The position numbers and the translations under genes were made by a program. Positions 1 to 64,000 of a DNA stretch of 64,000 nucleotides are shown in pieces. Under the pieces are notes generated by a model that had not been told where the DNA came from, did no database searches, and worked only from the letters and a program-made list of their open reading frames with translations. Origin of the DNA: Streptomyces sp. V2I9 (GTDB lineage Bacteria; Actinomycetota; Actinomycetes; Streptomycetales; Streptomycetaceae); assembly GCF_030817475.1 (NCBI RefSeq), contig NZ_JAUSZJ010000002.1, forward strand, positions 5,780,626 through 5,844,625, given 5' to 3'. Each line of letters begins with the position of its first letter. Positions within the stretch are counted from its first letter, which is position 1.

Positions 1-129
1 CAGTACGGCCTGTCGCTGGAGGGCATCGCCACGCCGATCCAGTACATGGTCACCGGAGCCGTGCTCCTGGCCACGGTGGTCATCGACTCCGTCACCCGGA
101 AGACCCAGAAGACCGCGGGTCGCGCCTGA
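1..129 (+). CDS. Sugar ABC transporter permease, C-terminal end (partial)
   Basis: Only the last 42 codons of this gene lie in the window, read in frame 1 and ending at TGA 127-129. They contain one hydrophobic segment (QYMVTGAVLLATVVIDSV) followed by a short basic tail rich in K, R and T. This is how the last membrane helix of the RbsC/XylH/MmsB class of sugar ABC permeases typically ends. Assignment to that class is by resemblance only, because the diagnostic parts are outside the window. A GC-rich hairpin (145-179) follows directly and probably ends the transport operon before dxs. Confidence 0.55.
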   Translation, partial: QYGLSLEGIATPIQYMVTGAVLLATVVIDSVTRKTQKTAGRA

Positions 130-144
130 CCGCACCTCCGCGCA

Positions 145-179
145 GGCGCCCGGTGCCCCCAGGGGGGACGCCGGGCGCC
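145..179 (+). terminator. Hairpin terminator after the permease gene
   Basis: GGCGCCCGG (145-153) pairs with CCGGGCGCC (171-179), and the G/C-rich stem continues inward imperfectly. There is no clear T run, as is usual in Streptomyces. It lies 16 bases after the permease stop and before the dxs promoter region. Confidence 0.5.
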
Positions 180-297
180 CGCGCGTGTACGGGTATCGCT
201 ACGAACCGGACCGCCCGCTGCCCACTCCCGCGAGCGGAACATTAGACTCATCGGATCGGCACGCACGCTCGATCAGCTCAAACGCAAGGAGGCACGG

Positions 298-2214
298 GTG
301 GATCTGCTGACCCGCATCAAGGGACCGCGCGACCTGGACCGGCTCAGCCTCGGTGAGCTGGACCGGCTCGCGGAGGAGATCCGCACCTTCCTGGTGGACG
401 CGGTGTCGAAGACCGGCGGACACCTCGGCCCCAACCTGGGCGTCGTCGAGCTCACCATCGCCCTGCACCGCGTCTTCGAGTCGCCCCAGGACAAGGTCCT
501 GTGGGACACCGGCCACCAGGCCTACGTGCACAAGCTGCTCACCGGCCGGCAGGACTTCTCCCGGCTCAAGAGCAAGGGCGGCCTCTCCGGCTACCCCTCC
601 CGCGCCGAGTCCGAGCACGACGTCATCGAGAACAGCCACGCCTCCGGCGTCCTCGGCTGGGCCGACGGCATGGCCAAGGCGAACGAGGTCCTGAAGAAGG
701 ACGACCACGTCGTCGCGGTCATCGGGGACGGCGCGCTCACCGGCGGCATGGCCTGGGAGGCGCTGAACAACATCGCCGCCGCCAAGGACCGCCCCCTCGT
801 CATCGTCGTCAACGACAACGAGCGCTCCTACGCCCCGACCATCGGCGGCCTCGCCAACCACCTGGCCACGCTCCGTACGACCGACGGTTACGAACGGTTC
901 CTGGCGCGCGGCAAGGACCTGCTGGAGCGCACGCCCGTCGTCGGCCGCCCGCTGTACGACACCCTGCACGGCGCCAAGAAGGGCCTCAAGGACTTCATCG
1001 CCCCGCAGGGCATGTTCGAGGACCTCGGCCTGAAGTACGTCGGCCCCATCGACGGCCACGACATCGAGGCCCTGGAATCCGCCCTCCAGCGCGCCAAGCG
1101 CTTCGGCGGCCCGGTCATCGTGCACTGCCTCACCGAGAAGGGCCGCGGCTACACCCCGGCCCTGGAGGACGAGGCGGACCGCTTCCACGCGGTCGGCAAG
1201 ATCCACCCGGACACCGGGCTGCCGATCTCCACCTCCGGCCTCGACTGGACCTCCGTCTTCGGCGAGGAGATGGTCAAGCTCGGCGAGGAGCGCGAGGACA
1301 TCGTCGCCATCACCGCGGCGATGCTCCAGCCGGTCGGCCTCGGCAAGTTCGAGGCCGCCTTCCCCGACCGGATCTACGACGTCGGCATCGCCGAGCAGCA
1401 CGGCGCGGTCTCCGCGGCCGGCCTCGCCACCGGCGGCCTCCACCCGGTCTTCGCCGTCTACGCCACCTTCCTCAACCGGGCCTTCGACCAGGTCCTGATG
1501 GACGTCGCCCTGCACAAGTGCGGGGTGACCTTCGTCCTGGACCGGGCCGGCATCACCGGCACGGACGGCGCCTCGCACAACGGCATGTGGGACATGTCGA
1601 TCCTCCAGTGCGTGCCCGGCCTCCGGATCGCCGCCCCGCGCGACGCCGACCAGGTCCGCGCCCAGCTGCGCGAGGCCGTCGCCGTCGAGGACGCCCCCAC
1701 CGTGGTCCGCTTCTCCAAGGGCGCGGTCGGCCCCGCCGTCAAGGCGGTCGGCAAGGTGGGCGGCATGGACGTCCTGCGTGAGCCGAAGGCCGACGCCCGG
1801 CCGGACGCGCTGATCGTCTCGGTCGGCGCGCTCGCCCCGATGTGCCTGGAGATCGCCGACCTGCTGGACGCCCAGGGCATCTCCAGCACCGTCGTCGACC
1901 CGCGCTGGGTCAAGCCCGTCGACGAGGCCCTCGCCCCGCTCGCCGAGCGCCACCGCGTCGTCGTCACGGTCGAGGACAACAGCCGCGCCGGAGGTGTCGG
2001 CTCCGCCGTTGCCCAGGCCCTGCGCGACGCCGGCGTCGACGTACCGCTGCGCGACTTCGGCATCCCGCCGGTCTTCCTCGACCACGCCTCGCGCGGCGAG
2101 GTCATGGCCGAGATCGGACTGACCGCCCCCGACATCGCCCGGCAGGTCACCGGTCTGGTCGCCAAGCTCGACGGCCGCTTCGAGAGCCGCGCCGTGGAGC
2201 CCGCGCGCGACTGA
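298..2214 (+). CDS. dxs: 1-deoxy-D-xylulose-5-phosphate synthase
   Basis: This cytosolic, thiamine-diphosphate-dependent enzyme condenses pyruvate and glyceraldehyde 3-phosphate, the first step of the MEP isoprenoid pathway. The product is 638 residues, the normal family length. The ThDP/Mg motif [16 protein letters not shown] lies near residues 147-162, the catalytic Glu is in DVGIAEQHG near residue 365, and the pyrimidine domain carries GTDGASHNG near 420. The C-terminal transketolase domain ends at about 600. The GTG start at 298 is set by AAGGAGG six bases upstream. The gene stands alone, with a permease operon terminator before it and hairpins after it, followed by an amino-acid permease gene with its own ribosome binding site. 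Confidence 0.97.
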
Positions 2215-2224
2215 TCCGCGCCTT

Positions 2225-2247
2225 CGGCCGTACGGCTCGTACGGCCG
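2225..2247 (+). terminator. Hairpin downstream of dxs
   Basis: CGGCCGTACG (2225-2234) and CGTACGGCCG (2238-2247) form a perfect 10-bp stem with a three-base loop, ten bases after the dxs stop. A second, imperfect stem (about 2255-2290) follows. Together they probably form the dxs terminator. Confidence 0.6.
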
Positions 2248-2380
2248 ATGGGCCGGGTGAACCGCCCCTGTACGGGTGGTTCTCCCGGCCCATTCGCATG
2301 AATCGGGCCCGATGGCGCGTTCCCCGGCCGAATCTGTCCGAATTATGGCGTTCACAACGAATGCGTGGAGGTAAACGCAG

Positions 2381-3883
2381 GTGAGCGCGCAGGTCACACC
2401 GCCCCGCGGAAACGGCATGTTCCGCACGAAATCCGTCGAACAGTCGATCCGGGACACCGAGGAGCCGGAACACGGACTCAAGAAGTCCCTCTCCGCCCTG
2501 GACCTGACGGTCTTCGGCGTCGGCGTCATCATCGGCACCGGCATCTTCGTCCTCACCGGCCAGGTCGCCAAGGAGACGGCGGGCCCCGCCACCGCGATCG
2601 CGTTCGTCGTCGCGGGCGTCGTCTGCGGACTGGCCGCGCTCTGCTACGCCGAGTTCGCCTCGACCGTCCCGGTGGCCGGCTCCGCGTACACCTTCTCCTA
2701 CGCCTCGCTGGGCGAGCTGGTGGCCTGGATCATCGGCTGGGACCTGGTGCTGGAGTTCGCGCTGGGCACCGCGGTGGTCGCGGTCGGCTGGTCCGGCTAC
2801 ATCCGCTCCCTGATGGACAACGCGGGCTGGGCGCTGCCCGAGGTGCTCTCGGGCACGGACGTGGCGGAAGGATTCGGCTTCGACATCCTGGCCTTCGCCC
2901 TGGTGCTCGTCCTCACCGTCATCCTCGTCGTCGGCATGAAGCTGTCCGCCCGCGTCACCACGGTCGTCGTGGCGATCAAGGTCGGCGTGGTCCTCATGGT
3001 GATCGTCGCGGGCCTGTTCTTCATCAAGGCCGAGAACTACAAGCCCTTCATCCCGCCGGCCGAGAAGCAGGAGGCCGGCGGCGGCTGGGACGCCCCGCTG
3101 GTGCAGCTGATGTTCGGCTACGAACCCACCAACTTCGGCGTGATGGGCATCTTCACCGCCGCCTCCATCGTCTTCTTCGCCTTCATCGGCTTCGACGTGG
3201 TGGCCACCGCCGCCGAGGAGACCAAGCTGCCCCAGCGGGACATGCCGCGCGGCATCCTCGGCTCCCTCGTCATCTGCACGGTGCTCTACGTCGCGGTCTC
3301 GATCGTCGTCACCGGCATGCAGCACTACAGCGAACTGTCCGTCAGCGCCCCGCTGGCCGACGCCTTCAAGGCCACCGGACACCCGTTCTACGCCGGTCTG
3401 ATCAGTTTCGGCGCGGCAGTCGGCCTCACCACGGTCTGCATGATCCTGCTGCTGGGCCAGACCCGCGTCTTCTTCGCGATGAGCCGCGACGGACTGCTGC
3501 CGCGCTTCTTCTCCAAGACCCACCCGCGCTTCCACACCCCGTACCGTCCGACGATCCTGCTCGGGGTGCTGATCGCGGTCATCGCCGGGTTCACCAGCAT
3601 CGAGGAGCTGGCCACCCTGGTGAACATCGGCACGCTCTTCGCGTTCGTCGTCGTCGCCCTCGGCGTGCTGGTCCTGCGCCGTACCCGCCCGGACCTGCCC
3701 CGTGCCTTCCGCACCCCGCTGGTTCCGCTGCTCCCGATCGTCTCGGTGGCCGCGTCGGTCTGGCTGATGCTGAACCTGCCGGTGGAGACCTGGGTGCGGT
3801 TCGGGGCCTGGATGGTGCTCGGCGTGGTCATCTATTTCGCCTACGGGCGCTCCCACAGCCGCATGGCCGGGGAGAACCGCTAG
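2381..3883 (+). CDS. APC-family amino acid permease
   Basis: A 500-residue integral membrane protein of the amino acid-polyamine-organocation superfamily, in the YfnA/CAT-like branch. The first helix carries the signature GVGVIIGTGIFVLTG, the unwound TM1 motif that contacts the substrate amino group. About twelve to thirteen hydrophobic segments follow. A second conserved block, FFAFIGFDVVATAAEE, is in the TM6 region. The C-terminus is short (GRSHSRMAGENR). Substrate cannot be read from the sequence; relatives carry cationic or broad-range amino acids. The GTG start at 2381 is preceded by GGAGGTAAACGCAG. The next gene (3936-4337) is convergent. Confidence 0.9.
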   Translation: MSAQVTPPRGNGMFRTKSVEQSIRDTEEPEHGLKKSLSALDLTVFGVGVIIGTGIFVLTGQVAKETAGPATAIAFVVAGVVCGLAALCYAEFASTVPVAGSAYTFSYASLGELVAWIIGWDLVLEFALGTAVVAVGWSGYIRSLMDNAGWALPEVLSGTDVAEGFGFDILAFALVLVLTVILVVGMKLSARVTTVVVAIKVGVVLMVIVAGLFFIKAENYKPFIPPAEKQEAGGGWDAPLVQLMFGYEPTNFGVMGIFTAASIVFFAFIGFDVVATAAEETKLPQRDMPRGILGSLVICTVLYVAVSIVVTGMQHYSELSVSAPLADAFKATGHPFYAGLISFGAAVGLTTVCMILLLGQTRVFFAMSRDGLLPRFFSKTHPRFHTPYRPTILLGVLIAVIAGFTSIEELATLVNIGTLFAFVVVALGVLVLRRTRPDLPRAFRTPLVPLLPIVSVAASVWLMLNLPVETWVRFGAWMVLGVVIYFAYGRSHSRMAGENR

Positions 3884-3935
3884 CGAACCCCGTCCGGCCG
3901 ACCCGTGGGCGCCACCCGGCCGCGCTCTCCGGCGG

Positions 3936-4337
3936 TCACCGCCCGCAGGGCGGCAGCGCCCGTACCGTACGGGGCCCCACGCACCGGGCCCCGTACGCCT
4001 CGACCCGCTGCCGCAGCCCGCGGTCGGCGGTGACGACGACACACGGGCGGCCGGGGCCCGCACCGGCCGCCAGCTCGGCGATCAGGTCGTCGCCGCTGCC
4101 GGGGGCCGAGGCCACCCGGACGCCGGGTACGGAGGCGACGCCGCGGGCGGCCCCTTCCACGACGAGCACGAACTCCAGCGGGCCGGGCAGACCCGGCAGC
4201 CCCTCCTCGGCGTGGTGCGCCAGCGAGTCCCGCAGCCGCTCGGCCGCCCCGCGCCGGTCCCGCCACCATCCGTCCGGCACGGAGCCGACCACATTGGCCC
4301 CGTCCACGATCACCAGCACCGCGTTCTCCTCGCTCAT
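3936..4337 (-). CDS. NYN/PIN-like domain protein (putative RNase)
   Basis: A 133-residue single-domain protein. It starts with LVIVDGANVVGS, has a central SGDDLIAEL, and ends with VVTADRGLRQRVEAYGA. These are the spaced acidic residues of the NYN/YacP-like branch of PIN nucleases: Asp after the first strand, an Asp pair in the middle and a TADRGLR block. Relatives are often labelled NTP pyrophosphohydrolase, but the fold signature points to a metal-dependent RNase. The target is unknown. It lies 39 bases downstream of the LCP gene on the same strand, so the two may be co-transcribed, and is convergent with the amino-acid permease. Confidence 0.75.
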   Translation of the reverse strand: MSEENAVLVIVDGANVVGSVPDGWWRDRRGAAERLRDSLAHHAEEGLPGLPGPLEFVLVVEGAARGVASVPGVRVASAPGSGDDLIAELAAGAGPGRPCVVVTADRGLRQRVEAYGARCVGPRTVRALPPCGR

Positions 4338-4376
4338 CCCGGCAGGGTGTCACGGGGAGCACGGTGCGACGGGCCG

Positions 4377-5510
4377 TCAGCCCCCGGTGGCGGGTGACTT
4401 CTTCGCGTCCTGGGGGATGGCGGCGTCCTCGCGGATCGCCTTCCACAGCCGGCCCGCCTGCGGTTCGGCCGCGACCACCCGGTTCTCGTCGATCCTGTCG
4501 TACGCCACCGGCAGCATGATCGTCTCCATCGAGGCCGGGTCGACGCCGTTCATCGAACGGGCGAACTCCGCCAGCGAGGTGAGCGACGCCAGCTCCGAGT
4601 CGGTGGTGAGCGCCTTGGTGGCGGACTTGGCGATCTTGTACGAGCTCGTCGGACTGCCCAGCAGATCCTGCGACTTGACCTCGCTCAGCAGGGCCATCAG
4701 GAACTGCTGCTGGAGTCCGATGCGGCCGAGGTCGCTGCCGTCGCCGATGCCGTGCCGGGTCCGTACGTACGCCAGGGACTCGGTGCCGTCCAGCTTCTGC
4801 GGACCCGCGGTGAGGTGCAGCCCGGTGGCGTCGTCGTCGATGGCCTGCGGTACGTCGACGGTGACACCGCCGATGGCGTCGACCAGGTCCTTGAACCCGG
4901 CGAAGTTGATCTCCAGGTAGTGGTCGATGCGGACGCCGGACATCTTCTCGACCGTCTTCACCACACAGGCCGGACCGACCTGGGAGTAGACGGAGTTGAA
5001 CATGACGCGCTCCTTGGACGAGACCGTGGAGCCGTCGTCCCCGACGCACTCGGGCCGGGTCACCAGCGTGTCGCGCGGGATGGAGACGGCGACCGCCTTC
5101 GTCCGCCCCTCGGGTATGTGCACCACCATCGCCGTGTCGGAACGGGCGCCGCCGACGCTGCCACCGCCGCCCAGTTCCCTGTTCTCCGCCCCGGCGCGCG
5201 AGTCCGAACCGAGGACCAGCAGGTTCTGCCCGCTGGTGGGCGTCTTCTCGGGGCGGTCCTCGCCGAGCGCCTTGTCGATGTCGACGCCCGTGATGTTCGC
5301 GTCGAGCTGGCTGTAGAGCCAGTGGACGGTCCCGCCGCCGGCGAGCAGCAGGACGAGCAGGGCCCCGAGCGTGATCTTGAGTCCGCGGCGGCGCTTGCGG
5401 GGCTGTGCCGAGCGCCGGGAGGCGCGCGGGCCCGGTGCGGATCTCCTCCCGGCACGGTGTGCGGAGCCGGAGCCCTCGTGGGTGTCCGGTGCCGTGGCGT
5501 CGTGGCTCAT
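4377..5510 (-). CDS. LytR-CpsA-Psr (LCP) family glycopolymer transferase
   Basis: LCP proteins are membrane-anchored phosphotransferases that move lipid-linked glycopolymers onto peptidoglycan. From ATG 5510 the product is 377 residues: a basic cytoplasmic N-terminus (PRKRRRGLK), one membrane helix near residues 44-65, then the LCP domain. Recognisable parts are LLVLGSDSRAG, SDTAMVVHI, VSIPRDTLV with the conserved Arg/Asp, KMSGVRIDHYLEINFAGFKDLVDAIGG split over that core, and AYVRTRHGIGDGSDLGR. The frame is open upstream to 6044, but that stretch has no family similarity. GAGGA lies about ten bases before 5510; ATG 5534 is an alternative. It is transcribed away from the Stealth/PIG-L cluster starting at 5734, which suggests attachment of that cluster's product to the wall (inference). 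Confidence 0.88.
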   Translation of the reverse strand: MSHDATAPDTHEGSGSAHRAGRRSAPGPRASRRSAQPRKRRRGLKITLGALLVLLLAGGGTVHWLYSQLDANITGVDIDKALGEDRPEKTPTSGQNLLVLGSDSRAGAENRELGGGGSVGGARSDTAMVVHIPEGRTKAVAVSIPRDTLVTRPECVGDDGSTVSSKERVMFNSVYSQVGPACVVKTVEKMSGVRIDHYLEINFAGFKDLVDAIGGVTVDVPQAIDDDATGLHLTAGPQKLDGTESLAYVRTRHGIGDGSDLGRIGLQQQFLMALLSEVKSQDLLGSPTSSYKIAKSATKALTTDSELASLTSLAEFARSMNGVDPASMETIMLPVAYDRIDENRVVAAEPQAGRLWKAIREDAAIPQDAKKSPATGG

Positions 5511-5733
5511 CTTCCGCGAGTCCTCAAATCTCATGGCCCCGGTCGGGGCGGAGTGCGGGGGACTCGGGTGGGGGGTGTGACCGGTCCGTGAATGTATGAC
5601 TGACCGAGCACTATAGAACACGTGATCCCACGACAGGGGGGCGGTTCCGGCCGGGAGTTCCGGGAGCCCGGCGCCGGCCGGGGCGGCTGCACACGGCGTT
5701 CTGACGCGAAACCAGCAGGGGAGTGAAGCCTCT

Positions 5734-6936
5734 GTGAAACATATGAGAAAATCCCGACCGAAGGTCTGTTCGGATGTGGAGGGCGGACCGGGTGGCGGGG
5801 AGAAGGGGCAGGGCATGGGAGCGAGGTCCGGGCGCACCGCACGCAGGAGCCGCCCGGCGGGTGAAGGGGGCACCCGGGCGACGGGGACGCATGTCGCCGG
5901 CCTTCGTACGTCCGTTCTGGACGGTCCCTGGATCGTGCTGGGCAAGGACGGGCGGCTCACCGTGTTCGCGCGCGCGGCCGAGGGGCTGCTGCGCTGGACG
6001 CAGCGGGCCCCCACGGGGGACCGGTGGGCCGGTCCGGACGTCATCGTGACCCCGCGCCTGTCTCACCTGACGGTGGTGCAGGGGGCCGACGGCTTCGTGC
6101 GCTTCATCGGCCGCCGTGTCTCCGCGGAGGGGCACGCCACGGGCGTGGTGCACGCCTCCCAGTACCAGACGGGCCGTCCGGTGACGGAGTGGAAGCCGGT
6201 GGGGAACCCGCACAAGGACGCGGCGAGCGCGCGGCGCATCGGTGTTCCCGCGACTGCCGTGAGCGGTTCCGGCAGGGTCCACGTCTTCGTGGCCAACGCC
6301 GGGGGCGGTGTGTCGATGCGGAGCGAGGACGCGAAGGGCGCGTGGGCGCCCTGGCGCGATCTCCAGGGGAGTGACGCGTACGAAGGAGCCGTCGCCACCG
6401 CCACCGTGTCGGGCCTCGTCGAGTACCTCGCTCCGGGGGAGGGCGTGGCCATGCGCTGGCGGCAGGAGAAGCCCGACGGCGGCCTGGCCCGCTGTCCGGA
6501 CCTGCCGGTCCCGGTGGGCGCGGGCGGTGTGACCGGGCTGGAGACCGCGCCCGACCGCGTCACGTACTACTGGGCCGACTCCGCGACGGGCGGCCTGTTC
6601 GCCCACCGCCCGGGCGCCTGGGTCATCCCGCTCGGCGGCGGTCCGGCGGAGGGGCGTATCGCCGCGTCGCGTGCCTGGCTCGACGGTTACGACTGCACCG
6701 TGCTCGCCCACCGGGCCCCGGGCGGCGACATCATGCTCGCCGCCTGCGGCACGGAGAACGAGGACGGCGGTGTCTGGTGGGCGCGCACCGCGGAGCGGAG
6801 CACCCGGCCGCCCGCCCTGGCCTGTGACGCCGAGGGGCGCGTGGTGATGGCCCTGTTCGGCGAGGACGGGGCGTTGCGCATCGCGTCCCAAGTCCCGGAG
6901 TCAGGACTGGCGATGGCGCCGTCCGTTCCCGTCTGA
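5734..6936 (+). CDS. Beta-propeller (tectonin/sialidase-fold-like) repeat protein
   Basis: A 400-residue protein built of repeats with the pattern G-R-L-x-V-F followed by an aromatic and D/G-W, for example KDGRLTVFARAAEGLLRW, SGSGRVHVFVANAGGGVSM and VEYLAPGEGVAMRW. This fits a five- to seven-bladed beta-propeller of the tectonin or PLL type, which typically binds carbohydrate. It is clearly similar to the C-terminal half of the PIG-L protein at 12821-14791; both share GNP...R..G.P followed by G.GR.H.FV.NAG.GV. No signal peptide is evident, only a basic low-complexity N-terminus of about 50 residues. The GTG start has AGGGGAG nine bases upstream; ATG 5743 is possible. It is first in a run of five same-strand genes. 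Specific function unknown. Confidence 0.75.
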   Translation: MKHMRKSRPKVCSDVEGGPGGGEKGQGMGARSGRTARRSRPAGEGGTRATGTHVAGLRTSVLDGPWIVLGKDGRLTVFARAAEGLLRWTQRAPTGDRWAGPDVIVTPRLSHLTVVQGADGFVRFIGRRVSAEGHATGVVHASQYQTGRPVTEWKPVGNPHKDAASARRIGVPATAVSGSGRVHVFVANAGGGVSMRSEDAKGAWAPWRDLQGSDAYEGAVATATVSGLVEYLAPGEGVAMRWRQEKPDGGLARCPDLPVPVGAGGVTGLETAPDRVTYYWADSATGGLFAHRPGAWVIPLGGGPAEGRIAASRAWLDGYDCTVLAHRAPGGDIMLAACGTENEDGGVWWARTAERSTRPPALACDAEGRVVMALFGEDGALRIASQVPESGLAMAPSVPV

Positions 6937-7168
6937 GCCCGTCCGGGCCGCGGTTCCGCTCCTGCGGTTCGATCGGCGCCGCTTGCTGTCACCTTCATCA
7001 CACATGTGAAGAAAGAGTGATAGCAGATGGACAGGAAGTGGTGATGGTGTGAAGATCAAGTGGCGGCCTGTCTGTTTACGCGACAGCGTCCCGCGGGTGG
7101 ACCTTTCGGTGGGGCGAAAGCGTGAGATGGAGCTCCGGCTCCGGTGTGACGGGGCGGGCTGAATTTTC

Positions 7169-8965
7169 GTGAGCGTGAGCAATCCTGAGACCAGTGCGCT
7201 GGTATCGACATATCGATCTCTGGTCCCGGTGCGGACGCGTCGGCGACTCGTGCGCCGCGTACCCGCCCCCCTGCGCAACATGGTCATGCACCTGCTCGCG
7301 AGCTGCGACTCGCTCCGCTCCGCCCTGGTGGTGCGGGCGCTCGGCGGGCGGAGCCGCACCGCGCGGCACGGCCCGGACGCCTCGCTGCGCGTCGTACGGG
7401 TCCAGGGCAAGCACACGCGTGCCGTGGTCGTGCGCGGCGCCACCGAATGGGCCGCGCGCGCCAGGAACTTCCACCTGCTCGTCGCCGTGCTGGAAGAGGC
7501 GGAGATCGACTACTTCGCCGTCCGGGGAACCTCCCGTAACCTGCCGTGCGTCGCGGTGCCGGCCGGCCGCCGCGACGAGGTCGAAGAGGTCCTTCAGATC
7601 GCCTTCGGCCGCAACCCCGGCAGTGTCGCGCAGGAGGACGGTGCCCAGTCCCGGTCGGGCGCGTCCGCCAAGACCTGGCGGCGGCTGCGCTCGCACTCCG
7701 TGCTCCGGCTGGCCTGGAACGTCTGCGACCCCACCGGCCATCTGGTCTTCGGCCCCGAGTCCGGCTGCGACCTGGAGTTCTGGGAGGAGCACGAGGGCGA
7801 ACTGTGCGCGCCCCGCCCGAACACCGTCGTCACCCAGATCCCGGTGGAGACCGAGTTCCGCACGGCCGAACAGAAGCTGTTCAGCCCGGTGCCCGGCCCG
7901 TACCACACGGGACACGCCCGGACCGTCGCCGATTTCACCGCCCGGCTGCCCACCGACCACGCCTTCCCGATCGACGTCGTCTACACCTGGGTCGACGACT
8001 CCGACGCCGTATGGCGAGCGGAGAAGGACCAGGTGCGGCGGTCGCTGGCCGGCGACAGCGACCGGCTGCACGAACAGGCCGACAACGGCGCCCGCTACAC
8101 CAGCCGCGACGAACTCCGGTACTCCCTGCGGTCCATCCACCAGTACGCGCCCTGGGTGCGCAACATCTTCCTGGTGACCGCAGGGCAGATACCCGGCTGG
8201 CTCGACACGGACGTCCCCGGACTCACCGTGGTCGACCACCGGGAGATCTTCTCCGACCCGGCGGCCCTGCCCACGTACAACTCCCACGCCATCGAGAGCC
8301 AGTTGCACCACATATCCGGCCTCTCCGACCACTTCCTCTACCTCAACGACGATGTGTTCTTCGGGCGGCCGGTCCAGCCGGGGCACTTCTTCCACCCGAA
8401 CGGCCTGACCAAGTTCTTCCTGTCCAAGGCGCTGATCCCGTCCGGAAACGTGGCCCCCGAGGACCTTCCGGTCAATGCGGCGGGCAAGAACAGCCGGGGT
8501 CTGATCGCCCAGCAGTTCGGCACGGTCATCTCCCAGAAGATGAAGCACACGCCGCACGCGCTCCGGCGCACCGTCCTCACCGAGGTCGAGCACATCTACG
8601 CGCGGGCCCACTGGGTCACCCAGCACTCCCGCTTCCGCTCCCCGCACGACATCCCGATCGCCTCGTCGCTGCACCACTACTACGCCTACCACCTGGCCCG
8701 CGCGACGCTCGCGGACCTCCGGTACGTCTACATCGACATCGGCGACGATAAGGCGCAGCAGCGGCTCAACCGCCTCGTCGTCCAGCGGAACTTCGACACC
8801 TTCTGCATCAACGACACCGTGGTCCCCGAGGACCCCGACGCTCAGGAGCGCATGGTGCGGCGGTTCCTCGACAGCTACTTCCCCGTGGCGAGCCCGTACG
8901 AACTGCACGGGTCCCGGGGCGCCCCGACACGCCGCACCCGTGCGTGGGAACGGACCACCGGATGA
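7169..8965 (+). CDS. Stealth family sugar-phosphate transferase
   Basis: Stealth proteins (CpsY/SacB type) transfer hexose-1-phosphate units to build phosphodiester-linked surface glycans. The product has 598 residues. CR1 is DVVYTWVDDSD near 270, CR2 is RDELRYSLRSIHQYAPW near 313, CR3 is LSDHFLYLNDDVFFG near 385-398, and CR4 is SSLHHYYAYH near 500. Residues about 75-260 form a separate domain with FHLLVAVLEEAEIDYFAVRG, which recurs in the GT4-Stealth protein at 9915. No signal peptide or membrane helix is seen, so it probably acts in the cytoplasm. Start GTG 7169. The stop overlaps the start of the next gene by ATGA, indicating translational coupling. Confidence 0.9.
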   Translation: MSVSNPETSALVSTYRSLVPVRTRRRLVRRVPAPLRNMVMHLLASCDSLRSALVVRALGGRSRTARHGPDASLRVVRVQGKHTRAVVVRGATEWAARARNFHLLVAVLEEAEIDYFAVRGTSRNLPCVAVPAGRRDEVEEVLQIAFGRNPGSVAQEDGAQSRSGASAKTWRRLRSHSVLRLAWNVCDPTGHLVFGPESGCDLEFWEEHEGELCAPRPNTVVTQIPVETEFRTAEQKLFSPVPGPYHTGHARTVADFTARLPTDHAFPIDVVYTWVDDSDAVWRAEKDQVRRSLAGDSDRLHEQADNGARYTSRDELRYSLRSIHQYAPWVRNIFLVTAGQIPGWLDTDVPGLTVVDHREIFSDPAALPTYNSHAIESQLHHISGLSDHFLYLNDDVFFGRPVQPGHFFHPNGLTKFFLSKALIPSGNVAPEDLPVNAAGKNSRGLIAQQFGTVISQKMKHTPHALRRTVLTEVEHIYARAHWVTQHSRFRSPHDIPIASSLHHYYAYHLARATLADLRYVYIDIGDDKAQQRLNRLVVQRNFDTFCINDTVVPEDPDAQERMVRRFLDSYFPVASPYELHGSRGAPTRRTRAWERTTG

Positions 8966-9906
8966 GACTTCGACGCGCACACCTGAACACCGCCGGACGC
9001 CGACTGGCGGTCCACGCCGCAGCCCTGCGCTCCTGGCTGATCCTGCGGATCTTCCTGCCGCTGCGCCACGGTCGCACGGCGCGCCTGCGGTACGCCGCCG
9101 TACTCGACGGCCACACCGTCAATCTGCACGCCGAGCTGCCGGCATCGACGACCCTGCCCGGCAGTGCGCACCTGGTGCTGGGCAGCGGCCGGCAGCGGTA
9201 CGAGAGCACCGCCCGGGTCTACGAAGGCCCCGAGGGCACGGTGCTGATGGACGCGGTCATGCTCCTGGGGGCCGAGGTGGGCGGGGCCCCGATCGGCGCC
9301 GGTCGCCGACAGCTGCGCCTGCGGCTGACCCACGGGCGGCGGAGCCGCCGGCTCCCGCTGCTGCTGGTGGAGCCGCCCGTCCCCTACGAGGGCCCGACCA
9401 AGCCGATGACGGCCTCCGGTGTGACCGGGCGGCGCCACCGGATCGGCCGCTCCGTCACCGGGAGCGCGCGCGTGGTCACGGCGGACGCCAGACCCGGCGC
9501 GGAAGTGCTCAAGGTGCACATCACCCATGCGGGCCTCGCCGTCGACTTCCGGGTCCTCGGCACCCGGATCGACGAGCCGCGGGCGGAGTTCCTCGCCTCG
9601 GGCCGCCGCATCCAGCAGCCCGTGGCGGCGGGTGAGGGCGGCATCAGCCGGGTCGAGGTCCCCCTGGAGAGGATGACGCCCCGGCGCACCCGGCCCGAGC
9701 ACTGGGACGTCGTGGTGCACGGCACCTCGGGCACCGGACTCCGGCTCGGCCGCCGCCTGCACGACGTACGCAACCCTCTGCGGGTCTTCGCCATGCGCGG
9801 CACCGTCATCGCCCCTCCCGGCCACCGGCCGCTCCTCGTACAGCCCCGCTACACCGCCGCGGGCAACCTGCGCATCACCTGTACCCCGATGCCGGAAGCC
9901 GGCTGA
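8962..9906 (+). CDS. Uncharacterised protein of the Stealth gene cluster
   Basis: A 314-residue basic protein of unknown function. The ATG at 8962 overlaps the upstream Stealth stop (ATGA), which decides the start against GTG 8944. The sequence alternates short hydrophobic strands with charged turns (for example RLRYAAVLDGHTVNLHAELP and VLKVHITHAGLAVDFRVLG), suggesting two or more beta-sandwich domains. The first 45 residues contain RSWLILRIFLPL, an amphipathic or membrane-associating stretch. No catalytic motif is recognised. Its position between two Stealth-domain genes, coupled to one and nine bases from the other, implies a role in the same surface polymer pathway, perhaps as a binding or scaffold subunit (inference). 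Confidence 0.7.
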   Translation: MRLRRAHLNTAGRRLAVHAAALRSWLILRIFLPLRHGRTARLRYAAVLDGHTVNLHAELPASTTLPGSAHLVLGSGRQRYESTARVYEGPEGTVLMDAVMLLGAEVGGAPIGAGRRQLRLRLTHGRRSRRLPLLLVEPPVPYEGPTKPMTASGVTGRRHRIGRSVTGSARVVTADARPGAEVLKVHITHAGLAVDFRVLGTRIDEPRAEFLASGRRIQQPVAAGEGGISRVEVPLERMTPRRTRPEHWDVVVHGTSGTGLRLGRRLHDVRNPLRVFAMRGTVIAPPGHRPLLVQPRYTAAGNLRITCTPMPEAG

Positions 9907-9914
9907 AAGACCAG

Positions 9915-12788
9915 ATGAAGATCACCTTCCTGCTCACCACCGCCGACGCGGTGGGAGGGACCGAACGGGCTGTTTTCAACCAGGCCTCGGAACTCGCCGT
10001 CCGGCACGACGTCCGGGTCCTGAGCGTCTTCAAGTCCAAACCGGCGCAGTTCTTCTCACCGGACGAGCGGGTCCGCGTCGACTACCTCGTCGACCTCACC
10101 GGCCCGGTGCAGCGGCCGCTGCGCCCCACCGGCATGGAGGACGCCGCCTGGGCGCAGCTGGCCGCGCAGCCCAGCATGATCGTGGACCGCACCTGGGAGT
10201 CCGCGTTCAACCGGGTCTCCGACCTGGAGCTCGAACTGGCCCTCCAGGACACCGACACCGACGTGCTGATCACCACCACCCCGGCCCTCATGGCGCTCGC
10301 CGTGCACCTGGCGCCGTCCCGCGTGGTCACCGTGCACCAGGAACACCGGGTCTCCGAACTGCGGGGGACCAGCGGCGAACCGCTTCTGCGGCACTCGGCC
10401 AGGCTCGACGCGCTCGGCGTGCTGAGCGAGCGGACCCGCGAGTGGTTCGCCGAGACGCTCGGTGCGAGCGCGCCCCGGCTGGAAGTCGTGCCCAACGCCC
10501 TTCCCAGCGGGTACCGCCCCAAGTCAACCCTGGAGACGCGCACCGTCGTCATCGCCGGGCGTCTCGTCGGCGAGAAGCAGATCGACCACGCCGTCACGGC
10601 CTGGGCGGCCATCGCCCCGCGCCACCCGTCGTGGACCCTGCGGATCTTCGGGGACGGCCCGCTCAGCGGCGCTCTGCGCCGCCAGATCGATTCCCTCGGA
10701 CTGCACGACAGCGTCCAGCTCAACGGCAACTCGCCGCACCTGGCGGAGGAGTGGGCCAAGGCCAGCATCGCCCTGCTGACCTCCCGTAACGAGGCTTTCG
10801 GCCTGGTGCTCGCCGAGGCACAGGCCGCCGGTGTCCCCGTCGTCTCCTACGACTCGCCCAACGGGCCCCGCGAGGTCGTCATGGACGGCCACACCGGTCT
10901 GCTCGTGCCTCCCGGCGACATCGACGCACTGACCGCCTGCCTGCTGCGGCTCATCGAGGACGCCCCGCTGCGCCACCGCATGGGCACCGCAGCCCAGGGG
11001 GCCGTCGAACGCTTCGCGCCGGCCGTGGTGACCGCCCGGTGGGAGCACATCTTCTCCGAACTCGTCGCCGCGCGGGACAGCGGCCGCCGCGACATCGCCA
11101 AGGCCGAACGGCAGGCCCGGCACGACCTGGTCAGCGGAGCGGACGGCGGCGTTCCCGCCGCCTCCCCGGCCCCGGCCAGCACCGTGCGCGGCGGCGGAGC
11201 GCAGGCGCTGGAGAACCGGCTCCTCAAGAGCGTGCGCGGTCTGGTCCGCGACGGCGGGCAGCTGTGCCGGCCGCTGGAATGGGAGTCCCCCTGGGACATC
11301 GTCCAGGCCAACCTCGCCCTCGCCGCCCATGCCCTGGAGAGCGCCGGCGTCCCGTACGCCGTGGTGCGCGACTCGCTGGTCCGCCACACGGTCGCCGTGC
11401 ACGCCACCTACCGCGAGGCCGTCCTGAAGGCACTGGCCGGAGCCTACGGCGACCAGGCGGTCTACGTATCGGTGCTCAACGAGAACCAGAACGCGGTCGC
11501 CACCGTCCTCGCCGGGATGGTGGAGCAGTACACCGACACGCCCGGTTCCGGTGTCCGCGTCTACCGGAGCGCGGTGTCCCGGTCCCGCACCCTGCGCCTC
11601 GGAGCGGTGTACGGCTGCACCATCTCCTTCTGGGACGAGGATCCCGAGGACCCGGCGTTCTTCCTCTCGCCGACCCGTACCTCCGTCGGGACGCGTCTGC
11701 CCAAGCAGTCGATGGCCCGCAGACCGATGACCCTGGCCGGCCGCACCTACCCCTCGATCGCCCCCTTCACCCAACCGCTCCACGGCGACATCGGCTTCCC
11801 CGTGGACGCCGTGTACACCTGGGTCGACGGATCCGATGTGCACTGGCTGGAGCGGAAGAACGCCGTACTCGCCGGGATGGGCCTGCAGACCGAGGACGCG
11901 GCCACCAGCGCGGCCCGGTTCCGGGACCGCGACGAACTGCGCTACTCCCTGCGGTCCATCGACATGTACGCGCCCTGGATCCGGAACATCTACCTGGTGA
12001 CGGACCAGCAGGTGCCGTCCTGGCTGGACACCTCCCACCCGCGGGTGCGGGTGGTCGACCACCGCGAGATCTTCGGACGGCACGGCGCTCTTCCGACGTA
12101 CAACTCCCATGCGATCGAGAGCCGTCTGCACCACATCGACGGGCTGGCCGAGCACTTCCTCTACTTCAACGACGACGTGTTCGTCGGCCGGACGCTCCAG
12201 CCGGGCATGTTCTTCCACGGCAACGGGCAGGCGAAGCACTTCATGTCGCCCACCGCCGTGCCGATGGCTCCGGCGAGCCACGCCGACGAGTTCAACATCA
12301 GCGCCGCCAAGAACAACCGGGCGCTCATCGAGGCCGCCTTCGGCCAGGTGCTGGCCCACTCCTTCCTGCACGCGCCGCACCCGCTGCGCCGCAGCGTGCT
12401 GCAGGAGATGGAGAACTGCTTCCCGGACGCCATGGCGGTCACGGCGGCCAACCAGCTGCGCAGCCACAGCGACCTCTCGGTGGCCTCCTCGCTGCACCAC
12501 TACTACGGGTTCCACACCCTGCGCAGCGTCCCCGGCAGCATCTCCTGCGGGTTCGTCAACGTCGGCCTCAGCGACCACAAGCCGCGCCTCAACCGCATTC
12601 TGACCGCCCGGCCCCACGACGTGTTCTGCCTCAACGACTTCCACGACGGAGACGTCCCGGAGGAGGAGCAGGACGCGATCCTCACGGCCTTCCTGCCGAG
12701 CTACTTCCCCATCGGCAGCCAGTTCGAGACCGGTTCGGAGCGCAACCAGAGATGCCGTGCCGGCTACCTGCCCGGGTGGCCGCTGTGA
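9915..12788 (+). CDS. GT4 glycosyltransferase fused to a Stealth phosphotransferase
   Basis: A 957-residue two-enzyme protein. Residues 1 to about 390 are a GT-B fold family-4 glycosyltransferase: a Gly-rich N-terminus (TTADAVGGTERAVFN), VIAGRLVGEKQIDHAV at the start of the nucleotide-sugar domain, and the EX7E motif in NEAFGLVLAEAQAAG near 292-306. After a linker, residues about 430-620 repeat the pre-Stealth domain of the 7169 gene (LALAAHALESAGVPYAVVRD). The Stealth module follows, with VDAVYTWVDGSD near 630, RDELRYSLRSIDMYAPW near 675, FLYFNDDVFVG near 745 and ASSLHHYYGF near 857. The fusion suggests alternating glycosyl and sugar-phosphate transfer on one growing polymer (inference). ATG start nine bases after the preceding gene. 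Confidence 0.9.
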   Translation: MKITFLLTTADAVGGTERAVFNQASELAVRHDVRVLSVFKSKPAQFFSPDERVRVDYLVDLTGPVQRPLRPTGMEDAAWAQLAAQPSMIVDRTWESAFNRVSDLELELALQDTDTDVLITTTPALMALAVHLAPSRVVTVHQEHRVSELRGTSGEPLLRHSARLDALGVLSERTREWFAETLGASAPRLEVVPNALPSGYRPKSTLETRTVVIAGRLVGEKQIDHAVTAWAAIAPRHPSWTLRIFGDGPLSGALRRQIDSLGLHDSVQLNGNSPHLAEEWAKASIALLTSRNEAFGLVLAEAQAAGVPVVSYDSPNGPREVVMDGHTGLLVPPGDIDALTACLLRLIEDAPLRHRMGTAAQGAVERFAPAVVTARWEHIFSELVAARDSGRRDIAKAERQARHDLVSGADGGVPAASPAPASTVRGGGAQALENRLLKSVRGLVRDGGQLCRPLEWESPWDIVQANLALAAHALESAGVPYAVVRDSLVRHTVAVHATYREAVLKALAGAYGDQAVYVSVLNENQNAVATVLAGMVEQYTDTPGSGVRVYRSAVSRSRTLRLGAVYGCTISFWDEDPEDPAFFLSPTRTSVGTRLPKQSMARRPMTLAGRTYPSIAPFTQPLHGDIGFPVDAVYTWVDGSDVHWLERKNAVLAGMGLQTEDAATSAARFRDRDELRYSLRSIDMYAPWIRNIYLVTDQQVPSWLDTSHPRVRVVDHREIFGRHGALPTYNSHAIESRLHHIDGLAEHFLYFNDDVFVGRTLQPGMFFHGNGQAKHFMSPTAVPMAPASHADEFNISAAKNNRALIEAAFGQVLAHSFLHAPHPLRRSVLQEMENCFPDAMAVTAANQLRSHSDLSVASSLHHYYGFHTLRSVPGSISCGFVNVGLSDHKPRLNRILTARPHDVFCLNDFHDGDVPEEEQDAILTAFLPSYFPIGSQFETGSERNQRCRAGYLPGWPL

Positions 12789-12820
12789 CCGGCCAGGCCC
12801 CACCGCGAGAGAGACACCGC

Positions 12821-14791
12821 ATGGACAGCACCTCATCCGTCCTCCAGATCGTCGCGCACCCCGACGACGACCTGTACTTCATGAACCCCACCACCTTCCA
12901 GGCCATGAAGGCGGGCGTCCGGACCACCACGGTCTACCTGACCAGTGGGGACGCCCTGGGCGAGAACCCCCGCCCCTGGTCGACGGAGCCCGTGGTCGCG
13001 GACCGGGAGGCCTACGGCAAGGCCCGGCAGAACGGCCTCAAGGCCGCGTACGCCGCGATGGTGCTGGGGGACCGCACCGCCCCCTGGACGAGCGGCACCT
13101 GGCAGACCGCGGACGGCGGTCTCGCCGAGGTGTACTCCCTCGCGGCCGCGCCGTGGGTCACGCTGTTCTTCCTCAACATCCGCCAGCACGGCACGCCCGA
13201 GGGGCCCGCCCGCAGTCTGCACGCCCTGTGGCGCGCGGAGACCGAACGGGTGCCGACGCTGGTCCCGCGGGGCGGCCTGGTCAGCGATGTCCACTGGTAC
13301 ACGCGTCCGGGAGTGGTGGCGACGCTGGTGAACCTGATGGAGATCGTCCGGCCCACCGTGATCCGCACCATGGACCCCGACCCCGACCGGCTCGTCCACG
13401 ACGAGAAGTTCCCCCAGCGCCACGACTACGGCGACTTCAGCGACCACTGCGACCACACCGCCACCGCCCTCTTCAGCTGGACCGCGATCAACCAGTACCG
13501 CGGCCCCGCCGAGGGCCGGCACTTCGCCGTCGAGTCCTTCCGGGGTTACTCCAACGAGCGGTGGCCGCACAACCTCAGCCCTCAGGCCGTCTCGTTGAAG
13601 GAGTTCTTCCTCAACATCTACGGCGCCGCCGACGGGTACGACTGCGGCGACCCGGCCGGCAGTGGCGACTACGCGGTCGGCCTCAACTCGCGCGGCCCCG
13701 GCTGGGTGCAGAGCACGACCCCGCGCTACCCCGCCACGGGCGACCGGTTGCTCCTGGACGCGCGCGGACGGCTGACGGCCTTCGCCGTGATCGACCAGCA
13801 GGCCGCCGTCTGGGTGCAGGCCCGGCCCGGCGAGGACCGGTGGCGCGGGCCCTTCCTGCTGGGCGGCGCTCCGCTCGCACCCGGACTCGCCGTGTCGCTG
13901 ACCCCGGACGGCCGCTGGCAGGTGTTCGCCGAACGGCTCTCCGTCCTCGCCCATGACGACCGCCACGGACGGGAGATCGTCACGCTCGAACAAGCCGTCC
14001 CCGACGGACCGTTCGGCGATTGGGCGACCCTGGGCAACCCCTCGGCGGCGGACCCCCGCCGCGACCGCCACCTGGGCGCGCCGGTCGTGACCAGGGACGG
14101 CAAGGGGCGCCTGCACCTGTTCGTGCGCAACGCCGGTCAGGGCGTCCACTCACGCGTCCAGGAGGCGAACGGGAGCTGGGGCGAGTGGGTGGACCTGCGC
14201 GGGTTCGACATCCAGGAGGGGCTGTCCGCCCTCACCGCCCGCGACGGAACCGTCGAGTTGTTCGCCTCCAGCCGGGAAGGAGTCTTCCACTGGAGCCAGG
14301 ACACCATCGACTCGCCCCCCTCGCGCGCGCCCCGGTTCAAGCTGAGTGTCCCCTCGGGGCCGCCGGCCGCCGTGGTGCAGCCGGGAGGCCGGGTGATGGT
14401 CGTCTTCCGGAAGCCCGGCGACGGCCGCCTGCTGCTGGCCGAGGAGGACACCCCCCGCGGCCGCTGGGCGAAGCCCGCCGCGCCGATCGGCGGGCGGGGC
14501 GGCTTCGGGCCGGTGGCGGCTGTCGCGAGTACCTCGCCGGAGACCGGCACCTTCCTGGTGACCCGGAGCGACCCGGGCGGGCTGGCCTACCGCTTCCACC
14601 CGGACGACTCGCCGTGGCAGGAGTTGTCGACCGCCGCACTGGGCGGCACCGTCGTGGGCACCCCGGCTGCCGCCTTCGACGCGTTGGGCCGGGCCGTGGT
14701 GGCCGCCCTCGGCAACGACGGACGCCTCCATGTGACGACGCAGCACGCCCCCGGACGGGGTGGCTTCGGCCCCTGGAGGGCGATCGGCTGA
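12821..14791 (+). CDS. PIG-L family deacetylase with C-terminal beta-propeller
   Basis: A 656-residue protein. Residues 1 to about 310 are a PIG-L/LmbE zinc deacetylase with VAHPDDDLYFMNP near residues 11-23 (the HPDD ligand motif) and SDHCDH near 206-211 (the second metal/catalytic motif). Such enzymes remove the N-acetyl group of GlcNAc-containing substrates. From about 315 to the end the sequence turns into beta-propeller repeats (RWQVFAE, GKGRLHLFVRNAGQGVHS, TVELFASSREGVFHW). These match the stand-alone propeller protein at 5734-6936 and suggest a glycan-binding module. ATG 12821 is preceded by GAGAGAGA. It is the last gene of the five-gene cluster; the next gene is convergent. Confidence 0.88.
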   Translation: MDSTSSVLQIVAHPDDDLYFMNPTTFQAMKAGVRTTTVYLTSGDALGENPRPWSTEPVVADREAYGKARQNGLKAAYAAMVLGDRTAPWTSGTWQTADGGLAEVYSLAAAPWVTLFFLNIRQHGTPEGPARSLHALWRAETERVPTLVPRGGLVSDVHWYTRPGVVATLVNLMEIVRPTVIRTMDPDPDRLVHDEKFPQRHDYGDFSDHCDHTATALFSWTAINQYRGPAEGRHFAVESFRGYSNERWPHNLSPQAVSLKEFFLNIYGAADGYDCGDPAGSGDYAVGLNSRGPGWVQSTTPRYPATGDRLLLDARGRLTAFAVIDQQAAVWVQARPGEDRWRGPFLLGGAPLAPGLAVSLTPDGRWQVFAERLSVLAHDDRHGREIVTLEQAVPDGPFGDWATLGNPSAADPRRDRHLGAPVVTRDGKGRLHLFVRNAGQGVHSRVQEANGSWGEWVDLRGFDIQEGLSALTARDGTVELFASSREGVFHWSQDTIDSPPSRAPRFKLSVPSGPPAAVVQPGGRVMVVFRKPGDGRLLLAEEDTPRGRWAKPAAPIGGRGGFGPVAAVASTSPETGTFLVTRSDPGGLAYRFHPDDSPWQELSTAALGGTVVGTPAAAFDALGRAVVAALGNDGRLHVTTQHAPGRGGFGPWRAIG

Positions 14792-14810
14792 GCAGCCCCG
14801 TACGGGCTCC

Positions 14811-15776
14811 TCAGGGGCCCGTACGGATCTCGGCGTACACCGGGGCGTGATCGGAGTAGCCGTCCGGCCCCCGCCCACCGGGTTCGTTGGGCGTGGTGTC
14901 CATGAGGTCCTCGTCGACACCGCAGCGCACGAGCGGATTGCGGACGCCCGGAGGACGGTCGAAGAAGATGTGGTCGAGCTCGTGGAAGCTGTGGGCCCGC
15001 TTCTCCGGGTCCCAGGCGTGATACGTCACCGCTCCCCGGCCGCCCCGGTCCGCCGCCGGGCAGACCGAGTACGACGCGACGAGCGGGGCCAGCTGCGGTG
15101 CGCCGGCGTTCCGGTTGAAGTCGCCGGTGAGGACGGTGGGCCGGTCCTCACCGCGTACGAACGCGCGCACCGCCGCGATCTGTTCACCGACCCGCGGCTC
15201 CTCGCCCGGCAGGATGTGCGTGGTGCAGGGAGTGTACGACCAGCCCTCGACCCGTACGCACAGCACCGGCAGGGTCTGCCTGCTGACGCCCTTCGGGTCC
15301 GGGGGCAGGGCGTTCAGCGACCGATCCCCGACGATCTCCCCGCGTACGGCCAGCGCCACGCCCAGGTCGCCCGACAGGCCGTCACGGCACCGCGTCTCGC
15401 CGTCGGGCCGGGCGCCCTCGGCGTGCCGCACCGACCATCCCGGTCCCAACGCCGAGCGGAGCAGGTCCATATGGCTGCCCGGCGCACCCCCGCAGACCTC
15501 CTGCAGGGTGATCACGTCTGCGTCGTGCTTCCGCGCGAGGGCGGCGATCTTTCCGGTTTTCTCCTCCGGGCGGTCCCGCAGCGGGCAGTAGCCGGACTGG
15601 CCGCGCTCCCCGCCCGCCTCTCCGCAGATGTTCCAGGTGACGACCCGCAAGGTCTCCGGCCGGCTCGCCACCGGGGCGTCCGCTCCTCCGGAGGACCACA
15701 TCCACGCCCCGGCGGCGGCCACCGCGACCAGCAGGGCCGTACCGATGCGGGCGACGCCGCGGACGGTGGCACGCAT
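14811..15776 (-). CDS. Endonuclease/exonuclease/phosphatase family protein, membrane-anchored or secreted
   Basis: A 321-residue protein with an N-terminal hydrophobic helix (residues about 10-28) that is either a signal peptide or an anchor. An EEP-fold metal-dependent phosphodiesterase domain follows. Visible motifs are LRVVTWNICGE (strand 1 with the conserved Asn), ADVITLQEVCGG (metal-binding Glu), VLTGDFNRNAG (catalytic Asp/Asn), LDHIFFDR and YSDHAPVYAEI (catalytic Asp-His). All key residues are present. Substrate may be nucleic acid, a phospholipid or a sugar phosphate and cannot be told. ATG 15776 has GAGGAG five bases upstream. It is convergent with the PIG-L gene. Confidence 0.85.
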   Translation of the reverse strand: MRATVRGVARIGTALLVAVAAAGAWMWSSGGADAPVASRPETLRVVTWNICGEAGGERGQSGYCPLRDRPEEKTGKIAALARKHDADVITLQEVCGGAPGSHMDLLRSALGPGWSVRHAEGARPDGETRCRDGLSGDLGVALAVRGEIVGDRSLNALPPDPKGVSRQTLPVLCVRVEGWSYTPCTTHILPGEEPRVGEQIAAVRAFVRGEDRPTVLTGDFNRNAGAPQLAPLVASYSVCPAADRGGRGAVTYHAWDPEKRAHSFHELDHIFFDRPPGVRNPLVRCGVDEDLMDTTPNEPGGRGPDGYSDHAPVYAEIRTGP

Positions 15777-15927
15777 GGGACTCCTCGGGACGGCCGGGAC
15801 AGGGTGCCCATGGTGTCACAGCAGGTCGGAGGCGCCCCCTGCCCCATCTGCCGGGCCCGCGGCCCGCCTTCGCCCACCACCCGCCGGCCGCCGTTCGGCC
15901 GGGACGGCGTCCGGCCGGGAAGGGAGA

Positions 15928-15962
15928 AGGGCCGTACGGCGAACGTCTCGCCGTACGGCCCT
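15928..15962 (-). terminator. Strong hairpin terminator of the fadBA operon
   Basis: A perfect 15-bp stem (15928-15942 with 15948-15962) with a five-base loop, located 19 bases past the fadB stop. On the minus strand a pyrimidine-rich stretch (TTCTCCCTTCCC) follows the stem. Confidence 0.8.
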
Positions 15963-15981
15963 CGGTGGTTCTCGTCCCTGC

Positions 15982-18111
15982 TTACGCGGGCACGCTCGCC
16001 ACGCCGCGCTCCAGGAACGGCTTCCCGTTCACCCGCTGGGAGACGCCCTCGCGGTCCAGGTACGGCGTGATGCCGCCCAGGTGGAAGGGCCAGCCCGCGC
16101 CGGTGATCAGGCACAGGTCGATGTCCTGGGCCTCGGCGACGACGCCCTCCTCCAGCATCAGGCCGATCTCCTGCGCCACCGCGTCGAGCACGCGGTCGCG
16201 GGTCTGCTCCTCGGTGAGGACGGTGTCGCCCTGCTTGAGGAGGGCGGCGACCTCGGGGTCGAGGACCGGCGCGCCGGAGTCGTAGACGTAGAAGCCGCGC
16301 TTGCCGGCCTTCACGACCGCCGCGAGGTTCTCGGAGACCGTGAAGCGCTCCGGGAAGGAGCGGTTCAGGGTCTCGGAGACGTGCAGGCCGATGGCCGGGC
16401 CGACCAGCTCCAGGAGCACCAGCGGGGACATCGGCAGGCCGAGCGGCTCGACGGCGCGCTCCGCGACCTCGACCGGGGTGCCCTCGTCGATGACGTTCTG
16501 GATCTCGCCCATGAAGCGGGTGAGGATGCGGTTGACGACGAACGCCGGGGCGTCCTTCACCAGGACCGCGGTCTTCTTCAGCTTCTTCGCCACGCCGAAC
16601 GCCGTCGCCAGCGAGGCGTCGTCGGTCTGCTCACCGCGGACGATCTCCAGCAGCGGCAGGACCGCGACCGGGTTGAAGAAGTGGAAGCCGACGACCCGCT
16701 CGGGGTTCTTCAGCTTCGACGCCATCTCGGTCACCGACAGCGAGGAGGTGTTGGTGGCGAGGATCGCGTGCGCCGGGGCGACCGCCTCGACCTCCGCGAA
16801 CACCTGCTGCTTGACGCCGATCTCCTCGAAGACGGCCTCGATGATGAAGTCCGCGTCCGCGAAGCCCTCGGCCTTGTCGAGGACGCCGGAGACCAGGCCC
16901 TTGAGGCGGTTGGCCTTGTCCTGGTTGATGCGGCCCTTGCCGAGCAGCTTCTCGATCTCGGCGTGGACGTAGCCCACACCCTTGTCGACGCGCTCCTGGT
17001 CGATGTCCGTGAGGACGACCGGGACCTCCAGGCGGCGCAGGAACAGCAGCGCCAGCTGCGAGGCCATCAGGCCCGCGCCGACGACGCCGACCTTGGTGAC
17101 CGGGCGGGCCAGGCTCTTGTCCGGGGCGCCGGCCGGGCGCTTGCCGCGCTTCTGGACCAGGTTGAAGGCGTAGATGCCGCTGCGCAGCTCGCCGCCCATG
17201 ATCAGGTCCGCGAGCGCCTGGTCCTCGGCGTCGAAGCCGGCGGACAGGTCTCCGTCCTTGGCTGCCGCGATGATGTCCAGGGCGCGGTACGCCGCCGGGG
17301 CCGCGCCGTGCACCTTGGAGTCGGCGACGGCCTTGCCGCGGGCGACGGCCTGGTCCCACGCGTCACCGCGGTCGATCTCGGCGCGCTGAGGCGTGACCGA
17401 GCCCTTGAGGACGTTCGCGGTCCAGATCAGCGACTGCTCCAGGAAGTCCGCGCCCTCGAAGATCGCGTCCGCGATGCCGAGGTCGAAGACCTGCTTGCCC
17501 TTGAGCTGGCGGTTCTGGTTGAGCGAGTTCTCGATGATCACCGAGACCGCGCGGTCCGCGCCGATCAGGTTCGGGAGCAGCACACAGCCGCCCCAGCCGG
17601 GGACCAGACCGAGGAAGACCTCGGGCAGCGAGAACGCCGGGAGCGCCGAGGAGACGGTGCGGTAGGTGCAGTGCAGACCGACCTCGACACCGCCGCCCAT
17701 GGCCGCGCCGTTGTAGTACGCGAACGTCGGGACCGCGAGGCCGGAGAGGCGGCGGAAGACGTCGTGGCCGCCCTTGCCGATGGCGAGCGCGTCCTCGTGG
17801 CGGCCGAGCAGCTCGACGCCCTTGAGGTCGGCGCCGACCGCGAAGATGAACGGCTTGCCGGTGACGCCGACACCCGTGATGGCGCCGTCGGCGGCCTCCT
17901 TCTCCACCTGGTCGATCGCGGCGTTCAGGTTCGCCAGCGACTGCGGTCCGAAGGTGGTCGGCTTGGTGTGGTCCAGGCCGTTGTCCAGCGTGATGAGCGC
18001 GAACCGCCCGGCGCCGTACGGCAGGTCCAGGTGGCGTACGTGCGCCTGCGTGACGACCTCGCCGGGGAACAGCTCGGCCGCACCCTTCAGAAGCTCAGTG
18101 GTGGAGCTCAC
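15982..18111 (-). CDS. fadB: Bifunctional enoyl-CoA hydratase/3-hydroxyacyl-CoA dehydrogenase
   Basis: A 709-residue multifunctional fatty acid oxidation protein. Residues 1 to about 290 form the crotonase domain: FIFAVGADLKGVELL carries the oxyanion-hole signature and FSLPEVFLGLVPGWGG the conserved helix with the catalytic Glu. The NAD-binding domain starts near 340 with TKVGVVGAGLMASQLA. The 3HCDH C-terminal domain includes RVVGFHFFNPVAVLPLLEIV with the catalytic His and DAPAFVVNRIL. It hydrates enoyl-CoA and oxidises 3-hydroxyacyl-CoA. The start (ATG 18111) overlaps the thiolase stop by four bases, so the two subunits are translationally coupled. Confidence 0.95.
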   Translation of the reverse strand: MSSTTELLKGAAELFPGEVVTQAHVRHLDLPYGAGRFALITLDNGLDHTKPTTFGPQSLANLNAAIDQVEKEAADGAITGVGVTGKPFIFAVGADLKGVELLGRHEDALAIGKGGHDVFRRLSGLAVPTFAYYNGAAMGGGVEVGLHCTYRTVSSALPAFSLPEVFLGLVPGWGGCVLLPNLIGADRAVSVIIENSLNQNRQLKGKQVFDLGIADAIFEGADFLEQSLIWTANVLKGSVTPQRAEIDRGDAWDQAVARGKAVADSKVHGAAPAAYRALDIIAAAKDGDLSAGFDAEDQALADLIMGGELRSGIYAFNLVQKRGKRPAGAPDKSLARPVTKVGVVGAGLMASQLALLFLRRLEVPVVLTDIDQERVDKGVGYVHAEIEKLLGKGRINQDKANRLKGLVSGVLDKAEGFADADFIIEAVFEEIGVKQQVFAEVEAVAPAHAILATNTSSLSVTEMASKLKNPERVVGFHFFNPVAVLPLLEIVRGEQTDDASLATAFGVAKKLKKTAVLVKDAPAFVVNRILTRFMGEIQNVIDEGTPVEVAERAVEPLGLPMSPLVLLELVGPAIGLHVSETLNRSFPERFTVSENLAAVVKAGKRGFYVYDSGAPVLDPEVAALLKQGDTVLTEEQTRDRVLDAVAQEIGLMLEEGVVAEAQDIDLCLITGAGWPFHLGGITPYLDREGVSQRVNGKPFLERGVASVPA

Positions 18112-19334
18112 TTGTCGCCTCCGTCAGCGTTGAAGTGGGGGTTCTCCCAGATGACCGTGGCGCCCATGCCGAAGCCGACGCACATGGTCGTCAGGCCGTA
18201 GCGGACCTCGGGCTGCTCCTCGAACTGCCGGGCCAGCTGGGTCATGAGGCGGACACCCGAGGAGGCCAGCGGGTGACCGTAGGCGATCGCGCCGCCGTAC
18301 TGGTTGACGCGCGCGTCGTCGTCGGCGATGCCGTAGTGCTCCAGGAAGGCGAGCACCTGCACGGCGAACGCCTCGTTGATCTCGAAGAGGCCGATGTCGT
18401 CGATGGTCAGACCGGCCTGGGCCAGCGCCTTCTCGGTGGCCGGGATCGGGCCGTAGCCCATGACCTCCGGCTCCACGCCCGCGAAGGCGTAGGAGACCAG
18501 GCGCATCTTGACCGGGAGGCCCAGCTCGCGGGCGACGTCCTCGGCGGCGAGCAGCGAGGCGGTGGCGCCGTCGTTGAGCCCGGCGGCGTTACCGGCCGTC
18601 ACGCGGCCGTGGGCGCGGAAGGGGGTCTTCAGACCGGCCAGCGACTCCATGGTGGTGCCGGGGCGCATCGGCTCGTCGGCGGTGACCAGGCCCCAGCCCG
18701 TCTCGCCCGCCTCGGCGTTGGTGCGGCGCACCGAGACCGGTACCAGGTCCTGCTGGATCGTGCCGTTGGCGTACGCCTTGGCGGCCTTCTCCTGCGAGCG
18801 CACCGCGTAGGCGTCGGCGCGCTCCTTGGTGATCGTGGGGTAGCGGTCGTGCAGGTTCTCCGCCGTCATGCCCATGAACAGGGCGGACTCGTCGACCAGC
18901 TTCTCCGACACGAAGCGCGGGTTGGGGTCCACGCCCTCGCCCATCGGGTGGCGGCCCATGTGCTCGACGCCGCCGGCCACGACGACGTCGTACGCGCCGA
19001 AGGCGATGGAACCGGCCGTCGAGGTGACGGCGGTCAGCGCGCCCGCGCACATGCGGTCGATGGAGTAGCCGGGGACGGACTGCGGCAGACCGGCCAGGAT
19101 TCCGGCGGTGCGGCCCAGCGTCAGACCCTGGTCCCCGATCTGCGTGGTCGCGGCGATGGCGACCTCGTCGATCTTCTTGGGGTCCAGGTCCGGGTTGCGG
19201 CGCAGCAGCTCCCGGATGGCCTTCACGACGAGGTCGTCGGCGCGGGTCTCGTGGTAGATGCCCTTCGGGCCCGCTTTGCCGAACGGGGTGCGGACGCCGT
19301 CGACGAAGACGACGTCCCGGATGGTACGAGGCAC
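18108..19334 (-). CDS. fadA: Acetyl-CoA C-acyltransferase (thiolase)
   Basis: A 408-residue thiolase that releases acetyl-CoA from 3-ketoacyl-CoA, the last step of beta-oxidation. The nucleophilic Cys lies in SIDRMCAGALTAV near residue 95, the catalytic His in NQYGGAIAYGHPLASSG near 360, and the second Cys in LTTMCVGFGMGA near 390. Length is normal. It is the first gene of a two-gene operon with fadB (four-base overlap). Upstream, 19408-19419 contains an imperfect palindrome like the operators of TetR-type fatty-acid regulators. Confidence 0.95.
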   Translation of the reverse strand: MPRTIRDVVFVDGVRTPFGKAGPKGIYHETRADDLVVKAIRELLRRNPDLDPKKIDEVAIAATTQIGDQGLTLGRTAGILAGLPQSVPGYSIDRMCAGALTAVTSTAGSIAFGAYDVVVAGGVEHMGRHPMGEGVDPNPRFVSEKLVDESALFMGMTAENLHDRYPTITKERADAYAVRSQEKAAKAYANGTIQQDLVPVSVRRTNAEAGETGWGLVTADEPMRPGTTMESLAGLKTPFRAHGRVTAGNAAGLNDGATASLLAAEDVARELGLPVKMRLVSYAFAGVEPEVMGYGPIPATEKALAQAGLTIDDIGLFEINEAFAVQVLAFLEHYGIADDDARVNQYGGAIAYGHPLASSGVRLMTQLARQFEEQPEVRYGLTTMCVGFGMGATVIWENPHFNADGGDK

Positions 19335-19407
19335 GATGGCTCTCCTCCAGGGTGCGGGATGGCACTGCTGCGGGGCGCGCCACGGGGCGCACCGCCTGCC
19401 ATCATGC

Positions 19408-19419
19408 TACTTGCGGGTA
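19408..19419 (-). promoter_or_regulatory. Candidate operator upstream of fadA
   Basis: TACTTGCGGGTA (plus strand) is an imperfect dyad with conserved TAC...GC...GTA, about 75 bases before the fadA start. It resembles the TAC-xx-GC-xx-GTA type bound by several actinobacterial TetR-family fatty-acid regulators. It occurs once here, so the call is tentative. Confidence 0.3.
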
Positions 19420-19457
19420 ACCAGACTGCCCACCCCCCACGGCCGGAGCGTCGAAGG

Positions 19458-20165
19458 TCACACCGCTCGACGCATGGCCACCGCGATCGGCCCGGAGGAG
19501 CGGACCACCTCACGGGCGAACCGGACCGGGCCCACTCCCAGCCGCCGCAGCGCCGGGCCGTGGTCCACGGCGACCACCAGGCAGGCCGCGGCCACGGCGA
19601 ACCGCCACAGGGAGGTCACCGACAGCCGCACCGGCGACGGCAGCGGGCGCAGCGCCCGGCGCAGCCGGTGGCAGTGGAAGGGCACGTGCCGCTCCTCGTC
19701 CGCCAGGATGAGCCCCGCCACCTCCCGCGTCAGCCCGTCCTCGCCCCCGTCCCGCAGGGCCCGGTAGTAGCGCAGCGCGACCACCTCCGCGATCATCAGG
19801 ACCAGCAGTTCCAGACGGAGCCCCAGCGCCCTGCGCAGCGTCACGAAGACCCGGTCGCTCCAGTGGGAAGTGATCAACGGCGCACCACTGGAGGCGAGCA
19901 GAAGCGCCAGCAACCTGGCGTGATTTCGCTCCTCCGCGACGAACATCCGCACCGCCGACGCGTACTCCGCGTCACCGGCCGCCTCCGCTTCGGTGATCAA
20001 CTCGGCCCCGTCGCCGTCCTCGCCGACCTGGAAGCGCTGCACACTCCGCCGGATCGCGGGGTGCAACGGCACCCCGGTCCGCCAGTCCGGATCGCCCCGC
20101 TCGGCGCGTTCCCGCCGCGCTGCCGCGAAGGCGCGTGTCCAGTCGCCGTACTCGGTGATCGCCAT
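19458..20165 (-). CDS. Ferritin-like (di-iron carboxylate) domain protein
   Basis: A 235-residue, mainly helical protein. It has the spaced acidic/His residues of a ferritin-like four-helix bundle: MFVAEERNHARLL on one helix, LLVLMIAEVVALRYY on the next, and LILADEERHVPFH on the last. This pattern (E-x2-H on two helices plus an isolated Glu) is that of di-iron proteins such as bacterioferritin or oxygenase-like families. The C-terminal part contains a hydrophobic stretch (RFAVAAACLVVAVDHG). Substrate unknown. It is a single gene between fadA and rnd, with the same orientation as both. Confidence 0.7.
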   Translation of the reverse strand: MAITEYGDWTRAFAAARRERAERGDPDWRTGVPLHPAIRRSVQRFQVGEDGDGAELITEAEAAGDAEYASAVRMFVAEERNHARLLALLLASSGAPLITSHWSDRVFVTLRRALGLRLELLVLMIAEVVALRYYRALRDGGEDGLTREVAGLILADEERHVPFHCHRLRRALRPLPSPVRLSVTSLWRFAVAAACLVVAVDHGPALRRLGVGPVRFAREVVRSSGPIAVAMRRAV

Positions 20166-20275
20166 GCCCGCCCCCGTACTCCGCCGTGACTCCCCTGAGT
20201 CCCGCTGCTCCGGTGGCCCCTACGACCCCGCGAGCAGGTCGAACACCCCCGGCCGCCGACCGGGAGCGTGCGGGG

Positions 20276-21550
20276 TCAGGCGGAGGCTGCCAGTGCCTGG
20301 ACCAGGAGCGGGGCCACGTGCTGGATCTGCCAGTTCCGCGCCCCGTATCCGGCGAGCGTGTCCTCCACGGCGCCCGGCGTCAGGATCTTCGGCGGCTCCC
20401 AGCAGACCCGGCGCACGGTGTCCGGGGTGATCAGGTTCTCCTGGGGCATGTTGAGGCGTTCGGCCAGCTCGGAGACGGCGGCGCGGGCGGCCGAGAGCCG
20501 GGCGGCGGCGGCCGGGTCCTTGTCGGCCCAGGAGCGCGGGGGAGGCGGTCCGGCCGGCTGCTGACCGGGCTGCGGCAGCGCCGACTCGGGCAGTGCCCTC
20601 GCCCGGTCCACGGCGGCCTGCCACTGCTCCAGCTGACGGCGTCCCATGCGGTGGCCGAATCCCGGCAGCGCGGTCAGGGCCTGCACGTCGGCCGGGAGCG
20701 CGAGCGCGGCCTCGATGATCGCGGCGTCGCCGAGAACCTTGCCGGGGGAGATGTCGCGCCGCTGGGCCACCTGGTCACGGGTGGTCCACAGTTCGCGGAC
20801 GACGGCCATCTGGCGGCGGCGGCGCACCTTGTGCATGCCCGAGGTCCGCCGCCAGGGGTCCTTGCGCGGCGGGGCGGGCGGCGCGGAGGCGATGGCGTCG
20901 AACTCCTCGCGGGCCCACTCCAGCTTGCCCTGCCGGTCCAGCTCCTCCTCCAGCGCGTCGCGCAGGTCGATCAGGAGCTCCACGTCGAGCGCGGCGTAGC
21001 GCAGCCACGGTTCGGGCAGCGGGCGGGTGGACCAGTCGACCGCGGAGTGCCCCTTCTCCAGGGCGTACCCGAGGACGTTCTCCACCATCGCGCCGAGGCC
21101 GACGCGGGGGAAGCCCGCGAGCCGCCCGGCCAGCTCGGTGTCGAACAGCGAGGTGGGGGTCATGCCTATGTCCCGCAGGCACGGCAGGTCCTGGGTCGCG
21201 GCGTGCAGGATCCACTCGGAGCCGGCCAGCGCGGAGCCGAGGCCGGAGAGGTCGGGGCAGCCGACCGGGTCGACCAGGGCGCTGCCCGCGCCCTCACGGC
21301 GCAGCTGGACGAGGTAGGCGCGCTGGCCGTAGCGGTACCCCGAGGCACGTTCGGCGTCGACGGCCACCGGGCCGGTGCCCGCGGCGAACGCGGCGATCAC
21401 CTCGGCCAGGGCGTCGTCGGACGTCACCACCGGGGGAATGCCCTCGCGTGGTTCGAGCAAGGGGATCGGCGCCGGGGCGACGTCGTCCGGGGGAGCGCCC
21501 CCGGTGGTTCGCAGTGAAGTGTCTGCTGCGGTCTCTTGGGCGTCGGTCAC
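20276..21550 (-). CDS. rnd: Ribonuclease D
   Basis: A 424-residue 3'-5' exoribonuclease with a DEDDy catalytic domain and an HRDC domain. The N-terminal 30 residues are a nonconserved tail. VAVDAERASGYRYGQRAYL carries the first Asp/Glu pair, WILHAATQDLPCL the second Asp, and WLRYAALDVELLIDL the final Tyr-x3-Asp. The HRDC domain spans roughly residues 245-325 (LPGFGHRMGRRQLEQW). It probably takes part in tRNA and stable RNA 3'-end processing. The GTG start lies 114 bases after the LuxR-type regulator stop, with a 28-bp palindrome between them. Confidence 0.93.
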   Translation of the reverse strand: MTDAQETAADTSLRTTGGAPPDDVAPAPIPLLEPREGIPPVVTSDDALAEVIAAFAAGTGPVAVDAERASGYRYGQRAYLVQLRREGAGSALVDPVGCPDLSGLGSALAGSEWILHAATQDLPCLRDIGMTPTSLFDTELAGRLAGFPRVGLGAMVENVLGYALEKGHSAVDWSTRPLPEPWLRYAALDVELLIDLRDALEEELDRQGKLEWAREEFDAIASAPPAPPRKDPWRRTSGMHKVRRRRQMAVVRELWTTRDQVAQRRDISPGKVLGDAAIIEAALALPADVQALTALPGFGHRMGRRQLEQWQAAVDRARALPESALPQPGQQPAGPPPPRSWADKDPAAAARLSAARAAVSELAERLNMPQENLITPDTVRRVCWEPPKILTPGAVEDTLAGYGARNWQIQHVAPLLVQALAASA

Positions 21551-21579
21551 GTGTCAAGGGTATCTGTGTATGCGCGGAG

Positions 21580-21607
21580 CCCGTCGACGGAACGTTCCGT
21601 CGACGGG
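21580..21607 (-). terminator. 28-bp perfect palindrome between LuxR-type regulator and rnd
   Basis: CCCGTCGACGGAAC followed at once by its reverse complement (21580-21607). It lies just downstream of the regulator stop at 21665 and before the rnd start, so it most likely terminates the regulator transcript. Being fully symmetric, it could also act in both directions or bind a protein. Confidence 0.6.
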
Positions 21608-21664
21608 CGGCCATGCGCGTATTCCAGCCGGAGGCGCATCGGGGCACGTCCGGGCGGGGTGCGG

Positions 21665-22327
21665 TCAGTGGATGATGCCCGTCCGCAGGGCGACGGCGAC
21701 CATTCCGGCGCGGTCTCCGGTGCCGAGCTTGCGGGCGATCCGGGCGAGGTGGGACTTGACGGTCAGGGCGGAGAGGCCCATCGAGACGCCGATGGCCTTG
21801 TTGGACTGGCCTTCGGCGACCAGGCGGAGCACCTCCACCTCGCGCCCGGACAGTTCGCGGTAGCCGCCCGGGTGGCTCGGGGACCCGGGAGGCCGGCGGT
21901 GCATACGGGCCGCGTTGGCGCCGATGGGGGCGACGCCGGGGCGGCCGGGGTGGCCGATGTTGGTTCGGGTGCCGGTGACGACGTATCCCTTCACCCCGCC
22001 CGCGAGGGCGTTGCGAACGGCGCCGATGTCGTCGGCGGCGGAGAGGGCGAGACCGTTGGGCCAGCCGGCGGCGCGGGTCTCGGACAGCAGGGTCAGCCCG
22101 GAACCGTCGGGCAGGTGGACGTCGGCAATGCAGATGTCGCGCGGGTTGCCGACGCGGGGACGTGCCTCCGCGATGGACGACGCCTCGATGACGTCACGTA
22201 CTCCGAGGGCCCACAGATGGCGGGTGACGGTGGAACGGACGCGCGGGTCGGCCACGACGACCATGGCCGTCGGCTTGTTCGGGCGGTAGGCGACCAGGCT
22301 TGCGGGCTGCTCAAGGAGAACGGACAC
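21665..22327 (-). CDS. LuxR-family response regulator
   Basis: A 220-residue regulator from GTG 22327. Residues about 20-130 resemble a receiver domain (AMVVVADPRVRSTVTRHLW, CIADVHLPDGSGLTLL with a phospho-acceptor-type Asp in ADVHLPDGSG), though the N-terminal acidic pair is reduced. A linker rich in P, G and R follows, then a GerE-type HTH: YRELSGREVEVLRLVAEG, SNKAIGVSMGLSALTVKSHL. No partner kinase is adjacent, so it is an orphan regulator. AGGAGG lies four bases before GTG 22327. The frame is open to ATG 22405, which is also preceded by GAGG, so a 246-residue form cannot be excluded. The upstream region is AT-richer and probably holds the promoter. Confidence 0.85.
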   Translation of the reverse strand: MSVLLEQPASLVAYRPNKPTAMVVVADPRVRSTVTRHLWALGVRDVIEASSIAEARPRVGNPRDICIADVHLPDGSGLTLLSETRAAGWPNGLALSAADDIGAVRNALAGGVKGYVVTGTRTNIGHPGRPGVAPIGANAARMHRRPPGSPSHPGGYRELSGREVEVLRLVAEGQSNKAIGVSMGLSALTVKSHLARIARKLGTGDRAGMVAVALRTGIIH

Positions 22328-22540
22328 CAGGCCTCCTGGGGGGAGTGGCGGGACGGGCCGGCTCGGGGGGATGAAGCCGGGGGCGAACCGTGCTTGAAGG
22401 GTCATTGACCTCTTCGGCAGCGGGCCCGTCCTCCTTTAGGGAAAGATCGCGATTTGATGAGTAACAATTCGGGCAAATAGGACGCGCGATCGATTGTACG
22501 AAAAGAGAGCCGGTGCCTGTGCGAAACGGGTGACGGAGGG

Positions 22541-23203
22541 TTACGAAACCTGGGGTCCACGCCGTTGCGGCAGTGTCACCACCGCCGCGTCCGCCGGCTC
22601 CGACGGCGGCAGTCCCGCGATCTGGCACAGCAGATCGCCCCAGGCCATCAGGTGCGACGCCGTCTCCGGGATGCCGCCCCGGCCCTCGCGCGGCGTCCAC
22701 GACGCGCGGATCTCGATCTGCGTCGCCGGACGGCGCGCGGACAGCGCACCGAAGTAGTGCGATCCGGCGCGTGTCACCGTCCCGCCGGCCTCCCCGTACG
22801 CCAGGCCCCGCGCGTCCAGCGCCCCCGTCAGCCAGGACCAGCAGACCTCCGGCAGCAGCGGATCCGCGGCCATCTCCGGCTCCAGCTCCGCCCGGACCAG
22901 CGTCACCAGCCGGAACGTTCCCTTCCAGGCGTCGTGCCCCGCCGGATCGTGCAGCAGCACCAGCCTGCCGTCCGCGAGATCGTCCTCGCCGTCCACCACC
23001 GCCGCCTCCAGGGCGTACGCGTGCGGAGCGAGGCGCCGCGGCGGCCTGGTCGTCTCCACCTCCAGCTCCGGGCGCAGGCGCGCGGAGCGCAGCGAGTCGA
23101 CCGCCGCCAGGAACGCGGGAGGCACGGGAGGGCCCTCCTCCGCACGGTCCTTGTCGTCAACGCCGTCGGAATGATCGGAGAACTGTCCCTGAGCCGGAGC
23201 CAT
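22541..23203 (-). CDS. DUF3000 family protein
   Basis: A 220-residue conserved actinobacterial protein of unknown function. The conserved centre runs through LAPHAYALEAAVVDGEDDLA, GRLVLLHDPAGHDAW and FRLVTLVRAELEPEM to LLPEVCWSWLTGAL, then TVTRAGSHYFGAL and IEIRASWTP. No catalytic motif or membrane segment is visible. ATG 23203 fits the family N-terminus; the frame stays open to 23278 without similarity. It is divergent from hemE with 92 bases between them, so the two may share a promoter region. Confidence 0.85.
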   Translation of the reverse strand: MAPAQGQFSDHSDGVDDKDRAEEGPPVPPAFLAAVDSLRSARLRPELEVETTRPPRRLAPHAYALEAAVVDGEDDLADGRLVLLHDPAGHDAWKGTFRLVTLVRAELEPEMAADPLLPEVCWSWLTGALDARGLAYGEAGGTVTRAGSHYFGALSARRPATQIEIRASWTPREGRGGIPETASHLMAWGDLLCQIAGLPPSEPADAAVVTLPQRRGPQVS

Positions 23204-23295
23204 GCGGGGAAGAGTAGGCGGAAGGCGGGCCGCGTGCGGGGAGAGACACCCGTGCGGGGCCGGGCTCCTTCGCCCCACGTGCGAAGATTCTGTGC

Positions 23296-24393
23296 GTGAG
23301 TGCCAACGACAGCCCTTCGGGCCAGCAGACGACGACCTCCGCCAGCCTCGACGCGGTCCGCCACGCCACCCACGACTCGGCCTTCCTCAAGGCGTGCCGG
23401 CGCGAACCCGTGCCCCACACGCCGGTCTGGTTCATGCGCCAGGCGGGGCGCTCGCTGCCCGAGTACCTCAAGGTCCGCGAGGGCATCGCGATGCTGGACT
23501 CCTGCATGATGCCGGAGCTGGTCGCCGAGATCACCCTGCAGCCCGTACGCCGGCACGAGGTCGACGCCGCGATCTACTTCAGCGACATCGTCGTGCCGCT
23601 CAAGGCCATCGGCATCGACCTCGACATCAAGCCGGGCGTCGGTCCCGTCATCGCCGAGCCGATCCGCACCCGCGCCGACCTGGCCCGGCTGCGCGACCTC
23701 ACCCCCGAGGACGTCCCGTACGTCACCGAGGCCATCGGGATGCTCACCGCCGAGCTGGGCGCCACTCCGCTCATCGGCTTCGCCGGGGCTCCCTTCACGC
23801 TCGCCAGCTACCTCGTCGAGGGCGGCCCCTCGCGCAACCACGAGCGCACCAAGGCCATGATGTACGGCGACCCGCAGCTCTGGGCCGATCTCGTGGACCG
23901 GCTCGCGGAGATCACCGGGGCCTTCCTCAAGGTCCAGATCGAGGCCGGGGCCTCCGCCGTCCAGCTCTTCGACTCCTGGGTCGGCGCGCTCGCCCCCGCC
24001 GACTACCGCCGCGCGGTGCTCCCCGCCTCCGCGAAGGTCTTCGACGCCGTCGCGCCCTACGGCGTCCCCCGCATCCACTTCGGCGTCGGCACCGGTGAAC
24101 TCCTCGGCCTGATGGGCGAGGCCGGGGCGGACGTCGTCGGCGTCGACTGGCGGGTCCCGCTGGACGAGGCCGCCCGCCGCGTCGGCCCCGGCAAGGCGCT
24201 CCAGGGCAACCTCGACCCGGCGGTGCTCTTCGCACCGACCCCGGCCGTCGAGGAGAAGACCCGCGAGGTGCTGGACGCCGCCGCCGGCCTGGAGGGCCAC
24301 GTCTTCAACCTGGGCCACGGCGTCATGCCGACCATGGACCCGGACGCGCTCACCCGCCTCGTGAGTTACGTCCACGAGCAGACCGCGCGCTGA
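23296..24393 (+). CDS. hemE: Uroporphyrinogen decarboxylase
   Basis: A 365-residue cytosolic enzyme that decarboxylates the four acetate chains of uroporphyrinogen III to give coproporphyrinogen III. The signature [15 protein letters not shown] near residues 38-52 contains the substrate-binding Arg. [15 protein letters not shown] holds the catalytic Asp region, and [14 protein letters not shown] is the C-terminal conserved block. Length is normal. GTG start at 23296. It feeds the coproporphyrin-dependent branch completed by the CgoX/HemG (26982) and HemQ (28498) genes just downstream. Confidence 0.97.
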
Positions 24394-24404
24394 GACGCCG
24401 CACG

Positions 24405-24437
24405 GACGGGGGCCGGCCGGGAACGGCGGCCCCCGTC
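24405..24437. terminator. Bidirectional terminator between hemE and the flavoprotein gene
   Basis: GACGGGGGCC (24405-24414) pairs with GGCCCCCGTC (24428-24437). It sits between two convergent stops (24393 and 24442) and can serve both transcripts. Confidence 0.75.
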
Positions 24438-24441
24438 GCCC

Positions 24442-25830
24442 TCAGCTCCCCGCGTCCCGCACCGCCGCCACGGCCTTGCGGGCGGCGACCAGCACCGGGT
24501 CCCAGACCGGCGAGAACGGCGGGGCGTACCCCAGGTCGAGCGCCGTCATCTGCTCCACCGTCATCCCGGCCGTCAGCGCCACCGCCGCCACGTCCACCCG
24601 CTTCGCCGACCCCTCGCGGCCGACGATCTGCACCCCGAGCAGCCGGCCCGTGCGCAGCTCCGCGATCATCTTCACCGTCATCGGCTTCGCCCCCGGGTAG
24701 TACCCCGCCCGCTGCGTCGACTCGATGGTCGCCGTGACGTAGCGCAGCCCGACCGCGGCGGCGTCCTTCTCCCGCAGCCCGGTCCGGGCGATCTCCAGGT
24801 CGCAGACCTTGCTCACCGCCGTACCGACCACGCCGGGGAACGTGCCGTAGCCGCCGCCCACGTTGGAACCGATCACCTGGCCGTGCTTGTTGGCGTGGGT
24901 GCCCAGCGGGATGTGCCGGGGGCGCCCCGCCACCAGGTCCAGGACCTCCACGCAGTCCCCGCCCGCCCAGATGTCCTCGTGGCCCGCCACACGCATCGCC
25001 TGGTCGGTCAGCAGCCCGCCCTGCGGGCCCAGCGGCAGCCCCGCCGCCCGCGCCAGCTCCGTCTCCGGCTCGACGCCGATGCCGAGGACGACCACGTCCG
25101 CCGGATACCGGCCCCCGTCCGTCACCACCCCGGTCACCCGCCCGTCCGGGCCGGTCAGGATCTCCGTCACGGCCGCCCCGTTGACCGTGCTGATGCCCAG
25201 CCCGTCCATCGCCTCGTGAACGAGGCGCCCCATGTCCGGGTCGAGCGTCGCCATCGGCTGCTCGCCCCGGTTCAGGACGGTCACCGTGAAGCCCCGCTTG
25301 AGCATCGCCTCGGCCATCTCGACGCCGATGTACCCCGCGCCCACCACGACGGCCCTCCGGGCCCCCTCCGTGCCCAGCGCGTCCAGCGAGTCGAGCAGCG
25401 CCTGCCCGTCGTCCAGGGTCTGCACCCCGTGCACCCCGGCCGCGTCCATCCCCGGCAGCTCCGGGCGCACCGGGCGGGCCCCGGTGGCGATCACCAGCTT
25501 GTCGTAGCCCGTCCAGTACGTCCGCCCGCTCTCCCGGTCCAGCGCCCGGACCCGCCGCCCGGACACATCCACCTCGGTCACCTCGGTCCGCATCCGCAGA
25601 TCGATGCCCCGCTCCCGGTGCTCCTCCGGTGTCCGGGCGATCAGGTCATCGCGCGCCTCGACGTCGCCGCTCACCCAGTACGGGATGCCGCAGGCGGAGT
25701 ACGAGGTGAAGTGGCCGCGCTCGAACGCGACGATTTCCAGCTCGTCAGGCCCCTTGAGCCTGCGGGCCCGGGACGCGGCGGACATGCCCGCCGCGTCCCC
25801 GCCGATGACCACCAGTCGCTCCGCTGCCAT
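24442..25830 (-). CDS. FAD-dependent pyridine nucleotide-disulfide oxidoreductase (CoA-disulfide reductase-like)
   Basis: A 462-residue flavoprotein. The N-terminal FAD-binding motif is LVVIGGDAAGMSAASRAR. The active-site block YSACGIPYWVSG contains the single Cys used by CoA-disulfide reductases and NADH oxidases/peroxidases. The NAD-binding motif AVVVGAGYIGVEMAEAM is near residue 150. A second FAD block, DIWAGGDCVEV, and a C-terminal dimerisation domain (PMTVKMIAELRTGRLLGVQ) follow. It probably reduces CoA disulfide, persulfide or oxygen; which one is not shown. ATG 25830 is preceded by GGAAGGGA, and the open frame upstream belongs to no gene. It is convergent with hemE, and the DUF4349 gene lies 53 bases upstream on the same strand. 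Confidence 0.88.
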   Translation of the reverse strand: MAAERLVVIGGDAAGMSAASRARRLKGPDELEIVAFERGHFTSYSACGIPYWVSGDVEARDDLIARTPEEHRERGIDLRMRTEVTEVDVSGRRVRALDRESGRTYWTGYDKLVIATGARPVRPELPGMDAAGVHGVQTLDDGQALLDSLDALGTEGARRAVVVGAGYIGVEMAEAMLKRGFTVTVLNRGEQPMATLDPDMGRLVHEAMDGLGISTVNGAAVTEILTGPDGRVTGVVTDGGRYPADVVVLGIGVEPETELARAAGLPLGPQGGLLTDQAMRVAGHEDIWAGGDCVEVLDLVAGRPRHIPLGTHANKHGQVIGSNVGGGYGTFPGVVGTAVSKVCDLEIARTGLREKDAAAVGLRYVTATIESTQRAGYYPGAKPMTVKMIAELRTGRLLGVQIVGREGSAKRVDVAAVALTAGMTVEQMTALDLGYAPPFSPVWDPVLVAARKAVAAVRDAGS

Positions 25831-25883
25831 GCCGGGTCCCTTCCGTCCGATCAAGGACCCCCACGCTACGGTGCCGCGGCGGC

Positions 25884-26855
25884 TCAGGAAGCCGCCGTGC
25901 CCTCCCCCTGCCCGGCAGCCCGCGCCCGGATCGCCCCGGCCGCACGGCGGGCCGCCCGGCGCTTCCGCAGCACCCGCCAGACCACCACGGCCAGGGCCGC
26001 GGTGAGCAGGAACGGGAACGCGGCCCCGAACGCCACCGCGATCCACCGCAGCATCGTCACGAACGCGTCCCAGCCGCCGCCGAGCGCGTCCAGGAACCCT
26101 GGGTCCTCCTCCTCCCCGTCCTCGTCCGGGGCGTCCGGCGGCGTCAGGTCCAGGGTGATCGTCGCCAGCGACGTGCGGTCCTTCAGGCTCGCCTGCTGGG
26201 CCAGCAGCGACTCCAGGTCGGACTGACGGCTGCTCAGCTCGCCCTCCAGCGCCACCACATCGCTGATCTTCTCCGCCTTGTCCATCAGCTCCCGCACCCG
26301 CGCCACGCTCGCGCGCTGGGTGGAGATCCGGCTCTCCACGTCGACCACCTGGTCGGTGACGTCCTTCGCGTTCGAGGTGCGCGACAGCAGCTTCCCGGAA
26401 CCGGACAGCTCCCGCAGCACCTCCCCGAACCGCTCCTGCGGCACCCGCAGCACCAGGTGCGACGTCTCGTACCTGTCGTCGAGCCGCTCGGTGTTCTCCG
26501 ACGCCACCAGGCCGCCCGCGCCCTCCGCCGCCGTACGCGCGGCGGCCACGGCCTTCGGCACGCTCCGCACCTCGACGGAGAGCGTTGCCGTACGCATCAC
26601 ATGGGAGGCCCCGCCCGGCTTCGCCACCTTCTTGTTCCCGGACGCCTTCCCGTCCGCCGGCGACACCGCCGCCCCGCCCTCGTCCGCGAACCCCTCGCGC
26701 GGCGCGCCCTTCGCGTCCGCCGCCTTCGCGGCGCTTCCCGACGAGTCGCCCGACGCGCCGCAGCCGCCGACCGCGAGCAGGAGGCCGAGCGCCCCGGCGA
26801 CGAGCACGGCCCGCCCCCGGACGAAGGATCGATCGATTCTGCTGTCCACACGCAT
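25884..26855 (-). CDS. DUF4349 lipoprotein
   Basis: A 323-residue predicted lipoprotein with a short basic N-terminus, a hydrophobic stretch and lipobox LLLAVGGC, giving a lipidated Cys near residue 33. Low-complexity sequence rich in A, G and K follows. The DUF4349 domain (about 85-300) starts with MRTATLSVEVRSVPKAVAA and contains a coiled coil (DVESRISTQRASVARVRELM to LSSRQSDLESLLAQQASL). A C-terminal membrane helix (FPFLLTAALAVVVWRVL) and a basic cytoplasmic tail end it. It is therefore anchored at both ends, with the coiled coil outside. Function unknown. It is divergent from hemG. Confidence 0.85.
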   Translation of the reverse strand: MRVDSRIDRSFVRGRAVLVAGALGLLLAVGGCGASGDSSGSAAKAADAKGAPREGFADEGGAAVSPADGKASGNKKVAKPGGASHVMRTATLSVEVRSVPKAVAAARTAAEGAGGLVASENTERLDDRYETSHLVLRVPQERFGEVLRELSGSGKLLSRTSNAKDVTDQVVDVESRISTQRASVARVRELMDKAEKISDVVALEGELSSRQSDLESLLAQQASLKDRTSLATITLDLTPPDAPDEDGEEEDPGFLDALGGGWDAFVTMLRWIAVAFGAAFPFLLTAALAVVVWRVLRKRRAARRAAGAIRARAAGQGEGTAAS

Positions 26856-26981
26856 GACAGGTCCCCCCAAGGACATCGGTTGATGGTGAGGGTTCGACGC
26901 GGCGGCCCCGCCACCGGTTGCCGATGGGGGTTGCGAAGTGGTCACGGTCAGGACGCGGAACGGGTTTGAGAGAGTGGACCC

Positions 26982-28493
26982 ATGCAGCGTTCCCAACAGC
27001 GTGCGGAGACACCACCGGGCCACGTCGTCGTCATCGGCGGCGGCATCGCGGGCCTGGCCGCCGCCCACCGCCTCGTCGCCGCCGGAGTGCGGGTCACCCT
27101 CCTGGAGGCGACGGACCGGCTCGGCGGCAAGCTCATGACCGGCGAGATCGCGGGCGTCCAGGTCGATCTGGGGGCCGAGTCGATGCTCGCCCGGCGTCCC
27201 GAGGCGGTCGCCCTGGCCGAGGCGGTCGGGCTGGCCGACCGCCTCCAGCCGCCCGCCACCGCCACCGCCTCCCTCTGGACCCGCGACGCCCTGCGTCCCA
27301 TGCCGCGGGGCCACGTCATGGGCATCCCCGGCGACCCGGCGGTCCTCGGCGAGGTGCTGTCCCCCGAGGGTCTGGCCCGGATCGCCGAGGAGCGCGACCT
27401 CACCCCGACCCCGGTCGGCGACGACGTCGCGGTCGGCGCGTACGTCGCCGACCGGCTCGGCCGCGAGGTCGTGGACCGCCTGGTGGAACCCCTCCTCGGC
27501 GGCGTCTACGCGGGCGACGCCTACCGGATCTCGATGCGCGCCGCCGTGCCCCAGCTCTTCGAGGCCGTCAAGGAGGGCGGCCCGCTGCTGGAGGCCGTCC
27601 GCCGCGTCCAGGAGCGCGCCACCGCGCGGCAGCACACCGGTCCGGTCTTCCAGGGCATCGCGGGCGGCATCGGCACCCTCCCGGCCGCCGTGGGTGACGC
27701 CGTACGGGCGGGTGGCGGCGAGATCCTCACCGCCACCCCGGTCCTCGGCCTGACCCGTACGGAAGGCGGCTGGGCCGTCCGCACCGACGCCCGGACCATC
27801 GCCGCCGACGGTGTCGTCCTGGCCACCCCCGCCTGGTCCGCCGGCACCCTGCTGGCCGCCGAGTCCCCGGCCGCCTCCGCCGAGCTGTCCGGCGTCGAGT
27901 ACGCCTCGATGGCCCTGGTCACCCTCGCCTTCCGGCGCGCCGACATCGAGGCGTACGAGACCCTCCGCGGCCGCTCCGGGTTCCTCGTGCCGCCGGTCGA
28001 CGGGCACACCATCAAGGCGTCCACGTTCTCCAGCAACAAGTGGCAGTGGGTCGCCGACGCCGCGCCCGGCCTGTTCGTGCTCCGCACCTCCGTGGGCCGC
28101 TACGGCGAGGAGGACCACCTCCACCGTGAGGACGGTGAACTCGTCGCCCTCTCCCAGCGCGACCTCGCCGCCGCCACCGGCCTCACCGCCCGGCCCGTGG
28201 ACAGCGAGGTCACCCGCTGGATCGGCGGCCTGCCGCAGTACCCGGTCGGCCACCTCGCCCGCGTCGCCCGCATCCGCGACGAGGTCGCCGAGCTGCCCGC
28301 GCTGCGGGTCTGCGGCGCGGCCTACGACGGGGTCGGCATTCCGGCCTGCATCGCGAGCGCGCACCGGGCGGCCGACGAGATCCTCCGCGATCTGACGGGG
28401 GAGATCACAGGGGCGGACGCGGAGGAGATCACGGGGGAGATCGTCGCCACGCCGACCCGGGTTCGGGGCACGGGGAGCGAGGCGGGACAATAG
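26982..28493 (+). CDS. hemG: Coproporphyrinogen III oxidase / protoporphyrinogen oxidase (HemY type)
   Basis: A 503-residue FAD-dependent oxidase. In Gram-positive bacteria this family (now CgoX) mainly oxidises coproporphyrinogen III to coproporphyrin III. The FAD-binding motif is [22 protein letters not shown] near residues 10-31 (split here over the [10 protein letters not shown] core), followed by [14 protein letters not shown]. The C-terminal FAD block is [20 protein letters not shown]. No membrane anchor is seen. The hemQ start lies four bases after the stop, so the two are one operon acting in consecutive heme steps. AGAGAG lies upstream of ATG 26982. Confidence 0.93.
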
Positions 28494-28497
28494 CCGT

Positions 28498-29226
28498 ATG
28501 AGTGCTCCTGAGACTGCGACATCAAGCAAGGGTCCGAACGCCGGCAAGAAGGCCAAGGACCTCAACGAGGTCATCCGCTACACCCTGTGGTCGGTCTTCA
28601 AACTGCGCGACGTGCTCCCCCTGGACCGCGCCGGGTACGCCGACGAGGTCCAGGAGCTGATCGACCGGCTCGCCGCCCAGGACGTCACCGTCCGCGGCAC
28701 CTACGACCTGTCGGGGCTGCGGGCCGACGCGGACATCATGATCTGGTGGCACGCCGAGACCTCGGACCAGCTCCAGGACGCGTACAACCTCTTCCGCCGC
28801 ACCAAGCTCGGGCGCGCTCTGGAACCGGTCTGGTCCAACATGGCCCTGCACCGCCCCGCCGAGTTCAACAAGTCGCACATCCCGGCGTTCCTCGCCGACG
28901 AGACGCCGCGCGACTACATCAGCGTCTACCCCTTCGTCCGGTCCTACGACTGGTACCTGCTGCCCGACGAGGACCGCCGCCGCATGCTCGCGGACCACGG
29001 CAAGATGGCCCGCGGCTACCCGGACGTCCGGGCCAACACCGTCGCCTCGTTCTCGCTGGGCGACTACGAGTGGATCCTCGCCTTCGAGGCGGACGAGCTG
29101 CACCGTATCGTCGACCTGATGCGTCACCTGCGCGCCTCCGAGGCACGTCTCCACGTGCGCGAGGAGGTCCCGTTCTACACGGGCCGCAGGAAGAGCGTCG
29201 CAGACCTGGTGGCCGGGCTCGCATAG
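28498..29226 (+). CDS. hemQ: Coproheme decarboxylase (hydrogen peroxide-dependent heme synthase)
   Basis: A 242-residue protein of the chlorite dismutase-like fold, also called ChdC. It oxidatively decarboxylates coproheme to heme b. The family features are [15 protein letters not shown] at the N-terminus, [33 protein letters not shown] and the heme-proximal block [19 protein letters not shown]. The conserved [10 protein letters not shown] is at the C-terminus. The Tyr-Val/Phe region expected for the catalytic Tyr is present in [12 protein letters not shown]. Together with hemE and hemG it defines the coproporphyrin-dependent heme pathway typical of actinobacteria. Confidence 0.95.
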
Positions 29227-29326
29227 CCAGCGAGTCCCGCACCACCCCAACCCGGAAGATCAGAAGGGCGGGCACCAGGGCACCGACCGTGCCGTCCGCC
29301 GTTCCAGCGACACCGGGTTCGGCTTC

Positions 29327-29361
29327 GGGGGCCGTCGTACCGTGAAGGTGCGGCGGCCCCC
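29327..29361. terminator. Terminator hairpin between hemQ and hydrolase gene
   Basis: GGGGGCCG (29327-29334) pairs with CGGCCCCC (29354-29361), and the stem extends inward with mismatches. It separates two convergent stops at 29226 and 29378. Confidence 0.65.
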
Positions 29362-29377
29362 GCTCCGTACCCCGACG

Positions 29378-30940
29378 TCAGTCCAGCGACACCGCGTTGG
29401 GCTCCGGACGCGCGGCGCAGTCCGCCCCCCGCCCCGGTACCTCGCCGGTCAGCAGATACCGGCGCAGATGGTCGTCCACGCACGAATTCCCGGCCCCGCC
29501 GACCCCGTGCGTCCCCGCGCCCCGCTCGGTCACCAGGGACGAACCGGGCAGCCGCCTCCGCAGCTCCAGCGCCCCCTCGTACGGGGTGGCCGCGTCCCGC
29601 TCCGCCGCCAGGATCAGCACCGGCGGCAGCGCGCCCCACCGCGCCCCGACCTCCAGCGGCCGCTGCCGGGGCGCCGGCCAGAACGCGCACGGCAGATTGG
29701 TGAAGGCGTTGTCCCACGCCTCGAACGGCGCGACGCGCGCCAGCTCCGTGTGGTCGCGGTCCCACACCGCGAAGTCCTCCGGCCACGGCGCGTCGTTGCA
29801 CTCGACCGCCGTGTACACCGCCTGCGCGTTCTCGTTGTCCTTGGCCGCCACCGCCCGCGGGGACGCCTGGGCCACCAGCGGCTCCGGGTTGCCCCGGACG
29901 TACTCCGACAGCGCCGTCGCCCGCATCGCCCAGTAGTCGTCGTAGTACCCGGCCGACAGGAACGCCGCGTGCAGCTGCCCCGGCCCGACCTTGCCGCCCG
30001 CCGGTTCCACCGCCAACTCGGCGCGCACCGCGTCGTAGTGCCGGCCCACGGCCTCCGGGGTGGTGCCCAGGTGGTACACGTCGTCGTGTTTCGCCACCCA
30101 GCGCCGGAAGTCCTCCCACCGCCGCTCGAAGGCCATCGACTGGCCCATGTTGGAGCGGTACCAGATCTGCTCCGGGTCCGGATCGGCCACCGAGTCGAAG
30201 ACCATGCGCCGTACGTGGGAGGGGAACAGGGTCGCGTACAGCGCACCGAAGTACGTCCCGTAGGACGCCCCCATGAACGTCAGCCGGCTTTCCCCGAGCG
30301 CGGCCCGCAGGACGTCCAGGTCCCGCGCGTTGTTCAGCGAGGTGTAGTGCCGCAGCGTCTCTCCCGCGCGCTCGGCGCACCCCCGCGCGTAGTCCTGGGC
30401 ACGGGCGACGCGCCGCTCCTTCTCCGCCCGCGTCGGGTGGGTCGGGGCGTCGGTCGGACCCTTCGTGTACGCGGACGGGTCCTGGCAACTCAGCGGCGCG
30501 GACGAGCCGTTCACCCCACGCGGGGCGTAGCCGACCAGGTCGTACGCCTCGGCGATCTCCTTCCACTCCGGCAGTTCCCCGGCCATCGGGAAGGTGATGC
30601 TGGAGGCGCCGGGGCCACCGGGGTTGTAGACGAACGCGCCCTGCCGGTCCTCGGCGGGGCCGGTGGCCGGGGTACGGCTGACGGTCAGTTCGAGCTGCCG
30701 CCCGTCCGGCCGGGCGTAGTCGAGGGGAACCTTCACCGTGCCGCACGTCAGGGAGTCCGGAAGCATCTCCTCCTGCGGGCAGGGGCCGAAGTCGATCCCG
30801 ACGGACGCGGCGCGGGCGGCGGCGATCGCGGTGCCCCGTGCCTCGGCGGGGCCCCGGCCGTCCCGGGCGGCCGCGGGAGCGGTGGCCAGGGCGGACAGGA
30901 CCAGGGAGCCGATCGTCGTGTAGAGCGCAGCTGTTCTCAC
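29378..30940 (-). CDS. Secreted alpha/beta hydrolase with TAP-like C-terminal domain
   Basis: A 520-residue exported hydrolase of the tripeptidyl aminopeptidase/SlpD-E type. GTG 30940 is preceded by GAGAGG eight bases upstream; a signal peptide with ATAPAAARDG as likely cleavage site covers residues 1-26. The oxyanion region is YNPGGPGASS, the nucleophile elbow is FMGASYGTYFG (Ser), LILAAERDAATPY carries the Asp, and GAGTHGVGG the His. The TAP-like domain covers the last 100 residues, with NSCVDDHLRRYLLTGEVP. It probably releases peptides from N-termini outside the cell. It lies 180 bases downstream of the Cys-tail membrane protein gene and on the same strand; a functional link is possible but not shown. 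Confidence 0.87.
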   Translation of the reverse strand: MRTAALYTTIGSLVLSALATAPAAARDGRGPAEARGTAIAAARAASVGIDFGPCPQEEMLPDSLTCGTVKVPLDYARPDGRQLELTVSRTPATGPAEDRQGAFVYNPGGPGASSITFPMAGELPEWKEIAEAYDLVGYAPRGVNGSSAPLSCQDPSAYTKGPTDAPTHPTRAEKERRVARAQDYARGCAERAGETLRHYTSLNNARDLDVLRAALGESRLTFMGASYGTYFGALYATLFPSHVRRMVFDSVADPDPEQIWYRSNMGQSMAFERRWEDFRRWVAKHDDVYHLGTTPEAVGRHYDAVRAELAVEPAGGKVGPGQLHAAFLSAGYYDDYWAMRATALSEYVRGNPEPLVAQASPRAVAAKDNENAQAVYTAVECNDAPWPEDFAVWDRDHTELARVAPFEAWDNAFTNLPCAFWPAPRQRPLEVGARWGALPPVLILAAERDAATPYEGALELRRRLPGSSLVTERGAGTHGVGGAGNSCVDDHLRRYLLTGEVPGRGADCAARPEPNAVSLD

Positions 30941-31120
30941 GCGCGGTGCCTCTCTGCGGATGAGGAGAGGGACGGCGGTGCCTCTCCGCGGATGCGGAGG
31001 AGGATGGTCGGGCGGACGGGAGGCGATGTCCAGCACCGTCCCGGCACGTCTTCGTCCACCACCCTGATGGGCGGCCAATATCCGTACGTAGCTGGTGATT
31101 TCAGACCGCAGGCGGCTGGT

Positions 31121-32170
31121 TCAGCCACCGCCGCCGCAGCTCGACCCGCCCCCGCCCCCGCAGCTGGAACCGCCCGAGCTGCCGCAGCTGGAGCCGCCGC
31201 CCCCGCAGCTCGAACCGCCGCCTCCCCCGCACCCCGAGGAGCACCCGGACCCGCCGCCGCACCCCGACCCGGAGCCGCCCCCGCTGGACCCGCCGCAGCT
31301 CGACCCGCCGGGGCCGGACGCGGCGCACCAGACCGTCGTGGCGGCGACGACGGTGACTCCCGCCGTCGTGGACCCGGAGGTGTACGCGAAGGACCGCCGG
31401 CCCCGGGCGCCCAGCCGTGCCGCCGCGACCAGTTGGGCGTACAGCGCCGGGTCCGGCAGGGCACGCAGCCCCCGCGTGGCGACCAGCTGGGCGGGGGTGG
31501 CCGCCCGGGCGTGGGCGGCCACGAACCCCTGGACGGCGCGGCGACCCGCTCCGGTGATCCGCTTCGCCGACGCCGAGGCGACGACGAGACCGCTGATCCC
31601 GCCGAGGACGATCGCGGGCAGCACTTTCAGGACGAACGGGACCGGCAGGCCCTCGTAGGGGTGGTGGGACGACACGTACTGGGCGAACGTGAGCACGATG
31701 GAGACCGGGAACGCGATCAGGCAGCTCACACCCTGGACCCGCCCCCAGCGCCGTACGGTGCGGCTCGCGGCGGGCGGCACGAGCAGCCCCCGCTGTGCCA
31801 GCCCGTCACCGATCTCCTGCACGGCCGGGTGGCGCATCACCGCTTCCCGCACCAGGTGCAGCGCCCCGCTCGGGGCGGTCGCCAGCTCCTGGAGCACGGC
31901 GCGTTCCACCGGGTCGTTCGCCTGCGGACGCTGGACGGAGATGATGCCGGGACCGCCGATGAGTACCCGGCCGTCCGCGTGCAGGGCGGTGAGGGCGGTG
32001 TCCACGACCCTGGCCGGGCCGCCGTTGAGGAACGCCCCTTCGTAGAGGTCGTGGACGGAGGGGAAGGGGCCGGCCGGCGGGCGGCGGGACCGGGAGGCGA
32101 CCACGGCCGCGATGAGCAGCACGGCCGAGACGAGGGTCGCCAGGTTCAGCAGCAGAGCGAGTGCGTTCAT
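31121..32170 (-). CDS. TIGR04222-type membrane protein with Gly/Ser/Cys tail
   Basis: A 349-residue membrane protein. A hydrophobic N-terminal segment (residues about 3-25) is followed by a soluble region with DLYEGAFLNGGPARVVDTAL and ALHADGRVLIGGPGIISV, the hallmark of this family. Two more helices follow (CLIAFPVSIVLTFAQYVS and VLPAIVLGGISGLVVASA). After VTVVAATTVWCAAS, the last 60-odd residues consist almost only of Gly, Ser and Cys, with eight Cys in short G/S spacers plus one just before. Such a tail looks like a substrate for post-translational modification. The DUF692 enzyme gene lies 13 bases upstream in the same operon, a pairing known for this family. ATG 32170 has GGGAAG upstream. 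The function of the protein is unknown. Confidence 0.85.
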   Translation of the reverse strand: MNALALLLNLATLVSAVLLIAAVVASRSRRPPAGPFPSVHDLYEGAFLNGGPARVVDTALTALHADGRVLIGGPGIISVQRPQANDPVERAVLQELATAPSGALHLVREAVMRHPAVQEIGDGLAQRGLLVPPAASRTVRRWGRVQGVSCLIAFPVSIVLTFAQYVSSHHPYEGLPVPFVLKVLPAIVLGGISGLVVASASAKRITGAGRRAVQGFVAAHARAATPAQLVATRGLRALPDPALYAQLVAAARLGARGRRSFAYTSGSTTAGVTVVAATTVWCAASGPGGSSCGGSSGGGSGSGCGGGSGCSSGCGGGGGSSCGGGGSSCGSSGGSSCGGGGGSSCGGGG

Positions 32171-32183
32171 GGTCGTGACTTCC

Positions 32184-33641
32184 CTACTTCTTCCCTGCGA
32201 GAACGGCACGGGCCGCGCGGACCAGGCGGGTGGCACGGCCCGGCGGCCGGGCGCCCGACCGGTCCTGCCACCAGTACGTCAGTTCGCGCCGCGCCAGGGG
32301 ATCGGCGGGGCCGCCCGTGATGAGCACCCGCTCGGCGAAGTCCAGGGCATCGCGCCGGTATCCGCCGGACATCGGACGGCTCCCGGCGTACGCGAGGAAC
32401 GCGGCGCGGTAGCCGTCGCCGAGGATCTCCGGCAGTTCCGGGGCGACCTTGGCGACGACGTCCGCGCGCTTGGCGGCCAGAGCCCGGCTCTGGACCCGCA
32501 GCCGCGCGGGGGCGAAGCCCTCGGGGGCCGGGGTTCCCGCCACCAGCGCGGAGAGCAGTGCGGTCTGCGCGACGGCGATCCGGTCGCGGGTGGTGGCGGA
32601 GACGTCGGGGCCGCCCGGAACGGGGACTTCGGGAACGGTCGTGTCGGGAACGGTCGTGTCGGAAGCGGTCGCTTCGGGAACGGTCGCTTCGGGAACGCGA
32701 ACGGCGGGCGCCCGGTCCCTTCCCCGCACCGCGGGACGCGGGCCCTCCGGGGACGCCGGGCCCGTCGGGGGAGCCGCTTCCCGCAGGGTCGCGCGGATCG
32801 CCTCCAGTTCGCCCGCCAGCTCCTCGCCCGGCGGGAAGGCGTCGTCCCGCTCCAGCAGGACGCCCGGCGGATCGACCCGCGAGCGCAGTTCGGCCAGCAC
32901 CTCCAGCACCGGAGCGGTCACCGGGTGGGCGTGCGTGTCGTGCCAGACACCGTTCCGCTCTACCCCGCCCGCCACATGGACGTACGCGATGGCCTCCACC
33001 GGCAGCTCGTCCAGCGCCTTCGCCGGGTCCTGGCCGAGGTTGACGTGGTTGGTGTGCAGGTTGGCGACGTCGATCAGCAGCCGCACCCCGGTCCGCTCGA
33101 CCAGCTCCGCCAGGAACCGGCCCTCGGTCAGCTCCTCGTCGGGCCAGGTGATCAGCGCCGCGATGTTCTCCAGGGCGAGCGGTACCGGCAGCGAGTCCTG
33201 CGCGATCCGCACGTTCTCGCACAGCACGTCGAGCGCGTCCCGCGTGCGCGGCACCGGCAGCAGGTGCCCCGCCTCCAGCCTCGGCGACGCGGTCAGCGGC
33301 CCCCCGGCCCGTACGAACGCGATGTGCTCGGTCACCAGCGGCGCCCCCAGCAGTTCGGCGCGCGCCGCGAGAGCGGCGAGGCGGTCGGGGTCGGGCCGGT
33401 CCGCGCCGCCCAGGCCGAGCGCCACTCCGTGCGGTACGACGGTGACGCCGCGCTCCCGGAGCCGTACCAGGGAGTCCGGGAGGTGGCCGCCGCAGAGGTT
33501 CTCCGCGACGGCCTCCACCCAGTCGATCCCGGTCAGCGCTTCGACCTCGTGCGCGATCTCCGGCCGCCAGCCGATGCCGATGCCCAGTTCCATGGTGCCC
33601 CCGCCCCCCTGCTCGCTCACCTCGTGCTGTTCCGGGTTCAT
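32184..33641 (-). CDS. DUF692 multinuclear non-heme iron-dependent oxidative (MNIO) enzyme with C-terminal domain
   Basis: A 485-residue protein. Residues about 18-290 form a TIM-barrel DUF692 domain, related to MbnB and TglH, which modify Cys or other residues in peptides. The metal-ligand motifs are intact: [10 protein letters not shown] (His), VTEHIAFV (His), [11 protein letters not shown] (Glu), [14 protein letters not shown] (Asp/His), YVHVAGGV (His), DTHAHPV (Asp/His) and [11 protein letters not shown] (Glu). A Pro/Thr/Val linker of pentapeptide repeats (about 320-345) leads to a helical C-terminal domain of about 130 residues ending in [13 protein letters not shown] 33593 (Met17, MELGIGIGW) with GGGGG upstream is an alternative start. 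The likely substrate is the Cys-rich tail of the next gene product (inference). Confidence 0.9.
32628..32697 (-). repeat. 15-bp tandem repeats in the DUF692 linker
   Basis: Four to five in-frame 15-bp units (for example TTCGGGAACGGTCGT on the plus strand) encode the pentapeptides VPEAT/VPDTT. Being in-frame, copy-number change would only alter linker length. Confidence 0.8.
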
Positions 33642-33718
33642 GGCCCCGTCGCGCGGCGCTGAACCCGATCGGAGGGACGTTCAGAGCAGGATTTGAGGTT
33701 CCCGTGCCGCCGCTCCCG

Positions 33719-34468
33719 TCATGGCATCGGCATCATCGTGGGCGGTACGGGGCGCGAGGTGAAGGACCGGTCGCCCGTCGGTGTCACCGGCACCGGTGCC
33801 AGGGGAGCCTGCCCGTCCCGCGGCATCGGCGGGCCCGAGGGACTGACCGTGGATCCGCCGGCCGCCTCGCGCGCCAGGGCATCGAAGTCGACGAGGCCGG
33901 TGGCCTCCAGCATGGTGATGTGGTCCAGCACGGTCTGGTTGGCGTCACTGGCCAGCTGCCGGATCAGCGTGCTACGGGTGGTGTGGCGGACCTGGCCGAT
34001 CAGACCGAAGACCTTGCCGTGGGCGGCCCGCAGGAGGTTGGCGAACGTCCGCTCGTAGTCGTCCCCGCTCGCCGCCGTCAGCTCCCGCAGCCAGCCCTGC
34101 TGCTGGGCGGTCGGCTGGTTGGGCAGCTCCACCCCGAGCTTCGCCGCCACGTCCCGCGCCCGCCGGTCCAGGTCCGTGTGGCCGACGACGAGGTGGTCCC
34201 CGGCGGCCTTCGTCGCCTCGCTGGGGGCCCGTTCGATCGCCTGCTGCCCGGCGGGCAGTTCCCACAGCCCGGCGAGCCGCACCTTGACCAGGAAGTCCCG
34301 GTCGGTCGCGGAGAGCGGCCCCCACCGGGTGGCGACGCTGGAGGCGTTGAGGTTCGCCTCGCCGGTGCCGGAGCGGTCCGCGTACGACCAGACCGGGAAC
34401 GCGATCGCCACCAGGGTGGCGGCCGGCGCCGCGATGATGAGGGCCGTGCCGTTGATGCGTCGCAACAA
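33719..34468 (-). CDS. DUF4142 domain protein
   Basis: A protein of about 249 residues if started at TTG 34468, which has GGGAG five bases upstream (TTG 34465 is nearly equivalent). The longer frame to GTG 34579 lacks a ribosome binding site and adds only Arg/Ala-rich sequence. The N-terminal helix GTALIIAAPAATLVAIAFPVW is a signal or anchor. A helical DUF4142 domain of the ferritin-like type follows: DRDFLVKVRLAGLWEL, GDHLVVGHTDLDRRA, AKLGVELPNQPT, TFANLLRAAHGKVFGL. It ends in a Pro/Ser-rich tail. It lies 78 bases upstream of the DUF692 gene in the same direction, so co-transcription is possible. Function unknown. Confidence 0.82.
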   Translation of the reverse strand: MLRRINGTALIIAAPAATLVAIAFPVWSYADRSGTGEANLNASSVATRWGPLSATDRDFLVKVRLAGLWELPAGQQAIERAPSEATKAAGDHLVVGHTDLDRRARDVAAKLGVELPNQPTAQQQGWLRELTAASGDDYERTFANLLRAAHGKVFGLIGQVRHTTRSTLIRQLASDANQTVLDHITMLEATGLVDFDALAREAAGGSTVSPSGPPMPRDGQAPLAPVPVTPTGDRSFTSRPVPPTMMPMP

Positions 34469-34578
34469 GGTGTCTCCCGCGCCGGGGCGCCGGGGCGCCG
34501 ACCGCCGTGCCGCGCGGGCTGCTTGGCGGTGACGCCGATGGGTCAGTACCGGGAGATACGCGGGAGGACGCGCCGTCA

Positions 34579-34742
34579 CTCAGCGGGTGCAGCCATCCTT
34601 CACGCCCGGACAGCCGCGCCCCCTTCACCCCGGCTCGGCGGGGCAGCCGCCCTTGACGCCCGCGCAGCGGCGATCCGCCCCGTTCGCGTCGGCTCAGCGG
34701 TGCGGCGGTCCCCGCACGTCCGCTCAGCGGCGCAGCGCCGGG
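34579..34742. repeat. Degenerate tandem repeat, 24-31 bp units
   Basis: Six decayed units begin CTCAGCGG or a close variant, at 34579, 34610, 34634, 34663, 34693 and 34723. A typical unit is CTCAGCGG-xGCaGCCG-ccCTTcACGCCCG. The last unit runs into the 3' end of the peptidyl-tRNA hydrolase gene. The array fills the intergenic gap and has no coding content. Confidence 0.65.
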
Positions 34743-35452
34743 TGATCGGCGATCACGGTGCAGGAGCCCGGAGCGATCTCGGTGAATCCCGCGTCCCGCA
34801 CGACCGGCAGCCCGCTCGCCGTCAGCTCCCGCCAGCGCTCCGCTCCGGGGGTGGCCACGGAGAGCGGGAACCCGGCCTCGCGCCACGCCTTGCGCTCGGT
34901 GTCGGACAGCTCCCACCAGGCGAGCTGCGCCCCGTGCCCCACCTGGGCCATCGTCTTTCCGGCCGACATGTCGACCTCGGGGTTCAGCCAGAGCACCGGG
35001 CCCTCCGGGTCGGGGGCGGCCGGCGGCTCGGGGTCCTCCAGCTCGGTGCCCGACACCTGGAGCTTGGCCAGCTCCTTGGGCCAGCCGTCCAGCGGGATCG
35101 GCGGGAAGACCCGTACCTCCGCGCCGTCCTCGCCCGTCACCGTGATGCCGTCGAGCGCCGCCGCCTTGCGCCACTCCGCGCCGCGCGCCCGGCGCACGAC
35201 CTTGCGGATGCGGGCGTCCTGCCAGTCCCGCATCGCCTCCGCCCACGCGCCGTCCCCGAGGGACCGCTCGTCGGAGAGGATCGCCAGCACCGCACGGGCG
35301 GCCGCCCGCAGGGCGTCGGTACGGGCGGGCGGGTCCGTCTTCTCCAGGTGGAGCACCAGCGGCAGGACGAACTGCGGCGCCTGGTCGCGGTCGGCCGCGC
35401 CGCTGCGGAACGGGCTGTCGGGAGCGGGAGTGGGGGTGTCGTCGCTGGTCAC
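34724..35452 (-). CDS. Peptidyl-tRNA hydrolase, PTH2-like
   Basis: A protein of 242 residues from GTG 35452 (GTG 35482 gives 252). The C-terminal half has the PTH2 signature VDMSAGKTMAQVGHGAQLA, matching the family pattern in which Lys, Gln and His line the active site, and ends with APGSCTVIADHPAL. The N-terminal half (QFVLPLVLHLEKTDPPARTD) is specific to the actinobacterial form. It is expected to hydrolyse peptidyl-tRNA released from stalled ribosomes. The 3' end overlaps the last unit of the tandem repeat. It is divergent from the AIM24 gene, with 71 bases between starts. Confidence 0.85.
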   Translation of the reverse strand: MTSDDTPTPAPDSPFRSGAADRDQAPQFVLPLVLHLEKTDPPARTDALRAAARAVLAILSDERSLGDGAWAEAMRDWQDARIRKVVRRARGAEWRKAAALDGITVTGEDGAEVRVFPPIPLDGWPKELAKLQVSGTELEDPEPPAAPDPEGPVLWLNPEVDMSAGKTMAQVGHGAQLAWWELSDTERKAWREAGFPLSVATPGAERWRELTASGLPVVRDAGFTEIAPGSCTVIADHPALRR

Positions 35453-35523
35453 TGTCCCAGTCTGCCAGGCGGGCCAGGTCACCTGCTTGGCGGAACGGTC
35501 CGGTCCGGGTGAGGATGCTCCGC

Positions 35524-36198
35524 ATGAAGAGCGATCTCTTTTCCAGCGAGCACCTGGCCCAGCCGGCCACCGCCCCCGGTATGACCCTCCAGAACGCCAA
35601 GTCGATCAAGTACGCCGTCAACGGGGAGATGCACGCCCGGCAGGGATCGATGATCGCCTTCCGCGGCAACCTCCAGTTCGAGCGCAAGGGCCAGGGCATC
35701 GGCGGCATGCTCAAGCGCGCGGTCACCGGCGAGGGCCTGGCGCTGATGGCCGTCCGGGGCCAGGGCGAGGCGTGGTTCGCCCACGAGGCGGCCAACTGTT
35801 TCATCGTGGAGCTGGACCAGGGCGACGCCATCACGATCAACGGCCGTAACGTTCTCTGCTTCGACCCCACGCTCTCCTACGAGATCAAGACGGTGAAGGG
35901 CGCCGGCATGGTCGGCGGCGGCCTCTTCAACAGCGTCTTCACGGGCTACGGCAAGCTCGGCCTGATGTGCGAGGGCAACCCCATCGTGATCCCCGTGACC
36001 TCCGCCCAGCCGGTGTACGTGGACACGGACGCGGTTGTCGGCTGGAGCCAGCAGCTCACGACGAGCCTGCACCGCTCCCAGAGCGTCGGCTCGATGGTGC
36101 GCGGCGGCTCCGGCGAGGCGGTCCAGCTGATGCTCCAGGGCGAGGGCTTCGTCATCGTCCGCCCGAGCGAGGCCAGGCCGGAGAAGACCTCCGGCTGA
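35524..36198 (+). CDS. AIM24 family protein
   Basis: A 224-residue single-domain beta-rich protein of the AIM24/TIGR00266 family. Conserved features are MTLQNAKSIKYAVNGEMHAR, QGSMIAFRGNLQFERKGQG, FIVELDQGDAITINGRNVL and a Gly-rich GAGMVGGGLFNSVF turn. Homologues fold as a trimeric or pseudo-trimeric double-stranded beta-helix and may bind membranes or tryptophan-rich peptides; no enzyme activity is known. ATG 35524 is favoured over GTG 35509 because GGTGAGG lies eight bases upstream. A perfect 18-bp palindrome (36254-36271) follows the gene. Confidence 0.88.
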   Translation: MKSDLFSSEHLAQPATAPGMTLQNAKSIKYAVNGEMHARQGSMIAFRGNLQFERKGQGIGGMLKRAVTGEGLALMAVRGQGEAWFAHEAANCFIVELDQGDAITINGRNVLCFDPTLSYEIKTVKGAGMVGGGLFNSVFTGYGKLGLMCEGNPIVIPVTSAQPVYVDTDAVVGWSQQLTTSLHRSQSVGSMVRGGSGEAVQLMLQGEGFVIVRPSEARPEKTSG

Positions 36199-36253
36199 GC
36201 GTGGGGCACGGGCCGCGGACCGCCGAGGCGAAGCGGCGAGCGGGGGAGTGCGG

Positions 36254-36271
36254 GGCCGCTCCGGAGCGGCC
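36254..36271 (+). terminator. Palindrome downstream of the AIM24 gene
   Basis: GGCCGCTCC followed directly by GGAGCGGCC, 56 bases after the AIM24 stop and before the small zinc-ribbon gene. Confidence 0.5.
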
Positions 36272-36352
36272 GGGTTCGCCCGCACGCGCCGTACCGGTCG
36301 CGTCGCTCGTCCGCCGGAACGCCGCCCGGCGCGGATGCGTAGGCTCGTGAGC

Positions 36353-36580
36353 ATGGACATGGGCAGGGACAGGGGCGGAGGAACGGACGAGGACGGCACG
36401 TACTGCGCGCCTCCGGGGTCAGGCGCACCGGCGGCGCCGGACAAGACCGTCGCAGGTCCTCCGTACGCCGAGTGCGTGCTGTGCCGCGAGCCGACCGAGT
36501 ACCCGGAGTCGGCCAGGGGTGCGACCCTCTGCCCGGTCTGCGCCTGGCATGAGGCGGGCCGCACGGCTTGTTCCGGCTAG
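36353..36580 (+). CDS. Small zinc-ribbon-like protein
   Basis: A 75-residue protein. The first 35 residues are Gly/Asp/Pro-rich and look unstructured. The second half is compact: YAECVLCREPTEYPE followed by LCPVCAWHEAGRTACSG, giving two CxxC pairs 19 residues apart that could bind one zinc, plus a terminal Cys. Typical small Streptomyces proteins have the same CVLCREPTEYPE core, which supports a real gene. The start is either ATG 36353 or GTG 36347 in GTGAGC. Function unknown. The stop falls inside a 30-bp tandem duplication. Confidence 0.6.
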   Translation: MDMGRDRGGGTDEDGTYCAPPGSGAPAAPDKTVAGPPYAECVLCREPTEYPESARGATLCPVCAWHEAGRTACSG

Positions 36581-36637
36581 GACCTGTCCGGGTGGCCGAG
36601 GTACCGGTAGGACCCGTCCGGGTGGCCGAGGTACCGG
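36578..36637. repeat. 30-bp tandem duplication
   Basis: Two adjacent 30-base copies (36578-36607 and 36608-36637) differ at one position (CCTG versus CCCG). The first copy begins at the stop codon of the small zinc-ribbon gene. It looks like a recent slippage or duplication event. Confidence 0.85.
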
Positions 36638-36724
36638 GCGTGGGAGGCGTGGTCACGATCGCGGACGGTCACTTCCGCGTGAGGATGCGGCAGAACGGTG
36701 AGGCCGTGCGCCGTGGTGGTGGGC

Positions 36725-36980
36725 ATGGATGAGCAGTCCGGGAGTCCGGAACTCCGGGCGTTCCTGTCCCGTCGGCGTCTTCGTCGACATCGGGGATGAG
36801 GTGGCCGGGCTGGTCCCCTTCAGAGAGATCGACGGTCGCCCGGCGGCGAGTCGGGCGGAAGCCTTCGAGGCCGGAGAGCGCATCGCCGTCGTCGTCGCGC
36901 ACATCGATACGCCGAACCGCCGCGTGTTCCTCTCCAGGTCGGAGTGTGTCCCGTACGCAGGTGTCGTACCGCCCACGTGA
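36725..36980 (+). pseudogene. S1 RNA-binding-domain gene remnant
   Basis: Frame 36725 gives MDEQSGSPELRAFLSR, like the N-terminus of Streptomyces S1-domain proteins, then runs out of similarity. One base-phase away (frame 36729) the sequence becomes GVFVDIGDEVAGLVPFREID, then FEAGERIAVVVAHID and RRVFLSRSE, which is an S1 (OB-fold) domain lacking its first beta strand. A deletion of roughly 15 codons with a frame change between the two parts would explain this. The remaining 83-codon frame (36729-36980) could still be translated, but the OB fold would be incomplete. Confidence 0.5.
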
Positions 36981-37276
36981 CGGCTGCGGAGCCCGGACCG
37001 CCGAGGTGAGCGGGGGCGGGCGATCCGGCGGATGCCGACCGGGCCCACCGACGCGACAACCCGGCCACGGACCGAGGGGTGGCGCAGTACCGCTCCCTCC
37101 GTCCCCCGCAGCGGTCGAGGCGTTGTCAAGCGGGCGCGCCTGGCGAGCGCGGGGGGTTCAGGATTGACCTTTTCTCATGGGTTCTCGTGAGTTGACCGAT
37201 TCGCGGCCTTGCGGAGCTATGTGCGGCGGCTCGATGCTGGGGCGGCAACCCGTCCATCACTGAGAGAAGTTGAAGA

Positions 37277-38392
37277 GTGACGCACCGTAAAGTGTATCTG
37301 GCGGTAGGCAGGACGAATACGCGGATCTACCGCTTCGATCCGATCGACGGGGACACCCGCGTGGTCGACAACGTACCGGCGTACCGGGGTGGTTACACCG
37401 CCATGGGTGCGCAGTACCGGGGTGAGGGCAAGGAGCCGCTGCTCTTCGCCGTCAGCGACAACAGGCTCGTCACCATCGACGTGGAGGCCGGCACGGTCTC
37501 GGACGCGGTTGTCGACGGGCTGCCGAGCGGCCTGCGGTGGTACGACGGCGACATGGACATCGACGGGAAGAAGCTGCTCGTCGCGAGCGGTCCCGATGTG
37601 CCCAGCTACACCATCGATGTGGTGACCCGGACGGCGACCGCCGGGCACCCTCCGGGTCCGGGGCGGTGGGACGACTTCGCCCCGCACCCCAAGGACGGCC
37701 GCCTGATCTCGGTCGAGGGCGACAACGGCGACCTGCTCCAGGTGGATCCCCGGAAGAGCCCCATGAAGACCGTGCTCAGGACAGGGGTGTTCCCCCCTGC
37801 CGAGGCCAGTGTGTCCCGTGGTTCCCGGAAGTCCTACTCGGCCACGTTCTTCGACTCCGCCGGGCACTTCTACGCGGTCGACTCGGCGGGCAACGTCAAC
37901 CACCTCGATCTCAGCGGCAGCGCCGTTCCCGACCGCGCCGAGCGGATCGGCGCGGGGAGGATTCCCGTCGACGGCCTGGAGGTCGTGAACGGGGCCGGAC
38001 GCATCACCCCGATGCCGATTCCTCCCAGCTATGACGAGATCGTCGTGACGAAGAAGGCCGTCGGTTCGTGGCAGAGCTACGATCCGCAGGGCCAGGTCTA
38101 CAGCGTCGAACTGACCCTCACCGCCGTCAGCAAGGCCGGAGGCGAGGGGAAGGACACGCGTAAGTTCCGGATCTCGTTCGACCTGCGGACGGCGCCCGGA
38201 TCGAAGGTCGTGGCGTCCGGCGTCGACGTCACGCACGAGGACGGCAAGGTGTACATCTACTCGCGGGCGGATCAGCTGCTGGAGGCAGGCAACGCGCGGC
38301 CCGTCGCGGTACAGATCACGGTGCCCGGCGACCCCGCCAGGCTTCCGCGTGAGTACCCGCTCGACGGACTGAGGGCCACGCGTCTGGCCTGA
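37277..38392 (+). CDS. DUF6923-like beta-propeller protein
   Basis: A 371-residue protein of unknown function. Residues 1 to about 235 are repeated beta strands in the style KVYLAVGRTNTRIYRFDPIDG, LLFAVSDNRLVTIDVEAG, KKLLVASGPDVPSYTIDV and GRLISVEGDNGDLLQVDP. This is a beta-propeller of the DUF6923 kind, often found in surface or secreted proteins. The last 110 residues (SVELTLTAVSKAGG and FRISFDLRTAPGSKVVASG) look like an immunoglobulin-like or cellulose-binding-like beta sandwich. No signal peptide or anchor is seen. GTG 37277 is the only good start, with GAGAGAAG 10-17 bases upstream. The 296-base gap upstream shows no gene and has TTGACC elements that may be promoter parts. Confidence 0.6.
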   Translation: MTHRKVYLAVGRTNTRIYRFDPIDGDTRVVDNVPAYRGGYTAMGAQYRGEGKEPLLFAVSDNRLVTIDVEAGTVSDAVVDGLPSGLRWYDGDMDIDGKKLLVASGPDVPSYTIDVVTRTATAGHPPGPGRWDDFAPHPKDGRLISVEGDNGDLLQVDPRKSPMKTVLRTGVFPPAEASVSRGSRKSYSATFFDSAGHFYAVDSAGNVNHLDLSGSAVPDRAERIGAGRIPVDGLEVVNGAGRITPMPIPPSYDEIVVTKKAVGSWQSYDPQGQVYSVELTLTAVSKAGGEGKDTRKFRISFDLRTAPGSKVVASGVDVTHEDGKVYIYSRADQLLEAGNARPVAVQITVPGDPARLPREYPLDGLRATRLA

Positions 38393-38593
38393 CACCTGCT
38401 CCACGGCCGGTCGCGGCCCTCGCCCCCACCGCAGGGCATGGTCGTGTGGGGCCTCTGACCTGGCCACCGAGAAGCCTCCGCCCACCGGGGAGGGGGCTTC
38501 CCGGCCGCTCCTTCCGCCAGGCGGCCCCGAGCGACCCGCTTCCCGAACCGGTCGCGGAGGACCAGGGCCATCGCCACGACGGCCGCGCCCCGG

Positions 38594-39502
38594 CTACCGC
38601 CCGCCGTCCCCCATCAGCTCCGACACCTTCACGAAGCGGTAGCCGCGCGCGCGGAGTTCCGGCACGATCCGGCGTACCGCCGCCTCCGTGGCCGGGGCAG
38701 CGCTGCGGGTGCAGTGCATCACCACCAGGGACCCCGCGCGTACCCCCTCCAGGACCTGGTCGGCCACCGCGTCGGCGTCCGTGGCGAAGGCGTCGCCGCT
38801 GACCACGTCCCACTGCACGGCCGTCACGTTCGCCGGGGCCAGCGCGCGGAGCGCCGCGTCGTCGTAGCAGCCGCCGGGGAAGCGGAAGTAAGGAACCACG
38901 TTCCGCACCCCCGCCTTCCGGAACGCGGCGAAGGCGCGTTCCACGTCGGCGGTCATCAGGGCCCTGTCGACCACCGGCAGCCCGTAGCAGGGGGAGCTGA
39001 AGGCGTGATGGCTGTACGAGTGGTTGGCGACCTCGAACAGGGGGTCGGCCCCGATGGCCTTCGCCTGCGCCGGGTACTCCTCGGCCCAGCGCCCGGTCAT
39101 GAAGACGGTGGAGGGCACCTTCAACCGGCGGAGCAGCGCGACCAGTTCCGGGTTGTCGAAACGTTCGCCGGAGGCGGCTCGGCGGCCCTGGTCGGCCGTC
39201 ATGTCCGCGTCGAACGTCAGGGCCAGGACCTTCTCCGCCGACCGGCCGCCCGCGTTTCCGCCCCCGCCCGTCACCCTCCGCGTGAAGACCGGGGTACGGC
39301 CCGCCGGGCCGGGGGCCATCGTGGGCGGCTTCCTCGGCCCGGCGGGAGCGGAGGCCGGTGCCGAAGCGGAATCCGGTGCCGGAGCGGCCGCTTTCGGTGG
39401 GGGAGCGGGCGCGGGGGCGGCGCCCCCGCACCCTGTCAGCGCGGCGCAGGCCAGCGCCCCCGCCACCGTCAGAGCCGTCGTCGTCCGCGCAGGAGTGATC
39501 AC
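38594..39502 (-). CDS. Polysaccharide deacetylase lipoprotein (NodB fold)
   Basis: A 302-residue exported protein. A lipobox near residues 22-25 (CAALTGCGG) predicts lipid anchoring, followed by an Ala/Pro linker to about residue 75. The NodB-type domain shows LALTFDADMT (a variant of motif 1, with Asp-Ala-Asp), NHSYSHHAF (motif 2, His pair for metal), YFRFPGGCYD (motif 3) and LVVMHCTRSAA (motif 5 His). It probably removes acetyl groups from GlcNAc or MurNAc polymers in the cell wall. GTG start at 39502. A gene-free 200-base stretch with an imperfect hairpin separates it from the convergent DUF6923-like gene. Confidence 0.87.
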   Translation of the reverse strand: MITPARTTTALTVAGALACAALTGCGGAAPAPAPPPKAAAPAPDSASAPASAPAGPRKPPTMAPGPAGRTPVFTRRVTGGGGNAGGRSAEKVLALTFDADMTADQGRRAASGERFDNPELVALLRRLKVPSTVFMTGRWAEEYPAQAKAIGADPLFEVANHSYSHHAFSSPCYGLPVVDRALMTADVERAFAAFRKAGVRNVVPYFRFPGGCYDDAALRALAPANVTAVQWDVVSGDAFATDADAVADQVLEGVRAGSLVVMHCTRSAAPATEAAVRRIVPELRARGYRFVKVSELMGDGGR

Positions 39503-39577
39503 TCACGGAAAATATCCGACAATCCGCTCATATTGGTCGATGGCGCTCCGAGGTGAACCCGATGGGCGGCGGCTGTC

Positions 39578-40951
39578 TCAGCACCACGGCCCCGTCACCG
39601 CGAACGTCGTCCCCGGCGTGTAGCAGTTCACGTACATCGTCGAACCGTCCGGTGAGAAGACGACGCCCGCGAACTCGCCCCACTCCGGCTCCCGGGGCGT
39701 CCCGATGTTCTGCCGCCCGCGCGCCATCGTGTACACCTCCCCGCGCCGGGTCACCCCGAGCACGTACTGAGCGCCGCCGCCGTCCTCGCAGACCATCAGC
39801 CCGCCGTCCGCCGCCAGGCAGATGTTGTCGGGGGACTCGCCCGGCAGCTGGATGTCGCTGTCCGGGCCGAAGAGCACGACCAGGGTGAGCCGCCGCTTCT
39901 TCGGCTCGTAGCGCCAGACCTGCCCGTAGTGGTCGGCCGCCGAGCCCTCGTCGCTGCGGGCGAAGCTGGAGACGAAGTAGACCGAGGAGCCGCCCCAGTA
40001 GCAGCCCTCCAGCTTCTGGGCGTGCGTGATGCCCTTCGGGCCGAAGTCCTGGAAGCGGATCGCCGTCTCCTTGGCCAGCGGATCCGGCACGGGAACCCAC
40101 TCGATCCGGTCGAAGCTCGCGCCGGTCTCCTGGACGGCGGAGAGATCGGGCACGCCCGGCACCCGCATCGCCTCCAGCGCCCCGCCCGCCCGGAGCGAAC
40201 CGGTGCCGCCGAGCGGCTTCTCGGGCAGGAAGCGGTAGAACAGACCGAACGGCCTGTCGAACGCGTCCTCCGTCTCGTACACGATTCCGGACTTCGGGTC
40301 CACGGCGATCGCCTCGTGCTGGAAGCGGCCCATCGCGGTCAGCGGGACGGCCCCGGTGCGGCGCGGATCGGCGCCGTCCACCTCGAAGATGAAGCCGTGG
40401 TCCTTGGTGTACCCGTTGGTCCCGGCCCTGTCCTCGTTCTCCTCGCAGGTCAGCCAGGTACGCCACGGAGTGGGCCCGCCCGCGCAGTTGACCGCCGTAC
40501 CGGCGATGGCCACGCGCTCGCCCAGGACCTTGTTGCGGCCGTCCAGCTCCAGGGCCGTACAGCCGCCCTTGGCCGCCGGGTCGTACGTCAGCCCCGCGAC
40601 GGTCGGGACGCCGATCGCGGCGGTGTGCCGGTTCTCGTGGTTGCGGACGAGGTGCACCCGGCCGTTACGGCCCGGAAGCGCCGTCATGCCGTCGTGGTTG
40701 CCGGGCACCGGGCCTTCGCCGGAGCGCAGCGGCTCACCCTGCCGGGACAGCACCCGGTAGCGGAATCCTTTCGGCAGATCGAGCAGGCCGTCCGGGTCGG
40801 GGACGAGGGGGCCGTAGCCGCCGTGGCCACGCGCGGCGGCCGTGCCCGCGAAGAGTTCGGAGAAGGCCCCCGTGAAGGCGATCGCGGCGGCCGCGCCGCT
40901 GCCGGCCAGGACCTGTCGTCGCGTTGCGGTGGAGCGAGGTGCGGTTGACAT
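39578..40951 (-). CDS. PhoX-like (DUF839) protein with Tat signal
   Basis: A 457-residue exported protein. A twin-arginine signal (STATRRQVLAGSGAAAAIAF) begins near residue 8. The mature part is a DUF839/PhoX-type beta-propeller. Blocks are GFRYRVLSRQGEPLRSGE, PGNHDGMTAL, VRNHENR, LTCEENEDRAGT, HGFIFEVDGADP, GRFQHEAIAVDPKSGIVYE and SPDNICLAADGGLMVCEDG. In PhoX the propeller binds iron and calcium and hydrolyses phosphomonoesters; the acidic/Cys pattern here is similar but activity is unproven. ATG 40951 has GGGAG seven bases upstream. Confidence 0.87.
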   Translation of the reverse strand: MSTAPRSTATRRQVLAGSGAAAAIAFTGAFSELFAGTAAARGHGGYGPLVPDPDGLLDLPKGFRYRVLSRQGEPLRSGEGPVPGNHDGMTALPGRNGRVHLVRNHENRHTAAIGVPTVAGLTYDPAAKGGCTALELDGRNKVLGERVAIAGTAVNCAGGPTPWRTWLTCEENEDRAGTNGYTKDHGFIFEVDGADPRRTGAVPLTAMGRFQHEAIAVDPKSGIVYETEDAFDRPFGLFYRFLPEKPLGGTGSLRAGGALEAMRVPGVPDLSAVQETGASFDRIEWVPVPDPLAKETAIRFQDFGPKGITHAQKLEGCYWGGSSVYFVSSFARSDEGSAADHYGQVWRYEPKKRRLTLVVLFGPDSDIQLPGESPDNICLAADGGLMVCEDGGGAQYVLGVTRRGEVYTMARGRQNIGTPREPEWGEFAGVVFSPDGSTMYVNCYTPGTTFAVTGPWC

Positions 40952-41056
40952 GAGGTGACTCCCTGTTGGCGGACAGGTGAAGTGACCCGCACGTGTGTAG
41001 CACGCACAGAGGCGCGGGGGAACCATGCGCGCCCCCGCGCCTCGTGGTGCTGCTGG

Positions 41057-41081
41057 GACGGCCCTGGTGGGAAGGGCCGTC
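41057..41081 (-). terminator. Terminator of the osmC-like gene
   Basis: GACGGCCCT (41057-41065) pairs with AGGGCCGTC (41073-41081) with a seven-base loop, 54 bases beyond the OsmC-like stop. Confidence 0.65.
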
Positions 41082-41134
41082 CGCCAGTGGTCGGGCGGCC
41101 GATCCGGACAGGCCGTCCCGGCGGACCCGGCCGG

Positions 41135-41560
41135 TCAGGCCAGCGACGCCGTCAGGGTGATCGTCGTGCCCGAAAGGGCCTGGCTGACCGGGCAGTTCGC
41201 CTTGGCGTCCTCGGCCGCCTTCACGAAGTCCGCCTCGTCGAGACCGGGGACCGTGCCCTGGACCGTGAGGTGGATGCCGGTGATGCCGGTGCCGGGCTGG
41301 AAGGTCACGTCGGCCTTCGTCTCCAGCTTGGTGGGCGGGGTGCCGGCCCCGGCCAGCCCGTGGGAGAGCGCCATCGAGAAGCAGCTGGAGTGCGCGGCCG
41401 CGATCAGCTCCTCCGGGCTGGTCATGCCGTTCGCCTGCTCCGAGCGCGCGGGCCAGGAGACGGGGTACTCCCCGATGCCGGAGGAGTCGAGGGAGACGAC
41501 CCCCTTGCCCTCGATCAGGTTGCCTTCCCAGACCGTGTGCGCGTGACGCGTGGTAGCCAT
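41135..41560 (-). CDS. OsmC family peroxiredoxin
   Basis: A 141-residue thiol peroxidase of the OsmC/Ohr family, which reduces organic hydroperoxides. The two redox Cys are present: AAHSSCFSMALSHGL near residue 57 and AKANCPVSQALSG near 121. The N-terminal beta part is TRHAHTVWEGNLIEGKGVV. Length fits the family. It is a cytosolic dimer in relatives. The gene stands alone, 93 bases upstream of the ZapE-like stop, with AAGGG before ATG 41560. Confidence 0.92.
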   Translation of the reverse strand: MATTRHAHTVWEGNLIEGKGVVSLDSSGIGEYPVSWPARSEQANGMTSPEELIAAAHSSCFSMALSHGLAGAGTPPTKLETKADVTFQPGTGITGIHLTVQGTVPGLDEADFVKAAEDAKANCPVSQALSGTTITLTASLA

Positions 41561-41653
41561 GCTGGAATCCCTTCGAACGGTGTGCGCGGTTGTACGGGTA
41601 ATGGCGGGGTGCGCCCGTCGTGCGCCGCTCCCCGCCGCGTTACGCCCCCGAAC

Positions 41654-42748
41654 CTACTGCGCCACCAGGCTCTTCGCGTCACGCGCCAGCGCGGTCAGCC
41701 GGGAGATCGCACGGAAGTACTTCTTCCGGTACCCGCCGTTCAGCATCTCGTCGCTGAACAGCTGGTCGAACGGCAGCCCCGAGGCCAGCACCGGGACCTC
41801 CCGGTCGTACAGCCGGTCGGCCAGCACCACCAGGCGCAGGGCGGTCGACTGGTCGGGCACCGCCGTCACCCCGGTCAGGCACACCGCGCCCAGCTCGTCG
41901 GTGAGCGCCCCGTACCGGCTCGGGTGCACCTTGGCCAGGTGGCCCAGCAGCGCCGGGAAGTCGTCCAGCGACGCGCCCGGCGTGGCATACGCGGTCCGGG
42001 TCACCTGCTCGTCCGTGTACGGCGGCGGGGCCTCGGGCAGCCCGCGGTGCCGGTAGTCCTCGCCGTCGATGCGCAACGGACGGAAGTGCGCGGACAGGCC
42101 CTGGATCTCGCGCAGGAAGTCGGCGGCGGCGAACCGGCCCTCACCGAGCTTGCCCGGCAGCGTGTTCGAGGTCGCGGCCAGCGCCACTCCGGCCTCCACC
42201 AGCCGGCTGAGCAGCGACGACACCAGCACCGTGTCACCCGGATCGTCCAGCTCGAACTCGTCGATGCACAGGAGCCGGTGCCCGCTGAGCGTCCGCACGG
42301 TCTGCTGGAAGCCCAGCGCGCCCACCAGGTTCGTCAGCTCCACGAACGTGCCGAACGCCTTCAGCGACGGCTCGGCCGGGGTGGCGTGCCACAGGGAGGC
42401 CAGCAGGTGGGTCTTGCCGACGCCGTAGCCGCCGTCGAGGTAGACCCCGCGCGGCCCGGCCGGCGCGGCCGGCTTCTTGCTCCCGAACCACCGGCGGCGG
42501 CCGGACCCCGTCGCGTGCGCCCCGCCGAGCCCGGCGGCGAACCCCGCCAGGACCGTGACCGCCTCGCTCTGGCTGGGCTGGTTCGGGTCGGGTACGTACG
42601 TGTCGAAGCGCACCGAATCGAAGCGCGGCGGCGGCACCATCTCGGCGACCAGACGGTCGGCGGGGACGTGCGGCTCGCGGGCGCACAGGGACAGCGGGGC
42701 CGTTTCGGAGAGGGGGCTCTGCCCCGGAAACGCGGTGGATGACGACAC
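41654..42748 (-). CDS. zapE: ZapE/AFG1-like ATPase
   Basis: A 364-residue AAA-type ATPase. Walker A is GGYGVGKTHLLASLW near residues 100-114, and Walker B is LLCIDEFELDDPG. ATSNTLPGKLGEGRF contains the sensor-1 Asn and a conserved family block. FSDEMLNGGYRKKYFRAISRL is at the C-terminus. In E. coli ZapE interacts with FtsZ during division; in actinobacteria the role is not established. GTG 42748 is chosen because the family starts near RFDSVRFDTYVPD; upstream frame to 42826 is not conserved. It is divergent from the RibD-like gene with 37 bases between starts. Confidence 0.88.
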   Translation of the reverse strand: MSSSTAFPGQSPLSETAPLSLCAREPHVPADRLVAEMVPPPRFDSVRFDTYVPDPNQPSQSEAVTVLAGFAAGLGGAHATGSGRRRWFGSKKPAAPAGPRGVYLDGGYGVGKTHLLASLWHATPAEPSLKAFGTFVELTNLVGALGFQQTVRTLSGHRLLCIDEFELDDPGDTVLVSSLLSRLVEAGVALAATSNTLPGKLGEGRFAAADFLREIQGLSAHFRPLRIDGEDYRHRGLPEAPPPYTDEQVTRTAYATPGASLDDFPALLGHLAKVHPSRYGALTDELGAVCLTGVTAVPDQSTALRLVVLADRLYDREVPVLASGLPFDQLFSDEMLNGGYRKKYFRAISRLTALARDAKSLVAQ

Positions 42749-42785
42749 AACTCTCCACCCTAAGGCCCGTGCCAGACTGCAACCC

Positions 42786-43623
42786 ATGCGAAGCCTGTTC
42801 CCTGTGACGGACCTGACAACGAGCACGTCGGGAGGTGAGGGCCCGGCCGGGCCCCCGACCGACCGCGAGTGGAGCCTCGACGAGCTGGCGGAGGTGTACG
42901 CCTACCCCGCCCACCCGCACGGTGGAGCGCCCGGAGGAACCGGAACGCCCGGCGTCTCCTGGCTGCGCGCCAACATGGTCTCCACCCTCGACGGCGCCGC
43001 CCAGCACGACGGCCGCTCGCAGCCCATCTCCTGCGCCGCCGACATGCGGATCTTCGGCACCCTGCGGGCCCTGGCCGATGTGGTGATCGCCGGGGCGGAG
43101 ACCGTACGCCAGGAGGGGTACCGCCCCGCCCGCGCCCGCGAGGCGTTCGCGGCCCGGCGGGCTGCCGCCGGGCAGGGCCCCGCCCCCGCCGTCGCGGTGG
43201 TGAGCGGCTCCCTGGACCTGGACTTCTCGCTGCCGCTGTTCACCGAGCCGCTGGTCCCCACCCTCGTCCTGACCGGTGCCAAGGCCCCCGCCGACCGCGT
43301 GGAAGCGGCCAGGAAGGCGGGTGCGGAGGTGGTGATCGCGGGCGACGGCGCCGGGGTGGACCCGGCCCGTGCCGTGCGCGAACTGGCCGACCGGGGGGTT
43401 GCGCCGGCAGCTCACCGAGGGCGGCCCCCGGCTGCTCGGTCAGTTCGTGGCGGCCGGGGTGCTGGACGAGCTCTGCCTGACGATCGCCCCGATGCTCACA
43501 GCGGGTGACGCTCAGCGCATCGCCGGAGGGCCTGGAATCGCCGTGCCGGAACGTTTTTCCCTGGCATCACTGCTGGAAGAGGCCGGTTTCCTCTTCTCTC
43601 GGTACCGTCGGACTGACAGTTAG
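42786..43623 (+). pseudogene. Pyrimidine reductase (RibD C-terminal domain), frameshifted
   Basis: The intact protein would be 278 residues of the RibD_C/dihydrofolate-reductase-like fold. Frame 42786 encodes WLRANMVSTLDGAAQHDGRS, MRIFGTLRALADVVIAGAET and ARAVRELADRG, then leaves family sequence at a run of six G (43393-43398). The frame starting with LRRQLTEGGPRLLGQFVAAG continues to DAQRIAGG and FLFSRYRR at 43623. Removing one G joins both parts exactly. If real, the protein is truncated after about 204 native residues with a 37-residue scrambled tail. A sequencing error in the homopolymer is equally likely. Confidence 0.85.
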
Positions 43624-43769
43624 CGGAATTTACCGTTCCGCTTAGCGTCGGATGGGCACACTTACCCCTGCAGTCCCCGTGGAAGCACGGGGAAGGATGG
43701 TTTCAGCAAACGACCGTCCCCGGCCGCACGCGCCGGGGACGAGACGAAGAAGCGGAAGGGCGCCCTGTC

Positions 43770-44240
43770 GTGTTCACAAGCGTTTTGATGATCGAGAAGC
43801 CGCTCACTCCCGAGGACGTGGACTTCGTCACCACGCTCCACGGCGAGGAGCGGATCTCGTTCGTCGTTCTGTTGCAGCCGCGCGGCGACCAGGCCGATGT
43901 TCTGCTGCGCGCGATCGACGACGTGGCGATGGGGGAGCTGAAGGAAGCGGTCCGCGAGGGGGAGGAGCCGGAGGGCGGCGAGGCCCGCGAGCCCGCGGAG
44001 ATGGGTCTCGAATACTCGCTCCGCGCCCTGCGCCAGGCGGGAGCCGAGGCGGTCGGGCAGGTGATCGAGGACCACCCCCTCGACAGGCTGAAGACCGTCG
44101 TCGAGGAGGCGGGCGCCGACGAGGTCATCGTCCTGACCGCCCCGCACTACGTGGAGGAGTTCTTCCACCGCGACTGGGCCTCCCGCGCCCGCCACAAGGT
44201 CGGCGTCCCGGTGCTCAAGCTCTTCGCGCACAGCGAATAG
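43770..44240 (+). CDS. Conserved actinobacterial protein of unknown function
   Basis: A 156-residue soluble protein. It begins MFTSVLMIEKPLTPEDVDFV and carries ISFVVLLQPRGDQADVLLRAID, an acidic loop EGEEPEGGEA, and ADEVIVLTAPHYVEEFFHRDW. The alternation of strands and helices and the C-terminal VPVLKLFAHSE suggest a Rossmann-like or UspA-like fold. Homologues are often labelled indole-3-glycerol phosphate synthase, but it is too short and lacks that enzyme's barrel motifs. It is 66 bases upstream of murC on the same strand, so it may share its transcript. Confidence 0.75.
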   Translation: MFTSVLMIEKPLTPEDVDFVTTLHGEERISFVVLLQPRGDQADVLLRAIDDVAMGELKEAVREGEEPEGGEAREPAEMGLEYSLRALRQAGAEAVGQVIEDHPLDRLKTVVEEAGADEVIVLTAPHYVEEFFHRDWASRARHKVGVPVLKLFAHSE

Positions 44241-44306
44241 GCTGGGCGTGCGGCCCGGAGTGGCACCGGTCCGCGACCCAGGAACCCGAAACCCGCAGGA
44301 GCACAG

Positions 44307-45707
44307 ATGGCACCCGGCATTCCCGCCGCCATGGAACGACCGCACTTCATCGGCATCGGCGGCGCCGGAATGTCGGGCATCGCCAAGATCCTCGCCCAGC
44401 GCGGCGCGAAGGTGGCGGGCAGCGACGCCAAGGAGTCCGCCACCGCCGAGTCCCTGCGGGCGCTGGGGGCGACCGTGCACATCGGACACGCGGCGGACCA
44501 CCTGGCCGACGACGCGTCCTGCGTGGTCGTCTCCAGCGCCATCCGCGCCGACAACCCGGAGCTGCTCCGGGCGAACGAGCTGGGCGTCCCCGTGGTGCAC
44601 CGCTCCGACGCGCTGGCCTCCCTGATGAACGGGCTCCGCGCCATCGCGGTGGCCGGTACCCACGGCAAGACGACCACCACCTCGATGCTGGCCGTCGCCC
44701 TCTCCTCGCTGAGCCTGGCGCCCTCGTACGCCATCGGCGGCGACCTGGAGGGCCCCGGCACCAACGCCACGCACGGCGAAGGGGACATCTTCGTCGCGGA
44801 GGCGGACGAGAGCGACCGCAGCTTCCAGAAGTACGACCCCGAGGTCGCGATCGTCCTCAACGTCGAGCTGGACCACCACGCGAACTACGCCTCGATGGAC
44901 GAGATCTACGACTCCTTCGAGACCTTCGTCGGCAAGGTCGTCCCCGGCGGGACCCTGGTCGTCTCCGCCGACCAGCCCGGCGCGGTCGAGCTGACCCGCC
45001 GGGTCCGCGACCTCTCCGACCTCACGGTCGTCACCTACGGCTCCGCCGAGGACGCCGACGTACGGGTCCACAAGGTCACCCCGCGCGGTCTGACCAGCGA
45101 GGTCACGGTCCTGCTCAGGGGTAAGTTCCTCACCTTCACCGTCTCCGTCCCCGGCAGCCACTACGCCCACAACGCGGTCGCCGCGCTCGCCGCCGGGGTC
45201 GCCCTCGGTATCCCGGCGCACAACCTGGCCTCCGCGCTCGGCTCGTACACCGGGGTCAAGCGCCGCCTCCAGCTCAAGGGCGAGGCGGCGGGCGTGCAGG
45301 TCATCGACTCGTACGCGCACCACCCGACCGAGATGACCGCCGACCTGGAGGCCATGCGCGGCGCGGCCGCCGACGCCCGCATCCTGGTCGTCTTCCAGCC
45401 GCACCTGTTCTCGCGCACCCAGGAGCTGGGCACCGAGATGGGCCAGGCCCTGACCCTGGCCGACGCCTCCGTGGTCCTGGACATCTACCCGGCCCGCGAG
45501 GACCCGGTCCCCGGCATCACCAGCGCCCTGATCATCGACGCGGCGAAGGCGGCCGGGGCCGAGGTCACCGCCGTCCACGACCCGGCGGAGGTCCCCGCGG
45601 TGATCGCGGGAATGGCGAAGCCCGGCGATCTCGTTCTCACCATGGGAGCGGGCGACGTCACCGACCTCGGCCCGCGCATCCTGGACCACCTGTCGGGCGG
45701 CCGGTAG
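44307..45707 (+). CDS. murC: UDP-N-acetylmuramate--L-alanine ligase
   Basis: A 466-residue Mur ligase that adds L-alanine to UDP-MurNAc in peptidoglycan precursor synthesis. The N-terminal dinucleotide-like motif is HFIGIGGAGMSGIAKI. The ATP-binding loop is VAGTHGKTTTTSML near residue 115. EADESDRSFQKY and LNVELDHHANY hold the Glu and His ligands, and IDSYAHHPTEMTADL starts the C-terminal domain. Length and all motifs are normal. ATG 44307 has AGGAG six bases upstream. msrB begins 50 bases after it. Confidence 0.97.
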   Translation: MAPGIPAAMERPHFIGIGGAGMSGIAKILAQRGAKVAGSDAKESATAESLRALGATVHIGHAADHLADDASCVVVSSAIRADNPELLRANELGVPVVHRSDALASLMNGLRAIAVAGTHGKTTTTSMLAVALSSLSLAPSYAIGGDLEGPGTNATHGEGDIFVAEADESDRSFQKYDPEVAIVLNVELDHHANYASMDEIYDSFETFVGKVVPGGTLVVSADQPGAVELTRRVRDLSDLTVVTYGSAEDADVRVHKVTPRGLTSEVTVLLRGKFLTFTVSVPGSHYAHNAVAALAAGVALGIPAHNLASALGSYTGVKRRLQLKGEAAGVQVIDSYAHHPTEMTADLEAMRGAAADARILVVFQPHLFSRTQELGTEMGQALTLADASVVLDIYPAREDPVPGITSALIIDAAKAAGAEVTAVHDPAEVPAVIAGMAKPGDLVLTMGAGDVTDLGPRILDHLSGGR

Positions 45708-45757
45708 CCGAGGGGCGACCGGGCCGAGCGACCACCTGTCGAGCTGAGGAGCGAGCC

Positions 45758-46165
45758 GTGCCGTACGACGTCGAGAAGCCGGACGAGCAGTGGCGGGAAG
45801 AGCTGACCCCCGCCGAGTACGCGGTGCTGCGCCAGGCCGGCACCGAGCCCGCCTTCCGCGGTGAGTACACCGACACGAAGACGGCGGGCGTCTACTCCTG
45901 CCGGGCCTGCGGGGCGGAGCTGTTCCGCTCCGACACCAAGTTCGAGTCGCACTGCGGCTGGCCGTCCTTCTACGACCCGAAGGACACCGACGCGGTCGAG
46001 CTGATCGAGGACCGCAGCCACGGCATGGTCCGCACCGAGGTGCGCTGCGCCCGCTGCGGCTCGCACCTGGGCCACGTCTTCCAGGGCGAGGGCTACCCGA
46101 CCCCGACGGACCAGCGCTACTGCATCAACTCGATCTCGCTGAACCTGACGCCTGACGAGGGCTGA
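45758..46165 (+). CDS. msrB: Peptide-methionine (R)-S-oxide reductase
   Basis: A 135-residue enzyme that reduces methionine-R-sulfoxide in proteins. CRACGAELF and CARCGSHLGHVF hold the four zinc-binding Cys. HCGWPSFYDP is the conserved substrate-binding region, and the catalytic Cys is in RYCINSISLNL near residue 126. The resolving Cys found in some members would be in HCGW near residue 66. GTG 45758 has GAGGAG upstream. A bidirectional terminator follows. Confidence 0.96.
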   Translation: MPYDVEKPDEQWREELTPAEYAVLRQAGTEPAFRGEYTDTKTAGVYSCRACGAELFRSDTKFESHCGWPSFYDPKDTDAVELIEDRSHGMVRTEVRCARCGSHLGHVFQGEGYPTPTDQRYCINSISLNLTPDEG

Positions 46166-46186
46166 GCCGCACGGCCGGCCGTAGAG

Positions 46187-46218
46187 GCCCCCGCCTCCGC
46201 GCGAGCCGGGGCGGGGGC
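46187..46218. terminator. Bidirectional terminator after msrB
   Basis: GCCCCCGCC (46187-46195) pairs with GGCGGGGGC (46210-46218), between the convergent stops at 46165 and 46228. Confidence 0.75.
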
Positions 46219-46227
46219 TCCGCGCCG

Positions 46228-46890
46228 CTAGGAGGCGCGGGGGTATCCGATGGCGGCGGCGGCGTCACCGAGATGTTCCGGTGTCACCGCCGGATTGAGT
46301 GCCCGGACCAGGTCGGCGGTGAGGGGGCGCAGCGCGTAGACGTCCCGCACGGCGTCGAGGTCGACCGGGGCGTCGAAGTAGCTCGTGGCCCACTCGGCAT
46401 AGGTCTGCGGCGTCCCGTCGGTCAGCATGTCGAACAGCCAGTCCGCTCCGTCGTCGCCGAGGCGCGGGTCCACGTCGCCCGTGCGCCAAGCGGTGTCGCC
46501 GGCCTCCCGCCACAGGCACGCGGTCACCATCGGCACGTCGTCGAGGCGGAACGACGGTTCCTCCACACAGGCCCGGAAGACCTCGGGGACGCTGTCCAGG
46601 ACTCCGGGGAACGGCTCCTGGCCGTCGCTCGCGTACGGATTCAGATCGGAGGTGTGGTCGAAGCCGATCATGTACGTGCCCGCGGCGGAGAAGACGATGG
46701 AATACGTGTCCCCGCCCCCGTTGTCCATGGAGGCCAGCTCCCGCGCCGGGGACCAGTGCGCGTCGAAGCCGTGGCGGCGCAGATACGGCTTGTCCGGCTG
46801 CATGACGGCGTCCAGCATCGCCATCGAGCGGCAGCGGTCGCGGAGGGTGGGTGGATCGGGCAGCCTGCGGGCGACGTCCTGGGCACTCAT
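46228..46890 (-). CDS. Hypothetical protein
   Basis: A 220-residue soluble acidic protein. No known motif was recognised. It begins with a helical segment (PTLRDRCRSMAMLDAVM), followed by RRHGFDAHWSPARELASMDNG, a beta-like centre (TYSIVFSAAGTYMIGFDH) and a helical C-terminal half (AEWATSYFDAPVDLDAV). Codon use is typical for the genome, so it is probably a real gene. Homology to immunity-type or SUKH-like proteins was considered but no signature supports it. Confidence 0.65.
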   Translation of the reverse strand: MSAQDVARRLPDPPTLRDRCRSMAMLDAVMQPDKPYLRRHGFDAHWSPARELASMDNGGGDTYSIVFSAAGTYMIGFDHTSDLNPYASDGQEPFPGVLDSVPEVFRACVEEPSFRLDDVPMVTACLWREAGDTAWRTGDVDPRLGDDGADWLFDMLTDGTPQTYAEWATSYFDAPVDLDAVRDVYALRPLTADLVRALNPAVTPEHLGDAAAAIGYPRAS

Positions 46891-46929
46891 GGGGCCGATT
46901 CCATCACACGGGCGCGGGCTCCGGGCCGG

Positions 46930-47403
46930 TCACTCCTCGGCGTCGCCCTGGCAGGCCGTCCCCGACCGCAGCAGCGGGTGGATCACGCCGGGGAAGACCG
47001 TCGCCTGCACGACCTCCTCGCCCGATCCGCCCTGGACGACCGTCTCCGCGACGCCCCAGGGGCGCCCGGCGAGGTGGACGGTGAGGGTGTACGCGGAGGA
47101 GCAGCCGGTGCACTCGTAGCGGTCGGCCCAGGTCTCGACGTCGGTGGTGGAGCCGGGGTAGCGCTTCACGTGCCGGTGGCGGGCGTGGCAGTGGTCGCAG
47201 GTCTCGCCGGGCTCACACGTCCCGCCGCAGGGGCAGGGCACGTCGAGGGAGTCGGCGGGCGTCCACCGCTGCACGAGGACGGCGTCGCGGGTGGCGGCGG
47301 TGTCCTTCATGGCCTTGAGGTTGCGGGCGGCGACGTTGTACGACTCGCCGGTGGCGGCCATCCGGTCGCGGATGACGTCCTTGCGTCCACGGTTGGTCGT
47401 CAT
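46930..47403 (-). CDS. Hypothetical protein with zinc-ribbon Cys motifs
   Basis: A 157-residue protein. The N-terminus (GRKDVIRDRMAATGESYNVA) resembles the short helix-turn pattern found in plasmid or helicase-associated small proteins. The middle holds CPCGGTCEPGETCDHCHARH and then YECTGCSSAY, eight Cys in spacing that could bind two metal ions. The C-terminal half is beta-rich. ATG 47403 is chosen because AGGAGGAG lies ten bases upstream; the open frame to 47451 adds a non-conserved stretch. Function unknown. It lies 75 bases downstream of the MarR gene, same strand. Confidence 0.65.
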   Translation of the reverse strand: MTTNRGRKDVIRDRMAATGESYNVAARNLKAMKDTAATRDAVLVQRWTPADSLDVPCPCGGTCEPGETCDHCHARHRHVKRYPGSTTDVETWADRYECTGCSSAYTLTVHLAGRPWGVAETVVQGGSGEEVVQATVFPGVIHPLLRSGTACQGDAEE

Positions 47404-47478
47404 GGTGGTGGGCTCCTCCTCCTGGGTCACGCAGCCCGTCAGGAGGCCCATGAGTCGATCAGTCAGTACCTCTTTACG

Positions 47479-48018
47479 TTACCCGTCCGGCGCGGGCGTT
47501 CCGGACCGGGAGCCCACTCCGTGCGTCGGCCGCGTACGTCGGACGGGTGGGCCGGACTCCCGCTCCCGCGTCAGGTCGGCCGTCGACCGGCGCAGGATCT
47601 CGATCGTGCCGGTCAGCCACCGTGTGACCGCCGCGCGCTCCCCGTCGTCCATGCCGTCCACCAGGCCGTTCATCGCCTCGGCCATCGGCGCGAAGAGCCG
47701 GGCCAGGTCCTGCCGGTGCCCCGCCGTGACGCTCAGGGCGTACCTCCGCCCGTCCGAACCGTCCTTGCGCCGGTCCACGTGGCCGAGCGCGACCAGCCGG
47801 TGGACGATCTTGGTGATGGCGGGGTTGGACAGCCCGGTGCGGTCCACCAGCTGTCCCGGGCTCACCCCCGGCTCCGCCGCGATCAGGGAGAGGATCTTGT
47901 GCTCGGTGGCGTTGAGCCCGAGATGGGCGGCGACGGCCTCGTGGAAGAGGATCACCCGCAGGCTCAACTCCTGCCCCATCGCCCGGCCGTCGGGTCCGCC
48001 GTCGCCCTGTGCCGCCAT
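47479..48018 (-). CDS. MarR family transcriptional regulator
   Basis: A 179-residue winged-helix regulator. The recognition region is PGQLVDRTGLSNPAITKIVHRL, and the wing is LGHVDRRKDGSDGRRYALSV. Residues beyond 145 are an unstructured, basic tail. It is divergent from a small membrane protein gene (48089). The spacer contains a perfect 8+4+8 palindrome (48050-48069), 32 bases from its start, the typical MarR arrangement of autoregulation and control of a divergent transport-type gene. The inducer is unknown. Confidence 0.9.
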   Translation of the reverse strand: MAAQGDGGPDGRAMGQELSLRVILFHEAVAAHLGLNATEHKILSLIAAEPGVSPGQLVDRTGLSNPAITKIVHRLVALGHVDRRKDGSDGRRYALSVTAGHRQDLARLFAPMAEAMNGLVDGMDDGERAAVTRWLTGTIEILRRSTADLTRERESGPPVRRTRPTHGVGSRSGTPAPDG

Positions 48019-48049
48019 GTCCGCCCTCTCGCTGCCGTCCCGGTAAAAC

Positions 48050-48069
48050 TACTTCACTTTGGTGAAGTA
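48050..48069. promoter_or_regulatory. MarR-type operator palindrome
   Basis: TACTTCAC-TTTG-GTGAAGTA, perfect 8-bp arms around four bases. It sits between the divergent MarR and membrane-protein genes and differs sharply in base composition (AT-rich) from its surroundings. Confidence 0.75.
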
Positions 48070-48088
48070 TCGAGGCTAGGCTCGGCCC

Positions 48089-48673
48089 ATGACAGCCACC
48101 TCTGCGACACACAGGTCTCCTTCGGACGGCTCCCTCCCGGACGCGAGCGCCCTGGCCCGCACCTACGGGGCCTGCCTCGCGGTGAACCTGCCGCTCCTGG
48201 TGCTGACGCTGATCCCGCAACTGATGCGCAGTCGCGCCGGTTCCGAGTCGCTCCTCATGGTGGGCATGGCCCTGCTGCTCACCCTGGTCGTCGGCGCGGT
48301 GGTGCTCGCGCCGGAGGTCAGCGCGCGGGTGGCGCCGGGCGGCTCCCACTGGCGTCCGGGCGGTGCCCGAGGCCGGGTCCGTGTCCTGATCCGCGAGAGC
48401 CGCCGCACCTACCTGTGGCGTCTCGGGGAGTTCGTGGCGCTGTACATCGCGGCCCAGGGGGTCGGCGGCCTCGTCGCGTGGCTGCTGCCGCACGTGGCGG
48501 ACAACCCGGCCCACGCCACCGACCCCACGGCGAGCGCCTGGATCATCGACTACCCGAACTACGCGATCCAGGCCGTGGTGATGTACGCCTGCATCTGCTT
48601 CGCCCTGGCCTGGTACGCGACACGGCTGCGCGCCGAGTCGGCCCGGTCCGTCCGCGCGCGGAGCGTCGGCTGA
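48089..48673 (+). CDS. Small multi-pass membrane protein
   Basis: A 194-residue predicted membrane protein with about four helices: LAVNLPLLVLTLIPQLM, LLMVGMALLLTLVVGAVVL, FVALYIAAQGVGGLVAWLL and IQAVVMYACICFALAWY. A basic cytoplasmic loop (WRPGGARGRVRVLIRESRR) lies between helices 2 and 3. No family was recognised. The palindrome 20 bases before its ATG and the divergent MarR gene imply that it is the regulated target. Confidence 0.7.
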   Translation: MTATSATHRSPSDGSLPDASALARTYGACLAVNLPLLVLTLIPQLMRSRAGSESLLMVGMALLLTLVVGAVVLAPEVSARVAPGGSHWRPGGARGRVRVLIRESRRTYLWRLGEFVALYIAAQGVGGLVAWLLPHVADNPAHATDPTASAWIIDYPNYAIQAVVMYACICFALAWYATRLRAESARSVRARSVG

Positions 48674-48692
48674 CGAAGACCCGAAGGCTCGC

Positions 48693-48938
48693 TCAGCCCT
48701 GGACGGCGTACCCGAGGAAGCTGGTCCAGGAGGCCGGGGCGAGGGCGAGCTGGGGGCTCTCGTCGAGCTTGGAGTCGCGGACGTGGACGGTCGAGGGGCA
48801 GGCGGCGACCTCGACGCAGGAGTCGCCTTCGGCGCTGCTGTAGCTCGACTTGTGCCACTCCAGCGCGACCTCCACGCAGGAGTCGCCGTCACTGCCGCTG
48901 TAGTTGCTCTTGAACCAGGCCAGGGGTGTGGTGCTCAT
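48693..48938 (-). CDS. DUF397 protein with duplicated N-terminal motif
   Basis: An 81-residue small protein. The DUF397 motif appears twice: AWFKSNYSGSDGDSCVEVA and EWHKSSYSSAEGDSCVEVA. The normal C-terminal part (VHVRDSKLDESPQLAL, SWTSFLGYA) follows only the second. DUF397 proteins partner with the HTH regulators next to them (as in the WhiJ-type families) and influence development or antibiotic production. The ATG overlaps the stop of the upstream HTH gene (ATGA), showing translational coupling. AGGAG is six bases upstream. Confidence 0.9.
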   Translation of the reverse strand: MSTTPLAWFKSNYSGSDGDSCVEVALEWHKSSYSSAEGDSCVEVAACPSTVHVRDSKLDESPQLALAPASWTSFLGYAVQG

Positions 48939-49815
48939 GTTGCTCCTCGCATCCGCTGCATCAGGCTCCTGGAGTCCTCCGACGTACGAGCCTGTGAACG
49001 CATACTGGCACACCGCATCTGGAACGCGCTGATCACTTTGGGGTCGGTGATGAGCTGGCCGTACATCTGTCCCTCCAGGTAGCCGTACCACTGGTGTTGC
49101 GGGGTCTCCAGCAACTGCATGGGGCCGTCCATCCCGGAGTGGCGACGGCGTACCAACGGCATGATCTGGATGGTGACGTTACGCAGCTCGGACAGGTCGA
49201 TGATGTGGTCGAGCAGCTCCCTGGTGACCTCGTCGCCCCCCAGGTTCCGCAGAAGCAGGTGCTCTTCGAGGATGAAGCTGAACGCGGTGTTCGGTCGGTT
49301 CCGCAGGAGTTGCTGGCGCTCTTGCCTGGCTGCCAGCCGAACCTCGATCTGCTCGTCGGAGAGCGGCGGCAGCCGATTGGCGAACAATGCCCGCGTGTAA
49401 CCGGGCGACTGCAACAGCCCTGGGATCATCCGGGACTCGTACGTGTACAGGCTCAGCGCCGACAGCTCCAGGTTCGCCCACTGGTGGAACCACTTCGCCA
49501 GCCCCTTCTGCCGCGTGAGGTGTTTCGCCGCGGCCTCGATCACGCCGAACGCGTCGAGCACGCTGTCCGCGCGCTCCGCGAAGTCCGGGGGCGGGAGGCG
49601 GCGGCCCTGCTCGATGGAGGCGATGGTCTCCACCGAGTACCGGACGCGCAGGGCGAGCTGTTCCTGTGTCAGGCGGGCCCGCTTGCGGAAGGTCTTGACC
49701 ACCTCCCCGAACATCTTGAGGCTGTACTGCGGTTCGGGCTCGAATCCGGCGCGCCCGCGTGAGCCGCTGCTGCCCGAGATGCCCTGTGCGGTGGTGCCGA
49801 AGCTGATGCTCCTAT
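48935..49815 (-). CDS. WhiJ-like XRE regulator (DUF5753), 5' end cut by IS110
   Basis: The HTH domain spans FGEVVKTFRKRARLTQEQLA to VETIASIEQGRRLPPPDF. A DUF5753 ligand/partner domain follows (ANLELSALSLYTYESRMIPG, QSPGYTRALFA, DHIIDLSELRNVTIQIMPL). The host-like sequence starts near 49815 at RSISFGTTAQGISGSSG and lacks an obvious ATG or GTG start. Upstream, the frame continues into the IS110 3' end, where TTG 49888 could only give a chimeric N-terminus without a good ribosome binding site. The first clear internal Met is in LKMFGEVV. The insertion therefore probably reduced or abolished expression of this gene and of the coupled DUF397 gene. Confidence 0.8.
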
Positions 49816-51120
49816 TGCTGTCAAGCGGCTTGAAGCCAGTCGCGGTAGGAGTGGGCGAGGTCGTCGTCCCTGCTGAGTCCTCGTTCAAGTCTGGAGATAG
49901 TGGTTGGCCAGACTCCGAAGTGCTGGGCGACGGCGGTGAGGGTGACGTTCCTGGCCTGCCGCATGGGCCGCAGATCGGCTATGCCCGGGATGGTGACCGT
50001 GCTGGTGAGGCAGCGGAACATCTCCCGGGCGATGGCCCGTTTCAGCATCCGGATGATTTCCTTCTTCGTCCTTCCGGCAGCGGTCTGTCGCGCAACGTAG
50101 GCGCGGGTCCGGGCGTCGCCGGACATGCGGACCAGGGCGATGCGGTAGAGGGCTGCGTTGGCCGCTCGGTCGCCGCCCCGGGAGAGTCGGTGCCGGTTGG
50201 TTCTGCCGCTGGAAGCAGGGACCGGGGCAGCCCCGCACAGCGCTGCGAAGGACGCCTCGGTCCGCATCCGTTCGGGGTTGCCGCCCGCGGTGATCAGCAG
50301 CCGTGCGGCGGTGTCGGGGCCGACACCGTAGGCGGCCCGCAGGCCCGGGTTGTGGGTGGTGACCTCGGCATCCAGGGCCCGCGTCAGTGTTTCGTGCTCG
50401 GCGGTGAGCTCCTTGACCCGGCGGGCGAGGCTCTTCAACGCGGTCAGCACGGCGATGTGGAGGGCGTCACCGGCCGGCCGCAGCCGGGCCAGGGCCTCGG
50501 TGCGATCGGTGCCCTTGAGCTGCCCGTACTTCGCGCGGATGGCTTCCGGGGCAGTGATGAGGACGTTGCCGATCTGATTGAGCGCGGCGGTGCGGGCCTT
50601 GACGGCGGAGCGGGCTGCGTTGTGCAGGGCACGTATCCCGGCGACCGTGTCGTCCTTGGGGGAACTGGAGGCTCTGCCGGACAGGGCGGCGCGGGCGGCG
50701 GCGTAGGCGTCGATCGGGTCGGACTTGCCGGTGCGGCGCCGTTCGGCCTTGTCGGGGCGGTTGACCTCGACAACCTGGTGCCCGTGGGAGCGGGCGGTCC
50801 GCGTGAAACCGGCCCCGTAGGACGAGGTGCCTTCCACCCCGATCGAGACCACACGCCCGTGCGCGGCCAGGAAGGCCAGGGCTGCCGCGTATCCAGCGGC
50901 GGTGGTGGAGAACTCCGCATCCGCGAGATGACCGCCGTTTTCGCTGATCACAGCGACGTGGACGGTGTCAGCGTGGGAATCGACCCCACCGAACACATCC
51001 TGGTCCACGGTGTCCGCCGCAACCTCTGATGCCATGCTGATACTGCCTTCCCAGCCGAAGGTGGGCGCCGGCCGGGTGGCGCAGACAGGACATTGAAGGG
51101 GCTTCTGACCAAGCTCCTAT
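49816..51120 (-). mobile_element. IS110-family insertion sequence
   Basis: About 1.3 kb with one transposase gene on the minus strand and no terminal inverted repeats. GCTCCTAT is found at both proposed edges (49808-49815 and 51113-51120). The right edge, only a few bases beyond the transposase stop, is well supported because HTH gene sequence resumes there. The left edge is uncertain: the repeated octamer could be a target duplication or a guide segment inside the non-coding end, and the element may extend further toward 51250. Confidence 0.75.
49821..51035 (-). CDS. IS110 family transposase
   Basis: A 404-residue DEDD-type recombinase. The N-terminal RuvC-like domain has FGGVDSHADTVHVAVI (first Asp), SIGVEGTSSYGAGF (Glu) and TGKSDPIDAYAAA (Asp pair). 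The C-terminal Transposase_20 domain has AYGVGPDTAARLLITAGG, FAALCGAAPVPASSGRTNRH and GGDRAANAALYRIAL, including the expected catalytic Ser region. A further 55 residues after MFRCLTS contain an XRE-like helix-turn-helix (LTAVAQHFGVWPTTISRLERG). It appears full length and intact. IS110 enzymes of this group are guided by an RNA made from the non-coding end of the element. Confidence 0.93.
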   Translation of the reverse strand: MASEVAADTVDQDVFGGVDSHADTVHVAVISENGGHLADAEFSTTAAGYAAALAFLAAHGRVVSIGVEGTSSYGAGFTRTARSHGHQVVEVNRPDKAERRRTGKSDPIDAYAAARAALSGRASSSPKDDTVAGIRALHNAARSAVKARTAALNQIGNVLITAPEAIRAKYGQLKGTDRTEALARLRPAGDALHIAVLTALKSLARRVKELTAEHETLTRALDAEVTTHNPGLRAAYGVGPDTAARLLITAGGNPERMRTEASFAALCGAAPVPASSGRTNRHRLSRGGDRAANAALYRIALVRMSGDARTRAYVARQTAAGRTKKEIIRMLKRAIAREMFRCLTSTVTIPGIADLRPMRQARNVTLTAVAQHFGVWPTTISRLERGLSRDDDLAHSYRDWLQAA

Positions 51121-51425
51121 CAGGTCATGTTCCGCCCGGCCGGAGCCATGAGAACGAGCTCCGGCAGCCGGACAGAACAGCGCGAAGACAGCCCAGCAGG
51201 GCGTCAGTCAGTGCCCGAGTCACGACCGCCGGAACCCGAGTATCAGCATCAATGTCGGTGCCGTGCGTCATGGACGGCCACCTCCCCGTGTCCTGGTGCC
51301 GGTGAGCAATCCATCCATGCTTACGGAACGTGATCCGTACCGTCTACCCTTCGCGCTCGTACGCTGACGCAGCGTACGAGTTCCTGACCTGGTGGAGACG
51401 GGCCGAAAGCCCGGAACGTAGGGGC
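51121..51425. other. Gene-free stretch between IS110 and ATPase gene
   Basis: No convincing reading frame. It probably includes what was upstream of the interrupted HTH gene plus the promoter of the ATPase gene at 51426, and perhaps part of the IS110 end. AGTATCAGCAT at 51239-51249 is an inverted copy of the sequence just around the transposase start (51034-51044). A strong dyad occurs at 51356-51380. Confidence 0.5.
51356..51380. promoter_or_regulatory. Dyad upstream of the ATPase gene
   Basis: CTCGTACGCTG-ACG-CAGCGTACGAG: perfect 11-bp arms with a three-base centre, 46 bases before ATG 51426. It could be the operator of the neighbouring HTH regulator or a transcript hairpin. Confidence 0.5.
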
Positions 51426-51887
51426 ATGGAAGCTCCTACGAAGACCCAACACCCGGTAACCGTACGTGTGTTCAATCATCAATACCCGGCGAATCCCCGT
51501 GGTGCCCGGCTCGCCCGTCGCGTCGGCCTGCACAAGCTGCATACCTGGGGCATCGCGTACCTCAGTGACGCCTCGGAGTCGGCGGCCCTGCTCATCGGGG
51601 AGCTGGCGGCCAACGCGGTGACCCACGGCCGTGTCCCCGGCCGCAACTTCGAACTGCGGCTGACGTACGTGCCCGGCGACCCGGAGATGCCCGGCCTCCT
51701 GCGGATCGAGGTCTCCGACACCCGCGGCGAACGCCGGCCGCCCGGCCCCGGCGAGCTCGCCGTCCCGGAGGACGGCTCCGACGGCGGGCGAGGTCTGCTG
51801 ATCGTGGAGGCGTTGGCGGACCGCTGGGCGGTCCTGGACCGCGATCCGGGCAAGACGGTCCGCGCGGAGCTGGACCTGCCGCGCTGA
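51426..51887 (+). CDS. RsbW-like ATP-binding protein (HATPase)
   Basis: A 153-residue single-domain GHKL ATPase of the anti-sigma/serine-kinase type. N box: ALLIGELAANAVTHG; G1-type: LRIEVSDTRGERRPP; G2-type: SDGGRGLLIVEALADRW. Such proteins commonly sit opposite HTH/DUF397 pairs in Streptomyces and are thought to act with them. ATG 51426 is chosen; the frame is open to GTG 51330, but that stretch covers the regulatory dyad. It was originally divergent from the HTH gene, from which IS110 now separates it. Confidence 0.87.
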   Translation: MEAPTKTQHPVTVRVFNHQYPANPRGARLARRVGLHKLHTWGIAYLSDASESAALLIGELAANAVTHGRVPGRNFELRLTYVPGDPEMPGLLRIEVSDTRGERRPPGPGELAVPEDGSDGGRGLLIVEALADRWAVLDRDPGKTVRAELDLPR

Positions 51888-52272
51888 GCGCCGCCCCGGT
51901 TCGGCGGGTCATGGAGGAGCGGATCGGCGAGGGCGTCGCGTACCTGGTGGATCGGCCGCGCTCAGGATCACGGACGAGCAGGCCGCAGCCCTGGCCGCCC
52001 GGAGGCTCGGCCGGACGCCCCCGACGGGTGATGCGCCCTGGTCCTGGCCGTGGACGAGAAGTCCCGGACACAGGCACCGGCAGCCGTCCGGACCGGTGCC
52101 GGGGGCCGCCCGTCGTGGAAGCGGCATCGGTCGGGCGCGGCACCCGGACGGTGCTGCGCCCCGGACCGCTTGGGCGATGGTGGCAGGTCTCGTTCAGGGG
52201 GCGGTTCCCGTTTCCCTCCTCCGAGCCGCGCCAACTCGTGCTCCGTCCAGCCGACTGCCTCGGTGAGGGCGG
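51888..52272. other. Gene-free stretch with a dispersed 28-base motif
   Basis: No gene could be supported. Short stretches look like decayed coding sequence (for example TDEQAAALAARRLGR on the plus strand). The segment 52101-52129 is nearly the same as 57752-57779. Confidence 0.4.
52101..52129 (+). repeat. Dispersed motif, copy 1
   Basis: GGGGGCCGCCC followed by a short variable part and GTGGAAGCGGCATCG. The second copy is at 57752-57779 on the same strand. Both lie in gene-poor gaps near resistance or mobile genes. Confidence 0.55.
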
Positions 52273-54921
52273 TCAGGGCAGGAGCTCCACGTACCCGTCG
52301 GTCCCGTGGACGCGGATCCGCTGCCCGTCCCGGATCAGCCGGGTGGCCCCCTCCACGCCCACCACGGCCGGCAGGCCGTATTCGCGGGCGATCACCGCGC
52401 CGTGGGTCATCAGGCCGCCCACTTCCGTCACCAGGCCCGCGATGCCGACGAACAGCGGCGACCAGCTGGGGTCCGTGAAGGTCGTGACCAGGATGTCGCC
52501 CGCTTCGAGGTCGGCCTCCGCCATGTCGAGGATGACGCGGGCCCTTCCCTCGACGGTGCCGACGGACACCGGCAGTCCGGTCAGCGCGCCGCCCGGCACG
52601 TCCTCGCGCCGGTACGCGCCGGAGACGGCCTCGCCGTCCGACGTGAGGACGCGGGGCGGGGTGAGCGCGTGGTACGCCCGGAACGCCTCCTTGCGCCGCT
52701 GGATGAGCTGCGCGTCCGCCCGCTCGGACCGTACGGCCTCGTGGAGTTCCTGGAACGTCAGGAAGAAGGCGTCCTCCCTCTCGGCGAGCACGTTGTCCCG
52801 TACGAGCCGATCGGCCTCCGCCAGCAGGGCCCGCTTGTAGACGAAGTAGCGGCTCACGATGCCGTACTTCGGGTACTCCCGGTATCCGATGAAGGTCCTG
52901 ACCCGGTCGATCATCCGCTGGGTCTCCTCGGCCTTGCGGTCCCCGTCCGGCAGGGCCCGCAGCCGTGACAGCACCTCCTGTTCCTTCTGCCGGGCCTTCC
53001 GCCGGCCCTGTTCGAAGCGCTGTTCGGCGGCTCCCGGGCCGAAGTTCCGCACGTTGTCGAGGATCACGGGAACGAGCGTGGTGGGGCGCTCGCGCCACCG
53101 CGGCCTGGTGATGTCGATCTCGCCGACGCAGCGCATGCCGTACCGGTCGAGGTACGCCTCGATGGCCTCGCGCGCCTCGCCTCCGCCCTCGGTCTTCGCG
53201 AGCTCGTCCAGGAAGGTGGCGTCCTCCAGGTGCTCGGCGTCCCGCAGGAAGGCCAGCACCTCCGGCAGCGGACGGATCACGTCCGCGACGTCGAGCAGCG
53301 CCAGTCCCATCTCCGACGTGATGTTGTCGGGGGCCGACAGCGTCAGCGTGTCAGCGACGTTCTTCTCGCCCAGCCACTCCCGCAGCTTGTCGTTGAGCCA
53401 CCAGGTGGCGTCCATCCCCGCCATGAGCGCCCGCATGCTCAGCGGGTCGGCCAGGACCCGCTTGTGCTCCTCGAAGGCCTCCAGCAGGAAGTCGAACAGT
53501 GCCGGCCCCTTCTTCGTCCGGATGTCACGCTCCAGGGCGGCGACGGACGCTCGGCTGCGCTCGATCAGTTCGGTGACGACGGCCGGATCGGTCTCGATCG
53601 GGGCGGGGGCATCGGTGGACGGCGGCGCGGCGGGAGCCGCGTCCGGGAGCGGGGGAGCGAAGCCGTCGCGTTCGAGGAGGGTCTCCAGGGCGTCCCTGAC
53701 CAGCGGATCGCTCTTCCCCAGGGCGTCCAGGAGGCCGTCGCGGCTCGTGGGCGATGCCAGGCGCGGGGTGACGTCGACGAACAGCCGTCCGCCGGCCTCG
53801 TGCATCGGCACCATGGCCGTCAGCTGCCACATGGAGTACCCGAGGGGCTTCATGGGGTCGGTCATCATCTGCTGGTGGCCGACGGAGACGTAGACGCGAT
53901 TCCCCCCGTCGTCCCCCGCGGCGGTCTCCCGGTCGTTCCCCTCGTCGTCGTTCTCGATGACGGAGAGGGGGAAGAGGGTGGTGATCGGTCTGCTCTGCAC
54001 GATCCGGAAGCAGTCGTCGACCAGGCACCATTCGATGTCCTGAGGGCGGCCGAAGTGCGCTTCGATCCTGCGGCCGAGCCCCACGAGGCGGACGGCCTGC
54101 TCATCCGTCAGCGCCGGTGTCTCCCGCTGTCCTGCGTCGACCGCCACTTCCCGCGTACCCCCGGCGGGCAGGGCGTGGACGGCGCGCTCCTTGGCGGCAA
54201 CGGTCCTGGTGACGACCTCGCCGTCCCGGACCGTGAAGACGTCCGGGTTCACCAGTCCGGAGACCAGTGCCTCGCCGAGGCCGAAGCCGGCTTCCACGGT
54301 GGCGACCTTCCGATGGCCGGAAACGGGGTCGGCCGTGAACAGGATGCCGGACGCCTGCGGGAAGACCATCCGCTGCACGACCACGGCCATGTGGACCGAA
54401 CGGTGGTCGATCCCGTGCCGCTGTCGGTAGATGACGGCCCGCTCGGTGAACAACGAGGCCCAGCACCGGCTGATGTGCCGGAGGACCGCGGCCGGCCCCA
54501 GGACGTTCAGATACGTGTCCTGCTGGCCGGCGAAGGAGGCCGTCGGCAGGTCCTCCGCCGTCGCGCTGGACCGGACGGCGTACGCTGCTCGCTCGCCGAA
54601 CCGGACGAGCGAGCCGGAGACCGCCGCCGCGATGTCGGCCGGGACGGCGATCTCTTCGATGGTGCGGCGGATCCGTGCGCTGAGCGTGCGCATCGCCTCG
54701 TTGTCCTCCGGGTCGAGCCGCGACAGCTCATCGAGCCGATCGCCGATCGACGGGACTTCCGCCATCGCCCGCCGGAAGGCCACCGTCGTCACGCAGAAGC
54801 CGTCCGGCACGCGGATGCCTTCGATCCGCGACAGTCCGCCCAGGTGCGCGCCCTTGCCGCCCACGGCCGCGACACGCGTCTCGTCGACCTCGCCGAGGTC
54901 CACCACGTACGGGTCCGTCAT
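52273..54921 (-). CDS. rph: Rifamycin phosphotransferase
   Basis: An 882-residue dikinase-type enzyme that uses ATP to phosphorylate rifamycins at the ansa-chain C21 hydroxyl, releasing AMP and phosphate. Domain order: ATP-grasp/PEP-synthase-like domain (1 to about 320; GGKGAHLGGLSRI, YAVRSSATAEDLPTASFAGQ, DIEWCLVDDCFRIVQSRPIT), rifamycin-binding domain (about 335-760; GHQQMMTDPMKPLGYSMWQL), and swivelling His domain with catalytic His840 in GGLMTHGAVIAREYG. The Met-rich substrate segment and this His context separate it from ordinary PEP synthase. ATG 54921 has GGAGG seven bases upstream. A rifamycin-associated element lies about 215 bases upstream. Confidence 0.93.
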   Translation of the reverse strand: MTDPYVVDLGEVDETRVAAVGGKGAHLGGLSRIEGIRVPDGFCVTTVAFRRAMAEVPSIGDRLDELSRLDPEDNEAMRTLSARIRRTIEEIAVPADIAAAVSGSLVRFGERAAYAVRSSATAEDLPTASFAGQQDTYLNVLGPAAVLRHISRCWASLFTERAVIYRQRHGIDHRSVHMAVVVQRMVFPQASGILFTADPVSGHRKVATVEAGFGLGEALVSGLVNPDVFTVRDGEVVTRTVAAKERAVHALPAGGTREVAVDAGQRETPALTDEQAVRLVGLGRRIEAHFGRPQDIEWCLVDDCFRIVQSRPITTLFPLSVIENDDEGNDRETAAGDDGGNRVYVSVGHQQMMTDPMKPLGYSMWQLTAMVPMHEAGGRLFVDVTPRLASPTSRDGLLDALGKSDPLVRDALETLLERDGFAPPLPDAAPAAPPSTDAPAPIETDPAVVTELIERSRASVAALERDIRTKKGPALFDFLLEAFEEHKRVLADPLSMRALMAGMDATWWLNDKLREWLGEKNVADTLTLSAPDNITSEMGLALLDVADVIRPLPEVLAFLRDAEHLEDATFLDELAKTEGGGEAREAIEAYLDRYGMRCVGEIDITRPRWRERPTTLVPVILDNVRNFGPGAAEQRFEQGRRKARQKEQEVLSRLRALPDGDRKAEETQRMIDRVRTFIGYREYPKYGIVSRYFVYKRALLAEADRLVRDNVLAEREDAFFLTFQELHEAVRSERADAQLIQRRKEAFRAYHALTPPRVLTSDGEAVSGAYRREDVPGGALTGLPVSVGTVEGRARVILDMAEADLEAGDILVTTFTDPSWSPLFVGIAGLVTEVGGLMTHGAVIAREYGLPAVVGVEGATRLIRDGQRIRVHGTDGYVELLP

Positions 54922-55135
54922 CGCGGCACCTCCAGGGCGGTCGTATCCCGTTGCACTGCGGCGGCCGGTCCGATCACCGGCGCCTCGCCCTCTGTCGAAC
55001 CTCTTGTCGGACACGTACTCATTCCTGGTTGCTTCCCTCTGACGGATGGACCGGCGGAACACCCCGGCCGGTCGCGCACGTCGTGCCCCGCCCCACGGGC
55101 GGCGGCATCGACCAGGGGATTCTGCGCCGTCCCCC

Positions 55136-55154
55136 GGGTCTTGCCGCAAGCCCC
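55136..55154 (-). promoter_or_regulatory. Rifamycin-associated element (RAE)
   Basis: On the minus strand GGGGCTTGCGGCAAGACCC, one mismatch from the published 19-bp consensus inverted repeat (GGGGCTTGCGGCAAGGCCC) found upstream of rifamycin-inactivating genes. It points toward rph and lies 215 bases before its start, in the 321-base gap (54922-55242) that has no gene. It predicts rifampicin-inducible expression. Confidence 0.85.
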
Positions 55155-55242
55155 CCGCCGAGTTATACGTTGAGACCGGCAAGGAGAGGTCTCTCTCTCC
55201 TTGGTGGTTGGCTCCGTAAATCCTTCGGGAGTTGACGTGAGG

Positions 55243-56232
55243 TCAGGCGGAGGCGGCTTGGAGAAGGGTTTCGGCTGCGGCGGTGCGGGCGTAGAGGACG
55301 GAGCGGCCGGCGCGGTGGGCGCTGACCAGTCCCGCGTTGCGGAGCGCGGTGAGGTATTGGGATACCCCTGCGGGGGAGAGTCCGGTGCGGTGGGCCAGCT
55401 GTGTGGTGGAGGCCGGGATCTCCAACTCGGTCAGCAGCAGGGTCCGCGAGCGGCCGAGTACGGCGGAGAGGGTGCCGGTCCGGGTGACGGGGCGCTTCGT
55501 CCATAGTGCGCCGACACCGCGCGCCGGATAGGCGAGTTGGGGCGGGTCCGGCGGCGTCGTTCGGGTGCGCAACCCTGGTCCGGTGAAGGCGGAGGGGATC
55601 AGCAGCAGTCCCGTGCCTGCCGTCGTGCGGGTCAGCGGCTGCTTTCGGCGGGACATCCGGAGCGCGTTGTCGTCCCAGCTCACGGACGTGTGCAGGTCGT
55701 TGAGGAGGTGGCCGGCGCCGTGCTCGGCGGCCAGACGGGCCCGGTAGAGGATGTCTGCGTCCAGGACTGCCCGGATTCGTGCCCAGTAGGGGGCGAGTAC
55801 CAGCTCCCAGTACGTTTCGAGCTCTTCTGCGACCTTGGCCAGGAGGCCCTGTGGGTCGTTGTGCAGGGCTCGCAGCCGGGGGCCGAGGTTCCCCCGGTGG
55901 CGGGCGAGGTGGTCGAGGTCCTGGCGTACCCGGTCGGCGGGCGAGGCCCGGATCGCGTCCCGCTCCGCCGCCGGGGTGGGGGCCGGTCCGGCGGGGGCCG
56001 GGTTGAGGAAGTCGGGGACGTAGCCGCCGGTGGGCGGGACCAGTTCGCGGAGCCAGCCCCGGTCCAGCCCGGCGGCCACCATGCGCGGGCGTACCTGGTC
56101 GGCCCAGGGTCCGTGGATCGGATGCGCGGCGGCGGACGTCAGCAGTCGGAAGCTGGGGGCGACCTCCCACATCGGTGAGACGGCGAACCGCACCTGCGCC
56201 AGGTCGCTCGTCGAGAACGCCAGCTCTGCCAC
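55243..56232 (-). CDS. ArsR-type transcriptional regulator with DUF5937 domain
   Basis: A 329-residue regulator. Residues 1 to about 230 are a DUF5937-like sensory part (LAFSTSDLAQVRFAVSPMWE, HNDPQGLLAKVAEELETYWE). The C-terminal 80 residues form a winged helix (LAHRTGLSPAGVSQYLTALR, AGLVSAHRAGRSVLYARTAA). No clear metal-binding Cys pattern is present. GTG 56232 has GAGGAG eight bases upstream. It is divergent from an aldo/keto reductase gene, which is the likely target; the dyad GATTC-N10-GAATC (56251-56270) lies between them. Confidence 0.87.
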   Translation of the reverse strand: MAELAFSTSDLAQVRFAVSPMWEVAPSFRLLTSAAAHPIHGPWADQVRPRMVAAGLDRGWLRELVPPTGGYVPDFLNPAPAGPAPTPAAERDAIRASPADRVRQDLDHLARHRGNLGPRLRALHNDPQGLLAKVAEELETYWELVLAPYWARIRAVLDADILYRARLAAEHGAGHLLNDLHTSVSWDDNALRMSRRKQPLTRTTAGTGLLLIPSAFTGPGLRTRTTPPDPPQLAYPARGVGALWTKRPVTRTGTLSAVLGRSRTLLLTELEIPASTTQLAHRTGLSPAGVSQYLTALRNAGLVSAHRAGRSVLYARTAAAETLLQAASA

Positions 56233-56250
56233 GATGAACGCTCCTCAATG

Positions 56251-56270
56251 GATTCAGGCATGTGCGAATC
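56251..56270. promoter_or_regulatory. Candidate ArsR operator
   Basis: GATTC-AGGCATGTGC-GAATC between the divergent ArsR-type and aldo/keto reductase genes, 19 bases from the regulator start. Arms are only five bases, so it is tentative. Confidence 0.3.
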
Positions 56271-56308
56271 AATGGCGGGCCAGCCTACTGTGCGTAGATC
56301 ATCCCGCC

Positions 56309-57217
56309 ATGACCTCACAAACGATCACCGCAGCGGCATCGGGCACCTGGAAGCTCGGCGACCTGACGGTCAACCGGATCGGTTTCGGCGCGATGCGCCT
56401 GACGCAGCACGGCGAGGCATTCGCGGCCGATGCCGTCCCACGCGACCGCGACCAGGCGATCAGTGTGCTGCGCCGCGCGATCGAACTCGGCGTGAACCAC
56501 CTGGACACCGCCGCGTTCTACTTCTCGTCGCTGCGCTGTGCCAACGAGCTGATCAATCAGGCACTGGCCCCCTACCCGGACGACCTCGTCATCACCACCA
56601 AGGTCGGACCGGGCCGCGCCCCCTCAGGTCAATGGCTGCCGCACGCCACCCCCGAGCAACTCCGCGGCCAGGTCGAGGAGAACCTGCGCCGGCTCGGCCG
56701 CGACCACCTCGACGTGGTGAACCTGCGCATCGTCGGCACCGACTCCATCGCCGAACGCTTCGGCGCACTTGCCGAACTGCGCGAGGCCGGACTCATCCGG
56801 CACCTGGGCCTGTCCAACATCCACCCCCACCACCTCGCCGAGGCTCAGACCATCGCACCGGTGGTCTGTGTCCAGAACATGTACGGCATCGGCGCATCGC
56901 CCGAGCAGAAGGAGTTCATGGGCATCTGTGGTGAGCAGGGCATCGCGTTCGTGCCGTTCTACTCGATCGCCGGCACCGGACGCACCGCTGGTGCGACCAC
57001 CGACCACAGCCCGGAGGTGCACGCCATCGCCCGCGCCCACGGCGTGAGCGCAGCCCAGATCCGGCTGGCGTGGACACTGCACCAGGGCCCTCACGTCCTG
57101 GCCATCCCCGGCACCGGCGACCTCGACCACCTCGCCCAGAACGTCGCCGTCGGCTCCCTGCGCCTGTCGGTGGAGGAACTCACCGCCTTGGACCGTCTCC
57201 ACCACGAGACGGCATGA
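56309..57217 (+). CDS. Aldo/keto reductase
   Basis: A 302-residue NADPH-dependent oxidoreductase. The N-terminal block is LTVNRIGFGAMRLTQHGE. GVNHLDTAAFYFSSLRCANELI contains the catalytic Asp and Tyr, LVITTKVGPGR the Lys, and the C-terminal cofactor block includes LAIPGTGDLDHLAQN. The usual catalytic His region is replaced by VVNLRIVG, as in several actinobacterial oxidoreductases of this subgroup. ATG 56309 fits the family start; the frame is open to 56030 only by chance. It is probably controlled by the divergent ArsR-type regulator. Substrate unknown. Confidence 0.9.
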   Translation: MTSQTITAAASGTWKLGDLTVNRIGFGAMRLTQHGEAFAADAVPRDRDQAISVLRRAIELGVNHLDTAAFYFSSLRCANELINQALAPYPDDLVITTKVGPGRAPSGQWLPHATPEQLRGQVEENLRRLGRDHLDVVNLRIVGTDSIAERFGALAELREAGLIRHLGLSNIHPHHLAEAQTIAPVVCVQNMYGIGASPEQKEFMGICGEQGIAFVPFYSIAGTGRTAGATTDHSPEVHAIARAHGVSAAQIRLAWTLHQGPHVLAIPGTGDLDHLAQNVAVGSLRLSVEELTALDRLHHETA

Positions 57218-57268
57218 GCAGGACCCTCATGGCGTTGTGATCCACTTCTGCTGATCGGCCTGTCTGCC

Positions 57269-57535
57269 TTGCCTGTTCCTGCCGCCCGCCCCATAGTCCT
57301 GACGGCCGCCGAGCGGCAACGGCTGAAGAAGGCGGCCTACGGTCACGAGACTCCGCACCAGGCCAGGATCCGATCACAGATCGTGCTCCTGGCGACTCGT
57401 GGCAGGTCGACCCCGCGGATCGCTGTCGAGGTGGGTGTGCGGGTGGACACCGTGCGCACCTGGCGGGGCCGGTTCGCCGACGGCGGCGAGATCTTCTTCT
57501 CGACCGTCCGGCGCAAGGTCGTCTCAGCCAGATAA
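57269..57535 (+). pseudogene. IS630-family transposase remnant (N-terminal HTH part)
   Basis: The frame begins near PIVLTAAERQRLKKAAYGHE and reads through HQARIRSQIVLLATRGRSTP, RIAVEVGVRVDTVRTWRGRFADGG, the N-terminal helix-turn-helix of IS630 transposases. Sequence then changes to unrelated EIFFSTVRRKVVSAR and stops. The catalytic DDE part is missing. It marks a mobile element insertion or deletion point next to the truncated GAP1 neighbourhood. Confidence 0.8.
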
Positions 57536-57879
57536 CCCCCGAAAGAATTCCAGAGCCGACCACTCAGCCTTCGTTGTCGGGCTCCCCCGGCGCGGGTCAT
57601 TCTCCCTGGCCGCCCCTCCGCGTCGCGGACCGGAGCGCGATCTGTACCCGGTCCTGGACCGCCGGTCCGGGGAGCAGGGTGCCGCGGTGCCCGTGGCCGC
57701 CGCGACGCCGATGTGCAGCACGGCGGGCCGCCGGCCGCCCCGGGCCGGAACGGGGGCCGCCCCCGTGGAAGCGGCATCGACGTGGACCGTGCGAGGCGGC
57801 ATCGGCTGCTGGGCGCACAGGGGAAACGGCATCACTCCCTGCGCCTTCTCGAAGGGCGGCGGGCGCCGCTCCGCAGGGC
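57536..57879. other. Gene-free stretch between IS630 remnant and GAP1 gene
   Basis: 344 bases with no supported gene. It contains the second copy of the dispersed motif (57752-57779) and no more IS630 coding sequence. It probably represents scar sequence from element decay plus the end of the GAP1 transcript. Confidence 0.45.
57752..57779 (+). repeat. Dispersed motif, copy 2
   Basis: Near-identical to 52101-52129: shares GGGGGCCGCCC and GTGGAAGCGGCATCG with two small length differences in between. Confidence 0.55.
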
Positions 57880-58875
57880 TCAGCCCCGCCGTACCCGCCC
57901 CGCGATCCGGCGGCCCAGGCGGCCGAGGGCGGTGGAGCGGTTCCAGTCCCGGAAGGCGTTCGCCCGGCCGCTGCTGCCCGTGCGGCCCACCGTCGCCTCC
58001 ACCTCCGCGACCTGCTCGGCCGACAGCGTGCGGACGGCCGGGCGCAGGACCTCGTCGAGCAGGGCCGCGGCCACCGGGGGCCAGGCCGTGCCCGCGTGCG
58101 GGTGGGCCGTCCAGACGGTGAAGCAGTCCGCGGCGTAGGCGGGCTGCGTGCGGAGCCGGGACCGTACGGCCTCCGTCCGGGCCGCCCGGTCGTACGCGGC
58201 GATCAGCTCGGCGTCGTCGCCGTGGACAAAGGCGTACAGCTCGGCCCCCGGGCGGTCCGGGGCCAGCAGCCGTTCCACCAGGGCCGCGTGGGCCCGCTCC
58301 CGGAGCGCCGGTCCGACCGGCTCCGCCCGGGCGCACAGGGTCCGGACCGTCTCCGCCCAGCCCGGTTCCGGCGCGCCGGTACGGAGTTCGCGGACCAGGA
58401 CCAGCAGCAGGAGGCCCGCGCGTTCCCGGCCGCCGATCTCGTCGGGGAAGCCGCGCAGCAGGTCGTGGGCGAGGGCGGCCGCCTCGTCCGTACCGGCGGG
58501 GGACGTGGGCGTGGTGGACGTGGCCGCGGGGGAGGGCCCGGCCGCCCCCGCCGTGGACGCGCCGAGCGCCGCGTCGACCAGGCGGGCCCACGTACCGGCC
58601 ACGCGGTGGGCGTCCGAGGTGGCCGCGTCCAGCAGCAGGCGGGCCTCCTCCACCGTGGGGGCCCGGTCCTCCCAGACCAGGCCGACCGCCGTGCGCAGGA
58701 CCAGCGGCTCGGCGAACGGGGAGAGGCCGGCCGCCCGCAGCACCCGGTGCCACACCGCCGCCCGGTCGCCGCCCAGCGTCGCCATCGCCCCCGGCACCTC
58801 GGCGCACATCCGCAGATGAGGCAACGCCTGCGTCCCCGTGAACGGCACCGCCACCCGCCCCAGGAACCGGGCCAT
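57880..58875 (-). CDS. GAP1 C-terminal part (GTPase-associated protein 1)
   Basis: A 331-residue frame from ATG 58875, starting MARFLGRVAVPFTGTQALP and continuing in helical repeats (RAAVWHRVLRAAGLSPFAEP, LRTAVGLVWEDRAPTVEEA, AYAADCFTVWTAHPHAGTA). It is all-alpha and carries no catalytic motif. It looks like the C-terminal domain of GAP1 proteins, whose N-terminal and middle domains are encoded directly upstream (58886-60439). No ribosome binding site precedes ATG 58875. The codons before it, reading DPTAMARF, continue the upstream protein smoothly if one base near 58888 is removed. So this is probably the 3' half of one frameshifted gene. Confidence 0.75.
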   Translation of the reverse strand: MARFLGRVAVPFTGTQALPHLRMCAEVPGAMATLGGDRAAVWHRVLRAAGLSPFAEPLVLRTAVGLVWEDRAPTVEEARLLLDAATSDAHRVAGTWARLVDAALGASTAGAAGPSPAATSTTPTSPAGTDEAAALAHDLLRGFPDEIGGRERAGLLLLVLVRELRTGAPEPGWAETVRTLCARAEPVGPALRERAHAALVERLLAPDRPGAELYAFVHGDDAELIAAYDRAARTEAVRSRLRTQPAYAADCFTVWTAHPHAGTAWPPVAAALLDEVLRPAVRTLSAEQVAEVEATVGRTGSSGRANAFRDWNRSTALGRLGRRIAGRVRRG

Positions 58876-58885
58876 CGCCGTGGGA

Positions 58886-60439
58886 TCACGCGGTGCGGGC
58901 CCGGTCCAGCGCGCCGAGCAGCGCCGTCCGCACCTCGAACTGTTCGTCCAGCAGCTCCAGCAGCGCCGGGGCGAAGTCCGGCGGGCCCGCCGGGTCCTGC
59001 CCGCCCCCGGCCTCCTGCCCGCCCCCTGCCCCTGCCCCGCCCCCGCCCCCGTTCCGTACCCCTGACTCCGAGAGCAGCGCGGACGCCAGCCGCTCCACGG
59101 CCTCCGGCAGCAGCTCCGTGCTGTCCACGTCCAGCAGCCGTGCCACGCGCAGGAGTTGCACCGTCCGCGCCACCGGACGCGACCCCGTACCGCCACCGCC
59201 CAGCTCGGTCAGGATCTCCGGGCCCAGCCGCTCCGCGACCGCCGCGCCCTCCGGACCCGTGAACGCCTCCCGGCCCGGCAGTTCCAGCGAACCGTTCCCG
59301 CCCCGTACCGCCTCCGTCACCAGCATCGCCGCCAGCGGAGCCGTCAGCGACGCGGGACAACGGCCCTCCAGGGCGCCGAACAGCCGCCCGACCGCGTCGA
59401 ACTCGGCGTCCGTACGGTCGTCGATGCCGGGAGCGGTGAGGGCCTCCACCAACTGGCCGGTGCGCTGCGCGTCCAGCGCGTACGGCCGGTCGGCGGCCCA
59501 ACCGGCCGCAGCCGCACGCCCGTCCGGCCCGAGCGTGACCCCCGCGCACAGCGCCGCCACCGCCAACGGGCCTGCCGCGAACGGCTCTCCGGGCAGCTCA
59601 CGGGCCTCCCGGAACAGCTCCGGCGAGCGGTTGCGCCAGATGCGCGCCGCCGTCGCCGCCCATGCATCGCCCGTACCGCCGCCCGCCGGAGCCTGTCCCG
59701 TGCACACGTGCACCCGCAGGCCCGCGCCCCGTGCGGCCTCGGCGTCCTCGGGCCGTACGCCCGCCACCCGCACCGCCGCACTCCCCGGCCTCCGGGTGTA
59801 CGTGGTGAACGTCAGCCGCTCGGCCCTCTCCCTCGGCAGCGTCACGGACGCGAGGCCCAGCCACCGGGCCACGTCCGCGCACTGCCGCTCCACCAGCACC
59901 ACCGGCCCCCCGTCAGCCGGCTCCGCACCGCTCGCCCGGCGCAGATCCGCCAGGACGGCCGCGAGCCAGGGACCACGCGAGACGGCGAAGTCCTCCAGGC
60001 CCTCGGAGACCGCCGCCGGTCCCGGCGGAAGCGCCAGCGGATCCGGCGCCGGCCCACCGGGCGTCACCGCCGCCCAGTGTGGCGACCGCCACGCCTCCAC
60101 CGGCAGCCGGTCGCCCGGCAGCGGCACCCCCGCCGGCAGGTGCACGGCGTGCGCGTGGAACCGAACCCCCGGCCCCCCGCCCGCCTCCCGCACGGGGACC
60201 GAACGCGCCACCAGCCGACTGCCGTCCGAAAGTGTCGCGTAGGTGAACGCCTGCGGCAGCGAACGGAGTTCACCGTCCGAGGAGTGGTCGGCCGTCCCGT
60301 CGGGAAGCTCGTAGCGCACCAGGGGCTCGATCTCCGTCAGCAGCGCCCCGGACACCCCGGCACCGACCGTCGTGAACCGGCCCGCCGTTCCCCCGTCCCC
60401 CGGCGCGGCGGAGGTGTAGTGCACCTGTGCAAGGCTCAT
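58886..60439 (-). CDS. GTPase-associated protein 1 (GAP1), N-terminal and middle domains
   Basis: A 517-residue protein starting at ATG 60439 (MSLAQVHYTSAAPGDGGTAG), with AGGG about eight bases upstream. The GAP1-N2-like beta-rich domain covers residues 1 to about 140 (FTTVGAGVSGALLTEIEPLV, FTYATLSDGSRLVARSVP). The middle helical domain follows (WLAAVLADLRRASGAEP, ERAERLTFTTYTRRPGSAAV). A Gly-rich linker near residues 465-485 precedes the last helix (LDEQFEVRTALLGALDRART). GAP1 proteins are components of predicted NTP-dependent conflict systems that normally also encode a GTPase. Here no GTPase gene follows, and the GAP1-C part is in another frame. Confidence 0.8.
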   Translation of the reverse strand: MSLAQVHYTSAAPGDGGTAGRFTTVGAGVSGALLTEIEPLVRYELPDGTADHSSDGELRSLPQAFTYATLSDGSRLVARSVPVREAGGGPGVRFHAHAVHLPAGVPLPGDRLPVEAWRSPHWAAVTPGGPAPDPLALPPGPAAVSEGLEDFAVSRGPWLAAVLADLRRASGAEPADGGPVVLVERQCADVARWLGLASVTLPRERAERLTFTTYTRRPGSAAVRVAGVRPEDAEAARGAGLRVHVCTGQAPAGGGTGDAWAATAARIWRNRSPELFREARELPGEPFAAGPLAVAALCAGVTLGPDGRAAAAGWAADRPYALDAQRTGQLVEALTAPGIDDRTDAEFDAVGRLFGALEGRCPASLTAPLAAMLVTEAVRGGNGSLELPGREAFTGPEGAAVAERLGPEILTELGGGGTGSRPVARTVQLLRVARLLDVDSTELLPEAVERLASALLSESGVRNGGGGGAGAGGGQEAGGGQDPAGPPDFAPALLELLDEQFEVRTALLGALDRARTA

Positions 60440-60564
60440 CTGTCGGCCCTCTTCGTCCTGCCGCGCCCGGTCCCCGTGCCCACCCCGTACGGCTGGGTCC
60501 GGGGGAGAAGTCCGCAGCCGCGGGGGCGACGTTACCAAGCACGGGGAGGTGTTCCGCACGCTGC

Positions 60565-60603
60565 GTCAGGTACTGGCCCGAGCTGTTCGGGCCAGTACCT
60601 GAC
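60565..60603. other. Perfect 17-bp hairpin between divergent genes
   Basis: GTCAGGTACTGGCCCGA (60565-60581), a five-base loop, and its exact complement (60587-60603). It lies 126 bases upstream of the GAP1 start and 135 bases upstream of the lipoprotein start. No T run is adjacent. It could be a terminator-like insulator, an RNA element or a protein-binding site. Confidence 0.8.
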
Positions 60604-60737
60604 CGGTGGTTCCGGCCCCGAGGGCCGGCCGGACGCCCTCGTCGAGCGCCGCCCGGCCTTCCTGGCGGAGACCGCCTGACCGATCGGCCCGGCGAACCTA
60701 TGATCGAGGCTGCGTCGAGGAGCAACGGGGGAGCGAT

Positions 60738-61616
60738 GTGAGCGGTCATGTGCCGTCGAGAAGCGGCCGGTCGAGGCGGTCCTCCGCCCTGTGCGCGGTG
60801 GCGCTGACCGGACTGCTCGCCGGATGTTCGGGTGCGGGGGACGGTCCGGAGAGCGACGGGAGGAGCGGCGGCAGGAGCGATGCCTCCGCGAGCGCCGGTG
60901 AGCGGGCGAGCGACGGTACGGCACCGGATCCCGGCGGCGGGGCGGGAACGTCCGCCGTGCCGACGGCGACCCGGGCCCTCGAACCCGACCCCGCCCGGTC
61001 CCCCACGACCAGGGCCGCGGCCCTGGACCTCATCCGCCGGGTCATCGCCGACCCCGACAGCTTCGGCTCCGGCGTGGTGAAGCGGAGCCCGTACGAGAGC
61101 GGCCCGGCCACCTGGCCCGTCCTCGGCAAGGACTGCGTCTGGCACCAGGGCGCGCCCGGTTACGGCGTCCTCGCCACCCTCGGCCGGTCCTTCGAACTGC
61201 CCGCCTCGGCGGGGAAGGGGCCGGTGCGGCTCGCCGCGACCGTCACCGTCCACCGCACCCGCGAGGGCGCGGCCTGGGAGGTGGCGGAGTCGATCGAGGA
61301 GTCGATGCGCTGCCCCACCCAGCGGCTGCGCGACGGGGAGCTGATCGGCGGCCTGGTCGCGGGTGCGCTGTTCGGCGGCGAGGCCAACCAGAACAACTCC
61401 GACGACTTCCTGAGCGAGACGGGCCAGTACCGGAGCTCCGAACTCGGCGGGCCGCACTACTACGCCTGGCAGCAGGCGCAGGCCCACCGGTTCACCGTCT
61501 CCGTCACCGGCAAGGGGGCGAAGGGGCGCACCGAGCGGGAGATCGACGACCTGGTCGTCCAGGCGCAGGCCGCCATGCTGGTGCGGTTGCGGTCCGCCGT
61601 CGAGAAGCAGAGCTGA
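60738..61616 (+). CDS. Putative lipoprotein
   Basis: A 292-residue exported protein. GTG 60738 is preceded by GGGGGAG. The signal ends in the lipobox LTGLLAGC near residue 28. A Ser/Gly/Asp/Ala-rich tether of about 60 residues follows, then a compact domain with VIADPDSFGSGVVKRSPYES, WPVLGKDCVWHQGAPGYGVL, MRCPTQRLRDGELIGGL and HYYAWQQAQAHRFTVSVTG. Two Cys (in KDCVW and MRCPT) could form a disulfide. No enzymatic motif. It is nine bases upstream of the kinase gene, so it is likely part of the same signalling operon, perhaps as an extracellular partner (inference). Confidence 0.78.
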   Translation: MSGHVPSRSGRSRRSSALCAVALTGLLAGCSGAGDGPESDGRSGGRSDASASAGERASDGTAPDPGGGAGTSAVPTATRALEPDPARSPTTRAAALDLIRRVIADPDSFGSGVVKRSPYESGPATWPVLGKDCVWHQGAPGYGVLATLGRSFELPASAGKGPVRLAATVTVHRTREGAAWEVAESIEESMRCPTQRLRDGELIGGLVAGALFGGEANQNNSDDFLSETGQYRSSELGGPHYYAWQQAQAHRFTVSVTGKGAKGRTEREIDDLVVQAQAAMLVRLRSAVEKQS

Positions 61617-61625
61617 GGCCGGGCG

Positions 61626-63963
61626 ATGGACGAGCTACGGCCCACCGACCCCGCCCGGATCGGCGGACACCGGCTCCTCGGCCGCCTCGGAGCGGGCGGC
61701 ATGGGCGTCGTCTACCTCGGGCGCACCGACGCCGGAGCGCTCGCCGCGATCAAGGTGATCCTGCCCGAGCACGCCGGGGACGAGGACTTCCGCGCCCGCT
61801 TCCGCCGTGAGGCCGAGGCCGCCCGGCGGGTCGACAGCCCCTGGGCCGTTTCCGTCACCGGCGCGGACACCGAGGCCGAACGCCCATGGCTCGCAACGGG
61901 AGTTCGTACCCGGTCCCACGCTGTACGAGGTCGTCGCCCGGCGGGGACCGCTGCCCGCGCGCAGTGTGAAGGTCCTCGGGCGGCTGCTCGCCCGCGCGTT
62001 GGCCGCCGTGCACGCGGCGGGACTCGTGCACCGGGACGTGAAGCCGGGCAACGTCCTGCTGACGGCCGGCGGCCCCCGGCTGATCGACTTCGGGATCGCC
62101 CGCGCCGCCGACGCCACCGCCCTCACCGCCACCGGCCTGATCGTCGGCACCCCCGGCTTCCTCCCGCCCGAGCAGGCATCAGGCGGCGCGGAGCCACCGG
62201 CCGGGGCGGCCCGGTCCGGGGGCGCGGCGTCCCGGCCCACCGCGCCCGCGTCCGGCACCGGGGACGCGGCGGAAGGGCCCGCCGGCCCCGCCCCCGACGC
62301 GCCGCCCGGCGCCGCCGGGGACGTCTTCTCGCTCGGCTGCCTCCTGGCGTACGCGGCCACCGGCCGGCCGCCCTTCGGCGGCGGCGCGGCCGACGCCGTC
62401 CTGTACCGCACCGTGCACGACGCGCCCGACCTGGACGGCGTCCACGACGCGCCCCTGCGCGGGCTGCTGGAGCGGTGCCTCGCCAAGGACCCCGGCGGCC
62501 GTCCGACCGCCGCGCGACTGGACACCCTGATCTCCGAGGACGTACCGGCCGGGCCCACCGGCGGCGGGCTGCCCGAGGACGTCGTCCGGATGATCGCGGA
62601 CCGGTCCGCCGCCCTGCTGGCCCTGCCCGGCATCGACGCCACCGTGGCCGTCACCGACGAACCCGCCGCCCCGCGGCCCGCGTTCTCCCGCAGGACGTTG
62701 CTCCTGCTCGCCGGCGGTGGCGCACTCGCCCTCGGGGCCGGGGCCTTGGCCGCCGTACGTCTCGCCCGCGACGAACCCTCCACCGGCGGCGGGGACGGAG
62801 CCCCCGGCGGAAGCCGCTGGATCATCGGCCTGCACGCCGACCTCACCGGACCCCGCAGCGCCGCCGGGCGTGCCCAGGAACGCGGTGTCCGGCTCGCCGT
62901 CGACCGCTTCAACGCCCTCGGCGACCCGCCCTTCCGGCTCGCCGTGAAGGTGCTCGACGACCAGGGGGACCCCGTCCGCTCCGCGCGGGTGGCCGAGGAG
63001 TTCGCCCGCGACCCGGAGGTCATCGCCGTCATCGGCCCCACCGGCGACGAGGCGGCCGGGGCGGCCCTGCCCGCGTACGACGAGGCCGCGCTGCCGGTCC
63101 TGACGGTGTCCGCCCTCCAGATCTCCTTCCCGAAACGGGCCAACGCCTCCTTCTTCCAGGCCGCCCCCTCCTACGCCGCGCTCGCCGTCCCCGTCGTCCA
63201 CCGCCTGCTGCTGCGCCCCGACGTCGAGCGGCTGGGCATCCTGGTCGACCGGGCCGGCGGGCAGGCGGCGTACCAGGCGGGTTACGCGACCAACCTGCTG
63301 ACCCCCCAGCTCACCACGGGCACCACCCACCCCCGCGTGGTGCCCGCCGGGACCACCGTCTTCGACCCGGTCCTCACCGACCTCCTGTCGAACCGGAGCG
63401 ACGCCCTCTTCTACGCCGGTGACGCGGCCGGCGCCTCACGGGCCGCCCGCATCCTGGCCGAGCTCTCCTTCGCCGGACCGCGCATGGCCCAGCACACCGT
63501 CATGGGGCCGGAGTTCCTGGAACAGGCGGGAGCGGCGGCCGAGGGCTGGGAGTTCGTCGCCCCGTTCACCGACGCGGCCGCCCCGGCCGCCGCGACGTTC
63601 GCCGCCGCCCACCGCAAACGCTTCGGCGCCGAACCCGCCGCCTGGTCGGCCGAGGCGTACGACGTGGCGGGGCTCGTCGCCCGCGAACTGGCATCCGTGG
63701 CGGAGGCCGCCGCGAGGGGCACGGCCGGTCCGGCGAAGGGAACGGCGTCCCCGGCGAAGGTGAGCGCGACACCCTCCGGCGACGGCCTGCCCACCCGGTC
63801 CGCGCTCTCCGCCGCGATCGCCGCGACCCGGTACGAGGGGATCTCGCGCACCTACGCGTTCGACGAGGAGCGTCAGCAACTCGTCGGCCAGGACGCCCAC
63901 CTGTACCGGGTGAAGGACGGCCGCATCCGCTACCTCGGCCCCGCCCCGAAGCCGAAGGACTGA
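61626..63963 (+). pseudogene. Ser/Thr protein kinase/ABC-type substrate-binding fusion, frameshifted
   Basis: The reconstructed protein is 778 residues. Kinase motifs are LGAGGMGVVYLG, LAAIKVILPEH (Lys), LVHRDVKPGNVLL, RLIDFGIARAADA, GTPGFLPPEQ and VFSLGCLLAYAATGRPPF. A membrane helix (LLLLAGGGALALGAGALAAV) leads to an extracellular Peripla_BP_6 domain (WIIGLHADLTGPRSAAGRA, VRLAVDRFNALGDPPF, VIAVIGPTGDEAAG). Frame 61626 leaves the kinase at GGG 61898-61900; the continuing frame resumes with EFVPGPTLYEVV. Removing one G gives ATEFVPGPTL, the family sequence. A Pro/Ala/Gly-rich insertion of about 40 residues lies between GTPGFLPPEQ and VFSLG. If the frameshift is real, only about 90 kinase residues are made. 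Confidence 0.87.
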
Positions 63964-63964
63964 C

Positions 63965-64000
63965 GTGCGGCCCCTCACCTCCGAGGACCCCCGCGCGGTC
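63965..64000 (+). CDS. Start of a second Ser/Thr kinase-like gene (partial)
   Basis: Twelve codons in the window from GTG 63965, two bases after the preceding stop: MRPLTSEDPRAV. This is a common N-terminus of Streptomyces Ser/Thr kinases, where it is followed by the Gly-rich loop. The identity is inferred from this short stretch and from the tandem arrangement. Confidence 0.5.
   Translation, partial: MRPLTSEDPRAV

Follow-up and report, generated by a model that had tools for sequence, protein, structure and literature searches.

The window analysed here, a stretch of 64,000 nucleotides from the genome of Streptomyces sp. V2I9, appears to encode a two-gene protein-modification unit. In particular, an MNIO (DUF692) enzyme with a fused partner domain lies next to the gene of a TIGR04222 membrane protein, whose Cys-rich and predicted cytosol-facing tail would be its likely substrate. 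This is the reading that we favour, with modest confidence. The relevant features are the following:

29378..31078, reverse strand: TAP-like alpha/beta hydrolase, downstream neighbour (PF08386, E 2.9e-27)
31124..31327, reverse strand: Gly/Ser/Cys tail of the TIGR04222 protein, residues 282-349, nine Cys, putative MNIO substrate, predicted cytosolic (sequence, relatives, charge topology)
31454..32134, reverse strand: TIGR04222 domain, residues 13-239 (NCBIfam, 164.7 bits against a cut-off of 43; hydropathy)
32193..32597, reverse strand: six-helix C-terminal domain of the enzyme, residues 349-483, probable built-in partner, PME-type-2/DUF2063-like (standalone homologues; fold matches)
32598..32783, reverse strand: linker of the enzyme, residues 287-348, of low model confidence for the most part (pLDDT below 50 at 306-334)
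32784..33584, reverse strand: MNIO (DUF692) catalytic TIM-barrel, residues 20-286 of 485 (PF05114, MbnB_TglH_ChrH)
33719..34579, reverse strand: DUF4142 protein, upstream neighbour (PF13628, E 2.9e-18)
34724..35482, reverse strand: PTH2-like protein (PF01981, E 5.8e-9)

The MNIO enzyme

Genome-wide profile searches of the host genome (7.16 Mb) returned a single MNIO match and a single TIGR04222 match. The MNIO gene (32184-33641, reverse strand) encodes 485 amino acids, and its stop codon is separated by 13 bases from the TIGR04222 gene (31121-32170, reverse strand), which runs from an ATG at 32170 to a stop at 31121 and specifies 349 amino acids. Positions and TIGR04222 match thereby agree with the first-pass annotation of the DNA, which had placed a membrane-protein gene 13 bases downstream of the enzyme.

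The same annotation had recognised a DUF692 enzyme with all expected metal ligands, an assignment that is borne out. The PF05114 match of the protein reaches 258.6 bits (cut-off 25; E 7.1e-77), and ten putative active-site residues (E47, H71, H106, E158, D191, N194, H222, D235, H237 and E264) do not vary across 100 aligned MNIOs, while in a wider set of 99, including distant MNIOs, a few rows deviate or are gapped at these positions. We take these residues to be metal ligands or their neighbours, some of them with putative iron-binding roles as in MbnB and TglH. In the full-length model (pLDDT 88.8) the barrel is accompanied by a six-helix domain (residues 349-483), and the best PDB matches of this model are TglH (8hci_B, E 3.3e-18), then 8hi7_B, 3bww and MbnB (7dz9/7tcr). 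The best-scoring named NCBIfam model is BufB (NF050167), at 176.5 bits and thus below its equivalog cut-off of 310. No export signal was seen at the N-terminus of the enzyme.

The C-terminal domain as a probable built-in partner

The region of the enzyme C-terminal of residue 286 has no Pfam match. When residues 346-485 were used as a query, however, separate as well as fused proteins were retrieved, and 53 of 68 separate partner frames were reached by this single sequence alone, some places having been fetched twice. Of 101 MNIO frames, 44 carry the partner domain as a fusion and 44 have it as a separate neighbouring protein, whereas in 13 it was not found; in other words, it is fused to the MNIO or directly follows it in 88 of the 101, the window copy being without a DUF2063 signature. 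In the 44 cases of a separate partner, the domain starts 5 to 681 bases past the MNIO stop codon, and in all 80 of the loci closest to the window it is fused. Profiles built from fused-only and from standalone-only domains match each other with E 1.5e-43. Moreover, when the fused or separate state is mapped on a tree of 99 MNIO barrels, seven changes are required, at least four of them forced by well-supported branches, and fusion or fission has therefore happened repeatedly.

The commonest Pfam match in the family of this domain is DUF2063, found in 12 of 82 members (best E 6.6e-4). A profile comparison between the domain and three DUF2063 proteins gave E 0.003 with a probability of just 10%; its score of 25.4 compares with 22.2 for the best of 100 column shuffles and 16.8 for the reversed profile. 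In the survey of 394 genomes of the class, a DUF2063 match over the cut-off occurs in three, each time directly after an MNIO and hence in the position of the partner domain, and in the Streptomyces sp. V2I9 genome itself no such match was found. Searches of the domain family against NCBIfam yielded sporadic weak matches, to one family in three of the members and to twelve further families in a single member each, and against PHROGs none.

With respect to structure, the C-terminal domain modelled alone reaches a pLDDT of 90.5. Its first two matches among 151 chains compared with VIA-align are TglI (8hci_A; Z 6.3, 119 residues, rmsd 4.4) and MbnC (7dz9_C; Z 6.0, 81 residues, rmsd 3.3), followed by a third at Z 4.7. 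TglI and MbnC are both MNIO partners, and both are weak matches, with Z values below the guide of 8 (13 for helical proteins). A Foldseek search with the domain model returned nothing under E 3, and the fold by itself could therefore not carry the partner claim. 3dee (NGO1945) was absent from the 31 VIA-align matches listed for the domain. The lone hit of a profile search of the PDB, 3fgy (E 0.042), was chance-like and was rejected as a relative.

Judging from the sequence comparisons, the six-helix domain is homologous to the separate protein that is encoded right after the MNIO in other actinobacteria. It is accordingly a probable fused partner of the PME-type-2 sort, whose action as a partner we infer. 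The earlier suggestion that the extra C-terminal domain could recognise the substrate fits this homology.

The TIGR04222 protein and its Cys tail

The TIGR04222 protein of the window has three predicted membrane helices (residues 6-24, 145-163 and 179-197) and ends in a tail rich in Gly, Ser and Cys. The first-pass annotation had described this tail as about 60 residues long with eight Cys. The tail itself stands, and its Cys number is to be corrected: from Cys282, which belongs to a Trp-Cys at the tail start, to the end there are 68 residues with nine Cys, eight of which lie within the last 58 residues. A tailed TIGR04222 frame is found in 69 of the 80 closest loci, some of the other 11 being cut by contig ends, and the tail sequences differ; a frame artefact can consequently be dismissed. 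These closest loci all belong to Streptomyces, one being titled [Kitasatospora] papulosa. Of 98 tailed proteins, 48 have an odd and 50 an even number of Cys, and there is thus no sign of disulphide pairing. With 349 amino acids and three predicted helices, the protein is not the short precursor that characterises a classical RiPP.

Weak matches of the TIGR04222 domain point to DUF2207_C, the commonest Pfam match (11 of 45 relatives, the window protein having none), and, in a few members, to helix-turn-helix families. A profile search of solved structures with this domain gave a best E of 0.15.

The survey of 394 genomes contained TIGR04222 in 135 (106 of them over the cut-off) and PF05114 in 94. 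From these, 100 MNIO regions holding 101 of 109 MNIO places and 60 TIGR04222 regions away from an MNIO were fetched, besides the 80 close loci, and in this survey sample a custom profile (at least 50 bits) identified 131 TIGR04222 frames in 106 genomes. A Cys tail is present on 53 of 76 frames beside an MNIO, on 4 of 23 frames elsewhere in MNIO genomes and on 1 of 32 frames in genomes without MNIO (adjacent versus no-MNIO, Fisher p 4e-11, relatedness ignored). The sole tailed frame from an MNIO-free genome is found at the beginning of a contig, so that a neighbouring MNIO may be missing through truncation. Four frames with three to five Cys fall just below the tail threshold, three of them (L242, L243 and L251) remote from the enzyme in MNIO genomes and the fourth (L285) from an MNIO-free genome. 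As for the 23 tail-less adjacent frames, 18 are Streptomyces copies that, by their ends, represent a second paralogue, and three of the other five have three or four Cys, under the threshold. TIGR04222 Cys tails, in short, track MNIO. The pair also recurs in other genomes, including outside Streptomyces, which was the refutation test that the first-pass annotation had set for its own proposal.

The side of the membrane

Positively charged flanks of membrane helices stay on the cytosolic side, according to the positive-inside rule. Topology was therefore assessed by hydropathy and charge in 98 non-redundant tailed proteins. Three hydrophobic segments are present in 77 of them, and in these 77 the mean number of Lys and Arg is 7.3 in the helix 1-2 loop and 4.8 after helix 3 (up to 40 residues counted each), against 0.4 in the helix 2-3 loop, which has a mean length of 12. 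At the first threshold the C-terminus is placed inside in 84 of 98 tailed and in 53 of 56 untailed proteins, and at two other thresholds in 76 and 85 of the 98 tailed ones. No helix-like stretch (19 residues or more) immediately precedes the tail in any of the 98. A cytosolic location of the helix 1-2 loop also fits the weak DUF2207_C and helix-turn-helix matches of the domain. The tail is accordingly predicted to face the cytosol, with three helices, the N-terminus out and the C-terminus in. This prediction contradicts the periplasmic position given in the available text of Antoine et al. 2025 (PMC12452194).

Tails on other scaffolds

The tail is not confined to TIGR04222 proteins. At MNIO loci that have a partner domain and no tailed TIGR04222 protein, nine short proteins with a single helix carry Gly/Ser/His/Cys tails (several of their genomes are related), as do two scaffolds without a predicted helix, in frames of 452 and 476 residues; two further tailed scaffolds (L151 and L171) are perhaps diverged TIGR04222 proteins. 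Three of the non-TIGR04222 scaffolds were searched against Pfam, with no match. In total, a Cys tail on some scaffold accompanies 62 of 88 MNIO loci with a partner domain and 1 of 12 without (Fisher p 5e-5), one spurious frame (L203) being left out of the count. The single-helix scaffolds carry four to seven Arg or Lys between the helix and the tail; in L204 and L209, the number ahead of the helix depends on the choice of start codon.

A possibility, which we put forward tentatively and with less confidence than the two-gene unit, is that MNIOs with a fused or adjacent partner modify a portable, cytosol-facing Cys tail that is never exported or cleaved, on at least three types of scaffold (TIGR04222, single-helix and apparently soluble). 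Given this range of scaffolds, the unit would consist of enzyme and tail rather than of enzyme and TIGR04222 protein. A permanent protein tail on the cytosolic face was not found as an MNIO product in the literature searched, subscription literature being mostly outside that search.

Enzymes without a neighbouring tail

A different situation is found in 17 Streptomyces enzymes of the fused type, which form one clade in the MNIO tree (support 100/98) and keep all ten putative active-site residues in every case. No Cys tail was found near the enzyme in 16 of these loci, and the contig of the 17th (L203) stops directly behind the enzyme. Twenty Streptomyces genomes, namely the 17 of the clade and three more, were searched with a profile of tailed TIGR04222 domains; 134 candidates were scored in each, and the protein ends were inspected for each of the 20 matches. 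The profile matched in 15 of the 17 clade genomes, nearly always in tail-less proteins. The exception, in genome G073, is L325, a remote and diverged TIGR04222-like protein whose tail has four Cys. When L325 served as the query, the search returned the protein itself and one tail-less relative in G101, with no tailed relative in the other 16 clade genomes. The enzyme can thus persist without a tailed neighbour. In clade genomes, as in many tailed loci, a second TIGR04222 paralogue is encoded nearby, and at fused-enzyme loci a C-x-x-x-C motif stands at the end of helix 1 in 63 of 72 untailed TIGR04222 frames. This paralogue is a candidate for another role or for another substrate.

Relation to published work and known systems

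The available text of Antoine et al. (PMC12452194) reports more than 3,500 TIGR04222 proteins, mostly actinobacterial and many genetically linked to MNIO genes, and proposes subsets with Cys tails as MNIO substrates. The main idea of the first-pass annotation, namely that such a tail is a substrate of the enzyme, had therefore been published already. Table 2 of the paper lists an arrangement 'adjamnio-II - MNIO - TIGR04222' (peptidyl-tRNA hydrolase - MNIO - TIGR04222), which the window fits, and the text notes that a partner protein gene is apparently missing from many clusters of TIGR04222 and MNIO. The window resembles these clusters in the enzyme family, the membrane protein family, the Gly/Ser/Cys tail and the nearby PTH2-like gene. 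It differs in that a DUF4142 gene intervenes between the PTH2-like gene and the MNIO, and in that a partner-like domain is fused and the tail is predicted to be cytosolic, whereas the paper describes a periplasmic tail and often no partner.

An MNIO-nitroreductase fusion is mentioned in PMC12452194, whereas no MNIO-partner fusion was found in the available text of that paper, PMC13174530 or PMC12710340. Likewise, the available text of PMC12452194 yielded neither tails on other scaffolds beside such MNIOs nor a second TIGR04222 paralogue. It was the only paper found that treats TIGR04222 together with MNIO, in a search that left subscription literature mostly outside. Relative to the literature found, as far as its text was available, the probable built-in partner, the proposed portable tail, its predicted cytosolic side and the clade that keeps the enzyme without a neighbouring tail are new. 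MovX, as described in the available text of PMC12452194, also has an extra domain in the enzyme that may replace a partner; this domain is called a winged helix-turn-helix, whereas that of the window has six helices and standalone relatives.

The TglH-TglI and MbnB-MbnC systems share with the window the catalytic barrel (TglH, E 3.3e-18), and their partners are the top two solved matches of the C-terminal domain, albeit weak ones (Z 6.3 and 6.0). In those systems, however, the partner is a separate protein and the substrates are others. The bufferin system is similar in that BufB is the best-scoring named model, in that the substrate has multiple Cys and in that a partner, of the DUF2063 type in bufferin systems, is encoded next to the MNIO. 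It differs in that the window enzyme falls below the BufB cut-off, the genome has no DUF2063 and the putative substrate is a 349-residue membrane protein instead of a short Sec-exported peptide. Bufferin MNIOs convert Cys into thiooxazole-like groups.

Neighbouring genes

The DUF4142 and TAP-like genes are present as first annotated (PF13628 and PF08386). The accessory role that had been considered for them finds no support, since the homologues of the neighbouring genes lie close to an MNIO in Streptomyces alone: DUF4142 in 18 of 38 Streptomyces loci, PTH2 in 31, TAP-like in 25, HemQ in 29 and AIM24 in 9, as against none of the five in any of the 62 loci from other genera. These counts were obtained with the window proteins as single-sequence queries, over about 5 kb on each side of the MNIO, so that distant relatives could escape. 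All five were consequently rejected as accessories, as nothing beyond a conserved gene order speaks for such a role. Among 72,556 plasmid records, near-identical DNA gave two partial matches.

Alternative explanations

A mere conserved gene order, with two functionally unlinked genes, would explain why a good part of the gene row HemQ-TAP-TIGR04222-MNIO-DUF4142-PTH2 is met again in other Streptomyces. We regard it as very improbable, because the pair is also found in other genera, without the further neighbours that it has in the window and mostly in reverse order: at loci with a separate partner, the tailed TIGR04222 gene lies upstream of the MNIO in 29 and downstream in 3. A weightier alternative is that the MNIO-partner fusion has another substrate, the Cys tail being an unmodified metal- or thiol-binding tail that shares the operon. 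The Streptomyces clade with an intact enzyme and no tail seen beside it is in line with this idea, as are the 34 of 100 sampled MNIO loci with no TIGR04222 gene within 1.8 kb on the same strand. On the other hand, the tail is nearly confined to MNIO genomes and is found on different scaffolds beside the same type of enzyme, and we hold a separate substrate to be unlikely.

The published view appears to us slightly less likely still. It places the tail beyond the cytoplasmic membrane and has the MNIO act on it ahead of insertion or export, as for bufferins. The periplasmic side is stated in the available text of PMC12452194 from predicted topology and AlphaFold2 models of selected proteins, and 14 of the 98 tailed proteins (21 at a laxer threshold) are indeed so oriented in our analysis, 13 of the 14 having a fourth predicted helix that is possibly false. 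Against it stand the three helices with positive charge before helix 2 and after helix 3 and little between them, the lack of any helix-like stretch just before the tail, the weak helix-turn-helix matches of the loop domain, the arginines between helix and tail in single-helix scaffolds and the two helix-free scaffolds.

Proposed mechanism and significance

According to the two-gene model that we favour, the MNIO with its fused partner domain would act in the cytosol, most likely on the Gly/Ser tail, rich in Cys, of the TIGR04222 protein encoded next to it. Since charge puts the tail on the cytosolic face, it could be modified in place, with no prior export. Iron and O2 may serve to oxidise the Cys residues, perhaps yielding thiooxazole-like groups of the bufferin kind, as the likeness to BufB suggests. 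The outcome would be a metal-binding tail with multiple Cys, uncleaved and anchored in the membrane, that, speculatively, might buffer copper at the inner membrane face.

If these additions hold, they would answer how TIGR04222-linked MNIOs work with no visible partner, a question left open in the available text of Antoine et al., and would correct the membrane side of the tail. They would also provide an MNIO and its partner in one polypeptide, maybe easier to express and test than the two-protein complexes. Finally, a permanently anchored and uncleaved modified tail, if true, would widen the reach of MNIO chemistry beyond peptides, to membrane proteins that reside in Streptomyces cells.

Cysteine tails and their scaffolds

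A Trp-Cys pair is present within the tail of 58 of the 98 non-redundant tailed TIGR04222 membrane proteins and, in those inspected, it marks the start of the tail; this dipeptide may serve as a recognition point. Tails of Cys, Gly, Ser and His are also borne by scaffolds other than TIGR04222 that adjoin an MNIO enzyme with the partner domain, in the loci L204, L208, L209, L210, L217, L219, L225, L227, L228, L232 and L234. In genomes lacking MNIO (for example, at loci L265, L272 and L277), TIGR04222 tails are Gly-rich, devoid of Cys and end in Asp (GGGD). Consequently, the Gly-rich tail per se is independent of MNIO.

Additional proteins of the MNIO loci

Many Streptomyces possess an additional TIGR04222 paralogue without the Cys tail, encoded downstream of the enzyme or of the tailed gene (L019, L032, L187, L196 and others). 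At the end of its helix 1, a C-x-x-x-C motif, in most cases C-x-R-L-C, is conserved in 63 of 72 frames from loci with the fused enzyme. This second paralogue is absent from the genome of Streptomyces sp. V2I9, in which a TIGR04222 profile search returned a single match. The syntenic stretch also includes the following gene:

36248-36580, + strand, small conserved zinc-ribbon-like protein with CxxC pairs (motif ECVLCREPTEYPES...LCPVC)

Its relatives lie upstream of MNIO, within the syntenic stretch, in L183, L187, L196 and L199.

An unlinked tailed protein

No tailed gene adjoins MNIO in the surveyed Streptomyces genome G073. Far from the enzyme, this genome encodes a diverged protein:

L325:1390-2271, TIGR04222-like protein

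Its Gly-rich tail contains four Cys, and the protein is a candidate unlinked substrate in this genome.
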